Below are positions 1 through 64,000 of a DNA stretch of 64,000 nt, piece by piece. How positions within the stretch are numbered: position 1 is the stretch's first letter; every line of letters begins with the position of its first letter. Under the pieces are notes generated by a model. That model was not told the origin of the DNA, searched no databases, and saw nothing but the letters and a program-made list of their open reading frames with translations. Both the position numbers and the translations under genes were made by a program. This DNA is from Candidatus Chlorohelix allophototropha (lineage in GTDB: Bacteria; Chloroflexota; Chloroflexia; Chloroheliales; Chloroheliaceae): positions 2,764,799 to 2,828,798 of the forward strand of contig NZ_CP128399.1 in the NCBI RefSeq assembly GCF_030389965.1. The letters are read 5' to 3'.

Positions 1-351
1 AGGGGTTTTACGGTATCCAGTGAAAAATTCAATGATGCGGATAGTTTCGCGGAAGGTATCCGGGCGGGTGCTATCTATCAGCACAATCAAGCCAAGCATC
101 CCCTCTGACAAAATCTCCCACATAAAATCAAAGCGTTTCTGACCGGGTGTGCCAAAGAGGTGCAATACCAGATCATCCGCAATAGCGATTCGACCGAAAT
201 CCATCGCTACAGTGGTTTCTTTCTTTATCAGGCTGGTTTCGTCGGTAGCTTTTCGCTCGGTAGAAACGACATCTATTTCGCTAATAGCCTTAATAAATTC
301 GGTTTTACCGGCTGCGACTGCTCCGGTAATAACCATCTTCACAGTTTGCAC
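1..351 (-). CDS. small Ras-like GTPase (MglA/COG2229 type), 3' end outside window
   Basis: The reading frame runs off the left edge; 117 codons are visible. A P-loop (GAVAAGKTEF) lies about 10 residues in, followed by the family's G3-like stretch LFGTPGQKRF and a VLIDSTRP strand, which fits bacterial small GTPases of the MglA/COG2229 group. These switch proteins act in polarity or signalling. I chose the GTG at 349-351, which has a GGGAGG upstream; an in-frame ATG at 334-336 would cut into the first strand before the P-loop. It follows the DUF4388 gene by 21 bases on the same strand, so the two are probably co-transcribed. The exact role is unknown. Confidence 0.8.
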   Translation of the reverse strand, partial: MQTVKMVITGAVAAGKTEFIKAISEIDVVSTERKATDETSLIKKETTVAMDFGRIAIADDLVLHLFGTPGQKRFDFMWEILSEGMLGLIVLIDSTRPDTFRETIRIIEFFTGYRKTP

Positions 352-372
352 GAACTATAAGCCCTCCCGGCT

Positions 373-1380
373 TTACCGTCTGGATATGGCATCTATGATT
401 CTGCGAATCAAGCTCTTTTTAAATGTCTGCGGTGGAAGAGGCGGACTTTGAGCCGATAGTCCGGGTCCCGGTGCAGCATTCACCCCTACCGCATACCCTG
501 GGTTATACTGCCCATTAACCGGAACCTGAGCGCGTTGCTGCACAGGCGGTGGTACAGCCTGCGCTGATTTAGCCGGGGCAGGCGCGGGCGCAGTGACCGG
601 TCTGGGAGCATTAGGACTGGCTAACCCAGTTCTGGGATAACCACCATTTAAAGCAGCTTGGGGCGGTTGCTTGGAAATAATAACCAGACCCGCCGACAGG
701 AAACCGTACAGGATACGAGCAACATCAAATTCGCTCAGGTGTGTAAGTTGGGCAATCTGGCGAATCGAGTGCAAGCCATTGATACGGGCAAACACGCGCC
801 ATTCATCAGGTGTAAGGTTTACACCCTTAGCTTTTTCATGCGGCTGATCGCTAAAACGTACCACCACATCCAGATTCGGAATTCTATCACGAATTCGAGT
901 CCACTCGTCAATGCGGCGCGTACCCTCCATAATGATATTTTCCACGCTCAGAGGAATAGTCAGGCTTTCGGGGGGAGGCTGCACATCTTGCTCAAATTTG
1001 AAATCCCCTTCGTTCCAGTTAAAAAGCCCGTAGGTTATTTCCTCAATTTGCAAACGCACGCATTTATTAATTTCGTCGGTAGAAATAATATTATTGCTTA
1101 CCAGTATTGCACCCAGAGGCTTGTTTGGCTCGCGTGTGTGCTGGATACGTAAGGCATAGTTTACCTGTTCCTGAGTGATTCGACCCATTCGTACCAACAT
1201 ATCACCAAGACGTTCTTCTTGCCCGAAATGGGAAGCGTACACCAGTTTACCTGTCTGGAAATAAAGTTCGGCGCGATCTCCGGGTCTTTGCAAAGTAAGA
1301 CGCCCGGTCTTATAGCCCCGGTCTACGAGGTAGAGAAATTCAGCCAGACCGAAGTCTTTAAGATTTCCTACTAGCGCCAT
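373..1380 (-). CDS. DUF4388 (PATAN) domain protein
   Basis: 335 residues. The N-terminus (MALVGNLKDFGLAEFLYL, then LTLQRPG, AELYFQTGKLVYA) is the DUF4388/PATAN fold found in bacterial signalling and gliding proteins. Residues about 60-240 continue with helical segments (RLGDMLVRMGRIT, LGAILVSNNIIS, GLFNWNEGDFKFE) typical of these proteins. A Pro/Ala-rich linker covers about 245-320, and a short basic tail (KKSLIRRIIDAISRR) could bind membrane or a partner. It directly precedes the small GTPase gene, a pairing that suggests a GTPase regulator or effector. That role is inferred from position and not from a catalytic motif. Confidence 0.75.
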   Translation of the reverse strand: MALVGNLKDFGLAEFLYLVDRGYKTGRLTLQRPGDRAELYFQTGKLVYASHFGQEERLGDMLVRMGRITQEQVNYALRIQHTREPNKPLGAILVSNNIISTDEINKCVRLQIEEITYGLFNWNEGDFKFEQDVQPPPESLTIPLSVENIIMEGTRRIDEWTRIRDRIPNLDVVVRFSDQPHEKAKGVNLTPDEWRVFARINGLHSIRQIAQLTHLSEFDVARILYGFLSAGLVIISKQPPQAALNGGYPRTGLASPNAPRPVTAPAPAPAKSAQAVPPPVQQRAQVPVNGQYNPGYAVGVNAAPGPGLSAQSPPLPPQTFKKSLIRRIIDAISRR

Positions 1381-1594
1381 TAGTGAACTAGCTCCTTAGA
1401 AAAAAGTTAGAAAACTCAGGAATAAAATCACCCATTAGTTGTATCGGGTATTTTTTTGATTTACCTGATTCAGACAAGTATTCCGCGTTCTTAAAATTAT
1501 AACCTTACCTAAAAATAAGGTCAACGCTCTAAACCATATATTTAAAGCGGTCTCACCGTTAATTCCACAAGCCAGTGGCGCTAATACAACTATT

Positions 1595-3625
1595 TTAACG
1601 ATCTTGTCGCACCAATCTGAAGCGACGACCAGCTAGTGTCAGAGCCGCCAATACCAGTCCACCGATTGGTAATTCACCGCCGGTTTTTGGCAATTGCTTG
1701 CTAGCATCGCTGCTACCGCCTGAACCGCTGCCGGTGTTATCGGGATTCGCATTATTCTGTGAAGGACCAAAGGTTGGTGGCACCCCGATAATTTCGGTGC
1801 CACCGGCAGCGCCACCCGGCAATCCGGTTGTAGTAGGGCTTGCAGCAGCCACTGTAGTAGTCGTTACCGTAGTGGTACTAGCGGTTGTGGTAGCCGTTCC
1901 ATTAGTGGTAGCACGACCGGTAACGGTAGGAATAACTATCGGACTACTTTGTGCTCGTGTAGTAGCGGCTGGAGCAGCCGTTGTAGTAGGAACAGGCGTT
2001 GGTGTAGGAATTACCCCAATAGCGAAGGTAAAGCGCTTGTTGGAAACACCGTTTCCTTGTGAACCACTAACGTTAACCTGAGCTGAAAACTGACCATTTC
2101 CAAGTTTACCATCTGGTAAGGTGTAGCTTGTAGCCCCGCCAAGATCACCTGTATCAAGCACCATCTGACCGGTGCTATTGAAGAAAGAAAGCGAATAGCG
2201 TTCTACCTGAGTGCGCTTGAACCATTCAAAGGTAAAGGGAGTAGTGATACGTAAACCGCTAGCGCCCGGAGGTCCGATGCTGACATCGGTTACATCAATA
2301 TTATCAACACGGGTAATTGAACCGGAACTAAAACTGAAAGAAGTAGTATTGAAACCACGCAAGGTTGAGCCACCCGGGTCTGAGTTGCGGAAGCGCAGAT
2401 AATAACTTTCACCTTGCCCGGTACTACCCAAACCGCCAAAGAAAAATTGCCCGCTATTGTCTATAACTGCACTTGCTAGCACTTGTTCGCCCCCGGCTCT
2501 AACCCAGATTAAATCAATGGGAGCGCCTGCTACCGAACCATTTTTGTTTATTACTGAACCGGCTACTACACCACTCCCACTTGGAGGAGTGAGATTGACA
2601 GTAGCAGCAGCCTGTGTGGTTATTGGTTGTCCCGGTAAGGCGGGTGTTGGTGCAGGAGTATTGGTAGGGGTGGCGCTAGCTGTTACACCCGTTGTTGCTG
2701 TAGGCAGATTAGTCGGTGTGTTGGTCGGTGGAACCGGTGTGTGTGTTGGTGGAACCGGTGTATTTATTACTATTGTAGTTGCCGTTGGCGTGGATGTCGC
2801 TGCCCTAGTCGCGGTTGGTGCCAATGTTGCTGTGGCTGTTGCAGTCGCAGTTGGTGTTGCGGTTGCCGTTGGTGTCGCAGTCGCCGTGGCTGTTGCAGTC
2901 GCGGTTGGTGTCGCAGTTGCCGTGGCTGTCGCAGTTGGTGTTGCGGTTGCCGTTGGTGTCGCGGTCGCAGTTGGTGTCGCCGTTGCGGTTACACCTGTAA
3001 CTGTGAAATCCACAGGAGTAGACGAAACCGCGGAAGAAGTAGTAAACGGATCGGAAGCATTTGCAGTATTGGCTAAAAATTGATTAGTATATGGTCCGGG
3101 AGTGGCAGGCGCAGTGCAATCAACCTGCGCTACAACATCTATATTCACTGTTGAAGTAACTACCAGTATCAGCATCATTGTGCCTGAAACCGGGAAAGTA
3201 GAAGAACCGTTGGCGATAGTTGCATTAGTTGAAGTTACCGAGACCCCAGAACAGGTCATACCTATTGAGAGATTATCCTGAATCGTTACAAGGGTTTGGT
3301 CACCACTATTAGCTCTAGTTCTGAACAAAAAAGTAAATGAAATATTACCGTTCGGGGAAACGGTGGGTGTACTTACGCCTTTACTAACATTTTGCAAACC
3401 GGGCGGGGCGAGTTGAGCTCCGACTGCAAGCGGTGCTACAAGGGCAGCGCTAAAACTCAACAAAGGTGATATTATCAAAAGCAAGGAAAGAGCAAGCCCG
3501 GCTATTTCCCACTTAGTCCAATTTAATCGTATTCGTCTCTTGCTTTTTATTCTTTGCATATTCACATTATTATTCTTTGAGTTTGATTTCTCAGCAGGAG
3601 ACCCCTTTTTTTTAGCCCCGTTCAT
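1595..3625 (-). CDS. LPXTG-anchored surface protein with Thr/Pro/Ala-rich stalk
   Basis: 676 residues. A basic N-terminus is followed by a hydrophobic segment at about 43-65, a secretion signal or signal anchor. Residues about 75-210 look like a beta-sandwich of the DUF11/bacterial Ig type. A stalk of TATPT repeats (about 214-270) and further Thr/Pro-rich sequence follow. Residues about 345-540 hold a second beta-rich region. The C-terminus has a cell-wall sorting signal: LPKTG at 645-649, a hydrophobic stretch, and a basic tail ([10 protein letters not shown]). The gene starts 22 bases after the sortase gene, so it is probably that enzyme's substrate, covalently attached to the cell wall. 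SD GGGAGA sits 9 bases before the ATG. The ligand is unknown. Confidence 0.85.
2808..2995. repeat. low-complexity coding repeat (Thr-Ala-Thr-Pro)
   Basis: Tandem, imperfect units of about 6-18 bases (variants of GTTGGTGTCGCAGTTGCC on the plus strand) encode the TATPT stalk of the LPXTG protein. Synonymous variation among units shows it is a protein-level repeat rather than a simple microsatellite. Its length could vary between strains by slippage or recombination. Confidence 0.8.
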
Positions 3626-3647
3626 AGGTTTGTCTCTCCCTTGACGA

Positions 3648-4784
3648 TCACCCGACCAATTTAGCTTTAACTACCAATCGTCTGGTTGCCAACCCCACCG
3701 GTGTACAAGTTATTAAGGTTGCCATACCTTCAGAGGTAGGAGCCATCACACGCACATCAGTTGGCGCTACCTCTATAATTTCCGAAACAATATAGCGATA
3801 AGAACCGGCGCTGGAATATACTTTTATTTCATCTCCCGGTATCAATTCATTTAACCGCAGAAAGACGCTACCTCTGATGTCACGATGCCCTGCCAGCACC
3901 ATATTACTACTATCACCAGCATTGGCAGTTCCTTGATGAAATCCAACCGCATAATCTGCTACCTGCCAGTTACCAAGATTCACTATGACTTCTTGAACCG
4001 ATGAGTCTACTCCGATTTTAGGCACTACCAACCGAGTAGGGGGCGCAAATCTAGGCTTGCCGGGTTGAACCTGTGTTGCCTGAACAATATAAGGCGTAGG
4101 AGTAGGCGCAACAGCTATTTGGCTGGCGCTTAGCGTTTCAACCAGCAACAAAGATCGTAAAGTTGGCGTAGGTGGCACCGGCAAGGGCGTAGCTGTTGGC
4201 GGCACATAGATATTGCCTTCCGCCATCACATTGAGAAAAAGCCCATCCGGGCGGCTTGGGCTGACATTTCTGTGATCGGAACCTGAAAAATCAATTGAAA
4301 TTCCGAACTGTTGCAAAGCCCAATTGCCAACTACCACCATCACTGCAATTATTACTAAACCTTCCAGAGTCCAACCAATAAAATCAAGCAGCGAACGAGA
4401 ACTATTTGTGGCTCTGGTTTTTACTGGAATATCACGAGCGGTTTGGAATTCAGGCGGTTTAAAGCGGCGGGTGTGATCATCGCCGAATTTGGCAAGTTCA
4501 GAAGCGCTCTTGGTATCCTCAAGCTTGCGATCCAGCAATACATCCTGTTTAATTTCAACCGGTATTGCTGAAATATCCGGTTTATAATTTACAGGCTTGC
4601 GTCCGGCTTCATGACGCAATCGCAAGCGACGCTGTTCATCTAGTTGCTTCTTTGCCAACCAAATTTCGCGCTCTACCGAAGAAAGTCTTTCGAACTCTTC
4701 GGCGGATAGGTCTAATCTACCCTTGATAGTAGGATTGGAAGGGAAATTCTGCGCGGATCGATTTTGTGCTCCGTCGCCTTGCAT
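3648..4784 (-). CDS. sortase, class D/E-like
   Basis: 378 residues. Residues 1-125 are a charged cytoplasmic region, one membrane helix lies at about 133-158, a Pro/Thr-rich linker follows, and the sortase barrel covers about 245-378. The catalytic triad can be read: His300 in AGHRD, Cys360 in LITCTP, and Arg368/369 in ATRRLVV. It is a transpeptidase on the outer face of the membrane that cleaves LPXTG signals between Thr and Gly. The next gene downstream encodes an LPKTG protein, its likely dedicated substrate. The cytoplasmic N-terminal region is longer than in typical sortases. The SD is weak, so the exact start is uncertain. Confidence 0.88.
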
Positions 4785-5090
4785 CCAAACTGCCCGACCG
4801 TTCTGATGCTACGCTTTTTTGCAGCGCAGGTGAGCTTTCAGTAAACATAACTAATATATCTCTCAACATAACATAACATAACACGCTCAGTATTGCAATA
4901 GTATATTATGCACAGTACAAAAAGTGTAATCGCATTTATATATTTTGTGAAAATAAATTGAGTAATGTATTTTCATTATTCAGTTGCCAAGTTAGCTGAG
5001 TAGGAAAATAACTTAACCGCAGCCCAAAAGGCTGTCTTTTTATAGACAAATTGAGAGAAGTGAAAATGGATTGGCTGAAAAAAAAGAGGA
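4785..5090. other. AT-rich intergenic region upstream of the sortase gene
   Basis: About 306 bases with no gene. It must hold the promoter of the sortase operon on the minus strand, but I see no convincing -35/-10 pair. A short AACAT pentamer is repeated three to four times near 4865-4884. No stable hairpin stands out. Confidence 0.5.
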
Positions 5091-5163
5091 TACGCGTACG
5101 GGGATTCGAACCCCGGTTACCGCCGTGAAAGGGCGGTGTCCTAGGCCTCTAGACGATACGCGC
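5091..5163 (-). tRNA. tRNA-Glu (TTC)
   Basis: 73 nt. The acceptor stem pairs GCGCGTA with TACGCGT (first pair G-U). TCGTCTAG and AGGCCTAGGAC form the Glu-type D arm. The anticodon loop CTTTCAC gives TTC, and the T arm is CGGGG-TTCGAAT-CCCCG. Discriminator A; CCA is not encoded. Confidence 0.97.
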
Positions 5164-5292
5164 ACAGTTTGACGTGTCTCGAAAGCCCCTATAATATATC
5201 ACGGCAACGGAAAACGTGCAAGTTGGTCTTAAAGCGATTATCTTCTCTTCTAATGCCTAAAGTTAAGACTTTGATAGAAAGGATTAGTTGTT

Positions 5293-7647
5293 ATGTCCAC
5301 ACAATCTCTATCAGCCGGGAAACCCGGCAACCTCAAGGGTTTCTGGCAACAAGGTCAGACTTTATTTTTGGATTATGAAGGGGCAGTGCTGTCTATAACA
5401 GTGCTCGATAAAAATATGGTGCGTTTCAGGCTTGCTCCGGGAGGCACTTTTGCTAAGCGCCGAAGCTGGTCTGTAACAAGCCCCGATGAAGATTTTCCAG
5501 CTTCTCCCTATACTTTTACCCCAACACCCAATGGAATCGAAATAACTACCGAGACGCTATTGCTCAAACTGAGTAATGCAGGTGCAAGGATTTCGATTCT
5601 GAACAATCAAGGCTTGCTGATTAATGAAGATAGCAGCGAAGGGGCAGTCTTTTGGGAATCGGAAGGTAAAACCATTTGGCGCAAAACGATGCCGGAAGAT
5701 GAGCATTATTACGGGTTCGGTGAGCGCAGCGGGTTGCTGGACAAACGCGGCAGGCGCTACACCTGCTGGACTACCGACCCATGGCAATATACTTCCGATC
5801 ACGGACCGGGCGCGGACTCGCTATATCAGGCGATTCCGTTCTTTATGGCGCTACGCCAAGAAACTGGCTGTTATGGAATTTATCTGAACAATACCCACCG
5901 CACCGCTTTCGATATGGGAAACCCGCGCTCGAACCAGTACAGTATCGAAATCGAAGGTGGCGAAATGGACTATTACTTTATATACGGACCTGAACCGGCA
6001 CAGGTGCTTGAACGCTACACCTTCCTTACAGGTAGGATGCCCATGCCTCCGCGTTGGGCGTTAGGCTATCACCAGAGCCGTTGGAGTTATGATAACGAAC
6101 AGATTGTGCGGGGGATTGCCAGCCAATTCCGGGAAAGAGGTATCCCCGCTGAAGTAATACATCTAGACATTGACTATATGGATGAGTTCAGGGTGTTCAC
6201 ATGGAACAAAACCAATTTCCCTGACCCGGCAAAACTGATTTCTGATTTGAACGCGCAAGGTTTCAAGGTCGTAACAATAATTGACCCCGGTGTTAAGCAT
6301 CAGCCTGAAGGCGGTTATCATGTCTATTCGGAAGGTTCAGCCCAAGGTTACTTCATTACCAACCCGGACGGAACTGAATATACCGGATGTGTATGGCCCG
6401 GTACGAGCGTTTTCGCCGATTTTACCCGCACCGATGTGCGAAAATGGTGGAACGACCAGCATAATGAGCTATTAGCTGAAGGGGTAAAGGGCATCTGGAA
6501 CGATATGAATGAACCTGCCATCAGTCAGTACCCTTTTGGCACACCCAATAACCCGGTTGCTAGCCCGTCATTAGATGCGCCTATGGGTGACCCGGAAGAG
6601 CGTATAACTTTTGCCGAGGGCAAAAATGTTTACGGTCTCTTGATGGATCGAGCCACGCACGAAGCTATGTTGCGCTTTAACCCGAACGAACGCCCCTTCA
6701 TGCTAACTCGTTCTGGGGCTGCCGGTATTCAGCGATACAGCACTGTTTGGTCGGGCGATAACCTCACGTTGTGGGAACATTTGGAAATGAGTATCGCGGA
6801 AATTTGCAACTGGAGCTTATCGGGAGTTGGTTTTTCGGGCGTGGACATCGGCGGGTTTGGCGGACATGGTACGCCTGAACTATTCGCCCGCTGGATACAA
6901 TTGGGCGCATTCTATCCTTTCTCGCGCGGTCACAGTATTGAGAAAGTATCCCAGAAAGAGCCGTGGACATGGGGCAGCGAAGTGGAAGAAATTAGCCGCC
7001 GCGCTCTAACTCTACGCTACCGCTTGATGCCCTATCTCTACTCGCTGTTTTACACTGCCGCGCAAACGGGCGCACCTATCTGGCAACCACTTCTTTATCA
7101 GTTCTCCAAAGATACTACAACTTATCAGATTTCAGATCAGGTAATGGTGGGGCATGCCATTATGCTTGCGCCGATTTGCCGCCCCGGACAAACCACCCGC
7201 GCCGTGTATATGCCAGAAGGAGTCTGGTACGATTTCTGGAGTGACGAACGCTTGACCAAACCCGGTTACAGATTGGTGGAAGCCGAGCTTGATACAATCC
7301 CTATGTTTATGCGTGGCGGAACCATTGTGCCTTTTGGTACTGAAATGCAATACAGTGACGAGAAACCGCTAGATTTAATAACACTAGAAGTTTACCCAGA
7401 TGCTAATGGAAGCGCCACCGGAGTGCTATATGAGGATGACGGGCATAGCTTCGGCTACCAGCACGGCGAATTTTGCCTGACTCGCTTCCAATGCGCTGTC
7501 GAAAACGGAAAGACAAAGATTTCCGCACAGCGACAGGGACAATATGCCCCTGCGCCACGTGCTATCGAGATATGGGTACATGGTGAGGGTGAAGCACGTA
7601 GCTACCAATTGCCACGCGACAGTGGCAACTGGCAAGTAGAGGTTTAG
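5293..7647 (+). CDS. alpha-glucosidase, glycoside hydrolase family 31
   Basis: 784 residues, normal family length. An N-terminal beta-sandwich (about 1-240, with YGFGERSG) is followed by a TIM barrel (about 245-590). The catalytic nucleophile is Asp404 in GIWNDMNEP and the acid/base is Asp489 in WSGDN. C-terminal beta domains carry the usual TTRAVYMPEGVWYDFWSDE motif. No signal peptide is visible, so it is probably cytoplasmic and releases glucose from alpha-glucosides or maltooligosaccharides; xylosidase activity in this family cannot be excluded. SD AAAGGA lies 9 bases before the ATG. A nucleoside phosphorylase gene follows after 2 bases, implying one transcript. Confidence 0.93.
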   Translation: MSTQSLSAGKPGNLKGFWQQGQTLFLDYEGAVLSITVLDKNMVRFRLAPGGTFAKRRSWSVTSPDEDFPASPYTFTPTPNGIEITTETLLLKLSNAGARISILNNQGLLINEDSSEGAVFWESEGKTIWRKTMPEDEHYYGFGERSGLLDKRGRRYTCWTTDPWQYTSDHGPGADSLYQAIPFFMALRQETGCYGIYLNNTHRTAFDMGNPRSNQYSIEIEGGEMDYYFIYGPEPAQVLERYTFLTGRMPMPPRWALGYHQSRWSYDNEQIVRGIASQFRERGIPAEVIHLDIDYMDEFRVFTWNKTNFPDPAKLISDLNAQGFKVVTIIDPGVKHQPEGGYHVYSEGSAQGYFITNPDGTEYTGCVWPGTSVFADFTRTDVRKWWNDQHNELLAEGVKGIWNDMNEPAISQYPFGTPNNPVASPSLDAPMGDPEERITFAEGKNVYGLLMDRATHEAMLRFNPNERPFMLTRSGAAGIQRYSTVWSGDNLTLWEHLEMSIAEICNWSLSGVGFSGVDIGGFGGHGTPELFARWIQLGAFYPFSRGHSIEKVSQKEPWTWGSEVEEISRRALTLRYRLMPYLYSLFYTAAQTGAPIWQPLLYQFSKDTTTYQISDQVMVGHAIMLAPICRPGQTTRAVYMPEGVWYDFWSDERLTKPGYRLVEAELDTIPMFMRGGTIVPFGTEMQYSDEKPLDLITLEVYPDANGSATGVLYEDDGHSFGYQHGEFCLTRFQCAVENGKTKISAQRQGQYAPAPRAIEIWVHGEGEARSYQLPRDSGNWQVEV

Positions 7648-7649
7648 CG

Positions 7650-8426
7650 ATGCCCTACCCCAACTATGACGGCAAGCATGATTTGGAAGCGTTCATCACG
7701 CCGCAAGATTTCGTGAAATATGCGCGTAGTCGCAAGTCTATTCCTGAAGAAGACCTAAACGTGGGAGTAATTCTTTGCTACCAGCGAAGCCTGCTAAAAC
7801 AGGTGCTGGAGAACGAAGAAACTGAACCGCTCAAGGTCACGGGTGCAAGATTCCACCTACTTAAAAGCGCCGAAAATCGAGTGGCTATGTGCGGTGGGTT
7901 TGGCATTGGCGCGCCGATAGCCGCTATCATTATGGAAGAGCTTATTGCGCAAGGAGTGAAGAAATTTATCAGCATAGGCACTGCCGGTAGCCTTCGTCAA
8001 GAAGCGGAAATCGGCGACATTGTAGTGTGCAATCGCGCTATCCGAGACGAGGGAGTGTCACACCATTATCTCGAATCGGGCAAATATGCGCTGCCCTCTG
8101 CCGCTTTAACGCTTGCCTTCAAGCAGAGCCTTGAAAAAGCAAAAGTGCCTTTCAAGGAAGGGGCGACATGGACAATTGACACACCATATCGTGAAACCAT
8201 AGCCGAAGCGCGTCATTACCAGAGCGAAGGGGTTTATACGGTGGAAATGGAAGCATCTGCCCTTTGTGCAGTGGCGCAATGTCGCGGCGTTGAGTTGGCA
8301 ACCGCTTTCGCCATCAGCGACTCGCTGGCAGATTTAAAATGGCATCCGCATTTCGACTCGCCGTTGGTAGAAGAAAGCCTATACCGTTTGTTTGAAGCAG
8401 CAAAAGCGACATTGCAACAAGTATAA
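7650..8426 (+). CDS. nucleoside phosphorylase (uridine phosphorylase-like)
   Basis: 258 residues of the PNP/UDP family. Visible family features are the glycine-rich phosphate loop region (GGFGIGAP), ISIGTAGSL, GDIVVCNRAIRDEG, and the substrate-binding VEMEASAL followed by ISDSL. The reaction is phosphorolysis of a nucleoside to base plus ribose-1-phosphate. The N-terminus (DYGKHDLEAF-like, then AYARS) resembles archaeal and bacterial uridine phosphorylases, but the base preference cannot be fixed by eye. Translation is probably coupled to the GH31 gene 2 bases upstream. The next gene, thiamine pyrophosphokinase, is convergent with only 2 bases between the two stops. Confidence 0.88.
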   Translation: MPYPNYDGKHDLEAFITPQDFVKYARSRKSIPEEDLNVGVILCYQRSLLKQVLENEETEPLKVTGARFHLLKSAENRVAMCGGFGIGAPIAAIIMEELIAQGVKKFISIGTAGSLRQEAEIGDIVVCNRAIRDEGVSHHYLESGKYALPSAALTLAFKQSLEKAKVPFKEGATWTIDTPYRETIAEARHYQSEGVYTVEMEASALCAVAQCRGVELATAFAISDSLADLKWHPHFDSPLVEESLYRLFEAAKATLQQV

Positions 8427-8428
8427 AC

Positions 8429-9106
8429 CTAACTTTGGGCAAAGGTGTGGATTATTAACAAACGTCCTTCTTCAAGGCTGATTTCTGCGCTCTCCGCCAA
8501 CATCACATTGCTGATTCCGCGCGAAGGTCCAAAATAGAGCGTCTCGTGGCGCAAGGGATAATAAAGATTCTCGGTATAAACGCCGGTGGCATCTCCATTA
8601 AAAGGAAAAAGTGAAACCAGTTCACCCTTTTTGCCTTCTAAAAGCAGTGGGGAATCGTCAGGGCTTAAAAGGAATACTTCCTCATTCTCGGATAGGATGC
8701 GAACGCGAGCTTTGGAGCGTGCAAGGCTTGGCATTGCCAGCAAATACAAATTGCCTAGCGTATGATCTAGCCGTCCCCCTACGCCACCCACGATAGTTAT
8801 TTCGGTAGCTCCCTCTGACAAAGCCCGCTCAATTGCCAATTCAAGATCGGTTTCGTCCTTCTCGGCGGGATGGGAATCAACTTTAACAGAAGGACGCGCC
8901 GTCAATTCACGCAAAACGGCTGGAGCAATACTATCCATATCACCTACCAACCAGTGAGGCAGCAAATCCCATGCCAAGGCAGCTTCTCCGGCGCTATCGG
9001 CGCATATCAACAGTGCGCCTGCGGCTACTGCCTCTTGCGTAAACTTTTTCAGCCGGGAATTATTAAGAGGTTGCGCTATATAAGCTAAAATAATCGCCTT
9101 GCGCAT
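8429..9106 (-). CDS. thiN: thiamine pyrophosphokinase
   Basis: 225 residues from the chosen ATG. It transfers pyrophosphate from ATP to thiamine, giving thiamine diphosphate. The three family motifs are present: LVGDMDSI, KDETDLELAI and GGVGGRLDHTLGNL, followed by a C-terminal beta domain with GPSRGISN. An upstream in-frame ATG (9142) would add 12 residues with no family match; the ATG at 9106 has GGAAAG just upstream and starts directly at the first strand (MRKAIILAY). It is a single gene, convergent with the nucleoside phosphorylase. Confidence 0.9.
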   Translation of the reverse strand: MRKAIILAYIAQPLNNSRLKKFTQEAVAAGALLICADSAGEAALAWDLLPHWLVGDMDSIAPAVLRELTARPSVKVDSHPAEKDETDLELAIERALSEGATEITIVGGVGGRLDHTLGNLYLLAMPSLARSKARVRILSENEEVFLLSPDDSPLLLEGKKGELVSLFPFNGDATGVYTENLYYPLRHETLYFGPSRGISNVMLAESAEISLEEGRLLIIHTFAQS

Positions 9107-9209
9107 AACTTTCCAATCTTCTAGATTTGAGCAGGATTTCATTTTACGTTGCTCAAAAGGGGATTGTATAAAAAGGGGGGCGTATAGTCAATCATGGTAG
9201 AATTAGAGC

Positions 9210-9617
9210 ATGGCTAAAAGTGGGCAGTCAGATCAAAAAAAGCAGAAGTTTCCAAACCTGCAAAGTGGAGATACCGATAGCAGGCTTGAACGCGCTTTCC
9301 GAACATTGGTGGGTGCGGCACGTCCCCAAGATTTCCGGCGCGCGCAATTTAAAGCTGCGCTTCGAGAACTGGGGTTTGTATGGGTTGAGGGGAAAGCCAC
9401 CAACCCTGCTACACCGGGCAGGGCAATTCCTCTACCGTCTAGTGTTGAGGGCGACCCGTTGGAAGAAGCTTTTAGTTTTATTAATCAGAATTTCCCCGAA
9501 GTCGAATTTTACCTACCTTATATAACTGCCAAAGCCAGATTGCTGAAACACCTGAAAGCGGGTGGCAGCCTAGAACCTGAACCTGAGTACGACGAGGACG
9601 GATTCTTAAGCGGTTAA
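9210..9617 (+). CDS. hypothetical protein, 135 aa
   Basis: I do not recognise a family. The protein is soluble, with a basic N-terminus (AKSGQSDQKKQKFP), a predicted helical core (RLERAFRTLVGAARPQDFRRAQFKAALRELGF), a mixed middle section, and an acidic C-terminus (EPEPEYDEDG). The stop is 3 bases before the ATG of the following membrane protein gene, so the two are likely translated from one message. Codon use resembles the neighbours, so it is probably a real gene. Confidence 0.6.
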   Translation: MAKSGQSDQKKQKFPNLQSGDTDSRLERAFRTLVGAARPQDFRRAQFKAALRELGFVWVEGKATNPATPGRAIPLPSSVEGDPLEEAFSFINQNFPEVEFYLPYITAKARLLKHLKAGGSLEPEPEYDEDGFLSG

Positions 9618-9620
9618 AGC

Positions 9621-11522
9621 ATGCAATTTGTTCCTACCAAAGCAGCAGTAGCTGATTCTGAGCCAGACGCGAAAACGCAAATCTTGAGGTGGTTAGCTAT
9701 ACCGCTTCTCGCCTTGTTGGGCTATGGAGCTTGCCTGAGCTTCAATTTTTCCGGTGAAGATTTTGTATTTATCCACTTCACTGCGGAGGGGCAGCCCTTC
9801 TACGAACATACCCAAAACCAATTTTTCCGCCCAATTCCAAACCTAGCATGGTGGCTTGATTATAACCTGTGGGGCTTAAATCCCATGGGCTATCACCTTA
9901 CCAACCTGTTATTGCATGCAGCCAATAGCTTGCTGGTTAGTTTGCTGGCGCAAGTGCTGGCAAAAAATCGGCGGGTTGCGCTGGCAACAGGCGTACTTTT
10001 TGCGCTAAGCCCGATTCATGCCGAAGCGGTTATCTGGATTTCAGGTCGCCCCGATCTTATCGCCGCGTTCTTCAGCTTGCTGGCATTAGTGGCGGGTTTG
10101 TATTTTTTTGAGAATCGCAAGTTGTGGTTATATCTCCTGTCGTTGCTGGCGTTTGGCGGCGCGATATTCTCAAAAGAGTCGGCGATAACCTTTCCACTAG
10201 TTTTACTCGTAATCGGTTGGCTGGCAAATAAACCGGGAGCACGTTCCAAAACCGTTTTGTTATACCTGCTACCCTACGGATTGGTAATCGGCTTGTATCT
10301 GGCATTACGAATCGAGGTATTGGGCAGTGTGGGAGGTTACAACAATAACGGACGCGACTTGTTCTTTATTAGCTGGAATGGAACGCTTGGTTCATGGATT
10401 CCACTGCTTTTCCCCCTAAATCTGAAAAGTGTGGGGCTAATTCCCGCGCTGGCAATCGCCGCATTACTAGCTTCTGGATATATAGGCTTGGGGTATTTGT
10501 TATGGCGGCAACGCTCGTTGCAAATCAGGCAAATTCTCCCTGCATTGGGCTTGTTTTACTTGAGCTACCTTCCGGCGCTTGACACGTCGCCCGTAACCAC
10601 TGACTTGCTGCAATCCCGCAATCTATATCTACCTTCTGCCGGGTTCTGCCTAGCGTTAGGCATATGCTTCAACTGGCTTCAAACCAGAAAGGCAACGCTT
10701 CCCACTCTAGCAGTTTTAATTTCAACCGTAGCGGGGCTGGCGCTGGCGCTTTTGCCTTGGTGGCAATCCGGTGCAGTGATTAACGACACAATAGAGCAAG
10801 TAAAAGAAGCTAATTTGCCGCTTTCTCCCGGCGATACCATCTATTACGAGGGGTTGCCCGACAGTTACAACGGCGCTTATCTATGGCGAAATGGGTTGAA
10901 CGAAGCCACCCAACTAGTGCTACAGACCGGAGTAAGCGGTTATAACCGCACTGCCAGCTTAAAGATTGATTATCGTCGTGCAGATTCCGGTCATATATGG
11001 TTCGTGCGGTACGCGCTGGATAAAAACGTTCCGGCATTGCGACGCACCTTTGTATATGCGGTTTCCCAGCAGGATAGACAATATGCTAGTACAGAAAGCA
11101 AAAGTTGGGATTTTTCCGGTTGTGATACGCAGGGTTGGGAATGGGAAGATTCATCGCGTTTGAGTTGCGAGAACAAGCGGGGGTTTTATTACTATCTCTA
11201 CGGAGCTAAAACCACTTTCAGCTTAGAGAGTCCCGGATTCGAGTCAGAAGCCTCGCCCTTATACCTACAAATGGATGTGCTAACCAACTATGATTTTCAG
11301 CAGCCTCAAATATTAAGCGAAATAGGCTTGTCAGAAGGCGATAAAATGCCGGACACATACTTTAACTTTGACCTGAGCGCGGATGGGCGATACCGTCGCT
11401 ATTTCTTTATCCTGCCTGACATGCCTGACCATAAAAATCCGTTACACCTCAACCTTAGAATTAATAAATGCCGTAACGATATTTTGTGGCAAAATTTCAA
11501 CTTGGTGAACTTACCGAAATAA
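9621..11522 (+). CDS. GT-C type integral membrane glycosyltransferase-like protein
   Basis: 633 residues. About ten hydrophobic helices lie between residues 20 and 380, followed by a soluble C-terminal domain of about 250 residues rich in beta strands. The first loop carries SGEDFVFIHF and FFRPIPNLAWWLDY, and later HAEAVIWISGRPDL. These resemble the lumenal-loop acidic motif and following helices of PMT/TMTC-like transferases that use lipid-linked sugars. The likely role is sugar transfer to proteins or envelope polymers on the outer membrane face. No partner gene in the operon helps to define the acceptor. A hairpin belonging to the convergent panB gene lies at the 3' end. Confidence 0.65.
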   Translation: MQFVPTKAAVADSEPDAKTQILRWLAIPLLALLGYGACLSFNFSGEDFVFIHFTAEGQPFYEHTQNQFFRPIPNLAWWLDYNLWGLNPMGYHLTNLLLHAANSLLVSLLAQVLAKNRRVALATGVLFALSPIHAEAVIWISGRPDLIAAFFSLLALVAGLYFFENRKLWLYLLSLLAFGGAIFSKESAITFPLVLLVIGWLANKPGARSKTVLLYLLPYGLVIGLYLALRIEVLGSVGGYNNNGRDLFFISWNGTLGSWIPLLFPLNLKSVGLIPALAIAALLASGYIGLGYLLWRQRSLQIRQILPALGLFYLSYLPALDTSPVTTDLLQSRNLYLPSAGFCLALGICFNWLQTRKATLPTLAVLISTVAGLALALLPWWQSGAVINDTIEQVKEANLPLSPGDTIYYEGLPDSYNGAYLWRNGLNEATQLVLQTGVSGYNRTASLKIDYRRADSGHIWFVRYALDKNVPALRRTFVYAVSQQDRQYASTESKSWDFSGCDTQGWEWEDSSRLSCENKRGFYYYLYGAKTTFSLESPGFESEASPLYLQMDVLTNYDFQQPQILSEIGLSEGDKMPDTYFNFDLSADGRYRRYFFILPDMPDHKNPLHLNLRINKCRNDILWQNFNLVNLPK

Positions 11523-11550
11523 AAAAAGGGATACGCGGCGGCGCATCCCT
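11521..11550 (-). terminator. rho-independent terminator of panB
   Basis: Read on the minus strand, AGGGAT pairs with ATCCCT around an inner GCG/CGC and a short loop, followed by seven T. It overlaps the stop codon of the convergent membrane protein gene. Confidence 0.85.
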
Positions 11551-11562
11551 CCAAAGTCTTTA

Positions 11563-12423
11563 TTAGGCGTAGAGCCGCGCAAGCACATCATCTTTGATGG
11601 TAAAGGTGTGTTCAGTCGCCGGAAACTGCCCGTTCACCACCTCATCGCGGTATTGCGTCAGCGCATCCTCAATCATGCCGTAAACATTGGCATATTTTTT
11701 GACGAAACGCGGCGTGAAGCGGTCAAAAAGCCCAATCAAGTCGTGCATTACCAGCACCTGTCCATCACAACCTGCGCCAGCCCCTATACCGATGGTGGGA
11801 ATCTTGATTGAATTGGTAATCATAGTAGCGAGCCGATCAGGAATTGCCTCCAGCACGATGGCAAAGCAACCCGCTTCTTCCATCGCCTTGGCATCTTCCA
11901 GCAAACGGCGTGCCCCTTCCTCATCCCGCCCCTGCACCTTAAAGCCGCCGGTAGCCGAGACCAATTGCGGCAACAAGCCGATATGCCCCATCACCGGAAT
12001 ACCGCTTCGCACTATTGCCCGCGCAATCTCAGCCTGATATACGCCACCCTCTAGTTTAACCGCATCCATACCCGCCTCTTTGAGAAAGCGAACAGCATTG
12101 CGGATAGCCTCTTCCGATCCGGTCTGGTATGAACCAAAAGGCATATCACCCACCAGTATTGAATCTTTTGCACCACGCCTTACCGCTTTACAGTGGTGTA
12201 GCATTTCTTCCATAGTGACAGATACGGTGCTATCGTAACCCAACACTACCATTGCCAGTGAATCGCCTACCAATATCATATCCATACCGACTCTATCAGC
12301 AATCAGAGCAGAGGGATAATCATAGGCAGTAACCATTGCGATTTTGGGTGCGCCAGCAGTAGCTTTACGCCCCATTATTTCAGGAATGGTTTTTTTCTTC
12401 GATTGAGTTAGAGTCTTTGCCAT
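11563..12423 (-). CDS. panB: 3-methyl-2-oxobutanoate hydroxymethyltransferase
   Basis: 286 residues, a usual length plus a short basic N-terminal tail. It makes ketopantoate from 2-oxoisovalerate and methylene-tetrahydrofolate, the first step of pantothenate synthesis. Family motifs are clear: MVTAYDYPSA, LVGDSLAMVVLGYDST, GDMPFGSY, VKLEGG, PVMGHIGLLPQ, VLEAIP and IGIGAGAGCDGQVLV. The metal ligands (the two Asp and the Glu of these motifs) are kept. The gene follows the debranching-type glucosidase gene by 58 bases on the same strand. panC and panD are not in the window. Confidence 0.96.
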   Translation of the reverse strand: MAKTLTQSKKKTIPEIMGRKATAGAPKIAMVTAYDYPSALIADRVGMDMILVGDSLAMVVLGYDSTVSVTMEEMLHHCKAVRRGAKDSILVGDMPFGSYQTGSEEAIRNAVRFLKEAGMDAVKLEGGVYQAEIARAIVRSGIPVMGHIGLLPQLVSATGGFKVQGRDEEGARRLLEDAKAMEEAGCFAIVLEAIPDRLATMITNSIKIPTIGIGAGAGCDGQVLVMHDLIGLFDRFTPRFVKKYANVYGMIEDALTQYRDEVVNGQFPATEHTFTIKDDVLARLYA

Positions 12424-12481
12424 TTTTATTGCCTTTCTATTTGCCTGTCGCCCGTCTTGCGGTGCAACGGCACTATATAAT

Positions 12482-14713
12482 TCAACGACTCATGAGTACA
12501 ACCTCAATGTCGCGCTCATTATCCAGTATTTCAAGTTGGTAACGATGTTGATCACGCCGACTAACCCGCAAACTCACAGGTTGGTTGCCAATGTTCAAGC
12601 CTTTCAACTCCACCCAATCTATATAAGGAGGAAAATAAGGTCGTAAGATTACCCGGCGCAAAGTAGCATTCACTTCAAGACCAAGCATAGTTTGAAGAAA
12701 GAGAAGCGCCGCACCAGCAGTCCATGCTTGCGGGCTGCAACTGACCGGATATTCGGCGGGTGCGCTATAGTAACGGGTATCCTGCTGGAAGCCGCAATAT
12801 AGCTCAGGCAACCGAAAATAAGTGAAACGTTGCGCCGCATTGAAAATCTGCGAAATTATCGAAATAGCCTCTTCATTATGGCGAACTCGCTTTAAACCCG
12901 CCGCTGCCAGCGAATTATCATGAGGCCAAACGCTGCCGTTATGGTAGCTCATAGGGTTAAACGAAGGGGCGTTGGAACTGAGCGTGCGTAAGCCCCACCC
13001 ACTACTCATATCTTCGGCAGTAAGTTTTTTTACCACTGCTTCCACTTTATCATCCGCCACAAGACCACACCAAAGACAGTGGGCAGGGTTCGACGTAATA
13101 CTAGAAATTTGCTTTTTATCACGATCTAAAGCCTGTGCAAAAAACTGCGCTTCCGGCATCCAGAAAACCTCGTTAAAACGTTGTTTGAGAGTTTCCGCTT
13201 CACGACGCAAACGAGCCGCCCATTCGTGCTCACCTTTGCGTTCAAGTACTTCTGCAACGCCAATTTTCGCAGCGTAAACGTAACCTTGCGCTTCCACCAA
13301 CGCGATGGGTTGTTTTGGTAATGACCCGTCTGCCATCAATAGCGAAATAGCGCTATCCTTCCACCCCTGATTTTTAACGCCGCGCTCGTTATGGCAATCA
13401 TATTCAATGAAACCATCACCATCTCGATCACCATAATTATCAATCCAATCAAGCGCGGCTTTGACATTTGGCAGCAACTCACGATATAAGCTGTCACTAT
13501 CCAACCAGCACATGGTTGCAGCAAAGAGCATCAGGAAAAGAGGGGTGCTATCCACCGCACCGAAATAGGGAATATGCGGCATTTCATGGAGCAAGGTCAT
13601 TTCGCCCGCCCGCATTTCGTGCAGAATTTTGCCCGGTTCTTCTTCATTCCAATCGTTTACCACCTTACCCTGATGTTGTGCCAAAAATCGCAGAGTCCCA
13701 ACAGCAATTTGGGGGTCAAAAATCAGAGTTTGAAGCGAGGTAATAATCGAATCGCGTCCAAACGGAACGGCAAACCAAGGTATGCCCGCAACCGGAAATA
13801 ATCCGGTGGGCAATTCTTCCATCAGAATTCGCAAATCGTAGATGCTGCGCTGCAAAAAGGCGTTAAAGACTTCATTATCGGTAGAAATTACGGTGGCTTC
13901 TTCAAACCAGCTTTCGTAAGCCACTTTCATGCGGCGCGCGCCCATATCAAAGCTATGTGCCAGCGCATTCTGACCATTCCCCAAACCCTGCGGTATAACG
14001 TGGTAAGTTACCGCCAATGGAGTGAAAGGTTTCAAAGTCAGGACGAAAACAGCATCAGCCGCTGCCGGGTGAACCGTAGGCATCGCCGAAGCAGAAGTAG
14101 AATCGGGCAGGCTGGCACGTTGCGCCAACACTTCATGGGTAGAGCTATTCAAACCCGTAACCGGGATAATTTCATCGGGTGTGTGATCGAAAACAATGTA
14201 GGTATAGCGCTCCTGACCATCCAATCCGGCATAGCTAAAACGCAAACGCTTGCCGTCCCATAACGGTTCCTGAATTTCTCCCCTTTTGGCACGGTTATAG
14301 CCGCGCACATCAAACATATCGCGGAAATCGCTGCCAAAGCGCAAGTTCAAAACCAAGCGGACGGGAAAAGAATTATAGTTGTAAAAACCGACTCTTTCGT
14401 GTAGTCCATCTTCTATGAAGCGATTACGGCGAATACTGATAGTACGGGGCAAAAGGGTGATAGTTTCACCGGGTGTTTCTGCTGGAATACGCATCAAAGG
14501 ATTCGCGCTTTGGATATTGCCCATGAAGTTAAATTCGCAGGAAGAAGTAAGTAAAACGGGCGTTTCACCACTTACCTTCATCTCCAATATACTTAGGTAG
14601 CGCGTATCTTTATAATATATACCTAGCCCTTCTTGGTCATGGTATGGCACATCACCATCCGTATGGCTGACCATAAAGACAAGGTTTTCTTTCAAAACTA
14701 ACTTGGCGGTCAC
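12482..14713 (-). CDS. amylo-alpha-1,6-glucosidase / glycogen-debranching-type enzyme
   Basis: 743 residues. The N-terminal beta-rich domain (about 1-210, with HTDGDVPYHDQEGLGIYYKDTRYLS) is the GDE-N-bis domain. Residues about 270-720 form the (alpha/alpha)6 barrel of the GH133-like group, with IPWFAVPFGRDSI, PHIPYFGAVDSTPL, a YGDRDGDGFIEY loop, and SPQAWTAGA near the end. Proteins of this architecture hydrolyse alpha-1,6 branches in glycogen or related glucans, although many are only characterised by homology. The start is GTG at 14711-14713, with GAGGAGG about 12 bases upstream. panB lies downstream on the same strand. Confidence 0.88.
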   Translation of the reverse strand: MTAKLVLKENLVFMVSHTDGDVPYHDQEGLGIYYKDTRYLSILEMKVSGETPVLLTSSCEFNFMGNIQSANPLMRIPAETPGETITLLPRTISIRRNRFIEDGLHERVGFYNYNSFPVRLVLNLRFGSDFRDMFDVRGYNRAKRGEIQEPLWDGKRLRFSYAGLDGQERYTYIVFDHTPDEIIPVTGLNSSTHEVLAQRASLPDSTSASAMPTVHPAAADAVFVLTLKPFTPLAVTYHVIPQGLGNGQNALAHSFDMGARRMKVAYESWFEEATVISTDNEVFNAFLQRSIYDLRILMEELPTGLFPVAGIPWFAVPFGRDSIITSLQTLIFDPQIAVGTLRFLAQHQGKVVNDWNEEEPGKILHEMRAGEMTLLHEMPHIPYFGAVDSTPLFLMLFAATMCWLDSDSLYRELLPNVKAALDWIDNYGDRDGDGFIEYDCHNERGVKNQGWKDSAISLLMADGSLPKQPIALVEAQGYVYAAKIGVAEVLERKGEHEWAARLRREAETLKQRFNEVFWMPEAQFFAQALDRDKKQISSITSNPAHCLWCGLVADDKVEAVVKKLTAEDMSSGWGLRTLSSNAPSFNPMSYHNGSVWPHDNSLAAAGLKRVRHNEEAISIISQIFNAAQRFTYFRLPELYCGFQQDTRYYSAPAEYPVSCSPQAWTAGAALLFLQTMLGLEVNATLRRVILRPYFPPYIDWVELKGLNIGNQPVSLRVSRRDQHRYQLEILDNERDIEVVLMSR

Positions 14714-14858
14714 TAAAAATTATTCCTCCTCAGAACCCCCATGGTGTTAGTGGAATCATATCACATCTTGCTAACTATGCTAGCCCAAAAGTAATTATAA
14801 TCCTAGATAGGAATAGTGAAAATGCCGGGAGTTTACTGAAAAGAAAGAATTGAAGTAG

Positions 14859-14931
14859 TAGCCCCGAGAGGACTCGAACCTCCGACGCAAGGTTTAGGAA
14901 ACCTTCGCTCTATCCACTGAGCTACGGGGCC
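14859..14931 (-). tRNA. tRNA-Arg (CCT)
   Basis: 73 nt. The acceptor pairs GGCCCCG with CGGGGCT, and TA-GCTC is followed by a D loop with GGATA. The anticodon loop TTCCTAA gives CCT (codon AGG). The T loop is TTCGAGT. Discriminator A; CCA is not encoded. Confidence 0.96.
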
Positions 14932-15343
14932 ATGCACAAGCCATATTAGCAACAGGAAGCAGGGGAGTCAAGTTTGGAGTAAAGTAGAGAAATTTGTTAT
15001 AAAAAAGTACAAGACCCGGCACTTAATGAGGGAGCACTCGGGTCCCGCTGCTTGAGGAGGATAGTGGTTGAACCAACAGACCACGCTATAAATATAGCGC
15101 GCTTGTTTGTGCAAATCAACGGCAAAGCGCACAAATTTTAACTATTCTAATGTGTGGTTAGTAACAAATTGTGCATAAATCTAATCAAGATTAGCAATCT
15201 TGTTAGCCAATTGTGCAATACTCTAATATTAGAAGATGCACTCAGGTTGTAAATAGTGCAATTTTAGAGGTTATCACAAAAATTATAAATTCCTAGCCTG
15301 TTTGGGCTTCCTTTTTTACATTTACAGGCATTATTAACCCTAC
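14932..15343. other. AT-rich intergenic region with several short inverted repeats
   Basis: No gene is seen. The stretch is rich in small dyads: GACCCG...CGGGTC (15013-15044), GTGGT...ACCAC (about 15065-15084), CGCTATA-AA-TATAGCG (15084-15099), CTAATC-AA-GATTAG (15181-15194) and CTAATATTAG (about 15222-15231). TTGTGCA occurs at 15107, 15169 and 15211. These may be regulator sites for the downstream AAA+ gene or part of a small RNA; nothing proves either. Confidence 0.45.
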
Positions 15344-15375
15344 TTGACATATCTGACAGGTCAGTTAATATGTCA
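15344..15375 (+). promoter_or_regulatory. sigma70-like promoter overlapped by an inverted repeat
   Basis: TTGACA (15344-15349) is followed 16 bases later by TAATAT (15366-15371). The same bases form a nested dyad: TGACATAT (15345-15352) with ATATGTCA (15368-15375), and inside it CTGAC with GTCAG (15353-15364). An operator lying over both promoter boxes would fit repression of the McrB-like gene that starts at 15412. Confidence 0.6.
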
Positions 15376-15411
15376 GCAGAAGAAACATTTATGCTAAGCC
15401 TGACCTAAATT

Positions 15412-17976
15412 ATGAGTGAGAAAGTGGAACGGAAAGAACGGTTAGAATCTGCGCTAAGCGAATACCGCCGAGAGCGCACCGATAATCCCCGCTTTTATTA
15501 TAACGAACTGGTAGAACGCAGTCGCGCTACTGCCCGGTTTCGCCCTGTAATTGAAAACTTTATAGAGGGCAAGTTGAGCTTGTCTGAATTCAAAACCGCC
15601 GCTTCCGGTTTTAGTCGTTCCGAACAAGCATCCGCACGTGGTCGCACTCAGGGTCGTTACTGGCGTTTCAGCGGAGCAGGCAGGCTCTTCCTTGATAGCC
15701 TTTTCAAACGTGCCGAAGATTGTGGCAGGTTAAACGCCCTTTCTCTAATTCTCCAGAATATTCTGAAAACACCCGGTTCGCTGGAAGAAGCAGGGCAGAA
15801 ATTCGATAGGTTGGAAAGTTTCTGGAACGAAATAACCGAGCAAAGCTACGCAAAGGGTACGCCAATTGGATTAATGACCTATACGATTAGCTATTTCTGG
15901 GCAGTGCAGGGTGAAGATTTCCCAATATACAGTCGGGAAATTCGGGAAGCGTTGCAACGCTTCGGACATTTGGGGGCAGCAAGCGATAAATCATCGGCGA
16001 TTGTGTACAATAATTATTTCATGGCTTCTATGCGATTGGCACGCAATTTCAAGCTCAGTTTATGGGAATTGGAAAGCTTTTTGCATTGGGATGCGCAACA
16101 CGAAGCTTTGGAATTTAAAACAATCCTGAAAAGTGCGGGGCGTAAATCCCCGGCAGGGCGACGCAACCATTTTGCCCGACTTGAAGCACTTAGGGCAGGG
16201 CTTGAGGGACTTTTGCGCCGCGAAGTAGCAAGCAATCTGCGAGGAATCAGCGGTACAGGTGGCGATATTGAAATCCTCCAATTTCAGGAATTGGAACTGC
16301 CCTTGCGACTCGAATTAAGGTTGGAAAAATTGGTGCGAGCGGGAGCAGTGTTCGATGGCTTCAACCCTGCCGCGCTGGTTAGTAACGCTGGAGAAGCAGT
16401 AGTAGAGCAGCTTAACGGTTTTTTGAGCGAGCGCCGCGAATACGCCTTCTTTCATGACCCGGAACAACCATCGCTACAGCCCAATCTGGCAGCCTTAAGC
16501 CGGGAATTTCATCTATTGCAGGTTTTTCCCTCGCTAACCGAACCGGAAGTAACACCGATTGAAACTTTGGTAGCCGAATGGCGGGTATTATACCCCTTCG
16601 CACGCAGCCTAGCACAAGCGCTGGAGGAAGAAAAGCCGAGTTATTCTGAAGATCAAATGTCAGTCGATGAAGGATTCGCTTACCCGGTCGAGCGAGAGAG
16701 CCTAGAATGGTTAGTTGCTGAGGATACAGGTTCGTACTCCGCCGAACCTCGCGATGACTTTTCTGCACAGCAAGCAACTGAAGACTTTTATATCAATTTT
16801 TTACAAGACGAAGAAAATATCAGACGCACCACTGAGTTGCAAATTTTGATGCGTACCGCTATACCACCACTCACTCCAAAGCAGATGGAAGGGTTAACAG
16901 CATATGTGGAATCGCGCCTTGTGGTGGATTCAGGCACAATTCGCGAGATTATCACCCATCTCCAAGCAGGCAGGAATGTTCTTTTGTACGGACCGCCCGG
17001 CTGTGGGAAAACTCGTCTGGCGCGCCTTATTGCTGGTCAAATGGGCGGACGTGACCCCGGCTGGACTCCCGAAGAAGAAGCCGTTAACTATACACTGGCA
17101 ACCGCTACCGCCGAATGGAGCATTTACGAGGTCATCGGCGGAATACGTCCGGGTCTTTCCGCCGAGTTAGAGCATATCGCGGCGCAACCGCCTGAATTGG
17201 TGGGAATGCCTTCCGAACGCATTCAGTATTTTTTTGAACCGGGAGTGGTATCTCGCGCTGTACTCGAATGTGAAACAAGCTTGCGCACTAACCTGAGACC
17301 ACATTATCTAATAATTGATGAATTTAATCGCGCCAATCAAGAGCGCGCATTTGGCGAGCTATTTACCTTGCTGGAATATCGAGATCGCCCGCTATTGCCA
17401 GCACGCCGAATAGGTAGACGCTTGCCGCTTTATATTCCTGATTCGTTCCGTATCATCGGCACAATGAACTCAGACGATAGAAATACCCTTTTCGATTTAG
17501 GTATGGCGCTGCGACGACGATTTGCACTGGTGGAAATAGGATTACCAAATCGAAAAGCCGAGCGGGGCTTTCTACCACGTGCAGTAAAAGCCCGTCTGCC
17601 TGAAACTGAGCTTGATTCGCAAGGCAATTTCGCTAACCCTGTTATGCAACAAGCGTTGGATACACTTTTGGAACTGGTAGAAGCTATTCGACCTGACCTA
17701 ACTGACCCACAACAAAATGGGAAGAAAATCGGCACAGCTACGCTCATAGAATGCCTTGTTTTCTGCGTTGTAGCCTCCCGTTACTACCAGAGTTGGCAAG
17801 ATGCGCTTGAAGATGCGCTACTTGATAATTTGCTACCCCAACTAGATCGTTCTACTTCAGGTGTCGCACGTGCTCTGCAAGCCCTCGCAAGCAACCCGAT
17901 TCTTAGGGACTTGGGGCGGGTTAGAGCGAGCCTTTTACGTATGTCAAGAAATAATGCCCAATATTTCCAAGCTTAA
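15412..17976 (+). CDS. McrB-like AAA+ NTPase with a large unknown N-terminal domain
   Basis: 854 residues. Residues 1 to about 480 are helical, charged and not recognised. The C-terminal AAA+ module has Walker A GPPGCGKT at about 527-534, Walker B YLIIDEFNRA at about 630-639, sensor GTMNSDDRN at about 684, and an arginine stretch ALRRRF near 700. The MNxxDR pattern followed by ALRRRF is the signature of the McrB/dynein-related AAA_5 group. In McrBC systems the partner nuclease McrC lies directly downstream; none is found here, the next gene being an SH3 membrane protein. It could be a solo defence or remodelling ATPase. The promoter overlaps a strong dyad just upstream. Confidence 0.8.
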   Translation: MSEKVERKERLESALSEYRRERTDNPRFYYNELVERSRATARFRPVIENFIEGKLSLSEFKTAASGFSRSEQASARGRTQGRYWRFSGAGRLFLDSLFKRAEDCGRLNALSLILQNILKTPGSLEEAGQKFDRLESFWNEITEQSYAKGTPIGLMTYTISYFWAVQGEDFPIYSREIREALQRFGHLGAASDKSSAIVYNNYFMASMRLARNFKLSLWELESFLHWDAQHEALEFKTILKSAGRKSPAGRRNHFARLEALRAGLEGLLRREVASNLRGISGTGGDIEILQFQELELPLRLELRLEKLVRAGAVFDGFNPAALVSNAGEAVVEQLNGFLSERREYAFFHDPEQPSLQPNLAALSREFHLLQVFPSLTEPEVTPIETLVAEWRVLYPFARSLAQALEEEKPSYSEDQMSVDEGFAYPVERESLEWLVAEDTGSYSAEPRDDFSAQQATEDFYINFLQDEENIRRTTELQILMRTAIPPLTPKQMEGLTAYVESRLVVDSGTIREIITHLQAGRNVLLYGPPGCGKTRLARLIAGQMGGRDPGWTPEEEAVNYTLATATAEWSIYEVIGGIRPGLSAELEHIAAQPPELVGMPSERIQYFFEPGVVSRAVLECETSLRTNLRPHYLIIDEFNRANQERAFGELFTLLEYRDRPLLPARRIGRRLPLYIPDSFRIIGTMNSDDRNTLFDLGMALRRRFALVEIGLPNRKAERGFLPRAVKARLPETELDSQGNFANPVMQQALDTLLELVEAIRPDLTDPQQNGKKIGTATLIECLVFCVVASRYYQSWQDALEDALLDNLLPQLDRSTSGVARALQALASNPILRDLGRVRASLLRMSRNNAQYFQA

Positions 17977-18082
17977 TATTCATTGAAAACGCTCTTACAC
18001 AATTGAAAATGTATTTGACTTGCTTAAATAAATATTCTAAACTGGTTGAAATTATTAGAAAAGTTGGTAAGCTGCGGAGAAG

Positions 18083-19000
18083 ATGGGAACAGAACCACGC
18101 GAGTTTAAAAGCCTGCCGCGTAATCGCAAGTGCGGTAATTGCCGTCATTTTGAGCCAGCGCCCCTTTGGCGTAAAGGCTGGTGCCGCAATTCCTTGTTAT
18201 ATCCTGTTCATGCCAATCACCTAGTCGATAGTAACGAACTTGATTGCGAAAAAGGTTTTCGTTCCCGAATCTACTGGGAACCACTACCATTAGGAGATAC
18301 ACCTACCCCTTCGCGCCCGATGTTAAATTTTCAAGGAAAAATGGCGCGAAATACACCACCACTTCAGCCTTTAGGTGCGAACTTTAAACCGCAAGAACAC
18401 GGCACAAACCAAAATGAGGAGTCTGAACCACCCGAACCCTATACCCGCTTGCCTGTTTATAGGGATGAAAGCGGTTGGCGCTCAGACCTTAGAAAACGGC
18501 TACCCTTTACCGAAAACTGGTCTCTTGAAAAGTTTGAGCTTTCACATCTCGCTTTATGGGGTGCGGCTATTTTTCTGGTACTGGTTGTAATAATAATTTT
18601 CCTCGGTAGCCTCTTTAACAAGCCTGCCGAAACAAACCCCAATGCTTCAATAACTTCGGCGGTAGCTACTCAAAATGCCCAGAGCGCGATTCTGGCAGGC
18701 GGTAGTAGCTCAGTATCTCAAAATCAAGTTACTGTGACTGCTTCTCAAGTTAAATCGTTAACACCGCAAGCGCCAACACTAGCACCGCGTACCGGCAAAG
18801 CAGCAGGGTTGGGCGGGGAAACCTTGAATGTACGCACCGACCCAAACACTACCTCGAAGGTGCTAACTCAATTACGCGAAGGCGACCGGGTTATCATTCT
18901 GGAAGGTCCGCTCGATTCAGGCGGGCAGACTTGGCTAAAGGTAAGTGCAAACGGTCAAGTGGGTTGGGTCAGTAAAAAGTATATACTGGCGGATGCCTAA
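18083..19000 (+). CDS. membrane protein with N-terminal Cys cluster and C-terminal SH3b domain
   Basis: 305 residues. A cysteine-rich N-terminus (CGNC, GWC, ELDC within residues about 18-53) could bind zinc or another metal. A disordered Pro-rich stretch follows, then one membrane helix at about 152-174 and a Ser/Thr/Gln-rich spacer. The C-terminal bacterial SH3 domain (about 237-305) has ETLNVRTDPNT, GDRVIILEGP and GWVSKKYI. The topology is probably Cys cluster inside and SH3 outside, where such domains usually bind peptidoglycan. Its stop overlaps the start of the following RluA-methyltransferase gene by 8 bases, so the two are translationally coupled. Confidence 0.75.
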   Translation: MGTEPREFKSLPRNRKCGNCRHFEPAPLWRKGWCRNSLLYPVHANHLVDSNELDCEKGFRSRIYWEPLPLGDTPTPSRPMLNFQGKMARNTPPLQPLGANFKPQEHGTNQNEESEPPEPYTRLPVYRDESGWRSDLRKRLPFTENWSLEKFELSHLALWGAAIFLVLVVIIIFLGSLFNKPAETNPNASITSAVATQNAQSAILAGGSSSVSQNQVTVTASQVKSLTPQAPTLAPRTGKAAGLGGETLNVRTDPNTTSKVLTQLREGDRVIILEGPLDSGGQTWLKVSANGQVGWVSKKYILADA

Positions 19001-20681
19001 GTTGAACATCCCAATACTTTTCCAAGACGATCACCTTATCGCCATTAATAAGCCTGCCGGATTGCTTACCCACCCGGATGACCCACAAGACGCTTCTTCT
19101 ACCGATGTGGTTTCGCTACTTAAAGCGCAAAACCAGTTTGATTACCTCGGTATTCACCAACGACTCGATCGGGAAGTATCGGGTGTACTGGTTTTTGCGC
19201 GTCGCAAAGAAGCAAATGCCGGTCTAGCACAACTTTTTGAAGGACGTGAAGCTCGCAAAGAATATCTGGCAGTAACCAGAGGTACTTTGCCGAATCATGC
19301 AGGTACAATTGACTACCCGCTAAAAGGCGCGAAAGGGCAAGCCATACGTGCTGTCACCCGTTATCGCGTGGAAGCTACTTCCCCTGACAAACGTTTCTCA
19401 CTGGTGCGGCTTGAATTGGAAACCGGACGCACCCACCAATTGCGGATTCACCTGTCGCAAGCGGGTTGCCCGATTGTGGGAGATTGGCTATATGGGCAAG
19501 AAACAGCCGCCGTTTTCCCGCGCCTGTTGTTGCACTCTGTAAAATTAGCTTTTCCCCACCCGCTAACCAAACAAAATCTTATAATCGAAGCCGTACCCCC
19601 AATAGTGTTTGAGCAGGTTTTGAGCGGGGAAATTATCACCGTACACGAATTGCTGGCTAAGAAGGGCATAACTGCACTACGCCAAGAACACCTGCCCGGT
19701 TTGCGTAATTTGTTGGCACTAGCATTGGAAAGACGCGCTCCTTTCTCTGACGACCCGGAGAATACCGCTTACCGTCTGGTAAATGCGCTAGGTGATGGTT
19801 TACCGGGATTCTCGCTCGACCGATTCGGAGAGGTGCTGGTATTGAACCTGTACGAGCCAGAATTGGATGCTTCGCACCCTGCCTTGAAAATATTGAAACA
19901 AGCGATAAATTCCATCTTTCCGGGCAAATCGATTTATGCCAAGTTTCGCCCTGTCACTGCCGCGAAATTGGGCGACTCCGCGCCACCGGAGATTGCTGCT
20001 CCCTTACCACTGTCAGGAGAAGCTTTTCAGGAAGTGACCGTATGTGAGAACGGCTTAAAATATCTGATTCGTCCGGGCGAAGGCTTAAGCGTAGGTTTGT
20101 TTCTGGATATGCGCCAAATGAGAGAGAGAATACGACAAAGCTCCGCTGCAAAAACCGTCCTCAATTGTTTCAGCTATACCTGTGGCTTTGGCGTGGCAGC
20201 AACGGCGGGTGGCGCAACCCGTGTGCTTAACCTTGATGCTTCTAGAACCGCGCTGGATTGGGGCAAGCAAAACTATATTGCCAACGGCTTTACGCCTGCC
20301 GATTTTGATTTTGTATTCGGCGATGTTTTTGATTGGTTGGAGCGTTTCGCCCGCAAACAGCAAACCTTCGATCTGATAATCCTAGACCCACCCAGTTATA
20401 GCTCTACTCGTTCTACCCGCTTCTCTGCCGAACGCGATTATCATAAACTAGTGGAATTAGCCGCCGGAATACTCGCGCCCGGTGGCACGCTGGTAGCCTG
20501 TACCAATCATGCCGGACTTGAGCGCAAAACTTTTCGGCAACAGGTCTTGAAAGGGATGGCAGCAGCGCGCCTGCGTTGCCTAGACTCCGCTCTTTCCAGC
20601 TTTGAAGAGCCTCAACTGGACTTTCCACATACCCAAGAGGGTTATTTAAAAATCATCATAGCAAGACCGGATAAGGTATAA
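18993..20681 (+). CDS. fusion of RluA-family pseudouridine synthase and RlmI-like rRNA methyltransferase
   Basis: 562 residues from the ATG that overlaps the previous stop; a start at 18945 would add 16 residues unlike the family. Residues 1 to about 215 are an RluA-type pseudouridine synthase: HQRLDREVSG with catalytic Asp59, KEYLAVTRG, and LETGRTHQLRIHLSQAG. Residues about 235-562 are a class I SAM methyltransferase of the RlmI/RlmK type: GLPGFSLDRFGEVLVL, LFLDMRQMRERI, the SAM loop VLNCFSYTCGFG (about 389), and LDPPSYS (about 466). One protein would thus isomerise uridine and methylate a base, presumably in 23S rRNA. No stop or frameshift separates the two halves. Confidence 0.87.
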   Translation: MPKLNIPILFQDDHLIAINKPAGLLTHPDDPQDASSTDVVSLLKAQNQFDYLGIHQRLDREVSGVLVFARRKEANAGLAQLFEGREARKEYLAVTRGTLPNHAGTIDYPLKGAKGQAIRAVTRYRVEATSPDKRFSLVRLELETGRTHQLRIHLSQAGCPIVGDWLYGQETAAVFPRLLLHSVKLAFPHPLTKQNLIIEAVPPIVFEQVLSGEIITVHELLAKKGITALRQEHLPGLRNLLALALERRAPFSDDPENTAYRLVNALGDGLPGFSLDRFGEVLVLNLYEPELDASHPALKILKQAINSIFPGKSIYAKFRPVTAAKLGDSAPPEIAAPLPLSGEAFQEVTVCENGLKYLIRPGEGLSVGLFLDMRQMRERIRQSSAAKTVLNCFSYTCGFGVAATAGGATRVLNLDASRTALDWGKQNYIANGFTPADFDFVFGDVFDWLERFARKQQTFDLIILDPPSYSSTRSTRFSAERDYHKLVELAAGILAPGGTLVACTNHAGLERKTFRQQVLKGMAAARLRCLDSALSSFEEPQLDFPHTQEGYLKIIIARPDKV

Positions 20682-20726
20682 TAGCAGCGTTGCTTTTCGG
20701 ATAGATTTCTGTAGGCTTAGCACACA

Positions 20727-21542
20727 ATGGCTATTTTACGAGCTGGTGAAGTTAATATTCACTATAAACTCACCGGTCTTGCGTTAGCTGAGCCGGTAGT
20801 CTTTATCAGCGGACTTGGCGCAGATTGGACTAACTGGAATAACCAGCTTAATGCTTTTCAGGATAAATACCTGTGCCTCGCATTTGACAACCGTGACGCT
20901 GGCTTGAGTGATAACAGCCCTACCCAAGAATATGAAATCAAGAATATGGCACGCGATACCATAGAGCTTACCTACGCGCTTGGGTTGGATTACGCCCATT
21001 ATGTAGGTCATTCGATGGGTGGCGCAATCGCGCAAGAGATCGCAATTCGTTACCCCGAACGGGTTGCCAGTCTGACTTTGGTTTCTACCTTTGCTCGCCT
21101 TGAGCCATTAGGAATTGAGATTCTAAAAGATATTGGACCACTCAACACGCTGGCAGAAAATGGCTTTCTTTCTGAATTGATCGGACCAATCGCTTATAAT
21201 ATGAAATCGCTCAACGATCAATTGTTAATAGGCTTTCTGCGCAATCAGGGAAGACCCCTTAACGCCCCTACCGATGGTTATAAGCGTCAGTTACGTGCCG
21301 TTATGCTACAGGACACCAAAACAGAGCGCCTTGCCACAATTAAAGCCGCTACCCTTGCACTCGCCGGAGAAAGCGATTTGGTCACTCCCCTCAGTGGAAT
21401 GCAAAAAATAGCGCAAGCAATACCTTCCGCGCTATTCTACTCATTCCCTAATACCGGGCATGCGCCACACGTGGAATATACTTACGATTTCAACCGCTTG
21501 TTACTAGCACACCTAGAAGCAAATACCTTTAAGCGCGCCTGA
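20727..21542 (+). CDS. alpha/beta-hydrolase fold protein
   Basis: 271 residues. The nucleophile elbow GHSMGG has Ser96. The oxyanion region GLGADWTNW is near residue 30, the acid is likely in LALAGESDLVTP, and the His in NTGHAPHVEY. The fold is that of esterases, haloperoxidase-like hydrolases and 3-oxoadipate enol-lactonases; the substrate cannot be told. It sits 45 bases after the rRNA-modification fusion and about 100 bases before rsmE, on the same strand. Confidence 0.83.
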   Translation: MAILRAGEVNIHYKLTGLALAEPVVFISGLGADWTNWNNQLNAFQDKYLCLAFDNRDAGLSDNSPTQEYEIKNMARDTIELTYALGLDYAHYVGHSMGGAIAQEIAIRYPERVASLTLVSTFARLEPLGIEILKDIGPLNTLAENGFLSELIGPIAYNMKSLNDQLLIGFLRNQGRPLNAPTDGYKRQLRAVMLQDTKTERLATIKAATLALAGESDLVTPLSGMQKIAQAIPSALFYSFPNTGHAPHVEYTYDFNRLLLAHLEANTFKRA

Positions 21543-21643
21543 TTTTTTACCTATTTGAACGATACTGGTAAAATTAGGATGCCCTTTGTGGCGACAAATG
21601 CGTACGAACTATTCCTACATGATGAAAGAATAAATAGGTTAAA

Positions 21644-22366
21644 ATGCACCGATTCTTTGTCTCGAAAGATTTACTCGAAGGCGGCGAAATCCGGCTTGAA
21701 GGAGAGTTAGCGCACCAACTAAGCCGGGTGTTAAGGCTAGTACCCGGCTCACAAATTCTGCTGCTGGATGGGGAAGGTTACGAAGCCGAAGCCAAATTAC
21801 TCAACGTACCTAAAAGTGAAGCGGTTACGGCGCAGGTGGGTGAAAAGCGCAAGGCTTCTGGCGAACCGACTCTTAAAATTACGCTGTATCAAGCTTTGCT
21901 CAAAGGTGAAAAGTTCGATTGGGTGCTTCAGAAAGGCACTGAAGTGGGGATATGTAGTTTTACTCCGGTGGTAACCGAGCGTTGTATCAGCGAAAGGGAA
22001 CGCCCCGAAAGATGGCAAAAAATCGTGCGGGAAGCTGCCGAACAGTCGCGACGAGGACGCTTGCCACAGGTACATGAAACTGTCAGCTTACAGAAAGCCT
22101 TGAAGGAAATGAAAGAGTCAACACTGGCGTTGGTTGCATGGGAAAATGAGCAACACCAGACGCTTAAGCAAGTCCTTAATAGTGTTGAGAAAAAACCGGA
22201 GTCGCTCTCCTTGCTGATAGGACCGGAAGGCGGTTTGAGCGAAACGGAAGTGCAAGCGGCATGCGCTGACGGAATAAGTAGCGTTACGCTTGGGGCACGG
22301 ATTTTACGGGCAGAAACAGCCGGAGTAATAGCCTCGGCACTGGCATTGTATCATTTTAACGAGTGA
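21644..22366 (+). CDS. rsmE: 16S rRNA (uracil1498-N3)-methyltransferase
   Basis: 240 residues, the normal length. The N-terminal PUA-like part begins MHRFFVSKD and continues with LAHQLSRVLRL. The SPOUT methyltransferase knot carries LIGPEGGLSETEV and LGARILRAETAGVIASAL, both family signatures. It methylates U1498 of 16S rRNA using SAM. KGTEVG and EAAEQSRRGRLPQV are also as expected. It is the second rRNA-modifying gene in this stretch. Confidence 0.95.
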   Translation: MHRFFVSKDLLEGGEIRLEGELAHQLSRVLRLVPGSQILLLDGEGYEAEAKLLNVPKSEAVTAQVGEKRKASGEPTLKITLYQALLKGEKFDWVLQKGTEVGICSFTPVVTERCISERERPERWQKIVREAAEQSRRGRLPQVHETVSLQKALKEMKESTLALVAWENEQHQTLKQVLNSVEKKPESLSLLIGPEGGLSETEVQAACADGISSVTLGARILRAETAGVIASALALYHFNE

Positions 22367-22519
22367 GCTAACAAAGTTGTCGGAATTTTGGCGACTGTTT
22401 CAAATTATAGTATCCCAATAATTTTATGCTATAATTATCCGCAATCGCCTTGGGTTGGGATTATGAAGCTCTTTTAGCTTACACTCATTTTTAAATATTC
22501 AGAGGAGAAACTCCGCTTA

Positions 22520-24163
22520 GTGATGCCTTTTCTTAAAAAGAACTGGAAGTGGATTGCGGCTGGAACCGTTGTATTGGTCATAGTGCTTATCGCTTTCCTG
22601 TCTTTTCGTGTGGTAAGTTTTATCAGTGCTACTACCGGTGGGGGACGAATTGCCAACGAAAATGGCACACCTACACCTGATGCGCCCGCAACTGCTACCG
22701 TACAAGCACGTTTTAACGAATTATTTGGAACTCCAACTCCGCTAGCGGGATCAGCTAGTAGCCCAACTGGGCAAACTCCAAGCCCACAGGTAAATTTCAA
22801 TACTTCTGATGTGGTACAGAAAATTAAAAAAGGCGAACCCATCAGCATTATGGTGCTAGGCTATCCGGGGGTTACCCATGAGGGGCAATGGCTCACCGAT
22901 ACCATACTAGTTATGCGCTACGACCCAAAAACCAAAACTATGCTTCAGTTCAGCATACCCCGCGACCTGTACGTTTACGCGCCGACAGGTGGTGCAAACA
23001 ACGGCAGATGGATGAAAATTAACGGCATTCTGGGCTATATAATGGATTGGAATAAACCAACTCAGGATTCACTTGCCGCTAAATATCGCTGGACGGACGA
23101 TACCAAAAAATTCGACAAGGGCGTGAATCTAGTAGCCGACACGGTTCAGGATATTCTGGGCTTCCCCATAGATTACTGGGCAACTATAAGCTTTGAGGGT
23201 TTCCGCAAATTCATTGACTCAATGGGTGGCGTAGAAGTAGATGTGGAACGCTACTTTATTGATAAAAAATATCCCAAGAACGACAATGATAAAGTTGACG
23301 CAAGCTATATAACGGTCGAATTTCAAGCCGGCAAACAGCTTATGAACGGGGAAACCGCAATTCGTTATTCGCGTAGCCGCAACAGTGATACCCCGCTAGA
23401 GGGGGGAGATTTTGCGCGTAGCCGTCGTCAGATGCGCATGATTCAGGCTGTAAAAGACAAGGCGCTGCGTGAAAATCTGATACTTAAATCGCTGGATTAC
23501 ATGAATGCCTTGCAAGGTAATATCCGTTTTAGCCTTGAATTTGGAGAATTGACCGCCCTTGCTAATTACTTCAACAGCCCAGAAGGTAAAGCGTTGGCTA
23601 CTGACATCAAATTTAGTTCTGAGGTTTTGACCAATACCTATGTGGAAGATACCACCTTCCCGGATTGGGGTTATGCCCTTATTCCCAAGGAAGGGCAAGG
23701 TAAATACACCGAGATTCATCGCTGGGTGCAAAGCGTAATTGCTAACGCCGATATACGGCGGGAACAAGTTCGAGTACAGGTGTTGAATGCCAATGGTACA
23801 TCCGGTTTAGCTTCAAAATTCACCGACTTCCTGATGTCACAGGGTTTCAGAATTGCAGATGCACAGGACGGTGACGCACATGATTTCACCGAGATTGTGG
23901 ATTACACCATGGGGGCAGCGCCAAATACAATCGCACGCTTGAAATCGTATTTGGGCAACTTGCCAAATCTGAAAATTACGCAGATATCGCCCGATAAAAA
24001 ACCAAAGAGCGTTTCTACCGATACCAATATTCAGCTTTATCTTGGTAAAGATTTTAAGGGTACAGCCAGCAATGCCAGCGGTGGGGTGGTTGTAACACCA
24101 AGCGCTGAAACACAAAATACCGTTGCCAATATTAATCGGCGTGAGGGATTTAAGGCTGCTTAG
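22520..24163 (+). CDS. LytR-CpsA-Psr (LCP) family cell-wall glycopolymer ligase
   Basis: 547 residues. One N-terminal membrane helix (about 8-30) is followed by a Thr/Pro-rich linker and the LCP domain (about 95-330). The domain has LTDTILVMRYDP, SIPRDLYVY, FIDSMGGVEVDV and YSRSRNSDTPLEGGDFARSRRQ, which hold the Asp and Arg residues that bind the polyprenyl pyrophosphate. A LytR_C domain covers about 415-510 (VRVQVLNANGTSGLA). Family members attach teichoic acids or other glycopolymers to peptidoglycan on the outer surface. Start is GTG 22520 or ATG 22523. The next gene begins immediately after its stop. Confidence 0.93.
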   Translation: MMPFLKKNWKWIAAGTVVLVIVLIAFLSFRVVSFISATTGGGRIANENGTPTPDAPATATVQARFNELFGTPTPLAGSASSPTGQTPSPQVNFNTSDVVQKIKKGEPISIMVLGYPGVTHEGQWLTDTILVMRYDPKTKTMLQFSIPRDLYVYAPTGGANNGRWMKINGILGYIMDWNKPTQDSLAAKYRWTDDTKKFDKGVNLVADTVQDILGFPIDYWATISFEGFRKFIDSMGGVEVDVERYFIDKKYPKNDNDKVDASYITVEFQAGKQLMNGETAIRYSRSRNSDTPLEGGDFARSRRQMRMIQAVKDKALRENLILKSLDYMNALQGNIRFSLEFGELTALANYFNSPEGKALATDIKFSSEVLTNTYVEDTTFPDWGYALIPKEGQGKYTEIHRWVQSVIANADIRREQVRVQVLNANGTSGLASKFTDFLMSQGFRIADAQDGDAHDFTEIVDYTMGAAPNTIARLKSYLGNLPNLKITQISPDKKPKSVSTDTNIQLYLGKDFKGTASNASGGVVVTPSAETQNTVANINRREGFKAA

Positions 24164-25414
24164 ATGGCTAAACGCACGGAAGAAAACCGCCAGAGTGTAG
24201 CTTTGTCAAAACGGCTGCACTCTTTTTATTCTGTGTTTTCAAGCTCGAAAGAACCGATTTTCACCTTCATTGGTTTCAGGCTGGCAATCGGAATGTTACC
24301 CTTTTTTGCGTGGGTGCTTTTCCCAACTATTGCTCCCCAAAGCCGCTCCGGTTATATTCTTCCTAATCTGAATTTCTGGGGTGAAAGGCTGTTGGGGGTC
24401 TGGTCGCACTGGGACGGCGAGTGGTTTCTAAAAATCGCGGAACAGGGCTATCGCGCTGACGATGATACGCTGGCTTTTTTCCCACTCTACCCTATTCTGG
24501 TAAAGGTGTTTGGGTTTCTAACCGGTGGCAACTACCTACTGGCAGCTACATTAGTTTCCGGCGGGGCAGCGCTGGCAGTATTTGTTTTAATGTATGAACT
24601 GGTGCGGCGCGATTTCGGGACAGAAACCGCGTCACGTGCTCTACTCTACCTAGCAATTTTCCCCACCGCCTTCTATTTGTCAGCCGCTTACAGTGAGGGC
24701 TTATTCTTGGCGCTCACGCTTGGGGCTTTCCTCGAAGCACGCCATAATCGTAACTTTTGGAAGGCGGGAATATTGGCAGGGTTGGCAGCATTGACCCGCA
24801 ATTTGGGGGTAGTGTTGATATTGCCGCTGGCATGGGAATGGTGGCGACAATGGCGCGAGGGTAGGCAGGGCTTCAAAGACCTGTTGCCCTTGGTTTTTCC
24901 GCCGCTGGCGTTGGCTAGTTGGCTGGCTTATGTTGGCGCTAATTTTGGCAATCCTTTTCTCATTTTTCAAGTACAGACCAATTGGAATAGGCGCTTCAGT
25001 CTCCCTTGGAATACGGTGGTGGATGCCCTCCGTATCTTTTTTACCCAACGCGGTCTTGATGGTTTCGCGCCACCCAACGCCTTCTGGGAAGACCCTACGC
25101 TGATTGACCTGCCTTTCTTTGGGTTGGCAACTTTGTTACTCTTATGCGGTTTCTGGCTGACATACAAAAAGCTAATGCCTTTCAGTTATATGATTTTTGC
25201 TACAATCGGGCTAGTATTCCCGCTGTTCTCTCCGGCACAGCGTGTCCCCTTGTTGAGCTTCCCACGCTTCGCCTTGATACTCTTTCCACTTTTTATCGTA
25301 CTGGCGCATCTAAGCGGTCGCTGGCGTTTCCTACACCATACGTATCTTTTCTCTGCCGCAATGTTGCTAGGCGTATTCCTAGCACGCTTTGCCAACTGGT
25401 ACTGGATTTCCTAA
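24164..25414 (+). CDS. PIG-V-like mannosyltransferase, GT-C membrane protein
   Basis: 416 residues with about ten hydrophobic helices. The first extracytoplasmic loop has HWDGEWFLKIAEQGY, the acidic motif of the PIG-V/GPI-mannosyltransferase group, and FFPLYPIL and FLSAAYSEGLFLALTLGAF follow as in that family. It would use a polyprenyl-phosphate sugar donor on the outer membrane face. The ATG directly abuts the stop of the LCP ligase gene, so it may supply or decorate the glycopolymer that the ligase attaches. The sugar and acceptor are not known. Confidence 0.82.
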   Translation: MAKRTEENRQSVALSKRLHSFYSVFSSSKEPIFTFIGFRLAIGMLPFFAWVLFPTIAPQSRSGYILPNLNFWGERLLGVWSHWDGEWFLKIAEQGYRADDDTLAFFPLYPILVKVFGFLTGGNYLLAATLVSGGAALAVFVLMYELVRRDFGTETASRALLYLAIFPTAFYLSAAYSEGLFLALTLGAFLEARHNRNFWKAGILAGLAALTRNLGVVLILPLAWEWWRQWREGRQGFKDLLPLVFPPLALASWLAYVGANFGNPFLIFQVQTNWNRRFSLPWNTVVDALRIFFTQRGLDGFAPPNAFWEDPTLIDLPFFGLATLLLLCGFWLTYKKLMPFSYMIFATIGLVFPLFSPAQRVPLLSFPRFALILFPLFIVLAHLSGRWRFLHHTYLFSAAMLLGVFLARFANWYWIS

Positions 25415-25494
25415 TACTTTCAAGACTGTAGCTAGGCTTATAATCTGCTATAATTGCAATAAGAGTTGTCAATTTTGTGGAGAGAATAAGCTAT

Positions 25495-26169
25495 ATGGTT
25501 GATTCTTTGAGCGGCGGTATCGGCAGGCAGGTGGATACTTATATCCAAAACCTTTTCAATCCTTCCGACCCTGTGCTTGAAAACGCTCTGGCAGAACTGG
25601 AGAATGCCGGACTTCCCCCTATTAATGTTTCACCGAATGAAGGTAAATTGCTCTACTTGCTGGCGAGCATCAGCGGCGCTCGTACTATGGTGGAGATTGG
25701 TACATTGGCGGGTTATAGCTCAATCTGGTTAGCACGTGCGCTACCGCCAGAAGGCAAACTAATTACGCTTGAAATCGATCCTAAACACGCCGCAGTAGCA
25801 CGCCACAATTTTGAGGTAGCAGGTCTTTCCGCCAAAATAGAGTTGCGCTTGGGTTCCGCGTTGGAATCCTTGAAAGCGATGCAGGAAGCAGGAGAAGGTC
25901 CTTTTGACTTATTCTTCATAGATGCAAACAAAGGCGGCTATGAAGCTTATCTTGATTTGGCTTTACAACTCTCGCATCCTGGCACATTGATTCTAGCAGA
26001 TAATGTGGTTCGGAACGGTGAAGTAATTCATTCTAACCCGGCAAATGGTACATCTCAGGCTATTCGCCGTTTTAACTACAAATTGGCGAACACCCCAAAT
26101 CTTGAGAGTATTATTTTACCGATCATTCGCGACAAATTAGACGGCATATCAATTTCAATAGTACGATAG
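25495..26169 (+). CDS. SAM-dependent O-methyltransferase (family 3, COMT-like)
   Basis: 224 residues from the ATG at 25495, which has GGAGAG 10 bases upstream; a GTG at 25477 would overlap that SD. The motifs are TMVEIGTLAGYSSIWLA, ITLEIDPKHAAVA, LFFIDANKGGYEAYLDLAL and LILADNVVRNGEV, the metal-binding pattern of cation-dependent O-methyltransferases. Catechol-like or natural-product hydroxyls are typical acceptors. rpiA begins 7 bases after the stop. A TATAAT at about 25450 could be its -10 box, but no clear -35 is seen. Confidence 0.88.
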   Translation: MVDSLSGGIGRQVDTYIQNLFNPSDPVLENALAELENAGLPPINVSPNEGKLLYLLASISGARTMVEIGTLAGYSSIWLARALPPEGKLITLEIDPKHAAVARHNFEVAGLSAKIELRLGSALESLKAMQEAGEGPFDLFFIDANKGGYEAYLDLALQLSHPGTLILADNVVRNGEVIHSNPANGTSQAIRRFNYKLANTPNLESIILPIIRDKLDGISISIVR

Positions 26170-26176
26170 GGCAAAA

Positions 26177-26872
26177 ATGACACAAGACGAAATGAAAATG
26201 GCAGCGGCTAGTTACGCACTTGACCGCTTTATAACCAGCAATATTTTCTTGGGATTGGGCAGCGGTTCAACCGCAGAAATTTTTCTGGCAGAACTGGCGG
26301 CGCGGGTCAAACGCGGTGAGCTTGAAAATATCACCTGCGTGGCAACTAGTGAAAGGGTGGCGAGTCTGGCGAAGGGTTACGGCTTGCAGGTGCAGGAGCT
26401 AAATGATGTGCGGGGCTTGGACGTAACCGTAGATGGTGCGGATGAGGTTGAACCTAGCACTTTCAATGTGACTAAAGGACGCGGCGGCGCACTTTTATGG
26501 GAAAAGTTGGTAGCTAACGCCAGCAAGCTTGAAATAATCATTGCCGATGAAACCAAACTGGTGGATAGACTTGGCACGAAAATGCCCATCCCGGTTGAGG
26601 TAATTCCTTTCGGATGGAGCCATGTCGCACAAAGCCTGCGGGATATGGGCAGTGAGCCAATACTACGTCAGCGCGAAAATGCACCTTACATTACCGATAG
26701 CGGTAACTATATTCTCGATTGCCAGTTCTCCAATATTGAGAATGCCTCAGAACTGGGGGATAAAATCAAGGATTTAGTGGGTGTAGTCGAACACGGGCTA
26801 TTTATTAACATAGTAGGACGTGTGGTGATTGCCGGAACAACGGGAGCTTACGAATTACCCTTGCCAAACTAA
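26177..26872 (+). CDS. rpiA: ribose-5-phosphate isomerase A
   Basis: 231 residues, the standard length. It interconverts ribose-5-phosphate and ribulose-5-phosphate in the pentose phosphate pathway. The motifs are LGLGSGSTAEIFL (phosphate loop), VDGADEVEP (catalytic Asp), KGRGGALLWEKLVA (catalytic Glu and Lys), and DETKLVDRLGTKMPIPVEVIPFGW. The C-terminal GVVEHGLFIN is also typical. It sits 7 bases after the O-methyltransferase gene and 40 bases before a hydroxyacid dehydrogenase. Confidence 0.96.
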   Translation: MTQDEMKMAAASYALDRFITSNIFLGLGSGSTAEIFLAELAARVKRGELENITCVATSERVASLAKGYGLQVQELNDVRGLDVTVDGADEVEPSTFNVTKGRGGALLWEKLVANASKLEIIIADETKLVDRLGTKMPIPVEVIPFGWSHVAQSLRDMGSEPILRQRENAPYITDSGNYILDCQFSNIENASELGDKIKDLVGVVEHGLFINIVGRVVIAGTTGAYELPLPN

Positions 26873-26912
26873 AGTCTTTGTCTCAGTGTAGAGCGAAGAA
26901 AGGAATTCAAGG

Positions 26913-27905
26913 ATGAAACCCAAGGTTTATTTAACACGTGTTATAGCAAATGAAATTATGCAACGACTGCAAGACGCAACCGAGCTGAAATTCTGGGCAG
27001 AAGATAGACCTGTTCCGCGAGAAGTGCTACTCAAAGAAGCGGCGGATTGTGTGGGCGTGCTATCAATGCTGACCGAACGAATTGATGCCGAATTTCTCGA
27101 TGCCTGTCCGCAGTTGCGCGTAGTTAGCAACCATGCGGTCGGCTTTGATAATGTGGATGTAGCAGCTTGTACCGAACGTGGCATTCTTGCAGGTAACACC
27201 CCCGATGTATTAACTGAAACCACCGCCGATCTGGCTTTCACTCTGATTCTGGCAACTGCCCGCCGTGTACATGAAATGGTGGACTATGTTAAACAGGATA
27301 AGTGGCGTACATGGGGACCGCTGGATAATCTAGGGGTAGATGTACATCACGCTACGCTGGGAATTATGGGTATGGGTCGAATCGGCTATGCAGTGGCAAA
27401 AAGAGCTAAGGGTTTTGACATGGAGCTTATTTACCATGACAGCACTCGCAGCGTGATAGCCGAAGAAAAGTTAGGGGTCAAGTTTGTAAGCCGGGAAGAG
27501 TTGTTAAACCATAGCGATTTCATCACCTTGCATGTGCCGCTTACTCCCGAAACTCGACATTCCGTAGGTAAAGCCGAGTTTGAGCAAATGAAGGCTTCGG
27601 CGATTTTGATTAATACTTCGCGCGGTCCGGTAGTAGATCAAGCAGCCTTGCTGGAAGCACTCAAGAGTGGTCAAATCCGAGGGGCGGGTTTGGATGTAAC
27701 CGACCCTGAACCGATGCGTGCCGACAATCCGTTGCTGGCGTTGCCACAGGTAACAATTCTGCCGCACATTGGCAGCGCCACATTGAATACGCGCACAAAG
27801 ATGGCGGACGTAGCAGCCCGCAATCTGGTGAACGGACTTCTGGGTGAGGAAATGGTCAGTTGCCTGAACCCACAAGCGAGAGGCATCGGCAGAAACAAAA
27901 GCTAA
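26913..27905 (+). CDS. D-isomer-specific 2-hydroxyacid dehydrogenase (glyoxylate/hydroxypyruvate reductase-like)
   Basis: 330 residues. The NAD-binding loop is GIMGMGRIGYAVAKRAKGF. The catalytic Arg is in NTSRGPVVDQ, the Glu in the DPEPM region, and the His in LPHIGSAT. The start KPKVYLTRVI and HAVGFDNVDV fit glyoxylate/hydroxypyruvate reductases of the GyaR type, but substrate calls within this family are unsafe. An AAGGA/AAGG-rich leader precedes the ATG. The gene ends 20 bases before a terminator hairpin shared with the convergent clpP. Confidence 0.88.
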   Translation: MKPKVYLTRVIANEIMQRLQDATELKFWAEDRPVPREVLLKEAADCVGVLSMLTERIDAEFLDACPQLRVVSNHAVGFDNVDVAACTERGILAGNTPDVLTETTADLAFTLILATARRVHEMVDYVKQDKWRTWGPLDNLGVDVHHATLGIMGMGRIGYAVAKRAKGFDMELIYHDSTRSVIAEEKLGVKFVSREELLNHSDFITLHVPLTPETRHSVGKAEFEQMKASAILINTSRGPVVDQAALLEALKSGQIRGAGLDVTDPEPMRADNPLLALPQVTILPHIGSATLNTRTKMADVAARNLVNGLLGEEMVSCLNPQARGIGRNKS

Positions 27906-27925
27906 ACTCTAAATTTCAAATAAAA

Positions 27926-27954
27926 AACCCCGCCTCTGTAAAAGGGACGGGGTT
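27926..27954. terminator. bidirectional terminator between the hydroxyacid dehydrogenase gene and clpP
   Basis: AACCCCG pairs with CGGGGTT around a 15-base loop. On the minus strand it is followed by a long T run (TTTTTTATTT), making a strong clpP terminator. On the plus strand the tail is TTAATTTT, a weaker one. Confidence 0.85.
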
Positions 27955-27969
27955 AATTTTATATCGGGT

Positions 27970-28617
27970 TTATTCGTCGCCGTAAATCGCGTCGATAATA
28001 CCGTACTCTTTAGCTTCCTGCGGAGTCATATAACGATCGCGCTCGAAGTCATGGCTGATTTTTTCATACGATTGTCCCGTATGCTTCGCCATAATCTCGC
28101 GGGTGCGGCGTTGCAAGTCCAGCATGAAACGCGCTTGGATTTCGATGTCGGGCGCTGAACCACGCATACCGCCGAGCGCAGGATGCTGGTGAATCACGCT
28201 GTGAGGCATCGCGATGCGCTTGCCTTTAGCACCTGAGCACAACAGCACAGTTGCCATACTGGCAGCCAGACCCATACAAATGGTAGCTACTTCAGGGCGA
28301 ATGAACTGCATTGCATCATAGATAGCTAGACCGGAAGTGATAGCGCCACCGGGGCTATTGACGTAAAGCTGCACATCTTTTTCAGGGTCTTCATGCTCTA
28401 GAAACAGCAATTGAGCAATCAAGACGTTAGCAACTTGATCCTCGATTTCGGTGCCGAGGAAAATGATGCGATCTTTAAGTAAGCGGCTAAAGACGTCATA
28501 CTGCCGTTCGCCTCTACCGGTATTTTCAATAACGTAAGGCATAATATTGGAAAACGGAACTGGAGAACTTCCGTAAATTCCATGTTTATTTATGTTGGGT
28601 ACATCAAAGTTGCCCAT
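27970..28617 (-). CDS. clpP: ATP-dependent Clp protease proteolytic subunit
   Basis: 215 residues. The catalytic Ser is in [11 protein letters not shown] and the His in [10 protein letters not shown]; the Asp is in the C-terminal part that includes [16 protein letters not shown]. The short N-terminal extension ends at [21 protein letters not shown], as in the family. It forms the proteolytic double ring used with Clp ATPases. The ATG has a strong AAGGAG 6 bases upstream. It follows the trigger factor gene on the same strand, a common tig-clpP order; clpX does not follow, as the next feature downstream is the terminator. Confidence 0.96.
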
Positions 28618-28730
28618 AATTATCTCCTTATAAAAATTGGTTATCTTTGTACGTCATCGGCTTCGGAGAATTCTTCAGCCTTTGCGTCTTTAGCTCTAGT
28701 CCGGGACTTTGCTTTAGGTTTTACTTCAGC

Positions 28731-30164
28731 TTAGGACTCGGTTTCAGCTTCAATTACTTCTGATTTGAGTTCCTCGGTTCCGACAGCGGCTTGAGCATCA
28801 GATACGCTCTCAGCAACAACCTGTATGCCAGTAGATATCTCAATAAGCCTATCTGCTAACTTTCGGCTGAATAGATTTTCGCTCAGGTTTTCGCGCATTT
28901 CTTTTTGGTTAAAAATATCGCGCAGGCGTTTCCTCTGTTCTTCTTTTTGTTCTTCAGGTGCGCCAACACTGTATTCGTTAACCATGTTCTCAACTTCGCG
29001 GTCGGTTTCTTCTCCAGAAACAGCGACACCTTCCGCAGTAGCAATTTCCCGCAACACCAAAGCGGTATTGAGTCGAGTAATAGCCTGCGGACGGAGTTCC
29101 TCATGGAAATCCTCATGAGATTTACCCATGATTGCGAGATACTGGTCAAGTGATAATTTCTGTTGCTTGAGGCGATTTGCTAAATCTTCCTCCAGCATAC
29201 CGATTTGAGAATGAACCAATATTGGTGGAACCTGAACAACAGATAGGGCTACTGCCTCTTCAATAAGAGTGTCTACTAACTTCCGTTTCGCATCACTCTC
29301 TTTTTGAGACTTCTGGTTTGAGAGGATACGTTCTTTCAATTCATCAAAGGTTTGAACATCGCTTACGCTTGCAGCAAAAGCATCATCAAGCGCAGGCTCA
29401 TTTTTAACTTTAATACTCTTGAGAGTAACCTTGAAAACAAGAGGCGTTTCGGCTTCTGCATCTTCGGGGGTTTCTTCGGCTTCCGCGCCTTCCTCAGTAG
29501 GGGCAACTGCGGGTTTCTGGCGCTCAATTTCAATGGTCTTTTCTTCGCCAATAGCCATACCCGGTATCTGTGCCTCAATCTGGCTCAGGAGTTCGCCTTT
29601 GCCAAGCACACCGGTGCGGTTGACTGGTTCACCGGAAGGCTCGCCGTCTTTGATGGTAAGCATATCAATTTCAACTCGATCGCCATCCTGAGCAGGGCGT
29701 TCAGTTTCTGGTTCTTCCCAAGTGCTCTGCTGATCACGTAGGTTATTAATTACTTCTTCGATTTCCTGCTCGGTAACTTCAGGAATAACGAGTTCTTTCT
29801 GGATACTCTTGTAATCGCCGAGGATTACGGTAGGCTCAACCGGAATAGTGGCTTTTATGGTAAGCGGGTCATTCGACTCGATTTCCATTTCGGGATCGCC
29901 AATAGCTTTAATCTGGTTGGTATCAATCGCTTCTTTATAAGCTTTAGGAAACAAAATACGAGTAGCTTCTTCTGCAATAGCTTCGGGACCTACAATGCGC
30001 TCTACAAGAGCACGAGGCGCTTTGCCAGGACGGAAACCGGGAACACGCACCCGGTTTGAAAGATTTTTAGCAGCTCTACCCTTTGCATCTTCCAATTCGG
30101 AAGGCTCAATTTCAATCCGTACAATGTACTGGCTTTGTTCGTCTTTCTCAGCGGTGATTTTCAC
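28731..30164 (-). CDS. tig: trigger factor (ribosome-associated chaperone and prolyl isomerase)
   Basis: 477 residues. The N-terminal ribosome-binding domain has the signature GFRPGKAPRALVE. The central FKBP-like PPIase region has DGDRVEIDM and covers about 150-255, with an acidic Ala/Glu-rich insert at about 215-235. The helical C-terminal domain has ELRPQAITRLNTALVLREIA. It binds nascent chains at the ribosome exit. The start is GTG at 30162-30164 with GGAG about 8 bases upstream. An acidic tail ends the protein. clpP lies 113 bases downstream. Confidence 0.95.
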   Translation of the reverse strand: MKITAEKDEQSQYIVRIEIEPSELEDAKGRAAKNLSNRVRVPGFRPGKAPRALVERIVGPEAIAEEATRILFPKAYKEAIDTNQIKAIGDPEMEIESNDPLTIKATIPVEPTVILGDYKSIQKELVIPEVTEQEIEEVINNLRDQQSTWEEPETERPAQDGDRVEIDMLTIKDGEPSGEPVNRTGVLGKGELLSQIEAQIPGMAIGEEKTIEIERQKPAVAPTEEGAEAEETPEDAEAETPLVFKVTLKSIKVKNEPALDDAFAASVSDVQTFDELKERILSNQKSQKESDAKRKLVDTLIEEAVALSVVQVPPILVHSQIGMLEEDLANRLKQQKLSLDQYLAIMGKSHEDFHEELRPQAITRLNTALVLREIATAEGVAVSGEETDREVENMVNEYSVGAPEEQKEEQRKRLRDIFNQKEMRENLSENLFSRKLADRLIEISTGIQVVAESVSDAQAAVGTEELKSEVIEAETES

Positions 30165-30340
30165 CAGATTTCTCCGTCCTTATCCTTTTAGATTTTTTAA
30201 CCCAAAGGTATGGTACAATCCTATAGGGTCACTCTGTTCAGCGATTATAACAAAAAATGATGGGTAAGAAAATAGCGTAAGCTGGCGTTAAGCCGAATCT
30301 AACACTACTCTAACACCATCATCTCGAAGGCAAAAAAAGA

Positions 30341-30412
30341 AGCGGAAGACGAGATTCGAACTCGCGACCCTCTCCTTGGCAAGGAGATGCTCTACCACTG
30401 AGCCACTTCCGC
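30341..30412 (-). tRNA. tRNA-Gly (GCC)
   Basis: 72 nt. The acceptor pairs GCGGAAG with CTTCCGC. The D arm is GGCTCAGTGGTAGAGC, the anticodon loop TTGCCAA gives GCC, and the T loop is TTCGAAT. The discriminator is T, as usual for tRNA-Gly; CCA is not encoded. Confidence 0.97.
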
Positions 30413-30575
30413 TTAACAAAATATTACTTTTAAAGTTGGGTTTAGAAGCGCCCGTTTACGATTTGTAATTATAGGTGGCAGCACCTGATTTGTCAAGCGC
30501 GAAACCGGAGCAAAATTAATTCGTATTATTACTCAAGAATCACGTGTTTATATCACTCAAACAACGCGACTATTC

Positions 30576-30604
30576 TTGATATTTACAATTATTTCGTGTA
30601 ATAT
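30576..30604 (+). promoter_or_regulatory. sigma70-type promoter of the prkA operon
   Basis: TTGATA (30576-30581) and TAATAT (30599-30604) are separated by exactly 17 bases. This is the best promoter in the gap before prkA, and it would start a transcript near 30611 with a leader of about 395 nt. Confidence 0.6.
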
Positions 30605-31006
30605 TTTTTTAGCAAGCTAATCTTGCAAAGTACAATTTGACCACAAATTCCCGCAGGGCTTTGCCCGCCTTTTAGTCGGGTAACAATTGGAGTAATAAAA
30701 AAGCGCCGCACGTCAAGGTCTTTTCTTTAGAAAACTGGCAACCAAGCCTGACCTGTAAGCCTTTCTAAGTTTCACGAGGGTTTTTAACCTCTTAACTACC
30801 CATTACAAATTACAAATAAATTCAGGTTCTGGTTGGTCTATCGATCCAACAATAATGCCCAAGTTTATAGGCGGTAATATATTTTCATAGCTTCATTCTT
30901 GGTACAACCTGCTTTGGCAGGCAAATCCGAAAAGTGTTGTCCTACCTAGCATTTCAGCCACAAAAGTGTCAGGTAAAGGCAACAACTGAAAGGGGAGTTT
31001 CAACTT
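30605..31006 (+). other. long leader region before prkA
   Basis: About 400 bases without a gene. A small hairpin CCCG...CGGG (about 30664-30680) follows the start of the proposed transcript, and the short inverted pair GAGG/CCTC (about 30776-30793) lies further on. No known riboswitch motif is recognised. A purine-rich SD, AAAGGGGAG, lies just before the prkA ATG. Confidence 0.4.
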
Positions 31007-32902
31007 ATGGACTTGCTCAAGCGTCTGGAGGACTATCGCAATCAAGAGAGAGAGCTGAACTGGGAAGGTACTTTTGCTGACTATTTTGAATTAGTCACCA
31101 AAACTCCTAAAGTAACCCGGCTCTCTCACGGTCGCATCTACGACATGATCATGTCCGCCGGGGTTGAAGTTGGTAAAAACGGGGATGTTAAATACAACTT
31201 CTTCAACGACGAGATTTTCGGGTTGGAAAAACCTATCTCGCAGATTGTGCAATATTTTAACTCGGCTGCCCAACGCCTCGAAGTACGCAAGCGCATTCTA
31301 TTATTGATGGGCCCGGTTGGGGGTGGTAAAAGCACTATTGTATCGCTTTTAAAGCGTGGGCTAGAAAAATATAGCCGCACAGCTGACGGCGCTGTTTACG
31401 CTATTAAAGATTGCCCGATGCACGAAGAGCCTTTGCATCTTGTGCCCGAAGACCTACGCGCTGACATAGAGCGGGATTACGGCATCTATGTTGAAGGAGA
31501 TCTATGTCCACGTTGCCGCTGGAATTTGACCCATCTTTATGAGGGCAAAATAGAAAAAGTTCCGATAAAGCGATTCCTTTTGAGTGAAAAACATCGTCTG
31601 GGCATCGGTACTTTTACTCCCAGCGACCCCAAGAGCCAAGATATTTCTGAACTGGTAGGTGGTATTGATCTCAGCACTATCGGCGAGGTCGGAACCGAAA
31701 GCGATCCACGCGCTTACCGCTTTGATGGCGAATTGAATATTGCCAATCGCGGTTTGATGGAATTTATCGAAATGCTGAAAAGTGACGAGAAATTCCTGTA
31801 TGTGCTACTTACGCTATCACAAGAACAGAATATAAAAACCGGACGCTTCAGTATGATTTACGCCGATGAGGTGGTAGTCTCGCATACTAACGAGAACGAG
31901 TACAGTTCATTCGTTGGTAATAAGAAAAGTGAAGCGCTCCAAGACCGCATTATTCTGGTCAAAGTACCTTATAACCTGCGAGTCAGCGACGAGGTGAAAA
32001 TTTACGAGAAGCTAATCTCTCAAAGCGCTCTCAAAGACGTACATATTTCACCACATACGCTGCGTGTCGCCAGTATGTTCGCCCTTCTAACCCGCCTTGA
32101 ACCACCTAAGAAAGCGGGCATCAACTTGATGAAGAAGTTAAAGGTTTACGATGGCGAAGAGGTGGACGACCTAAAGCTAAAAGATGTTAAAGAATTGCAG
32201 GAAGAGACAGTGCGCGAGGGCATGGACGGTATCAGCCCGCGCTATGTTATCAACCAGCTTTCCAACATACTATCTAAACAGGGTGCCAAATTCATCACGC
32301 CGATTGACGCTTTGCGAGCTTTGCGGGATGGGTTAGAATCACATACCAGCGTAACTCGCGAGGAACGTGAACGCTATTTGAATTTCATCAGCGAAGTGCG
32401 CAAGGAATACGACGAGATTGCCAAGAAAGAAGTGCAAAAAGCCTTTGTTTACAGCTTTGAAGAATCGGCGCGTACCTTGCTGCATAATTATTTGGATAAT
32501 GTTGAAGCTTACTGCAATAAAGTCAAGCTCAAAGACCCTATCACCGAAGAAGAACTTGACCCGGATGAAACGTTGATGCGCTCTATTGAAGAGCAAATCG
32601 GCGTTACAGAGAACGCTAAGAAAACCTTCCGCGAGGAAATCCTGATTCGTATCTCCTCGTTGGCGCGACGTGGTCAAACTTTCGATTACACCAGCCATGA
32701 GCGTCTGAAAGAAGCAATTGAGAAAAAGCTCTTTACCGACCTGAAAGACATTGTAAAAATCACTACCAGCGTTCGTACACCCGATAAGGAACAGTTGCGC
32801 AAAATTAACGAGGTAATTGACCGCTTGGTCAAAGAGCAAGGCTATACTGTGGATTCTGCAAATGCGCTGCTAACTTACGTGGGCAGTTTGCTGAACCGCT
32901 AA
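31007..32902 (+). CDS. prkA: PrkA-type serine protein kinase / AAA+ protein
   Basis: 631 residues, the usual length. An N-terminal AAA+ core has Walker A MGPVGGGKSTIVS at about 101-112, and DCPMHEEPLHLVP and LCPRCRWNL are family motifs. The C-terminal part is the PrkA kinase-like domain (SPRYVINQLSNIL, FVYSFEES). Homologues (YeaG in E. coli) act in nutrient-stress and stationary-phase adaptation; recent work on some homologues favours an AAA+ role over a kinase role. It is followed by yeaH and spoVR on the same strand, the conserved three-gene stress module. Confidence 0.94.
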   Translation: MDLLKRLEDYRNQERELNWEGTFADYFELVTKTPKVTRLSHGRIYDMIMSAGVEVGKNGDVKYNFFNDEIFGLEKPISQIVQYFNSAAQRLEVRKRILLLMGPVGGGKSTIVSLLKRGLEKYSRTADGAVYAIKDCPMHEEPLHLVPEDLRADIERDYGIYVEGDLCPRCRWNLTHLYEGKIEKVPIKRFLLSEKHRLGIGTFTPSDPKSQDISELVGGIDLSTIGEVGTESDPRAYRFDGELNIANRGLMEFIEMLKSDEKFLYVLLTLSQEQNIKTGRFSMIYADEVVVSHTNENEYSSFVGNKKSEALQDRIILVKVPYNLRVSDEVKIYEKLISQSALKDVHISPHTLRVASMFALLTRLEPPKKAGINLMKKLKVYDGEEVDDLKLKDVKELQEETVREGMDGISPRYVINQLSNILSKQGAKFITPIDALRALRDGLESHTSVTREERERYLNFISEVRKEYDEIAKKEVQKAFVYSFEESARTLLHNYLDNVEAYCNKVKLKDPITEEELDPDETLMRSIEEQIGVTENAKKTFREEILIRISSLARRGQTFDYTSHERLKEAIEKKLFTDLKDIVKITTSVRTPDKEQLRKINEVIDRLVKEQGYTVDSANALLTYVGSLLNR

Positions 32903-32971
32903 GTTTTACCGGGCGGGAGGTTGTTTTCTCCCGCCACTTCCTCAGCTTTCCCGAAGGGAGTCAAAAATTAT

Positions 32972-34144
32972 ATGTCCGATACAATCACTTTCTCCAAAGG
33001 TATGTTTTCCATTACTAAACAAGATTGGTCTTTGCACCGCAAAGGTCCAATTGACCAAACACGCCATAAAGAGAAAATTAAAGAAGCGATTAAAAAAAAT
33101 CTTTCCGATATAGTAAGCGAAGAAAATATAATTCTGAGTGATGGCAAAAAAACCATCAAAGTGCCGATTCGCTCACTGGAAGAGTATCGTTTTCGTTACG
33201 ACCACAACCAGAGCAAAGGGGTGGGGCAGGGCGAGGGAAACTCGAAAGTGGGAGATGTAATCGGTCAGGATCAAGGGGATGGAAGCGGCAAAGGTAAAGA
33301 AGCGGGCGACCAACCCGGCGTGGATTACTATGAAGCCGAAGTGAGCATAGACGAATTGGCAGAGTTAATTTTTGAAGACCTTGGCTTGCCCAATCTCGAA
33401 GAAAAGAAACATCAGGAATTAGAAAGCGAATCGGTGCGCTTCACGGATGTACGCAAAGTCGGCGTACTCGCAAACCTAGATAAAAAGCGCACCATAATGG
33501 AAAATATCAAACGCAATGCAATGGCAGGGGATGCGCGGTTCAAAGATGTGAAAAACGATGACCTACGCTTCAAAACGTGGGATCGCGAGGTCAAGCTTCA
33601 GTCCAATGCCGTTGTTATCGCTATGATGGACGTTTCAGGCTCAATGGGCGATTTCGAGAAATACATTGCGCGGAGTTTCTATTTCTGGATGGTACGCTTT
33701 CTCCGCACCAAGTATAACAATGTGAATATCATTTTCATCAGCCACCACACCGAAGCTAAAGAGGTAACCGAAGAGGAGTTCTTCAACAAAGGCGAAAGCG
33801 GCGGTACACAGGTTTCCAGCGCATATGAATTGGCGCTTTCGATTATTGATGAGAGGTTTAATCCTCAGGAGTGGAACATTTACCCCTTCCACTTCTCCGA
33901 CGGTGGCAACCTTCCATGGGATAATGACCGCTGCGTAGATTTAGTGCTGAAATTCATTGATATTTGCAATATCTTCGGATACGGCGAAATCCGTGAAAGC
34001 CATTACAGCCTGATGAGTACCCTGATGTCAGCTTACAGCCGGGTAGATAACAAAAAGTTCGTAGGTGTAACTATCTCCGATAAAGCGGAAGTTTACCCCG
34101 CCTTGCGTCGCTTCTTCTCGGAGAACGAAGTTACAAAAAAATAG
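32972..34144 (+). CDS. YeaH/YhbH family protein (DUF444, von Willebrand factor A-like)
   Basis: 390 residues from the ATG at 32972, which has GAAGGGAG about 11 bases upstream; an earlier in-frame start at 32921 adds residues unlike the family. Family features are the N-terminal RHKEKIKEAIKKNL, a Gly-rich linker (GVGQGEGNSKVGDVIGQDQGDGSGKGK) and the vWA-like core with the MIDAS-type motif MMDVSGSMG, then ISHHTEAKEV and GGTQVSSAYEL. It works with PrkA and SpoVR in stress or sporulation-type programmes; the biochemical role is not settled. Confidence 0.93.
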   Translation: MSDTITFSKGMFSITKQDWSLHRKGPIDQTRHKEKIKEAIKKNLSDIVSEENIILSDGKKTIKVPIRSLEEYRFRYDHNQSKGVGQGEGNSKVGDVIGQDQGDGSGKGKEAGDQPGVDYYEAEVSIDELAELIFEDLGLPNLEEKKHQELESESVRFTDVRKVGVLANLDKKRTIMENIKRNAMAGDARFKDVKNDDLRFKTWDREVKLQSNAVVIAMMDVSGSMGDFEKYIARSFYFWMVRFLRTKYNNVNIIFISHHTEAKEVTEEEFFNKGESGGTQVSSAYELALSIIDERFNPQEWNIYPFHFSDGGNLPWDNDRCVDLVLKFIDICNIFGYGEIRESHYSLMSTLMSAYSRVDNKKFVGVTISDKAEVYPALRRFFSENEVTKK

Positions 34145-34213
34145 GCTTTGGTCGGGAAAGATGCTGAAATATACTGTTGCGCCTGATGTTAGCGCTGCAA
34201 GAGGAAATTGATT

Positions 34214-35677
34214 ATGGCAGATCTGGATATTTTAGACCCTTCTAACTCTTCACAAGACGACCGTGATATTGCCGAGTTAGGAGAAGCCATTGATACATGC
34301 TTGGAACTGGCGCATGGTTTTGGGCTAGACCCTTATCAGGTGCATTTTGAGGTGGTTCCGGCTTATATAATGTACGAGTTTGGCGCGTACCTTATACCGG
34401 GGCGTTTCAACCACTGGACGCACGGCAAAGCCTATTATCGGATGAAAACCCAATACGATTACGGGCTTTCCAAAATCTATGAAATGGTTATCAATAGCAA
34501 CCCTGCCACCGCCTTTTTGATGGAAGCCAACAGCCTGTGGCAGCAGAAAATGGTAATTGCCCATGTGCTTGGGCATGTGGATTTTTTCAAACATAACGCC
34601 TATTTCGGACATACCAACCGCCAAATGGTAGATATTGCCAGTCTTCATGCCGAACGCATCAATAAGTATGAATATGATCATGGCACGGAAGAGGTAGAAA
34701 AATACTTAGATGCAGTGCTTTCGATTGAAGAACATATTGATACCACTGTGCGGATTAGACAAGAACTGTCCCTCCCACTGGAGACTTCTAATTCGCAGCC
34801 CGAATCACCTTATGCCGACCTGTGGGATTTAGATAATCAAACTAAGGACAAGGCTAAACAGGCACAGAAGGACAAAGAAAAAGCCCGCAAGAAATTCCCG
34901 CCCAATCCTGAAAAAGACTTGCTCCGGTTTATCATGACCTATAGCCGGGAACTGGAAGATTGGCAGCGCGATATAATCGAGATCGTGCGGAATGAGGCGC
35001 TATACTTCCTACCCCAGAAACAAACCAAGATTATGAACGAGGGGTGGGCTTCCCTGTGGCATCAGCGTATTGTGCGCGAACTGGACTTCAATGACTCGGA
35101 ATACACTGAGTATGCCCAACTAAATTCCGGGGTACTATCCCCTAACCGCCGCAATATTAACCCTTATTATATAGGTTGGAAAATCTGGGAGGATATTGAG
35201 CGACGTTGGGATAAGCCAACCTCAGAAGAAAAGGAACGCTTGAAAAGGCAGGGCAATGAAGGGCATAATAAGATTTTTGAAGTGCGCGAACTGGACAACG
35301 ATATTTCTTTTCTGCGCAATTACCTTACCAAAGACTTGATCGAAGAGCTTGATCTTTACCTGTACGAAAAGCGAGATGATCAATGGGTCATAGTGGAGAA
35401 AGATTGGCAAAAGGTACGCGATGGATTAGTTGCCAGTATGACCAACTTCGGTGACCCTTATATCGTAGTGGAAGATGGCGACTACAAACAGAACGGCGAG
35501 TTATATCTAAAGCACCAGTTTGAAGGTACGCCGCTAGATGTCAGTTACGCCGAAAAGGTGCTGCAATATGTTCACCACCTCTGGGGGCGTGGAGTACATC
35601 TTGAAACAGTGACCGATAACAAGAAAGTATTGTACAGCTTCGATGGTCGTAGCAACACCCGCCGCACGGTGAATTAG
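34214..35677 (+). CDS. spoVR: SpoVR family protein
   Basis: 487 residues from the ATG with GAGG 9 bases upstream. Strong family motifs are the YEMVINSNPATAFLMEANS region, VIAHVLGHVDFFKHN, and MNEGWASLWHQRIVRELDF, then NPYYIGWKIWEDIERRW. SpoVR was named for a spore cortex defect in Bacillus, but it is widespread in non-sporulating bacteria together with PrkA and YeaH. It is the last gene of the module, and a strong terminator follows at 35695. The presence of this gene does not imply sporulation here. Confidence 0.94.
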   Translation: MADLDILDPSNSSQDDRDIAELGEAIDTCLELAHGFGLDPYQVHFEVVPAYIMYEFGAYLIPGRFNHWTHGKAYYRMKTQYDYGLSKIYEMVINSNPATAFLMEANSLWQQKMVIAHVLGHVDFFKHNAYFGHTNRQMVDIASLHAERINKYEYDHGTEEVEKYLDAVLSIEEHIDTTVRIRQELSLPLETSNSQPESPYADLWDLDNQTKDKAKQAQKDKEKARKKFPPNPEKDLLRFIMTYSRELEDWQRDIIEIVRNEALYFLPQKQTKIMNEGWASLWHQRIVRELDFNDSEYTEYAQLNSGVLSPNRRNINPYYIGWKIWEDIERRWDKPTSEEKERLKRQGNEGHNKIFEVRELDNDISFLRNYLTKDLIEELDLYLYEKRDDQWVIVEKDWQKVRDGLVASMTNFGDPYIVVEDGDYKQNGELYLKHQFEGTPLDVSYAEKVLQYVHHLWGRGVHLETVTDNKKVLYSFDGRSNTRRTVN

Positions 35678-35694
35678 GAGAAATCCTCAGAAGG

Positions 35695-35725
35695 GCGCGA
35701 GGTTTTGTGAAGCCTCGCGCTTTTT
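35695..35725 (+). terminator. rho-independent terminator of the prkA operon
   Basis: GCGCGAGG pairs perfectly with CCTCGCGC around a 10-base loop, followed by five T on the plus strand. It abuts the stop codon of the convergent lipoprotein gene. Confidence 0.92.
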
Positions 35726-37121
35726 AATTCAGCCAGTCAAATCCGTTGCAACCACCCACCAAGCGACTAATATTGCCGCTTTCATCCAGTACTACCAACG
35801 CACCGCTTTCAATCTCCTGAAAAGCCAGTTGCTGACCATGATTTATCCAGCGAGGTTGGCGGGTTTCGGTGCGATTTGAAGCCATACCGATATACAGGCG
35901 CGGACGTTGAGGGGGAGAAACAGTATCAACCAAAGCCAGTCGAAACGCGCTGGAAGGCTTTACCGGGAATTGTAGCTCAATTTCGTAGGCAAGACGCTTT
36001 CCATCATCCGACCACGCCACCCCAACCGCGGCATCACCACCGGCTGTCACCAACTTAGGGTTTAAATCCTCAGTCGTTACTGTCAGTACCAAACCCACGC
36101 TTCCTCCGCTTTTGGTCAAAGCATCCGCGCTAACGGTGAGGCGTTTGCCATCAGGATGCCACGCAACTTCCTTGAAATAGCGTAGAGTTACTATTTGCCC
36201 TTTTAAACCATCTTCCATATCGGAAGGCAACGTTATTTCGGGCTTTTTCACAGTGTCCAGTAAGACCCGACGAGTGTTATTCTGAATGGTATAAAGCACC
36301 AAACTATTAGGGCTACGGCGTGGCTTGTGGGTTGAAGGGTCAATGTCATCATTATATTGACCGGGCATAACAAAAAGAAGGCGCTGACCATCTTGTGACC
36401 AAGCCGGGTTGTGCCCATCGGTCAGTTTTCGCTGCTTATCGGTAGCCACGTCATATAGCCAGATCGAGGGTGTATCGTACTCGTTGGCGATACCATCCCC
36501 GTTATCATCGGTAACGCGAGTAAGCGCCAAAGTTTTGCTATCAGGTGACCAAGTGGCACTCAAAATAGTGCCGCCTGCTTCTGTTACAGGCTTAAGCACG
36601 CCACCCGCAGAAACCAGAATAAACTGCTTGCGCAGGCTAATTGGATCGGTACGAAAAAGAGCAACCTTGCTGCCATCAGGCGCTACTTTAGGTTCGCTGA
36701 AAGAATAGCCAGATAAAATGTTGCGCTCGTCCTTGCCGTCTGCACTCAACCAGAACAACCCCACATTGGTAGCTACCACAAACCCGCCTTTAGGCAAGGG
36801 CTGGCTTTGCTCTACCGGAGTGATCGGTGCGGGAGTAAGACCGCGCAAGGGGGTCTGAGAGGGCGCAAAAACGGGCGTGGCTGTGGGGGTGTGTATATTA
36901 TTTATTACTCCGGGAGTATCAAGCGCAAGGGTTTGCTGTTCTGCTTGGTAAGTACTCACCGGGTCAATCTCAGGCGTTACAGTGCCTTGAGAAATAAAAG
37001 TAGTGGCTGTGGTGGATAGAGCTACCGGAGTGGGAGAAGGTGATTCAGTGTCCGAACAAGCAGAAAGCGCTATATTCAGGAGCAAGCACAAAAGCAGCAA
37101 GTATTTCGGGCGAAGGTTCAT
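35724..37121 (-). CDS. lipoprotein with TolB/WD40-like beta-propeller
   Basis: 465 residues. The signal peptide of the first 22 residues ends with the lipobox LSAC, so the mature protein should be membrane-anchored outside the cell. A Thr/Pro-rich linker follows (about 25-105), then blades of a TolB-like propeller with repeated patterns such as SGYSFSEPKVAPDGSKVAL, ATWSPDSKTLALT, PAWSQDGQRLLFV, VAWHPDGKRLTVS and VAWSDDGKRLAYE. Such proteins usually serve in binding or assembly. It is the last gene of the cvpA-mutS2-dprA run, 18 bases after dprA. Ligand unknown. Confidence 0.85.
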   Translation of the reverse strand: MNLRPKYLLLLCLLLNIALSACSDTESPSPTPVALSTTATTFISQGTVTPEIDPVSTYQAEQQTLALDTPGVINNIHTPTATPVFAPSQTPLRGLTPAPITPVEQSQPLPKGGFVVATNVGLFWLSADGKDERNILSGYSFSEPKVAPDGSKVALFRTDPISLRKQFILVSAGGVLKPVTEAGGTILSATWSPDSKTLALTRVTDDNGDGIANEYDTPSIWLYDVATDKQRKLTDGHNPAWSQDGQRLLFVMPGQYNDDIDPSTHKPRRSPNSLVLYTIQNNTRRVLLDTVKKPEITLPSDMEDGLKGQIVTLRYFKEVAWHPDGKRLTVSADALTKSGGSVGLVLTVTTEDLNPKLVTAGGDAAVGVAWSDDGKRLAYEIELQFPVKPSSAFRLALVDTVSPPQRPRLYIGMASNRTETRQPRWINHGQQLAFQEIESGALVVLDESGNISRLVGGCNGFDWLN

Positions 37122-37139
37122 CTAAATTTACAAACTTCC

Positions 37140-38294
37140 TCAATAACGGGTAGGCACAGCAAGACAGTAGCGCATGCCGCCAAGATTCTTTACTTTGCCT
37201 TTCAATTCCATCATGGTAAGCGCACCTGAAACTACCGCTATGGAAATACCACATTCCAGACTTATTTCATCAATATGGCGCGGTTCTCCGCCCCCATTGC
37301 TAATAGAGCGAATCAGGGCACGCTCTACATCATCATCGCCTGTAATTTCAGAAATTTCGGGCAACCCGGTTTGGGCAAAAGATTGTTGCGCCAATCCAAG
37401 CGCCTGCATTATATCAGATGCCGAACTAACCAGTGCAGCGCCTTGCTGGATTATAGCGTTTGTACCCGCGCTGGCAGGGCTAAAAATTGAACCGGGAACC
37501 GCCATAACCTCGCGTCCTTGTTCATTGGCATAAGTAACGGTTATCAAAGCGCCACCGCGCTCGCCTGTTTCTACCACCAGCACGCCAAGCGACATACCGC
37601 TGATAATGCGGTTGCGGGGTGGGAAATTATGGGCATCGGGCTTGGTTCCCGGCGCATATTCTGAAATAATTGCGCCACGCTGCTCTTGCAAAATTTGCTG
37701 GATTATTTTGCCATTCTCAGGTGGGTAAACCACATCTACCCCGCAACCCAAAACCGCAATAGTGCGCCCGCCCGCTTCCAACGCAACCTGATGAGCGCAA
37801 GTATCAATACCCCGCGCCAACCCGCTTACAATAGTTAAGCCCGCCCGCGCCATCTCGCCCACCAGTTGGGTGGTGACGCTTTTACCGTAATGAGTGGCTT
37901 TGCGCGTGCCAACCACCGCTAACGCCAAGTCATCCTGAGCGGTAAGTTGACCCCGGAGATAAAGCAAAGGAGGCGCACTCTCGATTTCGGCAAGACGGGC
38001 AGGGTAACGCCCATCACCGATAACCAACGCTTCTATTCCCATTTTTGCCAGCTTTTCCATTTCGGCATCAGGGTTAAAAGTGCGGCGCAATTGAATAATC
38101 CGTTCGATAAGCTTGGCTTCAAGACCCGCGTGCATCAGGTCTCCCATCCCGGCGTTCCAAGCTTTGGATAGCGCACCGAAATAAGCCAGAAGCCGCATCA
38201 GGCGGCGAGGTCCGATTCCTTCTACCCGGCTAAAAGCCAGATAATACTTTTCTTCACCCGGAATAAAGGAGTTGGGGTCTTCAACCAGTGGCAT
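37140..38294 (-). CDS. dprA: DNA processing protein DprA (Smf)
   Basis: 384 residues. The N-terminal SAM/HhH-like part (RVEGIGPRRLMRLLAYFG) is followed by the Rossmann-like core with AVVGTRKATHYG, SGLARGIDTCAHQVAL, AVLGCGVDVVYPPEN, SEYAPGTKPDAHNFPPRNRIISGMS and VVETGERGGALIT. A C-terminal winged-helix domain (about 310-380) is present. DprA protects incoming single-stranded DNA and loads RecA during natural transformation. With the comEC-like gene at 59 kb it suggests the organism may be competent. It lies 42 bases after mutS2. Confidence 0.95.
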   Translation of the reverse strand: MPLVEDPNSFIPGEEKYYLAFSRVEGIGPRRLMRLLAYFGALSKAWNAGMGDLMHAGLEAKLIERIIQLRRTFNPDAEMEKLAKMGIEALVIGDGRYPARLAEIESAPPLLYLRGQLTAQDDLALAVVGTRKATHYGKSVTTQLVGEMARAGLTIVSGLARGIDTCAHQVALEAGGRTIAVLGCGVDVVYPPENGKIIQQILQEQRGAIISEYAPGTKPDAHNFPPRNRIISGMSLGVLVVETGERGGALITVTYANEQGREVMAVPGSIFSPASAGTNAIIQQGAALVSSASDIMQALGLAQQSFAQTGLPEISEITGDDDVERALIRSISNGGGEPRHIDEISLECGISIAVVSGALTMMELKGKVKNLGGMRYCLAVPTRY

Positions 38295-38336
38295 AGAAAA
38301 CTATCCGGTAGGAACAATATTGGCAATTGCCAAGTT

Positions 38337-40862
38337 TCAAGTTGCCAGAGTAGCGACAGTTACGCCGTCACCACCCTCACCGTTTTCGCCGCTGCGAAAA
38401 GATTTTACCAGTGGGTGCGATTTCAGATAGGTACGTACAACCTGACGTAACGCACCCGTACCTTTGCCATGCACCAGCCTGACAAAAGGCATGTTAGATA
38501 GGTAAGCATCGTTCAAATAGCGATCCAACGCCGCTGCTACCTCTTCCGCCCGCCAACCGCGCATATCCAGTTCCAGCGAAACAGTTTCGGACAGTTCGGC
38601 GCGGCTTCGGGCATTAACCCGGATACCGCTTTTTTCAGCCGCTCCGTCAAGATCGGCACGCTCCCGAAGAGTCAACGGCTTATCAGATGAACGGGGCTTG
38701 CCGGGAAGGCGTTTTAAGTCCAGCGATGAAATTTTAACCTTGAAGCTACCGAACTGTACCTCGTAGATACCCTCAGTATCTGGACCAGCCAATAGCACGC
38801 CTTCCTGTTGCAAACTGATAATTTGCACCCGATCTCCCGGTTTCAGTTCTCCAATAAAGGGTTCGGGTTCGGACTCAGCGCGGGTTTTAGCCTGAGCCTT
38901 TTCGCGGGCGCGGCGTTGCGCTCTGCGTTGCAATTCGAGCGCGAGTTTTTCCGCTTCTGCCAACGCTTTACGTTGCTTCTCCAACTCAGCCGCTATTTCG
39001 GTTTTCTCACCAGCCGCGCGCACTGCCTGATCAATATCAACAAGCCGTTGCCGTACTGCCCGACTCTCCTCACGCATCGCAATCAGGTCTTGCTCGAATT
39101 CGAGACGAGCTTCCTCTCTAGCGGCTGCCGCTGCTTTGCGTTTCTCATCCTCTATATGCCGTAGTTGCCGATTCAACTCGTCTCGCTGTCTTTCGATTTC
39201 AGCTTTCAGCTTCATAGCTTCATAGCGAGCTTGCCCGGCTTCATCGCGCTCGGACTGGATTTTTGAAATTAGGGCATCTACCTGCACATCGTCACTGGAT
39301 ACGTAGGTACGCGCTTGCTCGATAATACTAGCGGGTAAACCCAAGCGCGAGGCAATCGCCAGCGCATTGCTGCGACCGGGCAAGCCGATATCCAGAATAT
39401 AGGTAGGCGAAAGGGTTTCCACATCGAAACGCACGCTGGCATTCTGCACACCCGGAGTCAGGTAAGCGTAGCTCTTCAATTCGCTATAGTGCGTAGTGAT
39501 AGCGGCATGGGCTTCTCGTTGCAAAATATGTTCAATCAGGCTTCGCGCTAGGGCTGCGCCTTCGGTGGGGTCAGTGCCCGCGCCCAGTTCATCCAGTATC
39601 ACCAGCGTATTGCGGTCAATTTCGCCCAGTATGCCGATGATATTGTTGATATGGCTGGAAAAGGTGCTGAGGCTTTGCTCAATACTTTGCTCATCGCCGA
39701 TATCGGCAAAGATTTTTTGGAATACCACCGTCTGGGAACCCTCTTCTACCGGCAAGTGCAAACCCGCCATCGCCATAAGAGTCAACAAAGCGGCAGTTTT
39801 CAAGCTGACAGTTTTACCGCCGGTATTAGGTCCGGTTATCACCAGCACCCTAAAATCCCCACCCAAGTAGAAATCAATCGGCACTACTTTTCCACTGATA
39901 AGAGGATGACGCGCCCGAATAAAATTCAAAAGGTGGGTACCTTCCGGTAAAACCACACCGGGAAGGGGGATAGTAGCCAGTTTCGGTTGGGTAGCGCGCA
40001 AATCGGCGGCATAACGCGCCTTGGCAAAAGTTAGGTCGAGTTCAGCCAGCGCCTCAACCATTTGCAGCAGTTCCGAAACGTGCCTTCCCACTTTTGCGGC
40101 TAACTCGCGCAAGACCCGCTCGATTTCATCTTTTTCGTCCAGTTGCAGTTGCTTCCACTGATTGTTCAGGTCAAGTGTAGCCAACGGTTCCATATACACC
40201 GTTTGCCCGCTGGCAGACTGGTCGTGGATGATGCCACGCAATTGCCCCTTAAATTCAGCTTTGACCGGGACTACATAGCGCCCATTGCGGAGGGTAATAA
40301 TCGACTCCTGCAAAAGCGTTTGGTATGAGCTTGAGGAAATAATGGAATTAAGCTTGTCTAACAACCGCCCGTGTGTAATGCGTATCTGTTCGCGAATACG
40401 CCTTAGCGCAGGGCTGGCAGAGTCCAGTACCGTACCATCTGAGCTGATTGTTTGCTCAATTTCGCCTTCAAGTAGCGGCAAATCAGCCAGTCGCGCCGCT
40501 ATCTGCGACAGATAATAAAGTGAGCCATCCTGATTAGATTTCATAATGGAATGGCGCAGGATACGGCTGCTTTCGAGGGTAGCGCGAATTTCCAGAAAGG
40601 CGGAAGGGTCAAGCGCGCGCCCGATTGCTGCAATCCTTACGTTATCGCGAATATCACGCGCCCCACCGATAGTAGTTTCAGGGCGTTTTTCCAGCAAGAT
40701 ACGCGCTTCCGCGGTAGTGTCGAGGCGAACCTGCACTTCGGCAGAGTCGGTGGAAGGGCGCAAAGTTTCAAGCAAGGCACGTCCGGCGCTAAAACTGGTA
40801 TAGCGCGCCAAGCGCTCCAGTACCTTGTGAAACTCCAGCACCCGCAAAGTTCGTTCGTTCAT
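38337..40862 (-). CDS. mutS2: MutS2 protein (DNA mismatch-repair-like ATPase with Smr nuclease domain)
   Basis: 841 residues. The MutS core and clamp (about 1-300) precede the ATPase with Walker A GPNTGGKTVSLKT at 344-356, FADIGDEQSIEQSLSTFSSH, and LVILDELGAGTDPTEG. A coiled coil covers about 510-660, a KOW-like segment (GDRVQIISLQQEGVLLAG) about 685-720, and the C-terminal Smr domain has LDMRGWRAEEV and LVHGKGTGALR. MutS2 limits recombination, or rescues collided ribosomes in Bacillus. It starts 2 bases after the cvpA-like gene and is followed by dprA. Confidence 0.95.
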   Translation of the reverse strand: MNERTLRVLEFHKVLERLARYTSFSAGRALLETLRPSTDSAEVQVRLDTTAEARILLEKRPETTIGGARDIRDNVRIAAIGRALDPSAFLEIRATLESSRILRHSIMKSNQDGSLYYLSQIAARLADLPLLEGEIEQTISSDGTVLDSASPALRRIREQIRITHGRLLDKLNSIISSSSYQTLLQESIITLRNGRYVVPVKAEFKGQLRGIIHDQSASGQTVYMEPLATLDLNNQWKQLQLDEKDEIERVLRELAAKVGRHVSELLQMVEALAELDLTFAKARYAADLRATQPKLATIPLPGVVLPEGTHLLNFIRARHPLISGKVVPIDFYLGGDFRVLVITGPNTGGKTVSLKTAALLTLMAMAGLHLPVEEGSQTVVFQKIFADIGDEQSIEQSLSTFSSHINNIIGILGEIDRNTLVILDELGAGTDPTEGAALARSLIEHILQREAHAAITTHYSELKSYAYLTPGVQNASVRFDVETLSPTYILDIGLPGRSNALAIASRLGLPASIIEQARTYVSSDDVQVDALISKIQSERDEAGQARYEAMKLKAEIERQRDELNRQLRHIEDEKRKAAAAAREEARLEFEQDLIAMREESRAVRQRLVDIDQAVRAAGEKTEIAAELEKQRKALAEAEKLALELQRRAQRRAREKAQAKTRAESEPEPFIGELKPGDRVQIISLQQEGVLLAGPDTEGIYEVQFGSFKVKISSLDLKRLPGKPRSSDKPLTLRERADLDGAAEKSGIRVNARSRAELSETVSLELDMRGWRAEEVAAALDRYLNDAYLSNMPFVRLVHGKGTGALRQVVRTYLKSHPLVKSFRSGENGEGGDGVTVATLAT

Positions 40863-40864
40863 TG

Positions 40865-41434
40865 TTATCCGAAGAGAGGGTTATCTTTGAATACGGGTAT
40901 CTGAGCTACCGGCAACCAAGGCGAGAGAATGTTTAAATAAACATATCTGAGTGATCTAAGAATACCGAAAATTATTGAGGCATCAAAGCCTTCTCGGATT
41001 GAATTGCTATAATTATTCGGCTGCCCGGTACTGAGCCAGACAATCATAACCATGTTTCTGACCACAAAAGCAAGTACGAACAAACCGAAGATTCCCGCAA
41101 ACATTCCCAGCGCCAGTCCACCCAATTGGTCAAGGTTAGCCAAACGCTTGGGTATATAGATCGTTTTAGTAAAGCTCCAGAGAATAAGGGTAAAAACAAT
41201 ACTCCACACCACCCAGAGCGTAAAAAACCACACAATCTGGTTCGTAGCGCGTGAGGTAGCGTTTCCGGCAGTAGCGGTCAAATCGGCAAAGACGACATAG
41301 AAAAAAGTGGCAATCTGTATTCCCAGATACATGCCTACTATACCGGTCCCGACTTTGACCAGACCCATATTGAAACCCATAAAAGCGATAATCAAAATAA
41401 CTAACAGTAGTATGAAATCAATTATCAGTCCCAA
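40865..41434 (-). CDS. CvpA-family membrane protein
   Basis: 189 residues with four hydrophobic helices and a start LIIDFILLLVILIIAFMGFNMGL typical of the CvpA/colicin V production family. The family's function is not well defined; it is often found next to mutS2 in Gram-positive-type genomes, as here. The start codon is TTG (41432-41434), with AGGGGGT about 7 bases upstream. It heads the cvpA-mutS2-dprA-lipoprotein run. Confidence 0.8.
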   Translation of the reverse strand: MGLIIDFILLLVILIIAFMGFNMGLVKVGTGIVGMYLGIQIATFFYVVFADLTATAGNATSRATNQIVWFFTLWVVWSIVFTLILWSFTKTIYIPKRLANLDQLGGLALGMFAGIFGLFVLAFVVRNMVMIVWLSTGQPNNYSNSIREGFDASIIFGILRSLRYVYLNILSPWLPVAQIPVFKDNPLFG

Positions 41435-41581
41435 GAGGGCACCCCCTGTCGGTAACTAAAAGTAGTCCTGATTATAAATTATTGTCAACTAACGCTATTG
41501 TAAAGGTTTTTCTAAAGGCACGCAACAGATTGAATTATATCTGGTAGAAAAGTCCGGTAAAAAAAGGGGAAGGGCGACTTC

Positions 41582-41880
41582 TCAAAATCGTCCAAAAGAC
41601 CCGGTAATAGCCAAACTCACGCTGCCAAGCGGATCTCTGTGCAGACCACAGTCCCGCCTGTAGCCAATTGCTTGACCGCTATTACTTACCGCCGAACTGG
41701 AGGTGTTCCTTCCTTACTCTAGCGCTATCCTCTTCTCAACTTCCACCCACATAATAGGCGGTGACGCCGTTCCGCCCCTTCGCTACTCTCGCCCCACCTC
41801 CGTTACCCCATCCACTAGCGTGCTGACGCTCACCGGCTTGCAAATTAGCTCACAACATAGCATCATATGCGCTAGTTTCA
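41582..41880 (-). pseudogene. RHS/YD-repeat protein fragment
   Basis: Read on the minus strand, pieces in different frames match the RHS core: NGVTAYYVGG, then FGGK with VIAVKQL in a shifted frame, then LHRDPLGSVSLA. In-frame stops and frameshifts separate them, and it ends in a stop after unrelated residues. Bases 41615-41702 are about 93% identical to 43633-43720. The sequence is non-functional and is the part of an RHS gene that would follow the piece at 42600-42805. Confidence 0.75.
41615..41702. repeat. 88-bp direct repeat, copy 1 (copy 2 at 43633-43720)
   Basis: The two copies differ at six positions by eye (about 93% identity) and lie 2 kb apart in the same orientation. Both carry the RHS segment ending in LHGDxLGSVSLA on the minus strand. 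They are the best visible substrate for recombination that deletes or swaps the cassettes between them. Confidence 0.8.
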
Positions 41881-41945
41881 CATGCTACAATAAAGAAAGC
41901 GAAGTTTTCTCAGGTCGTAGGCTAGTGAACATTGGAGGCGGGAGC

Positions 41946-42566
41946 ATGTTTCAGCCCAACAAACCTTTCTACCCAGTAGAAGAATATCTCTGGAAAGAGC
42001 AACGAGCCAATATTAAAAACGAATATTTCGATGGGCAGATTTATTCGATGGCTGGTGGTAGCCCGGAGCATAGTCAGATTCAGGCTAATATCATTCTAGA
42101 ACTGGGTACACTTTTACGAGGTAAAGATTGCCGGGTATTAACCAGCGACCTTAAAATTGGGGTGGAAGATAAGGCTGAGCTAAAAGCGCGAAGTGGGCGA
42201 AAAAAAAGCAGGGATTTTATCACCTACCCGGATGCCAGTGTGATTTGTGGTCAACTGCAATTTTATCGTGGGGATCGTTTCACGGTTGCCAACCCACTTA
42301 TTCTGTTTGAGGTGCTAAGCCCTTCAACTCGCAACTATGATACCAGCTTCAAATTAGAGCATTACCAGCGAATTACCAGCCTAAAAGCCTATATCATGCT
42401 TGATTCTGAGAGGATTTGGGTGCAGAGTTGCCAGCGGATCGGGGATGAAAACCGCTGGATTCTGGAAGAGCCTTTGGAAGATTTAGAAGATGTGCTACGG
42501 TTGGAAGCTTTAGGACTGGAAATACCCCTAAGTCAGCTATATGAGCGCGTAGAATTTGAGGAATAA
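41946..42566 (+). CDS. Uma2 family endonuclease-fold protein (DUF820)
   Basis: 206 residues from the ATG at 41946, with GGAGG 7 bases upstream; the frame is open further upstream, but that part overlaps RHS remnants. Features of the Uma2/PD-(D/E)XK-like fold are YFDGQIYSMAGGSPEHSQIQANI, the DASVICG strand, and LILFEVLSPSTRNYDTSFKLEHYQRITSLKAYIMLD, which holds the Glu and Lys of the presumed active site. The family is common in many copies in Chloroflexota and cyanobacteria, and its targets are unknown. It is on the plus strand, between two minus-strand RHS fragments. Confidence 0.85.
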   Translation: MFQPNKPFYPVEEYLWKEQRANIKNEYFDGQIYSMAGGSPEHSQIQANIILELGTLLRGKDCRVLTSDLKIGVEDKAELKARSGRKKSRDFITYPDASVICGQLQFYRGDRFTVANPLILFEVLSPSTRNYDTSFKLEHYQRITSLKAYIMLDSERIWVQSCQRIGDENRWILEEPLEDLEDVLRLEALGLEIPLSQLYERVEFEE

Positions 42567-42599
42567 CCCGTGAGTTCAATCGCGGCACTTGCCTCCTAG

Positions 42600-42805
42600 A
42601 GTTTGAACTCGGCGAAATGCCGATAGGTTTCGAACGCAAAGTGGAATATGCCGTTGGCATCGTAGCCGTAGTTCTGTCCCCCCACGCTTGATGGAGTATG
42701 CGGTCGCGGCTGCCCGCCCACCGGATATGCTTCCGTCACTCCAGCCTTTGAGGTGATGTTCCCGATGGTGTCGTACTGGTAGCTCTCGTCGTACCCCGCC
42801 GGCCC
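42600..42805 (-). pseudogene. RHS/YD-repeat protein fragment
   Basis: On the minus strand the frame reads YDESYQYDTIGNITSKAG, then TPSSVGGQNYGYDANG, two clear YD-type repeat units. Homology stops abruptly at YDANG (about 42646), followed by unrelated residues and a stop. No start codon or upstream RHS body is present. It is a truncated remnant. Confidence 0.8.
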
Positions 42806-42912
42806 GAAAACTGATAGATTTTGAGGATATTAAACAGCTTTGCGATCAAACTAATCAGATCAATTTTATCAATTATCTTGGTTATAACCAGTCTACACTA
42901 ATACTATTTCAT

Positions 42913-43428
42913 CTAAATCGTAGAGTAAAAAATATCGCTGTTAGCAACTAACTGTAAAGATTTGAAATAGTGAGATCTTCTATAATCTTCCTCATAATAC
43001 TTAAAATCGTCCCCACCTAGAAGATCCTTGAAATCTTCGGGAAGGGAAGGGCGATATAAGGCTAAAGCGTATTCTGGGAACAGATAAGAATAACCTAACT
43101 CGAAATCGTCCTTGTCATATGGCGTTTCTTTACCTAATATCTCAATTAATTCTTCAACTCTAATATTGAATATATCAATGTTTCGATAATGTACACTAAT
43201 TTCCTTATTTACATCCACTCCAATCTGTATAACCTTACCATCACTGGCTGAGTAAGCAACTACATAAGAATTGTGGTAATAAAAGGTCTGGTTCTCTTCA
43301 CCCGGTGGTACACCTTCTGGAAGTACTGATGATGGTGCAACAGGCATTGCAGCATATACTTCAGCTCTAGTCATATCGAATTTAACTGGGCCTATACCCA
43401 CTTTTGGTAATAATTGATATACTTCCAT
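42913..43428 (-). CDS. unknown protein, possible orphan immunity protein of an RHS toxin
   Basis: 171 residues, soluble, acidic and AT-rich. I do not recognise it with certainty. The opening VGIGPVKFDMTRAEVYAAM resembles a start seen in many small proteins encoded beside polymorphic toxins. It begins 11 bases after the last readable RHS core motif (DPQVGKFVSSDT), with AAAGG upstream of the ATG, just where a toxin tip or immunity gene would sit. It is in a different frame from that motif, so it is a separate ORF. The function is inferred from position only. Confidence 0.55.
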   Translation of the reverse strand: MEVYQLLPKVGIGPVKFDMTRAEVYAAMPVAPSSVLPEGVPPGEENQTFYYHNSYVVAYSASDGKVIQIGVDVNKEISVHYRNIDIFNIRVEELIEILGKETPYDKDDFELGYSYLFPEYALALYRPSLPEDFKDLLGGDDFKYYEEDYRRSHYFKSLQLVANSDIFYSTI

Positions 43429-43439
43429 TTGTTACCTTT

Positions 43440-43742
43440 ATAATCTATCGTATCGCTGGAGACGAACTTTCCAACTTGCGGGTCATATGTAGAAGAGTAG
43501 CCCTGTCCCGTCTAGCCTCTGCCCTGTGTAGTTCATACTGGTCTGGCTGATGCCTCCCAGCCACACCTTGCCCCAAGCGTTATACTCCACTCCTGCTGGC
43601 TGGCAACTGTTCCACTGCTATCAGTAGCAAGGCTCACACTGCCAAGCTGGTCTCCGTGCAGACCACAGTCCCGCCTGTATCCAGTTGCTTGACCGCTATT
43701 ACTTACCGCCGAACTGGAGAATTTAAGAAGTTTAACTACCAC
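43440..43742 (-). pseudogene. RHS core C-terminal fragment, frameshifted
   Basis: On the minus strand the pieces read LHGDQLGSVSLATDSSGTV, then NAWGKV, LGGISQTSMNYTGQRLDGTGLLFY and YDPQVGKFVSSDT. This is the end of the RHS core up to the conserved DPxxGxFxSxDT. At least two frame changes are needed: one at a duplicated GAGTGGAGT before NAWGK, and one at LLFY, where several codons of the usual YNARYYDP are missing. The gene is broken. Confidence 0.85.
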
Positions 43743-44242
43743 AATAATTTCAAAGGCAAATTAAGCTTAATTGACTCCTCTGATCCTATTTTCAGCGTAG
43801 TGGCCAAATCTAAGATATCATCCCAAGTATATTCTGGATTATTAGTAGGAAAATTTAAGGCTAATAAACTCTTCAAGCCGTATATTTTAGTCTGCTCTTC
43901 CACCTTCCTTGTTACTCTACCTATCTCTTGTTGGAATACATAAGACGAACCTACCGAATAAGTACCGTAGCTTTCATCTTTAAGATAAAATGGTTTATCA
44001 AAAGAAGCCGGAATAAAAAAGACTGTACCTGTATAGCAACCATAATACTGGGGGAACAAATTATATTCTTCCTCGGTAGCAAGAAAGGAGTCAAATTCTG
44101 GGTAATTCAATGGGAATTTTTCGCCTCTTATAATGGCCAAGCTAACTCTCTTGAGAGCATAAAATCTGCTTGCCATGGCTGAAGTTTCTATAGACCCAGT
44201 AATTTCTGAAGGCTCTTCCCAGGGTATCTTTTCCCAACCCAT
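43736..44242 (-). CDS. unknown protein, possibly a truncated RHS-locus cassette
   Basis: 168 residues, AT-rich, no known family seen. Aromatic-rich segments (EEYNLFPQYYGCYTGTVFFIP, ESYGTYSVGSSYVF) suggest a compact folded domain. The ATG at 44242 has no SD, and the frame stays open and protein-like upstream to about 44332 (RVIYQRKRVEQIREYM) without a start codon. It may therefore be the tail of a longer protein that lost its 5' part. Its end overlaps the beginning of the RHS C-terminal fragment by 7 bases. It could be an immunity gene or a toxin tip. Confidence 0.45.
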   Translation of the reverse strand: MGWEKIPWEEPSEITGSIETSAMASRFYALKRVSLAIIRGEKFPLNYPEFDSFLATEEEYNLFPQYYGCYTGTVFFIPASFDKPFYLKDESYGTYSVGSSYVFQQEIGRVTRKVEEQTKIYGLKSLLALNFPTNNPEYTWDDILDLATTLKIGSEESIKLNLPLKLLW

Positions 44243-44385
44243 ATATTCACGAATCTGCTCTACCCTTTTCCTCTGGTAAATAACCCGTGCAGGTGGACCA
44301 CCTACTCTTTTTATAAGTGAAAAGGGGTCTGTCTATAATACTAGCAACTTCAATTCCTATTCCCATTTTTAAGTACCACGATAAA

Positions 44386-44982
44386 TTATTCTGCCTTAAT
44401 CAGTGGAGCAATGATATTTTCACAAAAGTAATTGTATAAAACTTTACGTTCTTCGTCTTTTACAAAATCCCTTTTTGCGTCTTCTCGCAAACCATTTAAC
44501 ATATTTTCAAGGGTTGTTTCATCAAATCCCATAAAAAATCTCAATGTTTCTTCATCAAGTGAGATTCCCTGAGAATCTGAGATCTTCAAATGCAAAAATT
44601 GCTGTAACTGAACTATTTTAGAATTTCTAATTTCATGCAAATTACTAAATTTTATCGGTAATTGTAAAATCTTAAGGGTAAAAGTTATAATGGAGTAGAG
44701 TACAAAATCTTCCGATAAGGTTTTTGTAAGTTTAACACATAATTTCTTGAATCTTTTGTAGCTATAATTTGGTACTTTCAAGGGCATAAATAGCTCAGTG
44801 TCGCCTGGATCGAAAAAAACTTTAGGTTCTAAAATGGAAAAATAAGTTTGTGGGAAAATAGCATCACGCTTTTTAGGGTCTATTTCATCAAGTATCTCAA
44901 AAAACATAGAGAGCTTAACAAAAGGGGGTTTTAACAAGTACTTAATGTGTTCGGGATGAAAAAAAGCTAGTTCATTCATCAT
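44386..44982 (-). CDS. unknown protein, 198 aa
   Basis: No family is recognised. It is AT-rich and rich in Phe, Leu and Lys, helical, with no signal peptide or clear membrane helix. Segments such as PEHIKYLLKPPFVKLSMFFEILDEIDP and GFDETTLENMLNGLREDAKRDF look like a folded soluble domain. The base composition differs from the flanking housekeeping genes, which suggests recent acquisition. It is the first ORF of the minus-strand group that runs into the RHS fragments, so an immunity-like role is possible but unproven. Confidence 0.5.
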   Translation of the reverse strand: MMNELAFFHPEHIKYLLKPPFVKLSMFFEILDEIDPKKRDAIFPQTYFSILEPKVFFDPGDTELFMPLKVPNYSYKRFKKLCVKLTKTLSEDFVLYSIITFTLKILQLPIKFSNLHEIRNSKIVQLQQFLHLKISDSQGISLDEETLRFFMGFDETTLENMLNGLREDAKRDFVKDEERKVLYNYFCENIIAPLIKAE

Positions 44983-45318
44983 ACAATTTTACGGTATCTT
45001 CTACTGAAAACATAAACAACACAAATTGATAGGCGTTCGTCTGGTAGCGGACAATCACTCTGAACTTGGTTAAGTTCCTTTTATCTCTTGTGTCCGATCT
45101 AGTCCTATCCCTTACAATTTAAATCATTCCAAATGCCTCTATAAAAGCATCTTTTCTACTCGATTTGGGCTATAATGCTGACCTCTCGCTTAAGCACCTT
45201 TTAAATACTAATCAACAATAAGCCCAATTTCATGTGCTAAAAATTGAGGGAACTCAAAGTTGTCACTACCCTAATGAAAATTTATAGTGTTTTGCCTCCA
45301 TCGGCTAAACCGCCAGCA
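44983..45318. other. intergenic region between the cassette group and thrC
   Basis: About 336 bases in which I see no gene. No convincing terminator for the minus-strand cassette genes is seen, and thrC ends at 45319 without an obvious hairpin. A TATAAT (about 45170) has no good -35 partner. Confidence 0.4.
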
Positions 45319-46593
45319 TTAATTCTCTTCCAGCAACTTCATCAAATCGTCCAGCGTACCTGCCATTTGCACCAAAGGATTTGCACCGGGATTCGCCGGA
45401 TTGCTGTGGTAGTTCACAATACTATCGGCATCTTTCAGGATATGCCCGGTCATGATTGCCACTACCCGGTCGCCCTTCCCGATAATTTCCTTCTCGCGCA
45501 GTTTGCGGACACCTGCCAGAGTTGCGCCTGCCGCCGGTTCGCCACCGATACCGCTGCGATCAAGTACCGCCTTCGCCTCCATTATCTCGGTGTCGGTTAC
45601 CATATCAACCACGCCGTCCGTCCACTCAATGGCGCGGCGGGCTTTGGCAAGGTTCACCGGATTGCCGATGCGGATAGCGGTTGCCACCGTTTCAGGTTTT
45701 TGTGCCTTGAAGCGGGTAAACTCGCTGCGATAATATTGGTAGAAAGGGCTTGCTCCTTCAGCTTGAATAGTGGCAATACGTGGCAGTTTTTCGCCAATCA
45801 AACCGAGTTCGCGCATTTCCCAAAGGGCTTTGCCAAAAGCGGAGGTATTGCCGAGGTTTCCACCCGACACCACAATCCAATCCGGCGCTTGCCAATCCAA
45901 TTGCTGTAGCGCCTCGAAAATGATAGTTTTCTGCCCTTCCAACCGGAAAGGATTGAGCGAGTTTACTAGATACACGCCCTTTTCCTTGCTCACGCGCCTT
46001 ACCAATTCCAGCGCATCATCGAAGCTACCCTCGACCTGTACGGTTTTAGCCCCGTATGCCATAGTCTGGCTCAATTTGCCTAGCGCGACCTTGCCGGAAG
46101 GAATGAAGGTAAGGGCTTTTAGTCCGGCACGTGCGGCATAGCCCGCCAGTGAAGCGGAAGTATTGCCGCTACTGGCACAAGCCACATATTTTGCCCCGAT
46201 CCAGTTGGCGTGGCTGATACCCACCGTCATGCCGCGATCTTTGAAAGAACCGGTAGGGTTTTCGCCTTCGTGTTTGAGCCACAGGTTTTCCAACCCTGCC
46301 CACTTTGCCAGGCGCGCATCCTCATAAAGATTTGTGTTCCCCTCGTTGCGGGACACAATCGCTTCGTTGGGAAAAGGCGCAACCAATTCGCGCCAACGCC
46401 ATACGCCGCTACCGTTGGGAAATCCGCGCTCAACTCGCCGCTTCTCAGCCCACTCGCGGGTGATAACCCCTTTCAAAGCTTCGAGGTCGTGTTTTACCTC
46501 TAGCAAACCGTCACAAGTTTCACAACCCGATATTGCAGCGCTAAGTGCATATTCGCGCCCGCACTGGATACAAACCACTTTAGTTTCCAACAT
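45319..46593 (-). CDS. thrC: threonine synthase
   Basis: 424 residues. It converts O-phosphohomoserine to threonine using pyridoxal phosphate. The PLP lysine is in NPTGSFKDRGMT; the phosphate loop region is ACASSGNTSASLAGYAARAG, followed by VSGGNLGNTSAFGKAL. The N-terminus has a zinc-ribbon-like pattern (CIQCGREY...CETCDG), as in several bacterial and archaeal threonine synthases. The start overlaps the end of asd by 14 bases, so translation is coupled. The operon is preceded by a T-box leader. Confidence 0.95.
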   Translation of the reverse strand: MLETKVVCIQCGREYALSAAISGCETCDGLLEVKHDLEALKGVITREWAEKRRVERGFPNGSGVWRWRELVAPFPNEAIVSRNEGNTNLYEDARLAKWAGLENLWLKHEGENPTGSFKDRGMTVGISHANWIGAKYVACASSGNTSASLAGYAARAGLKALTFIPSGKVALGKLSQTMAYGAKTVQVEGSFDDALELVRRVSKEKGVYLVNSLNPFRLEGQKTIIFEALQQLDWQAPDWIVVSGGNLGNTSAFGKALWEMRELGLIGEKLPRIATIQAEGASPFYQYYRSEFTRFKAQKPETVATAIRIGNPVNLAKARRAIEWTDGVVDMVTDTEIMEAKAVLDRSGIGGEPAAGATLAGVRKLREKEIIGKGDRVVAIMTGHILKDADSIVNYHSNPANPGANPLVQMAGTLDDLMKLLEEN

Positions 46594-47659
46594 AGCCTTG
46601 CACCGTTAGAAGTTCTGCATTGAGAATGCTGGCAGCAGCCGCACCACGAATAGTGTTGTGACCGACCAGTACGAATTTATAATCAAGGATGGAGCAGTGA
46701 CGCAAACGCCCAACAGTAGTTGCCATCGCGCCTGCGCCTTCGCGGTCTAAGAAAGGCTGCGGACGATTATGCTCATGGCGCAACAGTACCGGATTGATAG
46801 GCGCATTGGGCAATTGCAAACGCTGCGGTTCACTTTGGAAATTCTGCAACACTTCGGCTACTTCATGTAGGGTGGTTTTACGACCTAACTCCACCGAAAC
46901 AGTCTCGGTATGAGCTTCCCGCACTGCCACGCGAGTACAAGTAGCGCTGATGGCAATTTCTGCATCTACAAAGCGGGTATTGCTCTCCACCAGTTGCCCT
47001 AACAACTTAAGCGGTTCGCTTTCGACTTTGCTTTCCTCACCGTCAATGAAAGGGATAACGTTATCCACGATGTCCAACGCGGAAACGCCCGGATAGCCTG
47101 CGCCACTGAGGGATTGCATACTGGTTACAAGCACCTTCTTCAATCCAAAAGCGTCCTGCAAAGGCTTGAGCGCCAGTACAAGGTGAATGGTAGTACAATT
47201 GGGGTTGGTAATAATAAAACCTTTGTCCCAACCGCGCTGCTGCTGTTGGTAACGTAAAATCGAAGAATGATCGGGGTTTACTTCAGGAATCATCAATGGA
47301 ACATCAGGGTCGGTGCGATGATTGCGAGCGTTGGAGAAGACTTTGTAACCTGCGGCGGCGAATCTTTCTTCGGTTTCGCCTGCAATATCGCTAGGCAACG
47401 AACTGAAAATTATCTCGCAGTCCCAGTCTTTGCCGGGTTCGCCTTCTACCAGTTCAATATCGCGCACGTACTTAGGTACATCAGACGATAACCGCCAACC
47501 GGGAACAGCGCCATATTTCTTGCCCACGTTGCGCCCGCTTGCGCCTAACGCCGTTACCTCAAACCAAGGGTGTCCATCTAAGCATTGCAAAAAACGCTGC
47601 CCAACCGCACCGGTTGCACCCAGCACGCCTACTTTAATCGGTCTCGCCGGTTTAAACAT
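46580..47659 (-). CDS. asd: aspartate-semialdehyde dehydrogenase
   Basis: 359 residues. It reduces aspartyl phosphate to aspartate semialdehyde, the branch point to lysine, methionine and threonine. The NADP loop is GVLGATGAVGQRFLQ, the catalytic Cys is in ITNPNCTTIH, and SLSGAGYPGVSALD and a conserved C-terminal HNTIRGAAAAS are present. The archaeal/fungal-like length and motifs suggest the longer ASADH subgroup. GGAGGAAAAG precedes the ATG by about 8 bases. It heads an asd-thrC operon; hom and thrB are not in the window. Confidence 0.95.
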   Translation of the reverse strand: MFKPARPIKVGVLGATGAVGQRFLQCLDGHPWFEVTALGASGRNVGKKYGAVPGWRLSSDVPKYVRDIELVEGEPGKDWDCEIIFSSLPSDIAGETEERFAAAGYKVFSNARNHRTDPDVPLMIPEVNPDHSSILRYQQQQRGWDKGFIITNPNCTTIHLVLALKPLQDAFGLKKVLVTSMQSLSGAGYPGVSALDIVDNVIPFIDGEESKVESEPLKLLGQLVESNTRFVDAEIAISATCTRVAVREAHTETVSVELGRKTTLHEVAEVLQNFQSEPQRLQLPNAPINPVLLRHEHNRPQPFLDREGAGAMATTVGRLRHCSILDYKFVLVGHNTIRGAAAASILNAELLTVQGYVGN

Positions 47660-47708
47660 ATTCTTTTCCTCCAGAATAGTGTCTTTCTACCGGGGCATCT
47701 GAGTTTAT

Positions 47709-47982
47709 AAAATAAAAATCCCCTCGCCCCGACCTATTTATTAAATAGGGACGAAAGGTTTCTTCCGTGGTTCCACCCTACTTCAACCTGCAAAATGCAA
47801 GCTCTCATTGGCAGCTATAACGGGCTTTTCCCGCACTCTTTGGGCTTTAGCGCTTAACAGAGCGATTCGTGGGTGGTATTCGCCGGGCTTGCAGTAAAGA
47901 GGCTTTCAGCCGATGACCTCTTTTCTCTGAGACCTTTGTGCCGGGTTACTTTTCCCAGTCAACATGTTAAAATATTCAATTC
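47709..47982 (-). promoter_or_regulatory. T-box riboswitch leader of asd-thrC
   Basis: On the minus strand the hallmark AGGGTGGAACCACG lies at 47779-47766. Upstream, an AAGAGG/CCTCTT helix fits the distal part of stem I, and GAAT-ACC-A (ACC at 47877-47875, with a second ACC next to it) is a plausible specifier, giving Thr. Downstream, CGTCCCTATTT pairs with AAATA(GGTC)GGGGCG (47753-47725), then ATTTTTATTTT follows, a likely terminator competing with the antiterminator. Uncharged tRNA-Thr would switch the operon on. The specifier assignment is the weakest part. Confidence 0.85.
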
Positions 47983-47988
47983 AGCGTA

Positions 47989-48017
47989 AGTATAGCTTTC
48001 AGAGGGTCAGGAGTCAA
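47989..48017 (-). promoter_or_regulatory. sigma70-type promoter of the T-box/asd-thrC operon
   Basis: On the minus strand TTGACT (48017-48012), a 17-base spacer and TATACT (47994-47989). Transcription would start near 47982, directly upstream of the T-box stem I. Confidence 0.75.
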
Positions 48018-48102
48018 GCCGCCAAAAAGCTGTATAATCTTAGAGTCAAAACTGAAAATGAGGTAGAGCTAACCGCTTTTTATAAATCTAAAGGTGAAAT
48101 AA

Positions 48103-49050
48103 TTGGCAGAAAATAACATACAGAGTACCGTAGTATTACGAGACGGAGTGAAGCTTAACTATCGCAAATGGAGTGCGCTCGATAATAATGCAAAGATAAA
48201 TACGCCGTTTTTATTATTACACGGGTTGGCTTCCGGTTCACGCATTTGGGACAAGGTGGCGACTGAGCTTCTGAAAATTACATCCGCCCCGGTTTATGCG
48301 CTAGACCAGCGCGGACATGGGCTAAGTGACAAACCCGATAGCGGTTATACCACCGCGCAAATCGTGGAAGACGTACACTCCTTTGCCGAGTCTCAAAACC
48401 TGATTTCTGAGCGTCCGGTTATCGTGGGGCATTCGTGGGGCGCAACTATAGCGTTGGCGTATGCAGCAACCTACCCTGACTATGTATCTGGTGTGGCGTT
48501 GGTGGACGGTGGAATGGGCAACATGCGTAGCCGCCCCGGCATGGATAACTGGGAGGAAGTGGCAAAACGCCTTGCCCCACCGGAATTTGCCGGAACACCC
48601 CGTCAGACCTTTCTAGATTATTTTCGCAAGGGAGGACAAGCGCGGTTCATTGCGCCAGTCTGGGATGCACAGCTTGAAGAGATGGTGCTGAACATTGTGG
48701 AACTGCGGGAGGATGATACGGTTGCGCCCCGTTTGAGCCGCCAGAACCACATGCAAATTCTGCGCTCGATGTGGGAATCCGATAACCTTGCCCACGCCGC
48801 TAATATTCACAGCCCGGTGTTAATGATAAGCGCCGAACCAACCACTACGCCCGATATGTTACCAGAAGATGAGCAACAGGCAGGTTTTATCAAGATGAAG
48901 CGAGAGGGGGCAGAGCAACTAAAAGCGGCGTTAGTCAGTTCACCCAAAGTAGAGTTTATAATAATGAGCGAAACCATTCACGATATCCCATTGCAACGTC
49001 CTGTTGAACTGGTAAAGCTTTTTAGCCAATTTTTCTTTACGAGGAATTAA
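48103..49050 (+). CDS. alpha/beta-hydrolase fold protein
   Basis: 315 residues. The nucleophile elbow GHSWGA has Ser111, the oxyanion loop LLHGLASGSRIWD lies near residue 40, and the His is in SETIHDIPLQRP. The family includes epoxide hydrolases, haloalkane dehalogenase-like enzymes and esterases; the substrate is not defined. The start is TTG at 48103 with AAAGGTG about 8 bases upstream; no ATG fits. It is divergent from the asd operon and convergent with the next membrane protein gene, 1 base between stops. Confidence 0.82.
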   Translation: MAENNIQSTVVLRDGVKLNYRKWSALDNNAKINTPFLLLHGLASGSRIWDKVATELLKITSAPVYALDQRGHGLSDKPDSGYTTAQIVEDVHSFAESQNLISERPVIVGHSWGATIALAYAATYPDYVSGVALVDGGMGNMRSRPGMDNWEEVAKRLAPPEFAGTPRQTFLDYFRKGGQARFIAPVWDAQLEEMVLNIVELREDDTVAPRLSRQNHMQILRSMWESDNLAHAANIHSPVLMISAEPTTTPDMLPEDEQQAGFIKMKREGAEQLKAALVSSPKVEFIIMSETIHDIPLQRPVELVKLFSQFFFTRN

Positions 49051-49051
49051 G

Positions 49052-51283
49052 CTACCCTTTGTGTGACAATGGGGTTAAAGCCAAAGAGTCGGTAAACTGA
49101 ACGTTGCGAACACCAAAGCTACGGCACACCCCGTTGTGGTAGATATGGCAGGCTTCTAAACTGACAATTTCCAGTGAATTATCGCCTTTTTGCAGGGCTA
49201 AATTCTTCAGGTCAATGGTGTATATCTGTGAAGGCTGTTCTGCCTTTACAGTAGCAACCACCGCACCATTCAAGCGAACCTGTATAGTTTTGGGTTCATC
49301 AAAAGGTCTTATTTCAACACTAAGTGAGCGTGAAACCTCACGTGGTGAGTAAAGTGAAAGTACCCCTGATTGCAATACCGGTCGTTCTACTACCCCATCT
49401 TTTAGTAGAGTCATTTCACCAAAAGCCCAACCAGAAACCAGACGAAAGCGAAACTTCTCAGATTCTAAAGGCTGTCCAGACTCGATTTTCCATGCAGCAA
49501 AACCCTCCTGATTGTTATCGTAGAAGGGCGCACCCAACTTTTCCAGTAAAAATTGATACAGTTTAGGATAGATTGCTTCACCGCTATTTCGATGTAATAC
49601 CACATAGCGAATGTTATTTTGTTGTAAGCCAGCCTTAAAGCCTTCTTCCACCGGATAAATCTCGCGTTGAGTCAAGTCAAGAAAGCTATACCACTTGTCG
49701 GAATAAAGCTGAGGAAGATTAGGCAGAGTTTCAACGGAGTCCCATGCTTGGGTAGTAGTACGAGATAAATAGCCAGTCACAATCGGGCGTTGGTGCAAGG
49801 TTTGATAATATTGGTAATTAGCATAGGGAAATACCGGCAAATCAAGCACTTTGCCCGGTTCTTTGTCCTGAGCCATTATCTGATATAAAGGTGAGTTGGG
49901 TATTTTTACAATGGGATAAGGAAATGAATAGGGCAAATGCTCAACCAGAGATAAGCTCATCACCAGCGCCGCCAGCAGTGGAGCAAAATAAAGTGGCGCT
50001 CTTTTTTTTGCCAGCCATAAAAATAAAGAGTTTGATGAGTAGGCGGAAAGTAATGCCAATGCAAACATTGGCACAATTGCCATACGGTCGGGAGCGCGGA
50101 AAAAAGAAAGAGCAGACCAACCATAAATCCAATTATAAAATGGCAATTCTCTATAAGATACACCACCTATCTGTATGGCAGGTCCTAAGGATAATAGCAA
50201 ACCGCTAAAGCCAAATATCAGCCAGAAAAGACTATTTTTATGGCGATTTGAACGTGGTAAAAATGCGCCGATTCCTAAAATGATAGCTACAAAACCCAAG
50301 TAAGAGCTTATTTCCTCGCTAGTAAAGTTATGATAAATAATTGAGGAGTTATTACCAAAAAGAAAATTGGTTTGATCAGGTACAAAAAAGCTCAATAAAT
50401 CAGCCGAAAGAGAATAAGTAGTCCCTTGCGAAGCGTTTTTGAAGGCTGCTTGCACATCTGGATCAATCTTGAGATAAACCGATAAAGGTAGGAAACATAG
50501 TACGCATGTAACAATCAGAATTAATCCGCCCAATAAAAGATTATTTTTTATTTTGAACCATTTGAAATCGCTTAGTAACTTACCTAACAAGAAAAGAATG
50601 GCAAAAGGCAATAGAAAATATGCCATTAAATATTGGTCAGTTAGGATTAATAATGACAAGCCTAAGCTAGCTAATAAAGCGTTAGCAATAGTAGGTTTTT
50701 TATAAAAGATAAATATACGCCATACCATAAAAGGAAGCGCATAAAGTGTAGCCAAGCCTAAATGATATTCGGCTCTATAAAAATGATACGTGCAAAAATC
50801 GAAAAGGAAGCCAGCAACAAAGCATGCCAGTTTATTGGATACAAATTCTGCTGCTAGAAGGTACATAGTAAAACCGCTAAAAACGAAACCCACTAAAATA
50901 GTCAGATTAATTGCCCCAAAGGGACTCATAAAATACATGAAAAATAGCCCTAATACCATATTTGCTTGATGTTGTATTAGGACAGCAACCTGTGGTAGCA
51001 AAGCAAAAAGATAATTGGTGTAATTTGGGTCCTGACCTGTGGAAAGAGCATGTTGAAACCACCAGAGTTGCCAACTACTAAAGAGCATATCACCTTCAAA
51101 AGTAGGACCAAGCTTGGAATCATTGAGATGAAACACAAAGGGAAATGTAATAATTATGCTAAGCAGTGTATAAGCCAGCAACGCCACCACCCAATGATAG
51201 CGTGCTGCCCAAGTAGCCAGTTTAGCGGTTTGCGCTCGAACACGAACCATTGCTGTGAGATTTTTTTGTGAGTAGGCTCTCAT
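49052..51283 (-). CDS. large GT-C-like integral membrane protein
   Basis: 743 residues. About eleven hydrophobic helices lie between residues 25 and 440, and a soluble C-terminal region of about 290 residues follows (beta-rich, with SLSVEIRPFDEPKTIQVRLNG). The first loop has PTFEGDMLFSSWQLWW and then QANMVLGLFFMYF, resembling YfhO/ArnT-type GT-C proteins. It probably handles a lipid-linked sugar at the outer membrane face, but no catalytic residue can be named with confidence. The SD is weak. bchH lies upstream on the same strand, separated from it by a terminator. Confidence 0.6.
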   Translation of the reverse strand: MRAYSQKNLTAMVRVRAQTAKLATWAARYHWVVALLAYTLLSIIITFPFVFHLNDSKLGPTFEGDMLFSSWQLWWFQHALSTGQDPNYTNYLFALLPQVAVLIQHQANMVLGLFFMYFMSPFGAINLTILVGFVFSGFTMYLLAAEFVSNKLACFVAGFLFDFCTYHFYRAEYHLGLATLYALPFMVWRIFIFYKKPTIANALLASLGLSLLILTDQYLMAYFLLPFAILFLLGKLLSDFKWFKIKNNLLLGGLILIVTCVLCFLPLSVYLKIDPDVQAAFKNASQGTTYSLSADLLSFFVPDQTNFLFGNNSSIIYHNFTSEEISSYLGFVAIILGIGAFLPRSNRHKNSLFWLIFGFSGLLLSLGPAIQIGGVSYRELPFYNWIYGWSALSFFRAPDRMAIVPMFALALLSAYSSNSLFLWLAKKRAPLYFAPLLAALVMSLSLVEHLPYSFPYPIVKIPNSPLYQIMAQDKEPGKVLDLPVFPYANYQYYQTLHQRPIVTGYLSRTTTQAWDSVETLPNLPQLYSDKWYSFLDLTQREIYPVEEGFKAGLQQNNIRYVVLHRNSGEAIYPKLYQFLLEKLGAPFYDNNQEGFAAWKIESGQPLESEKFRFRLVSGWAFGEMTLLKDGVVERPVLQSGVLSLYSPREVSRSLSVEIRPFDEPKTIQVRLNGAVVATVKAEQPSQIYTIDLKNLALQKGDNSLEIVSLEACHIYHNGVCRSFGVRNVQFTDSLALTPLSHKG

Positions 51284-51361
51284 TTAATCTAAAACCTATA
51301 CCTGATAAGTTAATAGCGGATAATTGATTTTACCCGCTAAACATTATAACCCGGCTAACAT

Positions 51362-51389
51362 AAAAAAGGGACGCATTTTAAAGCGTCCC
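51362..51389 (-). terminator. rho-independent terminator of bchH
   Basis: GGGACGC pairs with GCGTCCC around an 8-base loop. On the minus strand seven T follow, minus a final base. It lies 25 bases after the bchH stop. Confidence 0.9.
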
Positions 51390-51413
51390 CTTTTCACAAA
51401 TTATTCTCAGCCG

Positions 51414-54400
51414 CTATACCAAGCCCTCTAATCTATCTTCGAGGTCTTCGTAAATATCACGCAGTTGGTTGATTACATCTTCATCAGCCTGCCACAAACC
51501 GCGCCCGTGTGCTTCCAGCAAACGTTTGGTCATATTGTGAACGGCTTGCGGGTTAGCCTGTTCAAGGCGTTTACGCATCGCCTCGTCCAGTACGAAAGTT
51601 TGCCCGGCTTCGTCATACACCCAGTTATCCACTGCGCCAGTGGTAGCATCCCAGCCTAGCATATGATTAAAACGAGTGGAGATTTCATGAACACCGCTAT
51701 GGTCGTATTTGAGCATGCTCTCGTACCACTTGGGATTAAGCAGTTTGGTACGGTACTCCATTCGCAACAGCGTACCGACATCGTTAATCTTGGTTTCGCT
51801 GGTAAAACTCTCGATGTAGTTGAGCTTTACCTCTTTGCCGCTGCGTTTCTCCGCCATCATCTTGATAGTACCGCTGGCGCTGTAGTAGTGCTGGATGTCA
51901 CTGATACCGTACTCTACGCTATCAATTTCTTGAGCTACACGTTCAACTGTACCTAGAAGCCTTTGCATAGTTGCGCTATAATCCTGCCCGGCGCGGTCGC
52001 CGCCGTAAGCATAAGCGTTACGGCGCAGGTACACTCCTTCCAAATCATCCTGAGATTCCCAGCTACTATCCGTAACCATATCGTCCACGTAAGTGCCATA
52101 AGTGCCGGAAGCCTGACTGAAAATACGTGCAGTAGCCTGATCGAAGGTAACGCCGTCTTTTGCCATAGACTCATTCACATGTTTGCGAATAAAGTTCATG
52201 TTTTCAGGCTCATCGGCGCTAGCAGCGGTGCGTACCAACTTGTCGAGTAAATCGATATTCATCTGGAAGGTATCGCGGAAGATACCGCTGGTATTCATCA
52301 ACACGTCAATACGCGGACGACCAAGTTCAGACAATGGAACTAACTGGTAAGAGCTAACCTTACCCTGCCCGTCTTTGATCGGACGCGCTCCCATCAAGGC
52401 AATAATAGTGGCGATAGCTTCGCCTTTGGTTTTGATGGTATCCAAACCCCACAAAATCTGTGCAATGGTTTCAGGATAGCTACCGTTGTTCTCGGAGCGG
52501 TGTGTTTCTATCAAGGAATCGGCAATTTTGTGACCGCGCAACCAAGCGGCATCACTAGGAATGCGCCATGGATCGAGGCTGTGAAGGTTGCGTCCGGTGG
52601 GCAAAACCGCCACACCATCCCGAATCAAGTCGCCGCCGATACCGGGGGAAATAAACCCACCGCTCAAGCCTTTTAACAGGTAATCGAGTTCGCGATCATT
52701 ATTGATCAAACCAACCAGCATTTGCCGCCCATAAGCCATAAGTTCTTGAGCAGCTTGCTTCTCGTCAGAAGTAAATTTATCGGCGTTAGGGACACGTCCG
52801 TTCTGAACTATAGCAGCAGTTACAAATTGCTCACACCAGTTATCCACTTTCTCTTTCAATTCCATCGCTACACTATCCCCCCGACGCGCCCGCCCGCAAA
52901 GGCTTTCGTAGTTATGGGTAAAGCCGACGCTACCGCTGTCAGCCGCAGCCGCAGCAACGTCGGTTTTGAAGAGACTCAGCGCTAGTTGAGCCAGCGAATG
53001 ACCGTTGCGCTCTAGTTTGAGGGCTTCAGCAATCAGCGCGACCTGTTCAGTAGCAGAAGGGGCATCACCCAGCACATGCAAATCGCCTGTAATCAGGGTT
53101 TGTTCCATTTGTCCCAGATAAACCCAAACGCGGCTGGCATAATCCGCAAAGCTCTCACCGTCAAGCTTGACAATATCATCGGAGAGGTGGGTCAGGTCGA
53201 GTTTCAGAAGAATCGCATCGGACAATTCAACATTATGCTGACCATCACGCCAGTCATTCAGCAGGTCTTTGAGAGCCAGAAACTCTTTGTATAACCCGGC
53301 GCGACTGTAGGGCGGAATTGCATGGCTGACGATTACAGAATAACCGCGCCGCTTGGCAATATTCGCCTCGCTAGGGTTGTTGAGTGGGTACACATACAGA
53401 CTGGGGATTTCGCCCAACACGGTATCGGGCCAGCATGTCTCGGTCAGACCAAGTTGCTGACCGGGCAACCATTCTGCCGTACCGTGCATACCCATGTGTA
53501 CCACCGCATCGGCTTTGAAAGTGTTTTGCAGCCAGCGATAGAACATGATGTACTGGTGGTGAGGCGCGTTTTCCTTATCGAATAACAGGCGCATCGGGTC
53601 GCCTGAAATACCCAGGCGCGGTTGCACCCCTACATAAACGTTGCCGAAATTAAGTCCACCCAGCAGAATCTTGTCGCGTCCGGCAGGCGCAATTTCTCCC
53701 GGAGGGGCGCCCCAACGATTTTCGATGCGCTGTTGCTGATATGGAGTATTTTGCTTGTAGAAATCCTCTACCGCCGAAGTAATTTTGGATACGCTTGGGT
53801 CATCCTGATTCAGTGATGCTTGCAAAAGCTCAATCAATTTTTCTTTGGTTTCGGGAATATCGCCAACCGTGTAGCCATCTGCCTTAAGCCGATGCAATAG
53901 CTTAAGAGTAGAAGATGGAACATCCAGCAAAGCAGCGGTGGCAAGGTTACCCTGCCCGGTGGGATAATCGTAAACCAGAATCGCAATTTTCTTTTCGCGG
54001 TTGGCTTTTCGCTTCAGGGTAGTCCACTTGCGCGCCAGCTTTACCATGCGATCTACACGATCGGGCAAAAGATCAATCGCCTGACCGTTCACCCCACCAA
54101 GCACCACTGGGGCAATCGCGCCATCTACTTCGGGTAGAGAATAGAAGAATATTTGCGATACTGGGTTAACGCCCTGTTCCTTCCAACTCTTGATATCCTG
54201 TACTAATAGCGGTTGACTTACGGTGTAGGCTACATCTAGTTTGCTGAGAATATCGTTACTGGCTTGTGCTGCCAAGCCGGGCTTGGTGCTTCCGGCAGGC
54301 CCGCCAACCAGACCAAAGCCAAGTGTGCTAATCAGGTAATCCACCCCAAGTTCAGTCAAATAATCGCGTACCGCCACGTGACCTTCGACCCCTGTCACCG

Positions 54401-55292
54401 ACAGCGGAAGAACCCGCAAACCCTCTTTTTCCAAGGCGCGGATTATATCGGCAATATATTTATGCCCGTTCAGCAGATGGAGTCGGAAAAACAGAACCCC
54501 AACGGTGGCTTTACTGCCTTTTTTGCCATCCCAACGCCCGGTCTTCTTTTCCCAATCAAGATAATCCTTACTTTTGGCAACAAATTTATCTAGGTCAGGA
54601 TGCCAGAAACTGATAGCCGGCAATTCTAGTGGCTCTTCTATTTTGGCAATTTTATAACCAAATAGTTCGCGACCGATGAAACGGAACATATTGATTACGT
54701 TTTGGTCGCAATTGTTAGTCCAATAGGTGCTGATGGTCATCCAGTGCTTTAGGTCTGCCATCTTACCGCTGTTAGGCATAAACTTCATCAAGCGGTTAGT
54801 AAATTTCTGGAGTTTGATATAGCTATAATAAGCGTCTTCCTCGCGCCCTTTTACTAACAGATTGGCAAGCGCTTTTACCGGTTTAGGCATTTCCCCTTTG
54901 CTACCATCCGCTTTTTTGGTAGAGTAAGACCCGACCCGGTTTAGCTCCATCGCTTCAGGGGTACTTTCAAAGACGAGCGTCACTTTAGGTTGGGCTTCTG
55001 CCAGTAAACCTACCAACTTCTCGGACAACTCACCACCCTGAATAAGTGCGCCAAAAAAGCAATCGCATTCTTTGATAGCGGCGAGCGCTTCAGGATTATT
55101 TTTTTCAACGGCAGTATCGGGGAAAACTTTAAAGTCGAAACCGGGCATATCCACCGCAGCACGTTTGCCTAAATCGGTTAGATGAGCCATATTGTAAGGC
55201 TCCATACCCAGAACCATTACCATGCGTGTTGTTATACGCGACTTGGGTGTTTCCGTAGCGTTACGCGGCGCTTGCCGAGTCTGCGTGGCCAT
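51414..55292 (-). CDS. bchH: magnesium-protoporphyrin chelatase large subunit (BchH family)
   Basis: 1292 residues, the normal length of BchH/ChlH. An N-terminal DUF3479/BchH-N domain (about 20-200) has FESTPEAMELNRVGSYS and LMKFMPNSGKMADLKHW. The CobN/BchH catalytic body follows, with FFRLHLLNGHKYIADIIRALE, VTGVEGHVAVRDYL, GMHGTAEWLPGQQLGLTETCWPD and YPLNNPSEANIAKRRGYS. With subunits BchI and BchD and ATP it inserts Mg into protoporphyrin IX, the first committed step to bacteriochlorophyll. Paralogues BchS and BchT, and cobaltochelatase CobN, share this fold; the DUF3479 domain argues for the BchH group. GGAGG lies 6 bases upstream of the ATG. It is followed by its own terminator. bchI, bchD and other pigment genes are not in the window. 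Confidence 0.88.
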   Translation of the reverse strand: MATQTRQAPRNATETPKSRITTRMVMVLGMEPYNMAHLTDLGKRAAVDMPGFDFKVFPDTAVEKNNPEALAAIKECDCFFGALIQGGELSEKLVGLLAEAQPKVTLVFESTPEAMELNRVGSYSTKKADGSKGEMPKPVKALANLLVKGREEDAYYSYIKLQKFTNRLMKFMPNSGKMADLKHWMTISTYWTNNCDQNVINMFRFIGRELFGYKIAKIEEPLELPAISFWHPDLDKFVAKSKDYLDWEKKTGRWDGKKGSKATVGVLFFRLHLLNGHKYIADIIRALEKEGLRVLPLSVTGVEGHVAVRDYLTELGVDYLISTLGFGLVGGPAGSTKPGLAAQASNDILSKLDVAYTVSQPLLVQDIKSWKEQGVNPVSQIFFYSLPEVDGAIAPVVLGGVNGQAIDLLPDRVDRMVKLARKWTTLKRKANREKKIAILVYDYPTGQGNLATAALLDVPSSTLKLLHRLKADGYTVGDIPETKEKLIELLQASLNQDDPSVSKITSAVEDFYKQNTPYQQQRIENRWGAPPGEIAPAGRDKILLGGLNFGNVYVGVQPRLGISGDPMRLLFDKENAPHHQYIMFYRWLQNTFKADAVVHMGMHGTAEWLPGQQLGLTETCWPDTVLGEIPSLYVYPLNNPSEANIAKRRGYSVIVSHAIPPYSRAGLYKEFLALKDLLNDWRDGQHNVELSDAILLKLDLTHLSDDIVKLDGESFADYASRVWVYLGQMEQTLITGDLHVLGDAPSATEQVALIAEALKLERNGHSLAQLALSLFKTDVAAAAADSGSVGFTHNYESLCGRARRGDSVAMELKEKVDNWCEQFVTAAIVQNGRVPNADKFTSDEKQAAQELMAYGRQMLVGLINNDRELDYLLKGLSGGFISPGIGGDLIRDGVAVLPTGRNLHSLDPWRIPSDAAWLRGHKIADSLIETHRSENNGSYPETIAQILWGLDTIKTKGEAIATIIALMGARPIKDGQGKVSSYQLVPLSELGRPRIDVLMNTSGIFRDTFQMNIDLLDKLVRTAASADEPENMNFIRKHVNESMAKDGVTFDQATARIFSQASGTYGTYVDDMVTDSSWESQDDLEGVYLRRNAYAYGGDRAGQDYSATMQRLLGTVERVAQEIDSVEYGISDIQHYYSASGTIKMMAEKRSGKEVKLNYIESFTSETKINDVGTLLRMEYRTKLLNPKWYESMLKYDHSGVHEISTRFNHMLGWDATTGAVDNWVYDEAGQTFVLDEAMRKRLEQANPQAVHNMTKRLLEAHGRGLWQADEDVINQLRDIYEDLEDRLEGLV

Positions 55293-55449
55293 TAACTACC
55301 TCCAGATTTTCGATTTTCATAAAAAGGGATCTTCCTTGCCTATAAAATGTTCTATCATAAGAATTAACCGATTCAGGCTTGCGTTACTGTAGTACAGACT
55401 ACCAAGTGAGATCGGTATTAGGGAAACAAAATCTAATCTAAGTTAGAGT

Positions 55450-56757
55450 CTAGAAACTAGCTTTTTTTATAAATAAGAGTTTGAATTTCTTCCGAGCATT
55501 TGAAACAAACCCCATTAGACGCATAACGCGCCCCGCAGAAATTTTGTCAAGCAAAGCTTTCAATTCGCGATTATGGGCTTCAAGGGTTTTAAAGTCTTGC
55601 GCAGCATGGTTGTAGGTGGTTTCTAGAGTCGTAAACTCATAAAAAATGGTTTCAATGTAGCTCTGCAATTCCTTGCTCAAGTTAGGAGCATCAAGCACTT
55701 TCTCAAAAAGCCTGTTCTTTTTTACCAGTAACCCGGCGCTATTAGTATCCTGATCCTTGAGAAAGATTAAATAATCTCCCAAGTCCTTCAACATGGCTTG
55801 AGTTTTTTCTAGATAAGCAGCAGCAGTCCAGCGGGACTGAAAATCAGCAATGGCACGCTTGTAAACATTTAGCAATTTATCCGCAGCGCAACTGACATCC
55901 ATTTCCTGGCGCACCCGATACATAACCGCTTCAGCGTCTTCGCGGTTATATTTATTAATTTCAGCCGCCAGTTGAGCAGCATCATAGTGAAAAGAAAAAG
56001 CTAGACTACTGAAATTATTGGCACATAGTTTTTCAAAGTTTTCGGTAGTAACCATGCCATCCGCGCCTACCGGTCTGTAAACAATCACAGCACGACCCAT
56101 TGCCATAGCCTCAATCGCCCCTTTGCCAACAGTTATTACCAAATCGGCGCGCTCAATATAATTTTCAACGTCCCATACTAATTTGGAAGGTGCGCCAATT
56201 TTCTCAATTTCCTGAATACCGGCAAGGGTGCAGGCTTCACGAATAATGTCATTTATCTCGTAATAACTGGAGTTTATCAATACACGTTGGGGCTTTTCGG
56301 CAATACGGTTTTTTGCGGTAAAACGGGGAATATCTGCAAAATTTGGAACAATATCTATTAGGTCTGGTGATATGCCCTCAGTCTCTATTAGCAACTTGCC
56401 CACAGCTTCACTTACAGCCACATAGCGAGTAATGAGGTTTTTACCGCCGGTAGGGCGTTCCTGAGGATGGAGTGGACCATGGCTGACATAAACCAGCGGA
56501 GTAAAGGGAAAGTAAGCAGCCGCTATCTTAAATTCGTGACGATGGTGTGCGTGAATAACATCAATATCTTTAACGGTACTCAAATCATTAGTGGTTTCAA
56601 TCCCGAATTCCTTGAGCTTATCCGCAACCTTTCCTGCATTAAGGGTAAAACAGGTAATCTGGTGATTACGTGCTTTTAGTTCTCTGGCAAGATCGTATAT
56701 ATAAAGCTCAGAACCCGCAAATGAATCTAGCGTGTTATTAGTAAAAAGTATATGCAT
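55450..56757 (-). CDS. glycosyltransferase, GT4-like (GT-B fold)
   Basis: 435 residues. The N-terminal half begins MHILFTNNTLDSFAGSELYIYDLARELKARNHQITCFT, the usual GT4 start; DVIHAHHRHEFKIAAAYF and RYVAVSEAVGKLLIE follow. The C-terminal domain has VLINSSYYEIND and GAIEAMAMGRAVIVYRPVGADG, the donor-binding part. A helical tail after about residue 330 suggests binding to a partner or membrane. It likely transfers an NDP-sugar in envelope polysaccharide synthesis. GAGGG lies just before the ATG. It stands alone, about 160 bases from bchH. Confidence 0.83.
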   Translation of the reverse strand: MHILFTNNTLDSFAGSELYIYDLARELKARNHQITCFTLNAGKVADKLKEFGIETTNDLSTVKDIDVIHAHHRHEFKIAAAYFPFTPLVYVSHGPLHPQERPTGGKNLITRYVAVSEAVGKLLIETEGISPDLIDIVPNFADIPRFTAKNRIAEKPQRVLINSSYYEINDIIREACTLAGIQEIEKIGAPSKLVWDVENYIERADLVITVGKGAIEAMAMGRAVIVYRPVGADGMVTTENFEKLCANNFSSLAFSFHYDAAQLAAEINKYNREDAEAVMYRVRQEMDVSCAADKLLNVYKRAIADFQSRWTAAAYLEKTQAMLKDLGDYLIFLKDQDTNSAGLLVKKNRLFEKVLDAPNLSKELQSYIETIFYEFTTLETTYNHAAQDFKTLEAHNRELKALLDKISAGRVMRLMGFVSNARKKFKLLFIKKASF

Positions 56758-56994
56758 TTTCCCTCAGGTTTATACTGGCACTAATTACGATGTATAACTT
56801 AATCTGTGCTCTTAGTATACTTAAAAACCCTTCCAGTTGTTTGGAATCAGCAGAGGGTTTCAATATAAGCTGAGGGAGAAATTATAACATGTATGATAGA
56901 AACCAAAAGCGCAGATTATACTTTCGGCGAACCGGGTAAGCGATCTTTCAAAGGCAGCGAAGGTTTGCAGATATTAACATTAAGATAGGAATTG

Positions 56995-57807
56995 TTAAAT
57001 GTTGCTCCTGCCTTGGCTTCCATCTACCGACCAACATGCTCCGGTAACAAGGCTGGCACGTTCGCTGGCGAGAAAGGCGATTACATTCGCCACTTCTTCG
57101 GGAGTACCAAAGCGACCAAGCGGCATTTCTTGCTTTACGAACTCTGCCATTCCTTCTGGGTCACTCTCTACCTTACGTGCCCAACTTCCGCCGGGAAAGA
57201 TAGTTGAACCGGGTGCAACGCTGTTCACCAGAATACCATAACGGGCAAGGTCGGTTGCCATTGATTTGGCAAGGCTTATTTCGGCAGCCTTAGCGGCATT
57301 ATAAGCAGAACCGCCGCCACCCTCGCGTCCCCATACGCTACCAACATTGATAATACGCCCCCAGTTATGGGCTTGCATATAGGGTACAACCGCTTTGCTG
57401 AGATTATAGGAAGCGAAAAGATTAATTTCAAAAACCTTGCGCCATTGGTCTTCGCTGGATTGCGCAAAGCCGCCACCGCCAAAAGAACCGCCTACATTAT
57501 TTACGGCAATATCAATACGCCCATAGGTAGCATGCACTTGCTCCACAAAACGGGTGACATCTACGGGATTATTCATATCGCCCTGAAAGGGAAAAGCTAA
57601 GGGTAAATCGGGTTGAGGCTTAAAGGCAGGGACTTCTCTACCAAAAGCTGCTTCAAACTCACGCCGAGTTTTCTCCAGAGATTCAAGACTTCGCCCTGAA
57701 AAAGCGATATAACAACCTTCTTCAGCCAACGTCAGCCCGGTGCAGCGTCCAATACCCTTGCTGCCCCCAGAAATTATTGCTACTCTACCTGCAATTCCAA
57801 GATTCAT
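56995..57807 (-). CDS. short-chain dehydrogenase/reductase
   Basis: 270 residues. The cofactor motif is SGGSKGIGRCTGLTLA, then the NNVGG motif, the catalytic Ser in VGSVWG and the Tyr and Lys in AYNAAKAAE. A 20-residue insert with FKPQPDLPLAF is longer than in FabG. It is a classical SDR (NAD(P)-dependent oxidoreductase), and the substrate is unknown. It starts 17 bases after phoU on the same strand, so the two may share a transcript although their functions do not obviously connect. Confidence 0.88.
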   Translation of the reverse strand: MNLGIAGRVAIISGGSKGIGRCTGLTLAEEGCYIAFSGRSLESLEKTRREFEAAFGREVPAFKPQPDLPLAFPFQGDMNNPVDVTRFVEQVHATYGRIDIAVNNVGGSFGGGGFAQSSEDQWRKVFEINLFASYNLSKAVVPYMQAHNWGRIINVGSVWGREGGGGSAYNAAKAAEISLAKSMATDLARYGILVNSVAPGSTIFPGGSWARKVESDPEGMAEFVKQEMPLGRFGTPEEVANVIAFLASERASLVTGACWSVDGSQGRSNI

Positions 57808-57824
57808 TTTACTTATATTCTCTT

Positions 57825-58529
57825 CTAGTCAACGTGCATATGAGGGTGATAAGATAGGGTTTGACCGGTTTCTACAAAGATGATTCTTTCACAAATGTTG
57901 GTAATCCGATCGCCCAAACGCTCAACATTGTGTACTGCCCAAAGCATATAAGTCGCAAGATCCACTATCTTGTTATCTTCCATCATACGTTTCAGCAAAT
58001 CGTGATAGGCTTCGTTGTAAAGCGCGTCAATCTCATCATCTCGCCTTATAACCTCGCGTGCCAATTCCACATCGCCTTTAATAAAAGCGTCAATCGAATG
58101 GTTTAACATCTCGCGCGAGATTTGCATCATCTTATCCATAAATACAATAGCACTGGTTGGGGAAGGTCCTTCCATTTTCTCGCTGATACGTGCCAAGCCT
58201 TTAGCATAATCGCCCATGCGTTCCAACTCACCGGCAATATGCATAACGGCTGCTACTAGGCGCAAATCCCTAGACAAAACAGGCTGTTGGGTAGCCAGCA
58301 AGCGCATTGCTTCTTCTTCCAACTCATAACGTTTGGTATTGATATCGGAGTCGGCACGGATAAGGGATTCAGCCTGACGGTGGTCGCGAGTCTTCATAAT
58401 ATAAAGCGAAAGATGCATCGCCTTATCGACCATGCTTGCCATATCTATTAAGCTGTCCTGCAAATCAGACAGGCTTTTGCGAAAACGCGCCCTGTTCTCA
58501 GGCAGCTTGTGATCTGAGGGTTGCAGCAT
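57825..58529 (-). CDS. phoU: phosphate-signalling protein PhoU
   Basis: 234 residues. It has two copies of a three-helix unit, with the metal-binding Glu/Asp-rich patterns RADSDINTKRYELEEEAMRLLA and ELARE, RDDEIDALYNEAYHDLLKRMM, plus IAGELERMGDYAKGLARI and AVHNVERLGDRITNICERIIF, all family signatures. It moderates phosphate uptake and the Pho regulon by acting on the PstSCAB transporter and a PhoR-type kinase. AAGGAG lies 9 bases before the ATG. A Pho-box-like repeat lies about 150 bases upstream. Neither pst genes nor phoR/phoB are in the window. Confidence 0.95.
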   Translation of the reverse strand: MLQPSDHKLPENRARFRKSLSDLQDSLIDMASMVDKAMHLSLYIMKTRDHRQAESLIRADSDINTKRYELEEEAMRLLATQQPVLSRDLRLVAAVMHIAGELERMGDYAKGLARISEKMEGPSPTSAIVFMDKMMQISREMLNHSIDAFIKGDVELAREVIRRDDEIDALYNEAYHDLLKRMMEDNKIVDLATYMLWAVHNVERLGDRITNICERIIFVETGQTLSYHPHMHVD

Positions 58530-58678
58530 CCAACCGTTCTCCTTCCAGTTGCGTTCCTAATAAGCCAAGCTATTATAAGGTAATATCCGGCTAAAAGATA
58601 GATATAAGTTTAAAAAAATGCGTTTAAGTGACAAGGCTTGGTTTTTACTTTATTTGGAACTTTTATTGGAAGTAATAA

Positions 58679-58700
58679 CCTTAACAAAACCTTAACAAGA
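58679..58700. promoter_or_regulatory. Pho-box-like 11-nt tandem repeat
   Basis: CCTTAACAAAA (58679-58689) and CCTTAACAAGA (58690-58700) are adjacent and match at 10 of 11 positions, so TTAACA recurs at 11-nt spacing. A third TTAACG lies at 58744-58749. This is the layout of PhoP/PhoB sites, and it sits between phoU and the receiver-domain gene. Confidence 0.55.
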
Positions 58701-58810
58701 TTTTTATATTCAAGGTAAAATCTCTAAAAATAATAAAATAATCTTAACGATGTATAAATATTACCTATACTTTTTACAAATTCTTTGATATACTCTAAAC
58801 AGCTTTTAGG

Positions 58811-59221
58811 GTGATTTTTAGTCTTAGAGTAGGCAAACATTTGAAAATCTTGTTTATCCATGAAGAACCATCGCTCCGTTCTTTCATTCAACGAATACTT
58901 GAACCCGCCGGATATGAAGTAATTCATGCACGATCATTTAATGAAGGCTACTCTAAAGCAATTGAGTACAAACCTCAAATTGTTATAGCCGATAACATAT
59001 TAAGCTCAAAACCGGGTATCCTTTTATGTCAGGAAATCCAGAGGACGGAAGGTTTAGAAGCTACAGAATTCTTACTCCTAAACGATTATGATGGGGAATC
59101 AAAGGATACATACGGGATAAGACTAAAGGGTGTAATTAAAAAGCCTAACCTTCTCCCTGAGTTGCGAAACTATTTTCCCAAAATTAACCAAAAAATATCG
59201 CAAGCCACACCAGCCCAGTAA
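58811..59221 (+). CDS. stand-alone response-regulator receiver domain, divergent
   Basis: 136 residues in a single receiver fold. KILFIHEEPSLRSFIQ is the first strand and acidic pocket, but the usual DD/DE is replaced by H-E-E. The phospho-acceptor position is Asp61 in VIADNIL and the conserved lysine is Lys110 or Lys111 in VIKKP. The switch Thr/Ser is replaced by Asn91. It may be a weakly phosphorylated or phosphorylation-independent receiver. The start is GTG 58811 or, more compactly, TTG 58841. It is divergent from phoU and could be a Pho partner. Confidence 0.72.
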   Translation: MIFSLRVGKHLKILFIHEEPSLRSFIQRILEPAGYEVIHARSFNEGYSKAIEYKPQIVIADNILSSKPGILLCQEIQRTEGLEATEFLLLNDYDGESKDTYGIRLKGVIKKPNLLPELRNYFPKINQKISQATPAQ

Positions 59222-60806
59222 TACCCAAAAGAAGTGGTAAAACTGCTGGCGAACGAATAAGCCGATTGAGGTTTACCCGATATGGGCTATCGGGCATAGC
59301 TCGCCAATAGCTTATGCCAAAAGCCAGCAGACCATAATATATTACCAGCCAAACCGGATGCAATTGCGGTACAGAGATAGCCGCGAATGGGATAGCCGCA
59401 AAGAAATTTACCACCTCCGCTAGATATACGACAAAAGACCATGAAAGCCAGCCTAGTATATTTACTAATAGCGGAAGCCATGCGGCAAATAACCAACCGC
59501 CTATTACCAACAGTGCGCCACTTGCCATTATCATAGGCAAGGCTGGTAAGCCTACTACCCCGACCGGCAATGAGAATAAAGCAAGTTGCTTGAAATAAAA
59601 AATCACCAATGGTAGCGTCATAAGCTCGGCGGCAACCCCCATAACTACCCCTTCACGATAGAGAGGAGGTAAATTTTGCACCCAGCGATATTTTTGTAAA
59701 GGGGCAGCAATCAGAATCAAACCAAGCGTAGCAAGGCAAGATAGCTGAAAACCAATATCATAAAACACTTGTGGAGAGGCTAGAGTCATCAAAAATACTG
59801 TGCCCGCCAGCCCCAATAATGAAAGATACTCACGCCCTAACAATAAACCCACTATAGCAAAACCGCCCATCACTCCCGCCCGCACTACACCCGGTGACGC
59901 GCCCACCAACAGTACATAACCCGACACACCCGCGAGTGAGAGAATGAGGGCAGTACGCTTGCGGAACAAGCGTTGGAACAATAACATCATTGCCCCTACC
60001 GCGATAGTAATGTTCGCCCCTGAAATAGCTATTATGTGAGAACTGCCGGTAATTTGAAAATTTTGCTTGAGCTGTGGGTCAAGCGTGCGCTGTTCACCAA
60101 GCAGAATACCACCCAACAGCCCGGCTTCGCGGGCAGGCATAAAGTTACGGATAATTTCAAGCGAGTTATTTCGGAGAGTGTTAAGCCAGCGAAACAGAAA
60201 GAAATTTTGCCCGGTCGCTACCACTTCCACTGACGGCTTGTACATTACGGCATAAATTCCCTGCCGCTTGAGATAATCGCGGTATGGAAATTGGTCTTCG
60301 GTAAATTCGACAGGAAGACGCAATTGACCGGAAAGCTCTACCTGATCACCCGGCTGAACAATAACGCCTTCCTCAAAGGTAACAAAAATATCGCCCGCTA
60401 CCGAACCAAAGCTTCTGCCACCGGGGGGGAATAGTTGAGTGGTATTCAGGCGAAAGCTGCCGCCTTTTTCGCTATAAATCGGGTCGTTGGCTATCAAGCC
60501 AATCACCCGCAACTCCGGCACACCGTCTTTATCGCCTGCCCAGTAGGTAATACTCTCCGACCCTTCCGGTAATAGCGACATTTGGTAGCGCAAAGCTCCG
60601 GCACAGACAAAAAGCAGGCAAAGCGGTAGCATTATGGGCAAGCGTTTTAGCGATTCAGAACTACGGTTAACCAGCCAGTAGAAAAGCGCAATCAAAATGG
60701 AAGCCCCTACCCCTACCCACAACCACCGCGTTTCAAATACCAACCAGCCTTGCAGGAAAATGCCAGCCAGCCACAGCGGAGTGAGTATCAGTAGAGGCGC
60801 CCACAT
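59184..60806 (-). CDS. ComEC/Rec2-family competence membrane protein, short form
   Basis: 540 residues. An N-terminal DUF4131-like part with two to three helices, an OB-fold-like segment (IVQPGDQVELSGQLRLP) and the competence domain with GGILLGEQRTLDPQLKQNF, ITGSSHIIAISGANITIAVGAM and QLSCLATLGLI are visible. About nine to ten helices. The C-terminal beta-lactamase-like domain of Bacillus ComEC (full length about 776) is missing; the protein ends after the last helices. In transformation ComEC moves DNA across the membrane. It follows the amidohydrolase gene by 6 bases. Confidence 0.87.
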   Translation of the reverse strand: MWAPLLILTPLWLAGIFLQGWLVFETRWLWVGVGASILIALFYWLVNRSSESLKRLPIMLPLCLLFVCAGALRYQMSLLPEGSESITYWAGDKDGVPELRVIGLIANDPIYSEKGGSFRLNTTQLFPPGGRSFGSVAGDIFVTFEEGVIVQPGDQVELSGQLRLPVEFTEDQFPYRDYLKRQGIYAVMYKPSVEVVATGQNFFLFRWLNTLRNNSLEIIRNFMPAREAGLLGGILLGEQRTLDPQLKQNFQITGSSHIIAISGANITIAVGAMMLLFQRLFRKRTALILSLAGVSGYVLLVGASPGVVRAGVMGGFAIVGLLLGREYLSLLGLAGTVFLMTLASPQVFYDIGFQLSCLATLGLILIAAPLQKYRWVQNLPPLYREGVVMGVAAELMTLPLVIFYFKQLALFSLPVGVVGLPALPMIMASGALLVIGGWLFAAWLPLLVNILGWLSWSFVVYLAEVVNFFAAIPFAAISVPQLHPVWLVIYYGLLAFGISYWRAMPDSPYRVNLNRLIRSPAVLPLLLGITGLVWLAIFFG

Positions 60807-60812
60807 ATAGGG

Positions 60813-62795
60813 TTACTCTCTCGTAGCCAGCGAATAATACTCGGCTTTTAACAAGTGGCTTTCTGCAATCCCCAGTTTAGCCAATAGCTCTACAATAAAG
60901 TCGGCTTTATTTTCAGCGTCGCGGCTCGACCATGTGCGGCTTTTGATTTCCACATAATATCCGGGTCGCTCAGGCGCAGTAAGACGATCTATATTAATCG
61001 CAAACTGGGTATCGTGGAAAAGGAAGCGATGTCTGCGCCGCAATTTGACGATTTCACGCTCTTCGGAAGGGTTCAAATATTCACGATAAAAGCGTACCGA
61101 TTGTTCGGCAGAAGCGGTAAAGCGAGCGCGACTCAAAATTACCCCAAGCGGATACTCATGTTCGGAGGCTTCCCCTGTTAGAGTAAGGCGATAGCGACTA
61201 CGCGGGGTGGGGCGATCAAATTCATCGAGATAAATATCCTCACGGATACGTAATTGCCCCTGTCCTGCCAAATCAAAAGAGAAATAGGTATCGTACTGGC
61301 GATAGCGTGAAGATTTCATTATCGTTAGCTCAGGGTCGTGCAGGAATTTCTCAACCATCGTCAGATCATCCAGATGTGCCTTGACCTGTACCTCGAAGCT
61401 CTCCTCTTGGCTTAAGCCGCCCAATGCCAGCAATTTACGTACAATATCGCCCTCACGCGCCAGCAAAAACTTGTCGATTTTCTGCGCTACCAGCGCCGAT
61501 TCGCGGGATAGTTCGGCTTCATCCAGCGTCAAAAGTTTGCGATTACGCAGCAACCAACGCCCGTTACAAATCACGTGAGATACATCGCTACCTTTGCTGA
61601 CATAAACCAATTGCGAGTAAATCGCGTCAGGGCTGCGCTGGAAACGTGGAGTGTTGTGTAACGTGCTGAGATCGACAACCACAATATCGGCACGTTTTCC
61701 CGGTTCAAGTGAGCCGATAATATCACCCATGTGTATGGCACGCGCTCCGTAGATAGTAGCCATTGCAAAAGCTTCGGCGGCAGGCAAGGCGGTGGGATCG
61801 CCGGAAAAGCCTTTAGCCAGTAAGGCGGCAAGGCGCATTTCCTCGAACATATCCAAATCGTTATTGCTGGCAGGTCCATCGGTACCGATGCCCACGTTTA
61901 CCCCGATATTAAGCATTGCAACGATAGGCGCAACACCGCTGGCAAGTTTCAGATTACTGGTGGGGTTGTGTGCCACACCTGCCCCCGCATGTTTAAGGGT
62001 ACGTATCTCACCTTCATCTATATGTACACAATGCGCGGCGATAACTTTGGCATCCAGTATGTTCTGCTTCTTAATCCAAGGAACCACCGGCATATTATTT
62101 TCCTTGCGCATATTTTCAACTTCGAGCGCGGTTTCGGAAATGTGAATATGTAGAGGTACATCAAATTCCTGCGCCAGCGCAGAACAAGCTCGCAAAACTT
62201 CAGGTGGGCAGGTATAGGGAGAATGCGGACCAACCGCCGGGACAATCAGGGGATGTCCTTTCCATTGCTGGATATATTCGCGGGTGCGTGCCAACGCATC
62301 TTCATAACTCGCCGAGTCGGGGCTAGGATACTTCATAACGCTCTGAGCCAGCACTCCGCGCATGCCTGCCTCAGCAGTAGCAGCAGCTATTTCTTCTTCA
62401 AAATAGTACATTTCGTTAAAACAGGTAGTACCGGTTTTAATCATTTCCGCGCACGCCAGTTTTGTCCCCAATCTTACAAATTCTGGGTTAACAAATTCGC
62501 GTTCTACTGGCATCATGTAACCCATCAGCCACACATCTAGCCGCAAGTCATCGGCTAAGCCACGCAGCAAAGTCATAGGCACGTGGGTATGGGCATTTAT
62601 CAAACCGGGAATTATCGCCTGACCGCTACAATCTACAACTTCAACGGCATCGTACTGTGCTGCTATAGCTGCGGTAGTGCCAACTGCCAGAATTTTATCT
62701 TCTTTTACTGCAATAGAGCCATCTTCAATTACGGTGCGGGCTTCATCCATCAGCACTACTGTGCCACCCGCCAATATATAATCAGCCTTTTCCAT
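60813..62795 (-). CDS. fusion of MtaD-like amidohydrolase and a CYTH-type domain
   Basis: 660 residues. Residues 1 to about 450 are a metal-dependent amidohydrolase of the 5-methylthioadenosine/S-adenosylhomocysteine deaminase type: NAHTHVPMTLLRG with His69 and His71, HIHISETALEVEN, AAHCVHID, AHNPTSNLKLASG and GTDGPASNNDLDMFEEMRL. Residues about 465-655 look like a CYTH (class IV adenylyl cyclase/thiamine triphosphatase-like) domain: EVQVKAHL, QYDTYFSFD, LRIREDIYLDEFDR, and NIDRLTAPERPGYYVEIKSR. The first ExExK is ExQxK here. No stop lies between the two halves. The ATG has AAGGAAGG upstream. Purine salvage combined with a phosphate- or nucleotide-binding sensor is a guess. Confidence 0.82.
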   Translation of the reverse strand: MEKADYILAGGTVVLMDEARTVIEDGSIAVKEDKILAVGTTAAIAAQYDAVEVVDCSGQAIIPGLINAHTHVPMTLLRGLADDLRLDVWLMGYMMPVEREFVNPEFVRLGTKLACAEMIKTGTTCFNEMYYFEEEIAAATAEAGMRGVLAQSVMKYPSPDSASYEDALARTREYIQQWKGHPLIVPAVGPHSPYTCPPEVLRACSALAQEFDVPLHIHISETALEVENMRKENNMPVVPWIKKQNILDAKVIAAHCVHIDEGEIRTLKHAGAGVAHNPTSNLKLASGVAPIVAMLNIGVNVGIGTDGPASNNDLDMFEEMRLAALLAKGFSGDPTALPAAEAFAMATIYGARAIHMGDIIGSLEPGKRADIVVVDLSTLHNTPRFQRSPDAIYSQLVYVSKGSDVSHVICNGRWLLRNRKLLTLDEAELSRESALVAQKIDKFLLAREGDIVRKLLALGGLSQEESFEVQVKAHLDDLTMVEKFLHDPELTIMKSSRYRQYDTYFSFDLAGQGQLRIREDIYLDEFDRPTPRSRYRLTLTGEASEHEYPLGVILSRARFTASAEQSVRFYREYLNPSEEREIVKLRRRHRFLFHDTQFAINIDRLTAPERPGYYVEIKSRTWSSRDAENKADFIVELLAKLGIAESHLLKAEYYSLATRE

Positions 62796-62818
62796 TTTTC
62801 CTTCCTTTGCTTATGAAT

Positions 62819-62844
62819 AAAAAAAACCGCCCAAATAGGCGGTT
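62819..62844 (-). terminator. rho-independent terminator after tRNA-Arg
   Basis: AACCGCC pairs with GGCGGTT around a 6-base loop. On the minus strand a run of T follows. It lies between tRNA-Arg and the amidohydrolase gene, both minus strand. Confidence 0.88.
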
Positions 62845-62865
62845 AAGGATTTCTTATTTTGCTGA

Positions 62866-62939
62866 TACGCGTGAAGGGACTTGAACCCCTGACCTTTTGG
62901 TCCGCAACCAAACGCTCTATCCAACTGAGCTACACGCGC
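62866..62939 (-). tRNA. tRNA-Arg (GCG)
   Basis: 74 nt. The acceptor pairs GCGCGTG with CACGCGT (first pair G-U). The D loop has GTTGGATA with the A20 typical of tRNA-Arg. The anticodon loop TTGCGGA gives GCG (codons CGC/CGT). T loop TTCAAGT, discriminator A, no CCA. Most bacteria use ACG (read as inosine) for these codons, so GCG is unusual. Confidence 0.93.
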
Positions 62940-63091
62940 ATAATTTTGTAGCTTTTTACAGGTGATAATTATAAGACCTAGCACCTTGTTTGTCAAACCT
63001 TGAAAGCTTCTGAAACTTTTGCCTTTCTACATGTGTATAATACTACATAGCGTGCGCTTAGAATAGTCACAATTTAAGGATTGGTGAGACA

Positions 63092-64000
63092 TTGAAACGC
63101 TTTAAATTTTATTTTACCTATGCTTGGCGTTCGGTATTGCGTGGAGGGCAACGCAGCTTTTTTGCTATCTTGTGTGTAGCGGTTGGCGTAGCAGCATTGG
63201 TAGCGTTACAGGTACTGGGCAGCAGTATTCAGGATACGCTGACGGGCGATACCAAAGCTCAGGCAGGGGGCGATATTGTTCTACGAATAGCTAACTCTCG
63301 CGGCACCAATACCAACACTAACCGGGTATTTACCACCGATGATCAAGATAGATTAAATAAATTTAAATCCGATGGTGTAATAACAGAATGGTCTCCCCTG
63401 ATTGTGCAAAGCACTATCCGTTTGCGCAACTATTTCAGCTTTCCACCCACGCTATACGCGGTTGATCCGGCTACCTATCCGCTCTACGGCAATTTTGAAA
63501 TAATAGAGCCAAAAGGTAAAAATCTACGTGAGCTAATTGGGCAACCCGGTACGGTAGTGGTCAGTAAAAACCTATGGGAAAAGCTCGGACTAAAGCTCGG
63601 ACAGGATTTGGAAGCTTCTGGGAGCAACGGGCAAAATATCAAGCTCAAAGTGGTTGGGGAGAGTAATATTGTATTGCCAGGGGTAATCTTTGGGCCGGGG
63701 CAATTCTTCGGCTTTATGATTACATCTATACCAACTTCCGCCAGTATGTATGACGCTGCCGACAATTTACCCTCCCAAGTCTTCGTTAAAACTTCTAGCG
63801 ACAAAGTATTAGACTCTGCCAAACAAACCCTGACTAGCGGGACGCGCTTTAGAGGCGATACTGCTTACGAAATCCAGAGCCAGCTAACCAAAGGCATCAG
63901 TATTACCCAAGATTTTCTGTCCTATATCGGGTTGCTATCGTTGCTCGTAGGTGGCATCGGGGTAATCAATACCATGCTGGTGGTTATCGGGCGGCGCACC
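63092..64000 (+). CDS. ABC-transporter permease (MacB/FtsX-like), 5' part only
   Basis: 303 codons are visible and the frame continues past the right edge without a stop. The start is TTG at 63092, preceded by GGTGAG; no ATG fits. A cytoplasmic basic N-terminus (KRFKFYFTYAWRSVLRGG) is followed by a membrane helix at about 20-45 (FFAILCVAVGVAALVALQVL), then a periplasmic-side domain of about 200 residues typical of MacB-PCD (SKNLWEKLGLKLGQDLE). A second helix begins at about 280 (YIGLLSLLVGGIGVINTMLVVIGRR), the start of the FtsX core. It would export a lipid, peptide or lipoprotein. The ATPase gene is not in the window. Confidence 0.87.
   Translation, partial: MKRFKFYFTYAWRSVLRGGQRSFFAILCVAVGVAALVALQVLGSSIQDTLTGDTKAQAGGDIVLRIANSRGTNTNTNRVFTTDDQDRLNKFKSDGVITEWSPLIVQSTIRLRNYFSFPPTLYAVDPATYPLYGNFEIIEPKGKNLRELIGQPGTVVVSKNLWEKLGLKLGQDLEASGSNGQNIKLKVVGESNIVLPGVIFGPGQFFGFMITSIPTSASMYDAADNLPSQVFVKTSSDKVLDSAKQTLTSGTRFRGDTAYEIQSQLTKGISITQDFLSYIGLLSLLVGGIGVINTMLVVIGRRT

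Follow-up and report, generated by a model that had tools for sequence, protein, structure and literature searches.

Are the three small AT-rich open reading frames (ORFs) that lie among broken pieces of an RHS gene in Candidatus Chlorohelix allophototropha immunity genes that were kept after their toxins had been lost? A sequence-only reading of the region had proposed this, pointing to the position of the ORFs directly after RHS core sequence and to their composition. The organism is a Chloroflexota phototroph for which a type I reaction centre has been reported (PMC10972752), and the genome of strain L227-S17 is described as two chromosomes of 2.96 and 2.45 Mb, a chromid of 375 kb, and plasmids of 241 and 55 kb (PMC10972752). 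The assembly that we searched comprises 6,086,194 bases in five contigs, with 2,453,413 bases in contig 2. The locus lies in a stretch of 64,000 nucleotides, hereafter the window. Our literature searches, which were run without gene names, found no description of it.

Three AT-rich ORFs share one strand of the window

All three ORFs were found at the positions previously assigned to them, on the minus strand (Table 1). They are as unlike the housekeeping neighbours as had been claimed: their GC contents were 0.364 (ORF1), 0.375 (ORF2) and 0.310 (ORF3), compared with a mean of 0.485 (sd 0.027) for the 38 non-overlapping window ORFs of at least 200 amino acids.

Table 1. Features of the window array, in minus-strand order, and of the sister array. 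Sister-array positions count within the chromosome-2 stretch 1987000-2006000 (locus L012).
Array	Feature	Position	Strand	Remarks
Window	ORF3	44386..44982	-	198 aa; no relative found
Window	ORF2	43736..44242	-	168 aa; frame open to 44332
Window	RHS scrap A	43447..43719	-	core end (HGDQLGSVSLATD ... DPQVGKFVSSDT); toxin tip and last core part missing
Window	Junction	43429..43446	-	18 bases, from end of RHS core homology to ORF1 ATG
Window	ORF1	42913..43428	-	171 aa; candidate orphan immunity protein; GIGPVKFDMTR near N-terminus
Window	RHS scrap B	42649..42829	-	core middle (YQYDTIGNITSKAG ... VGGQNYGYDANG); downstream of ORF1
Window	Uma2-type gene	41948..42566	+	PF05685, E 3.5e-25; between scraps B and C
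Window	RHS scrap C	41608..41796	-	GARVAKGRNGVTAYYVGG ... QFGGK, continuing into a 95-base stretch
Sister	SUKH antidote	6293-6835		PF09346, E 2e-24
Sister	RHS scrap	about 6887-6961
Sister	AT-rich ORF	6998-7549		no family
Sister	ORF	8171-8842		71 aa at 46% to the post-PT-HINT part of an RHS protein (same-family genome)
Sister	RHS core end + ADPRTs_Tse2 tip	9548-10531		PF18648, E 4e-6, 27.9 bits vs cut-off 26.6
Sister	RHS scrap	10897-11142
Sister	ORF	11529-12185		no family

We then assessed whether the frames are genes. Among 300 first-order Markov sequences modelled on positions 42560-45320, none contained a frame of at least 168 amino acids, and 50 contained one of at least 100. ORF1 was compared with its paralogue on chromosome 2 (pN 0.36, pS 0.75) and with its relative in Chloroflexi bacterium 54-19 (pN 0.44, pS 0.74), and ORF2 with its own 54-19 relative (pN 0.49, pS 0.79); synonymous change was near saturation in these comparisons, and third codon positions were the most changed in all three. 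Because third positions changed most and pN was lower than pS, ORF1 and ORF2 are genes, and these values together with the Markov controls rule out a chance-frame reading of both. By this substitution pattern, ORF1 is under coding constraint. For ORF3, length is the one argument against a chance frame, no control having reached even 168 amino acids.

Profile scans of the three ORFs against Pfam, NCBIfam, PHROGs and PADLOC returned nothing above chance, and none of the three matched a known immunity family (Imm, SUKH and SuFu in Pfam) above the cut-off. A tandem run of recognised immunity genes is thus absent from the window array, and by eye we recognised no adjoining recombinase in the ORF list.

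ORF1 directly follows a tipless RHS core end

The array contains three broken RHS pieces on the same strand as the ORFs. Read 5' to 3' along the minus strand, the order is ORF3, ORF2, scrap A, ORF1, scrap B, the plus-strand Uma2-type gene and scrap C. The Uma2-type gene belongs to a listed ORF (41703-42566) that starts within scrap C, the start at 41948 being our choice, and it is possibly a later insertion outside the cassette.

In blastn comparisons with the RHS locus on chromosome 2, the window matched at 43661-43447 (79%, E 2e-51), 42685-42649 (95%, E 1e-9) and 41796-41669 (68%, E 3e-5). The pieces scored below the curated cut-offs of the profiles, with 13.6 bits for RHS_repeat (cut-off 22) and 19.2 and 14.2 bits for Rhs_assc_core (cut-off 32.5), the 19.2 bits coming from the last frame of scrap A. 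Aligned with the RHS end on chromosome 2, scrap A shows a gain of 5 bases and a loss of 11. Furthermore, its first 95 bases match the final 95 of scrap C at 91% identity, and both scraps carry the same losses of 1 and 10 bases against a chromosome-2 scrap, suggesting that this piece was probably duplicated once it was no longer read. A further tblastn match to an RHS protein, at window positions 678-499, fell in the proline-rich end of another gene and was discarded.

We next considered the junction between scrap A and ORF1. A decayed RHS core fragment reaching up to the core-end motif is present upstream of ORF1 on the same strand; core homology stops at 43447 and the ATG lies at 43428, so that ORF1 immediately follows a core end that has no tip. 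The sequence-only reading had put this distance at 11 bases. That figure is roughly right; it varies with the base chosen as the end of the motif, and our own measurement is 18 bases. A ribosome-binding-like AAAGG lies six bases before the ATG. There is no toxin tip in these 18 bases, and none remains elsewhere in the window. The proposal that all of the ORFs adjoin RHS pieces holds for ORF1, which is flanked by them, and for ORF2, whose stop codon lies 16 bases from the beginning of scrap A, but we found no RHS scrap next to ORF3.

A sister array on chromosome 2 retains recognisable toxin and antidote parts

Rhs_assc_core matched the genome once, in a 342-residue open frame on chromosome 2, and the same search found no full-length RHS gene anywhere in the genome. 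Around this match lies a second array with a SUKH antidote, RHS scraps, a toxin tip and several small ORFs (Table 1). Its SUKH, tip-like and no-family ORFs had GC contents of 0.27-0.37, similar to those of the window ORFs. Comparison revealed no sequence kinship between the ORFs of the two arrays, and we rejected in particular the idea that ORF3 is kin to the chromosome-2 ORFs. The combination of a SUKH antidote and a toxin tip in the sister array supports the view that the window holds a decayed array of toxin/antidote cassettes; next to the one on chromosome 2, the window array has the appearance of such an array in a more advanced state of decay.

ORF2 is likely kin to a Chloroflexia gene found beside miaB

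ORF2 matched a single gene among 60 other genomes, in 54-19 (E 2e-9), and no RHS sequence was found within about 9 kb of that gene. A profile of these two sequences led to a gene in genome G396 at an E-value of 0.0015 per genome, which in a search of 400 genomes could on its own be chance. Of 28 loci examined for the family of the G396 gene, 27 had the gene directly beside miaB, upstream of it; these loci come from a single taxonomic family, and miaB was named by eye from sequence. Profile A5, which includes the miaB-linked family, matched 80 of the 158 class genomes (76 of them once) across five taxonomic families. This count includes the genome of ORF2 itself and 54-19, leaving 78 others, and it mostly reflects the miaB-linked family because one of the three rows of A5 is the miaB-linked gene.

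A profile of the 28 miaB-family members, built without ORF2, ranked the 54-19 gene (E 0.015) and ORF2 (E 0.11) at the top, above 1,082 background frames of which the best unrelated one reached E 3.4. When profile was compared with profile by hhalign, again with the family built without ORF2, the probability was 93.2% over 124 columns and 86.8% with query and template swapped, compared with at most 2.3% for 20 column shuffles and 2.4% for a reversed alignment. ORF2 is thus likely kin to the miaB-linked gene, mainly in its C-terminal part, and probably shares ancestry with a family present in about half of the searched Chloroflexia genomes, which argues against a dedicated antidote.

We give even chances to the possibility that ORF2 is unconnected with immunity, being a copy of the miaB-linked gene that has strayed and changes fast. 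The profile and hhalign results speak for it; on the other side, the alignment is mainly C-terminal, hmmsearch alone gave weak E-values, the first link to the family may itself be chance, ORF2 is AT-rich and close to scrap A, and miaB adjoins neither ORF2 nor the relative in 54-19. ORF2 and its two relatives found nothing in plasmids, the PDB sequence search with ORF2 gave nothing convincing (one match, E 0.015), and a single-sequence structure model of ORF2 was useless (pLDDT 32). We also discarded an ORF2-profile match in contig C256 of genome G027, which fell in an FtsY-like gene as judged by eye; A5 found another place there.

None of the ORF1 relatives found directly follows an RHS gene

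ORF1 has a paralogue on chromosome 2 (51% identity) and a relative in 54-19, from the same family (34%), the latter being the sole match among 60 other genomes. Among 158 class genomes, matches were confined to its own genome and 54-19, and a draw of 399 other genomes from the phylum gave none. A contig scan of genomes with ORF1 alone found no relative, and with profile A1 only the one in 54-19. The ORF1 query found no relatives in phages, and a pattern scan of viral contigs (ORF1/A1, ORF2/A2, ORF3 and three of the ORF1 plasmid relatives) gave no relative either. Plasmids yielded nine records, from Paenibacillus (two), Streptomyces (six) and Nonomuraea (one); that these relatives sit on plasmids is uninformative, because it was a plasmid collection that was searched. 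ORF1 alone reached three of the nine (E 1e-5, 2e-3 and 1e-2), and the remainder were reached from the S. collinus protein. This protein matched ORF1 itself at E 0.01 and a Paenibacillus member at E 8e-7, and the connection becomes firmer only through the latter, so the link from ORF1 to its Streptomyces relatives is indirect and drawn through sequence intermediates. The relatives found outside the window number 11, several in incomplete form: the L020 gene is annotated in two pieces, and 67% of the query is covered in L021 and 48% in L024 and L023. For this family of Chloroflexota, Paenibacillus and Streptomyces proteins there is no Pfam, NCBIfam or PHROG model, in line with the earlier suggestion of an undescribed family.

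Homologues lying mainly away from RHS genes or other polymorphic toxins had been named in advance as refuting an immunity role, and this is in part what we observed: in no case was an ORF1 relative, of the 11 found, immediately preceded by an RHS gene or by an annotated polymorphic toxin, and the distant relatives of ORF2 include the miaB-linked family. For the own-genome and 54-19 loci, the RHS search covered 16 and 17 kb and used queries that also detect the scraps in the window. The plasmid loci (in the S. changanensis record, one of two places) were read from annotation or ORFs and also searched with five RHS proteins; this search matched only the chromosome-2 array and overlooked the window scraps, so decayed RHS sequence in the plasmid loci could have been missed as well.

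The surroundings of the relatives varied. The paralogue and the 54-19 relative were solitary among genes that look housekeeping-like by eye, and both were AT-rich for their setting, with a GC content of 0.375 in a locus of 0.487 (paralogue, from a stretch taken 12 bases off) and 0.367 in a locus of 0.568 (54-19); by contrast, the relatives in L017 and L022 were not AT-richer than their own loci. In P. amylolyticus, the relative lies behind an AAA ATPase gene and an ORF whose matches to HNH and the RnlA toxin are sub-threshold, surroundings more suggestive of a defence island. Two of the nine plasmid loci, both from Streptomyces, have a tyrosine recombinase and a DUF6262 gene directly before the relative, the gap after the DUF6262 gene being 12 and 35 bases. 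At the Nonomuraea locus, the opposite strand carries, at a distance of about 1.2 kb, an RHS-repeat-like and a phospholipase-A2-like ORF, both below the Pfam cut-offs.

Such contexts, in which some relatives lie near transposases or recombinases, others stand alone and none directly follows an RHS gene, are consistent with ORF1 being cargo of mobile elements or defence islands, such as a regulator or an accessory of phage defence, that ended up by chance in RHS ruins tolerant of insertions. We nevertheless consider this rather unlikely. The close spacing of ORF1 behind a core end on its own strand, with another RHS scrap downstream, is how an antidote gene would lie within a cassette array; a similar layout occurs on chromosome 2 beside recognisable SUKH and toxin parts; and no PADLOC model matched ORF1.

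The predicted fold of ORF1

An AlphaFold2 model of ORF1, made with one relative in the alignment, was moderately confident (pLDDT 61, pTM 0.59). Foldseek returned no match to it at E ≤0.001 in the PDB or BFVD, and PDB sequence searches with ORF1 alone or with profile A3 also gave none. VIA-align placed 24 of 590 chains at Z of at least 2, among them 4ifa (the best, Z 6.6), 9j9w_A (6.3), 4h0a (6.0), an IF2-TagH model (6.0), YjgB (5.4), TagH (4.9), BLIP chains (2.9-4.0) and BamE (2.3-3.1), although even the best value falls within the range that, according to the tool, unrelated folds can reach. Most of these structural neighbours are presumably BLIP-like alpha-beta(4) repeat proteins, a group that we take to comprise BLIP, BamE, YjgB/DUF4309 and CAP-associated domains, and the ORF1 stretch GIGPVKFDMTRAEV resembles, in our estimation, a BamE-type start. 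Tentatively, the model suggests helices packed on antiparallel sheets, as in beta-lactamase inhibitor protein; the likeness to BLIP-like proteins lies in the neighbours, and what sets ORF1 apart is low Z, a model of moderate confidence and no sequence match to any PDB chain. Structure prediction, which had been proposed as a check, thus yielded a weak model that resembles BLIP-like binders and an effector-immunity chain alike, with nothing significant in Foldseek.

No relatives of ORF3 were found

ORF3 found no relatives in 60 other genomes, plasmids or viral contigs, and no match in a PDB sequence search (best E 0.21). That ORF3, and perhaps also ORF2, is a toxin tip or its remnant and not an antidote seems quite improbable: the AT-rich ORF at 8171-8842 on chromosome 2 does match the tip region of an RHS protein, and no clear ribosome-binding site precedes ORF3, but no RHS scrap was found directly upstream of it, it matched no toxin family, and an active tip would be hard to keep without an antidote.

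Discussion

On balance, we lean towards the reading that the region is a decayed array of RHS cassettes and that ORF1 is a retained antidote. We favour an antidote because ORF1 follows an RHS core that has no tip, has a ribosome-binding-like site, belongs to no profile model, is foreign in composition and has a counterpart setting in the sister array. An ancestral RHS toxin gene would have ended in a variable tip, with its antidote gene next in line; a deletion would then have taken the tip together with the last part of the core, sparing the antidote gene and its ribosome-binding site. The cell may since have retained ORF1 on its own, as an antidote that would bind an incoming toxin from neighbouring cells and block it, and the tentatively predicted BLIP-like fold would suit such an enzyme-binding inhibitor. 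The array, its decay and the position and coding constraint of ORF1 are shown directly by the sequence comparisons, whereas we infer that the tip was lost, that ORF1 acts as an antidote and that it would inhibit by binding. ORF2 and ORF3 may have arrived with the same AT-rich array, ORF3 being perhaps a further antidote or what is left of a toxin; for ORF2, descent from the Chloroflexia family is about equally likely. Hence, the proposal of orphan immunity genes kept after toxin loss probably applies to ORF1 and is doubtful for ORF2, whose kin are miaB-linked.

A wider claim, which we regard as doubtful, is that ORF1 represents an undescribed family of BLIP-like antidotes spanning Chloroflexota, Bacillota and Actinomycetota, mostly stand-alone, in some cases beside recombinases and occasionally adjacent to toxins. 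If ORF1 does belong to such a portable family, it would reveal an antidote system outside the known Imm families. On our preferred reading, a decayed toxin/antidote cassette array would now be placed in a Chloroflexota phototroph with a reported type I reaction centre, and ORF1 would be a concrete new candidate for an antidote family, with relatives in three phyla. Its locus suggests how an antidote could outlive both its toxin and the gene that carried it. ORF2, in turn, is a warning that AT-rich small genes beside RHS ruins are not necessarily antidotes.

Among known proteins, the effector-immunity chain found by VIA-align offers a structural comparison. Entry 9J9W is described as the crystal structure of the TseN-TsiN complex, a T6SS effector-immunity pair whose immunity protein combines four helices with a seven-stranded antiparallel sheet (PMC12574953), and we infer from length and fold that chain A is TsiN. 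ORF1 is similar in size and likewise has helices on a largely antiparallel sheet; however, TsiN belongs to a T6SS pair, and the match over 119 residues has 7% identity and a Z that does not show kinship.

Stores of antidotes from unrelated families, termed polyimmunity loci, have been described (PMC3482391), as have orphan immunity genes of the recombinase-associated rAID type (PMC12247911), and orphan immunity genes next to recombinases are already known from these reports (PMC12247911; PMC3482391). Recombinases adjoin two of the ORF1 relatives, as in such loci. The window array differs in having neither a recognised immunity family nor a long tandem run, and the recombinases are seen only at plasmid relatives of ORF1.

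In Serratia, stand-alone Rhs immunity genes were reported to follow a complete Rhs-RhsI pair and were shown to protect (PMC10539506). Antidote genes retained without a matching tip would be common to both cases, whereas in the window the host RHS gene is ruined and ORF1 is a candidate antidote. The orphan rhs-CT and cdiA-CT-immunity modules, in which core fragments with tip and antidote regions are described as lying apart from the full-length gene (PMC3150448), differ in that the window has no tip and frameshifted core pieces, within a genome in which no full-length RHS gene was found. The likeness to those modules, as far as they are described there, is that a small gene placed after a core fragment has retained its own start signals.

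RHS loci within the genome and its family

We located a second RHS array on chromosome 2 of the same genome, which contains RHS scraps, a SUKH antidote and AT-rich ORFs of unknown function, and in which an RHS end carries a Tse2-like ADP-ribosyltransferase tip. Adjoining this array is a repeat of the CGCAAGGGGTGTCCCCTTGAACTCC type, which also occurs around the lone paralogue of ORF1 (the candidate orphan immunity gene); blastn matched the repeat in stretches 40-78 bases long, and it may be a REP-like element. Within the window, the Uma2-type gene is placed as if it had been inserted into the RHS ruin. In G002, a same-family genome, we also observed a second PT-HINT frame further along from the RHS protein that bears this domain.

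Coordinates of the features
Feature	Location	Remarks
Second RHS array	L012 (G000:C2:1987000-2006000) 6293-12185	
CGCAAGGGGTGTCCCCTTGAACTCC-type repeat	L012 about 11140-11395; L013 2247-2322 and 14826-14883	blastn
Uma2-type gene	window 41948-42566	between two RHS scraps, on the opposite strand to them
RHS protein with PT-HINT domain	L036, genome G002, contig C175	same taxonomic family as the window's genome
Unnamed family, about 220 aa	L045 923-1588 and L048-L075	directly upstream of miaB (27 of 28 loci)
Tyrosine recombinase, DUF6262 gene	L020 3553-5473; L025 1260-4898	two Streptomyces plasmids
ORF1-relative fragment, RHS-repeat-like ORF, phospholipase-A2-like ORF	L023 5001-7826	Nonomuraea gerenzanensis; unannotated
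AAA ATPase, HNH-like ORF, ORF1 relative, SocA-domain gene	L017 3412-7540	Paenibacillus amylolyticus plasmid

Neighbours of the ORF relatives

In 27 of the 28 loci, all from one taxonomic family, the unnamed family, probably distant kin of ORF2, is directly followed by a gene identified by eye as miaB; for the one member tested, neither Pfam nor NCBIfam holds a model.

On both Streptomyces plasmids, the recombinase and DUF6262 genes directly precede the ORF1 relative. In Nonomuraea, the RHS-repeat-like and phospholipase-A2-like ORFs lie near the fragment on the opposite strand. On the Paenibacillus plasmid, the AAA ATPase and HNH-like ORF lie just 5' of the ORF1 relative and the SocA-domain gene lies 3' of it, and this stretch is perhaps a defence island.
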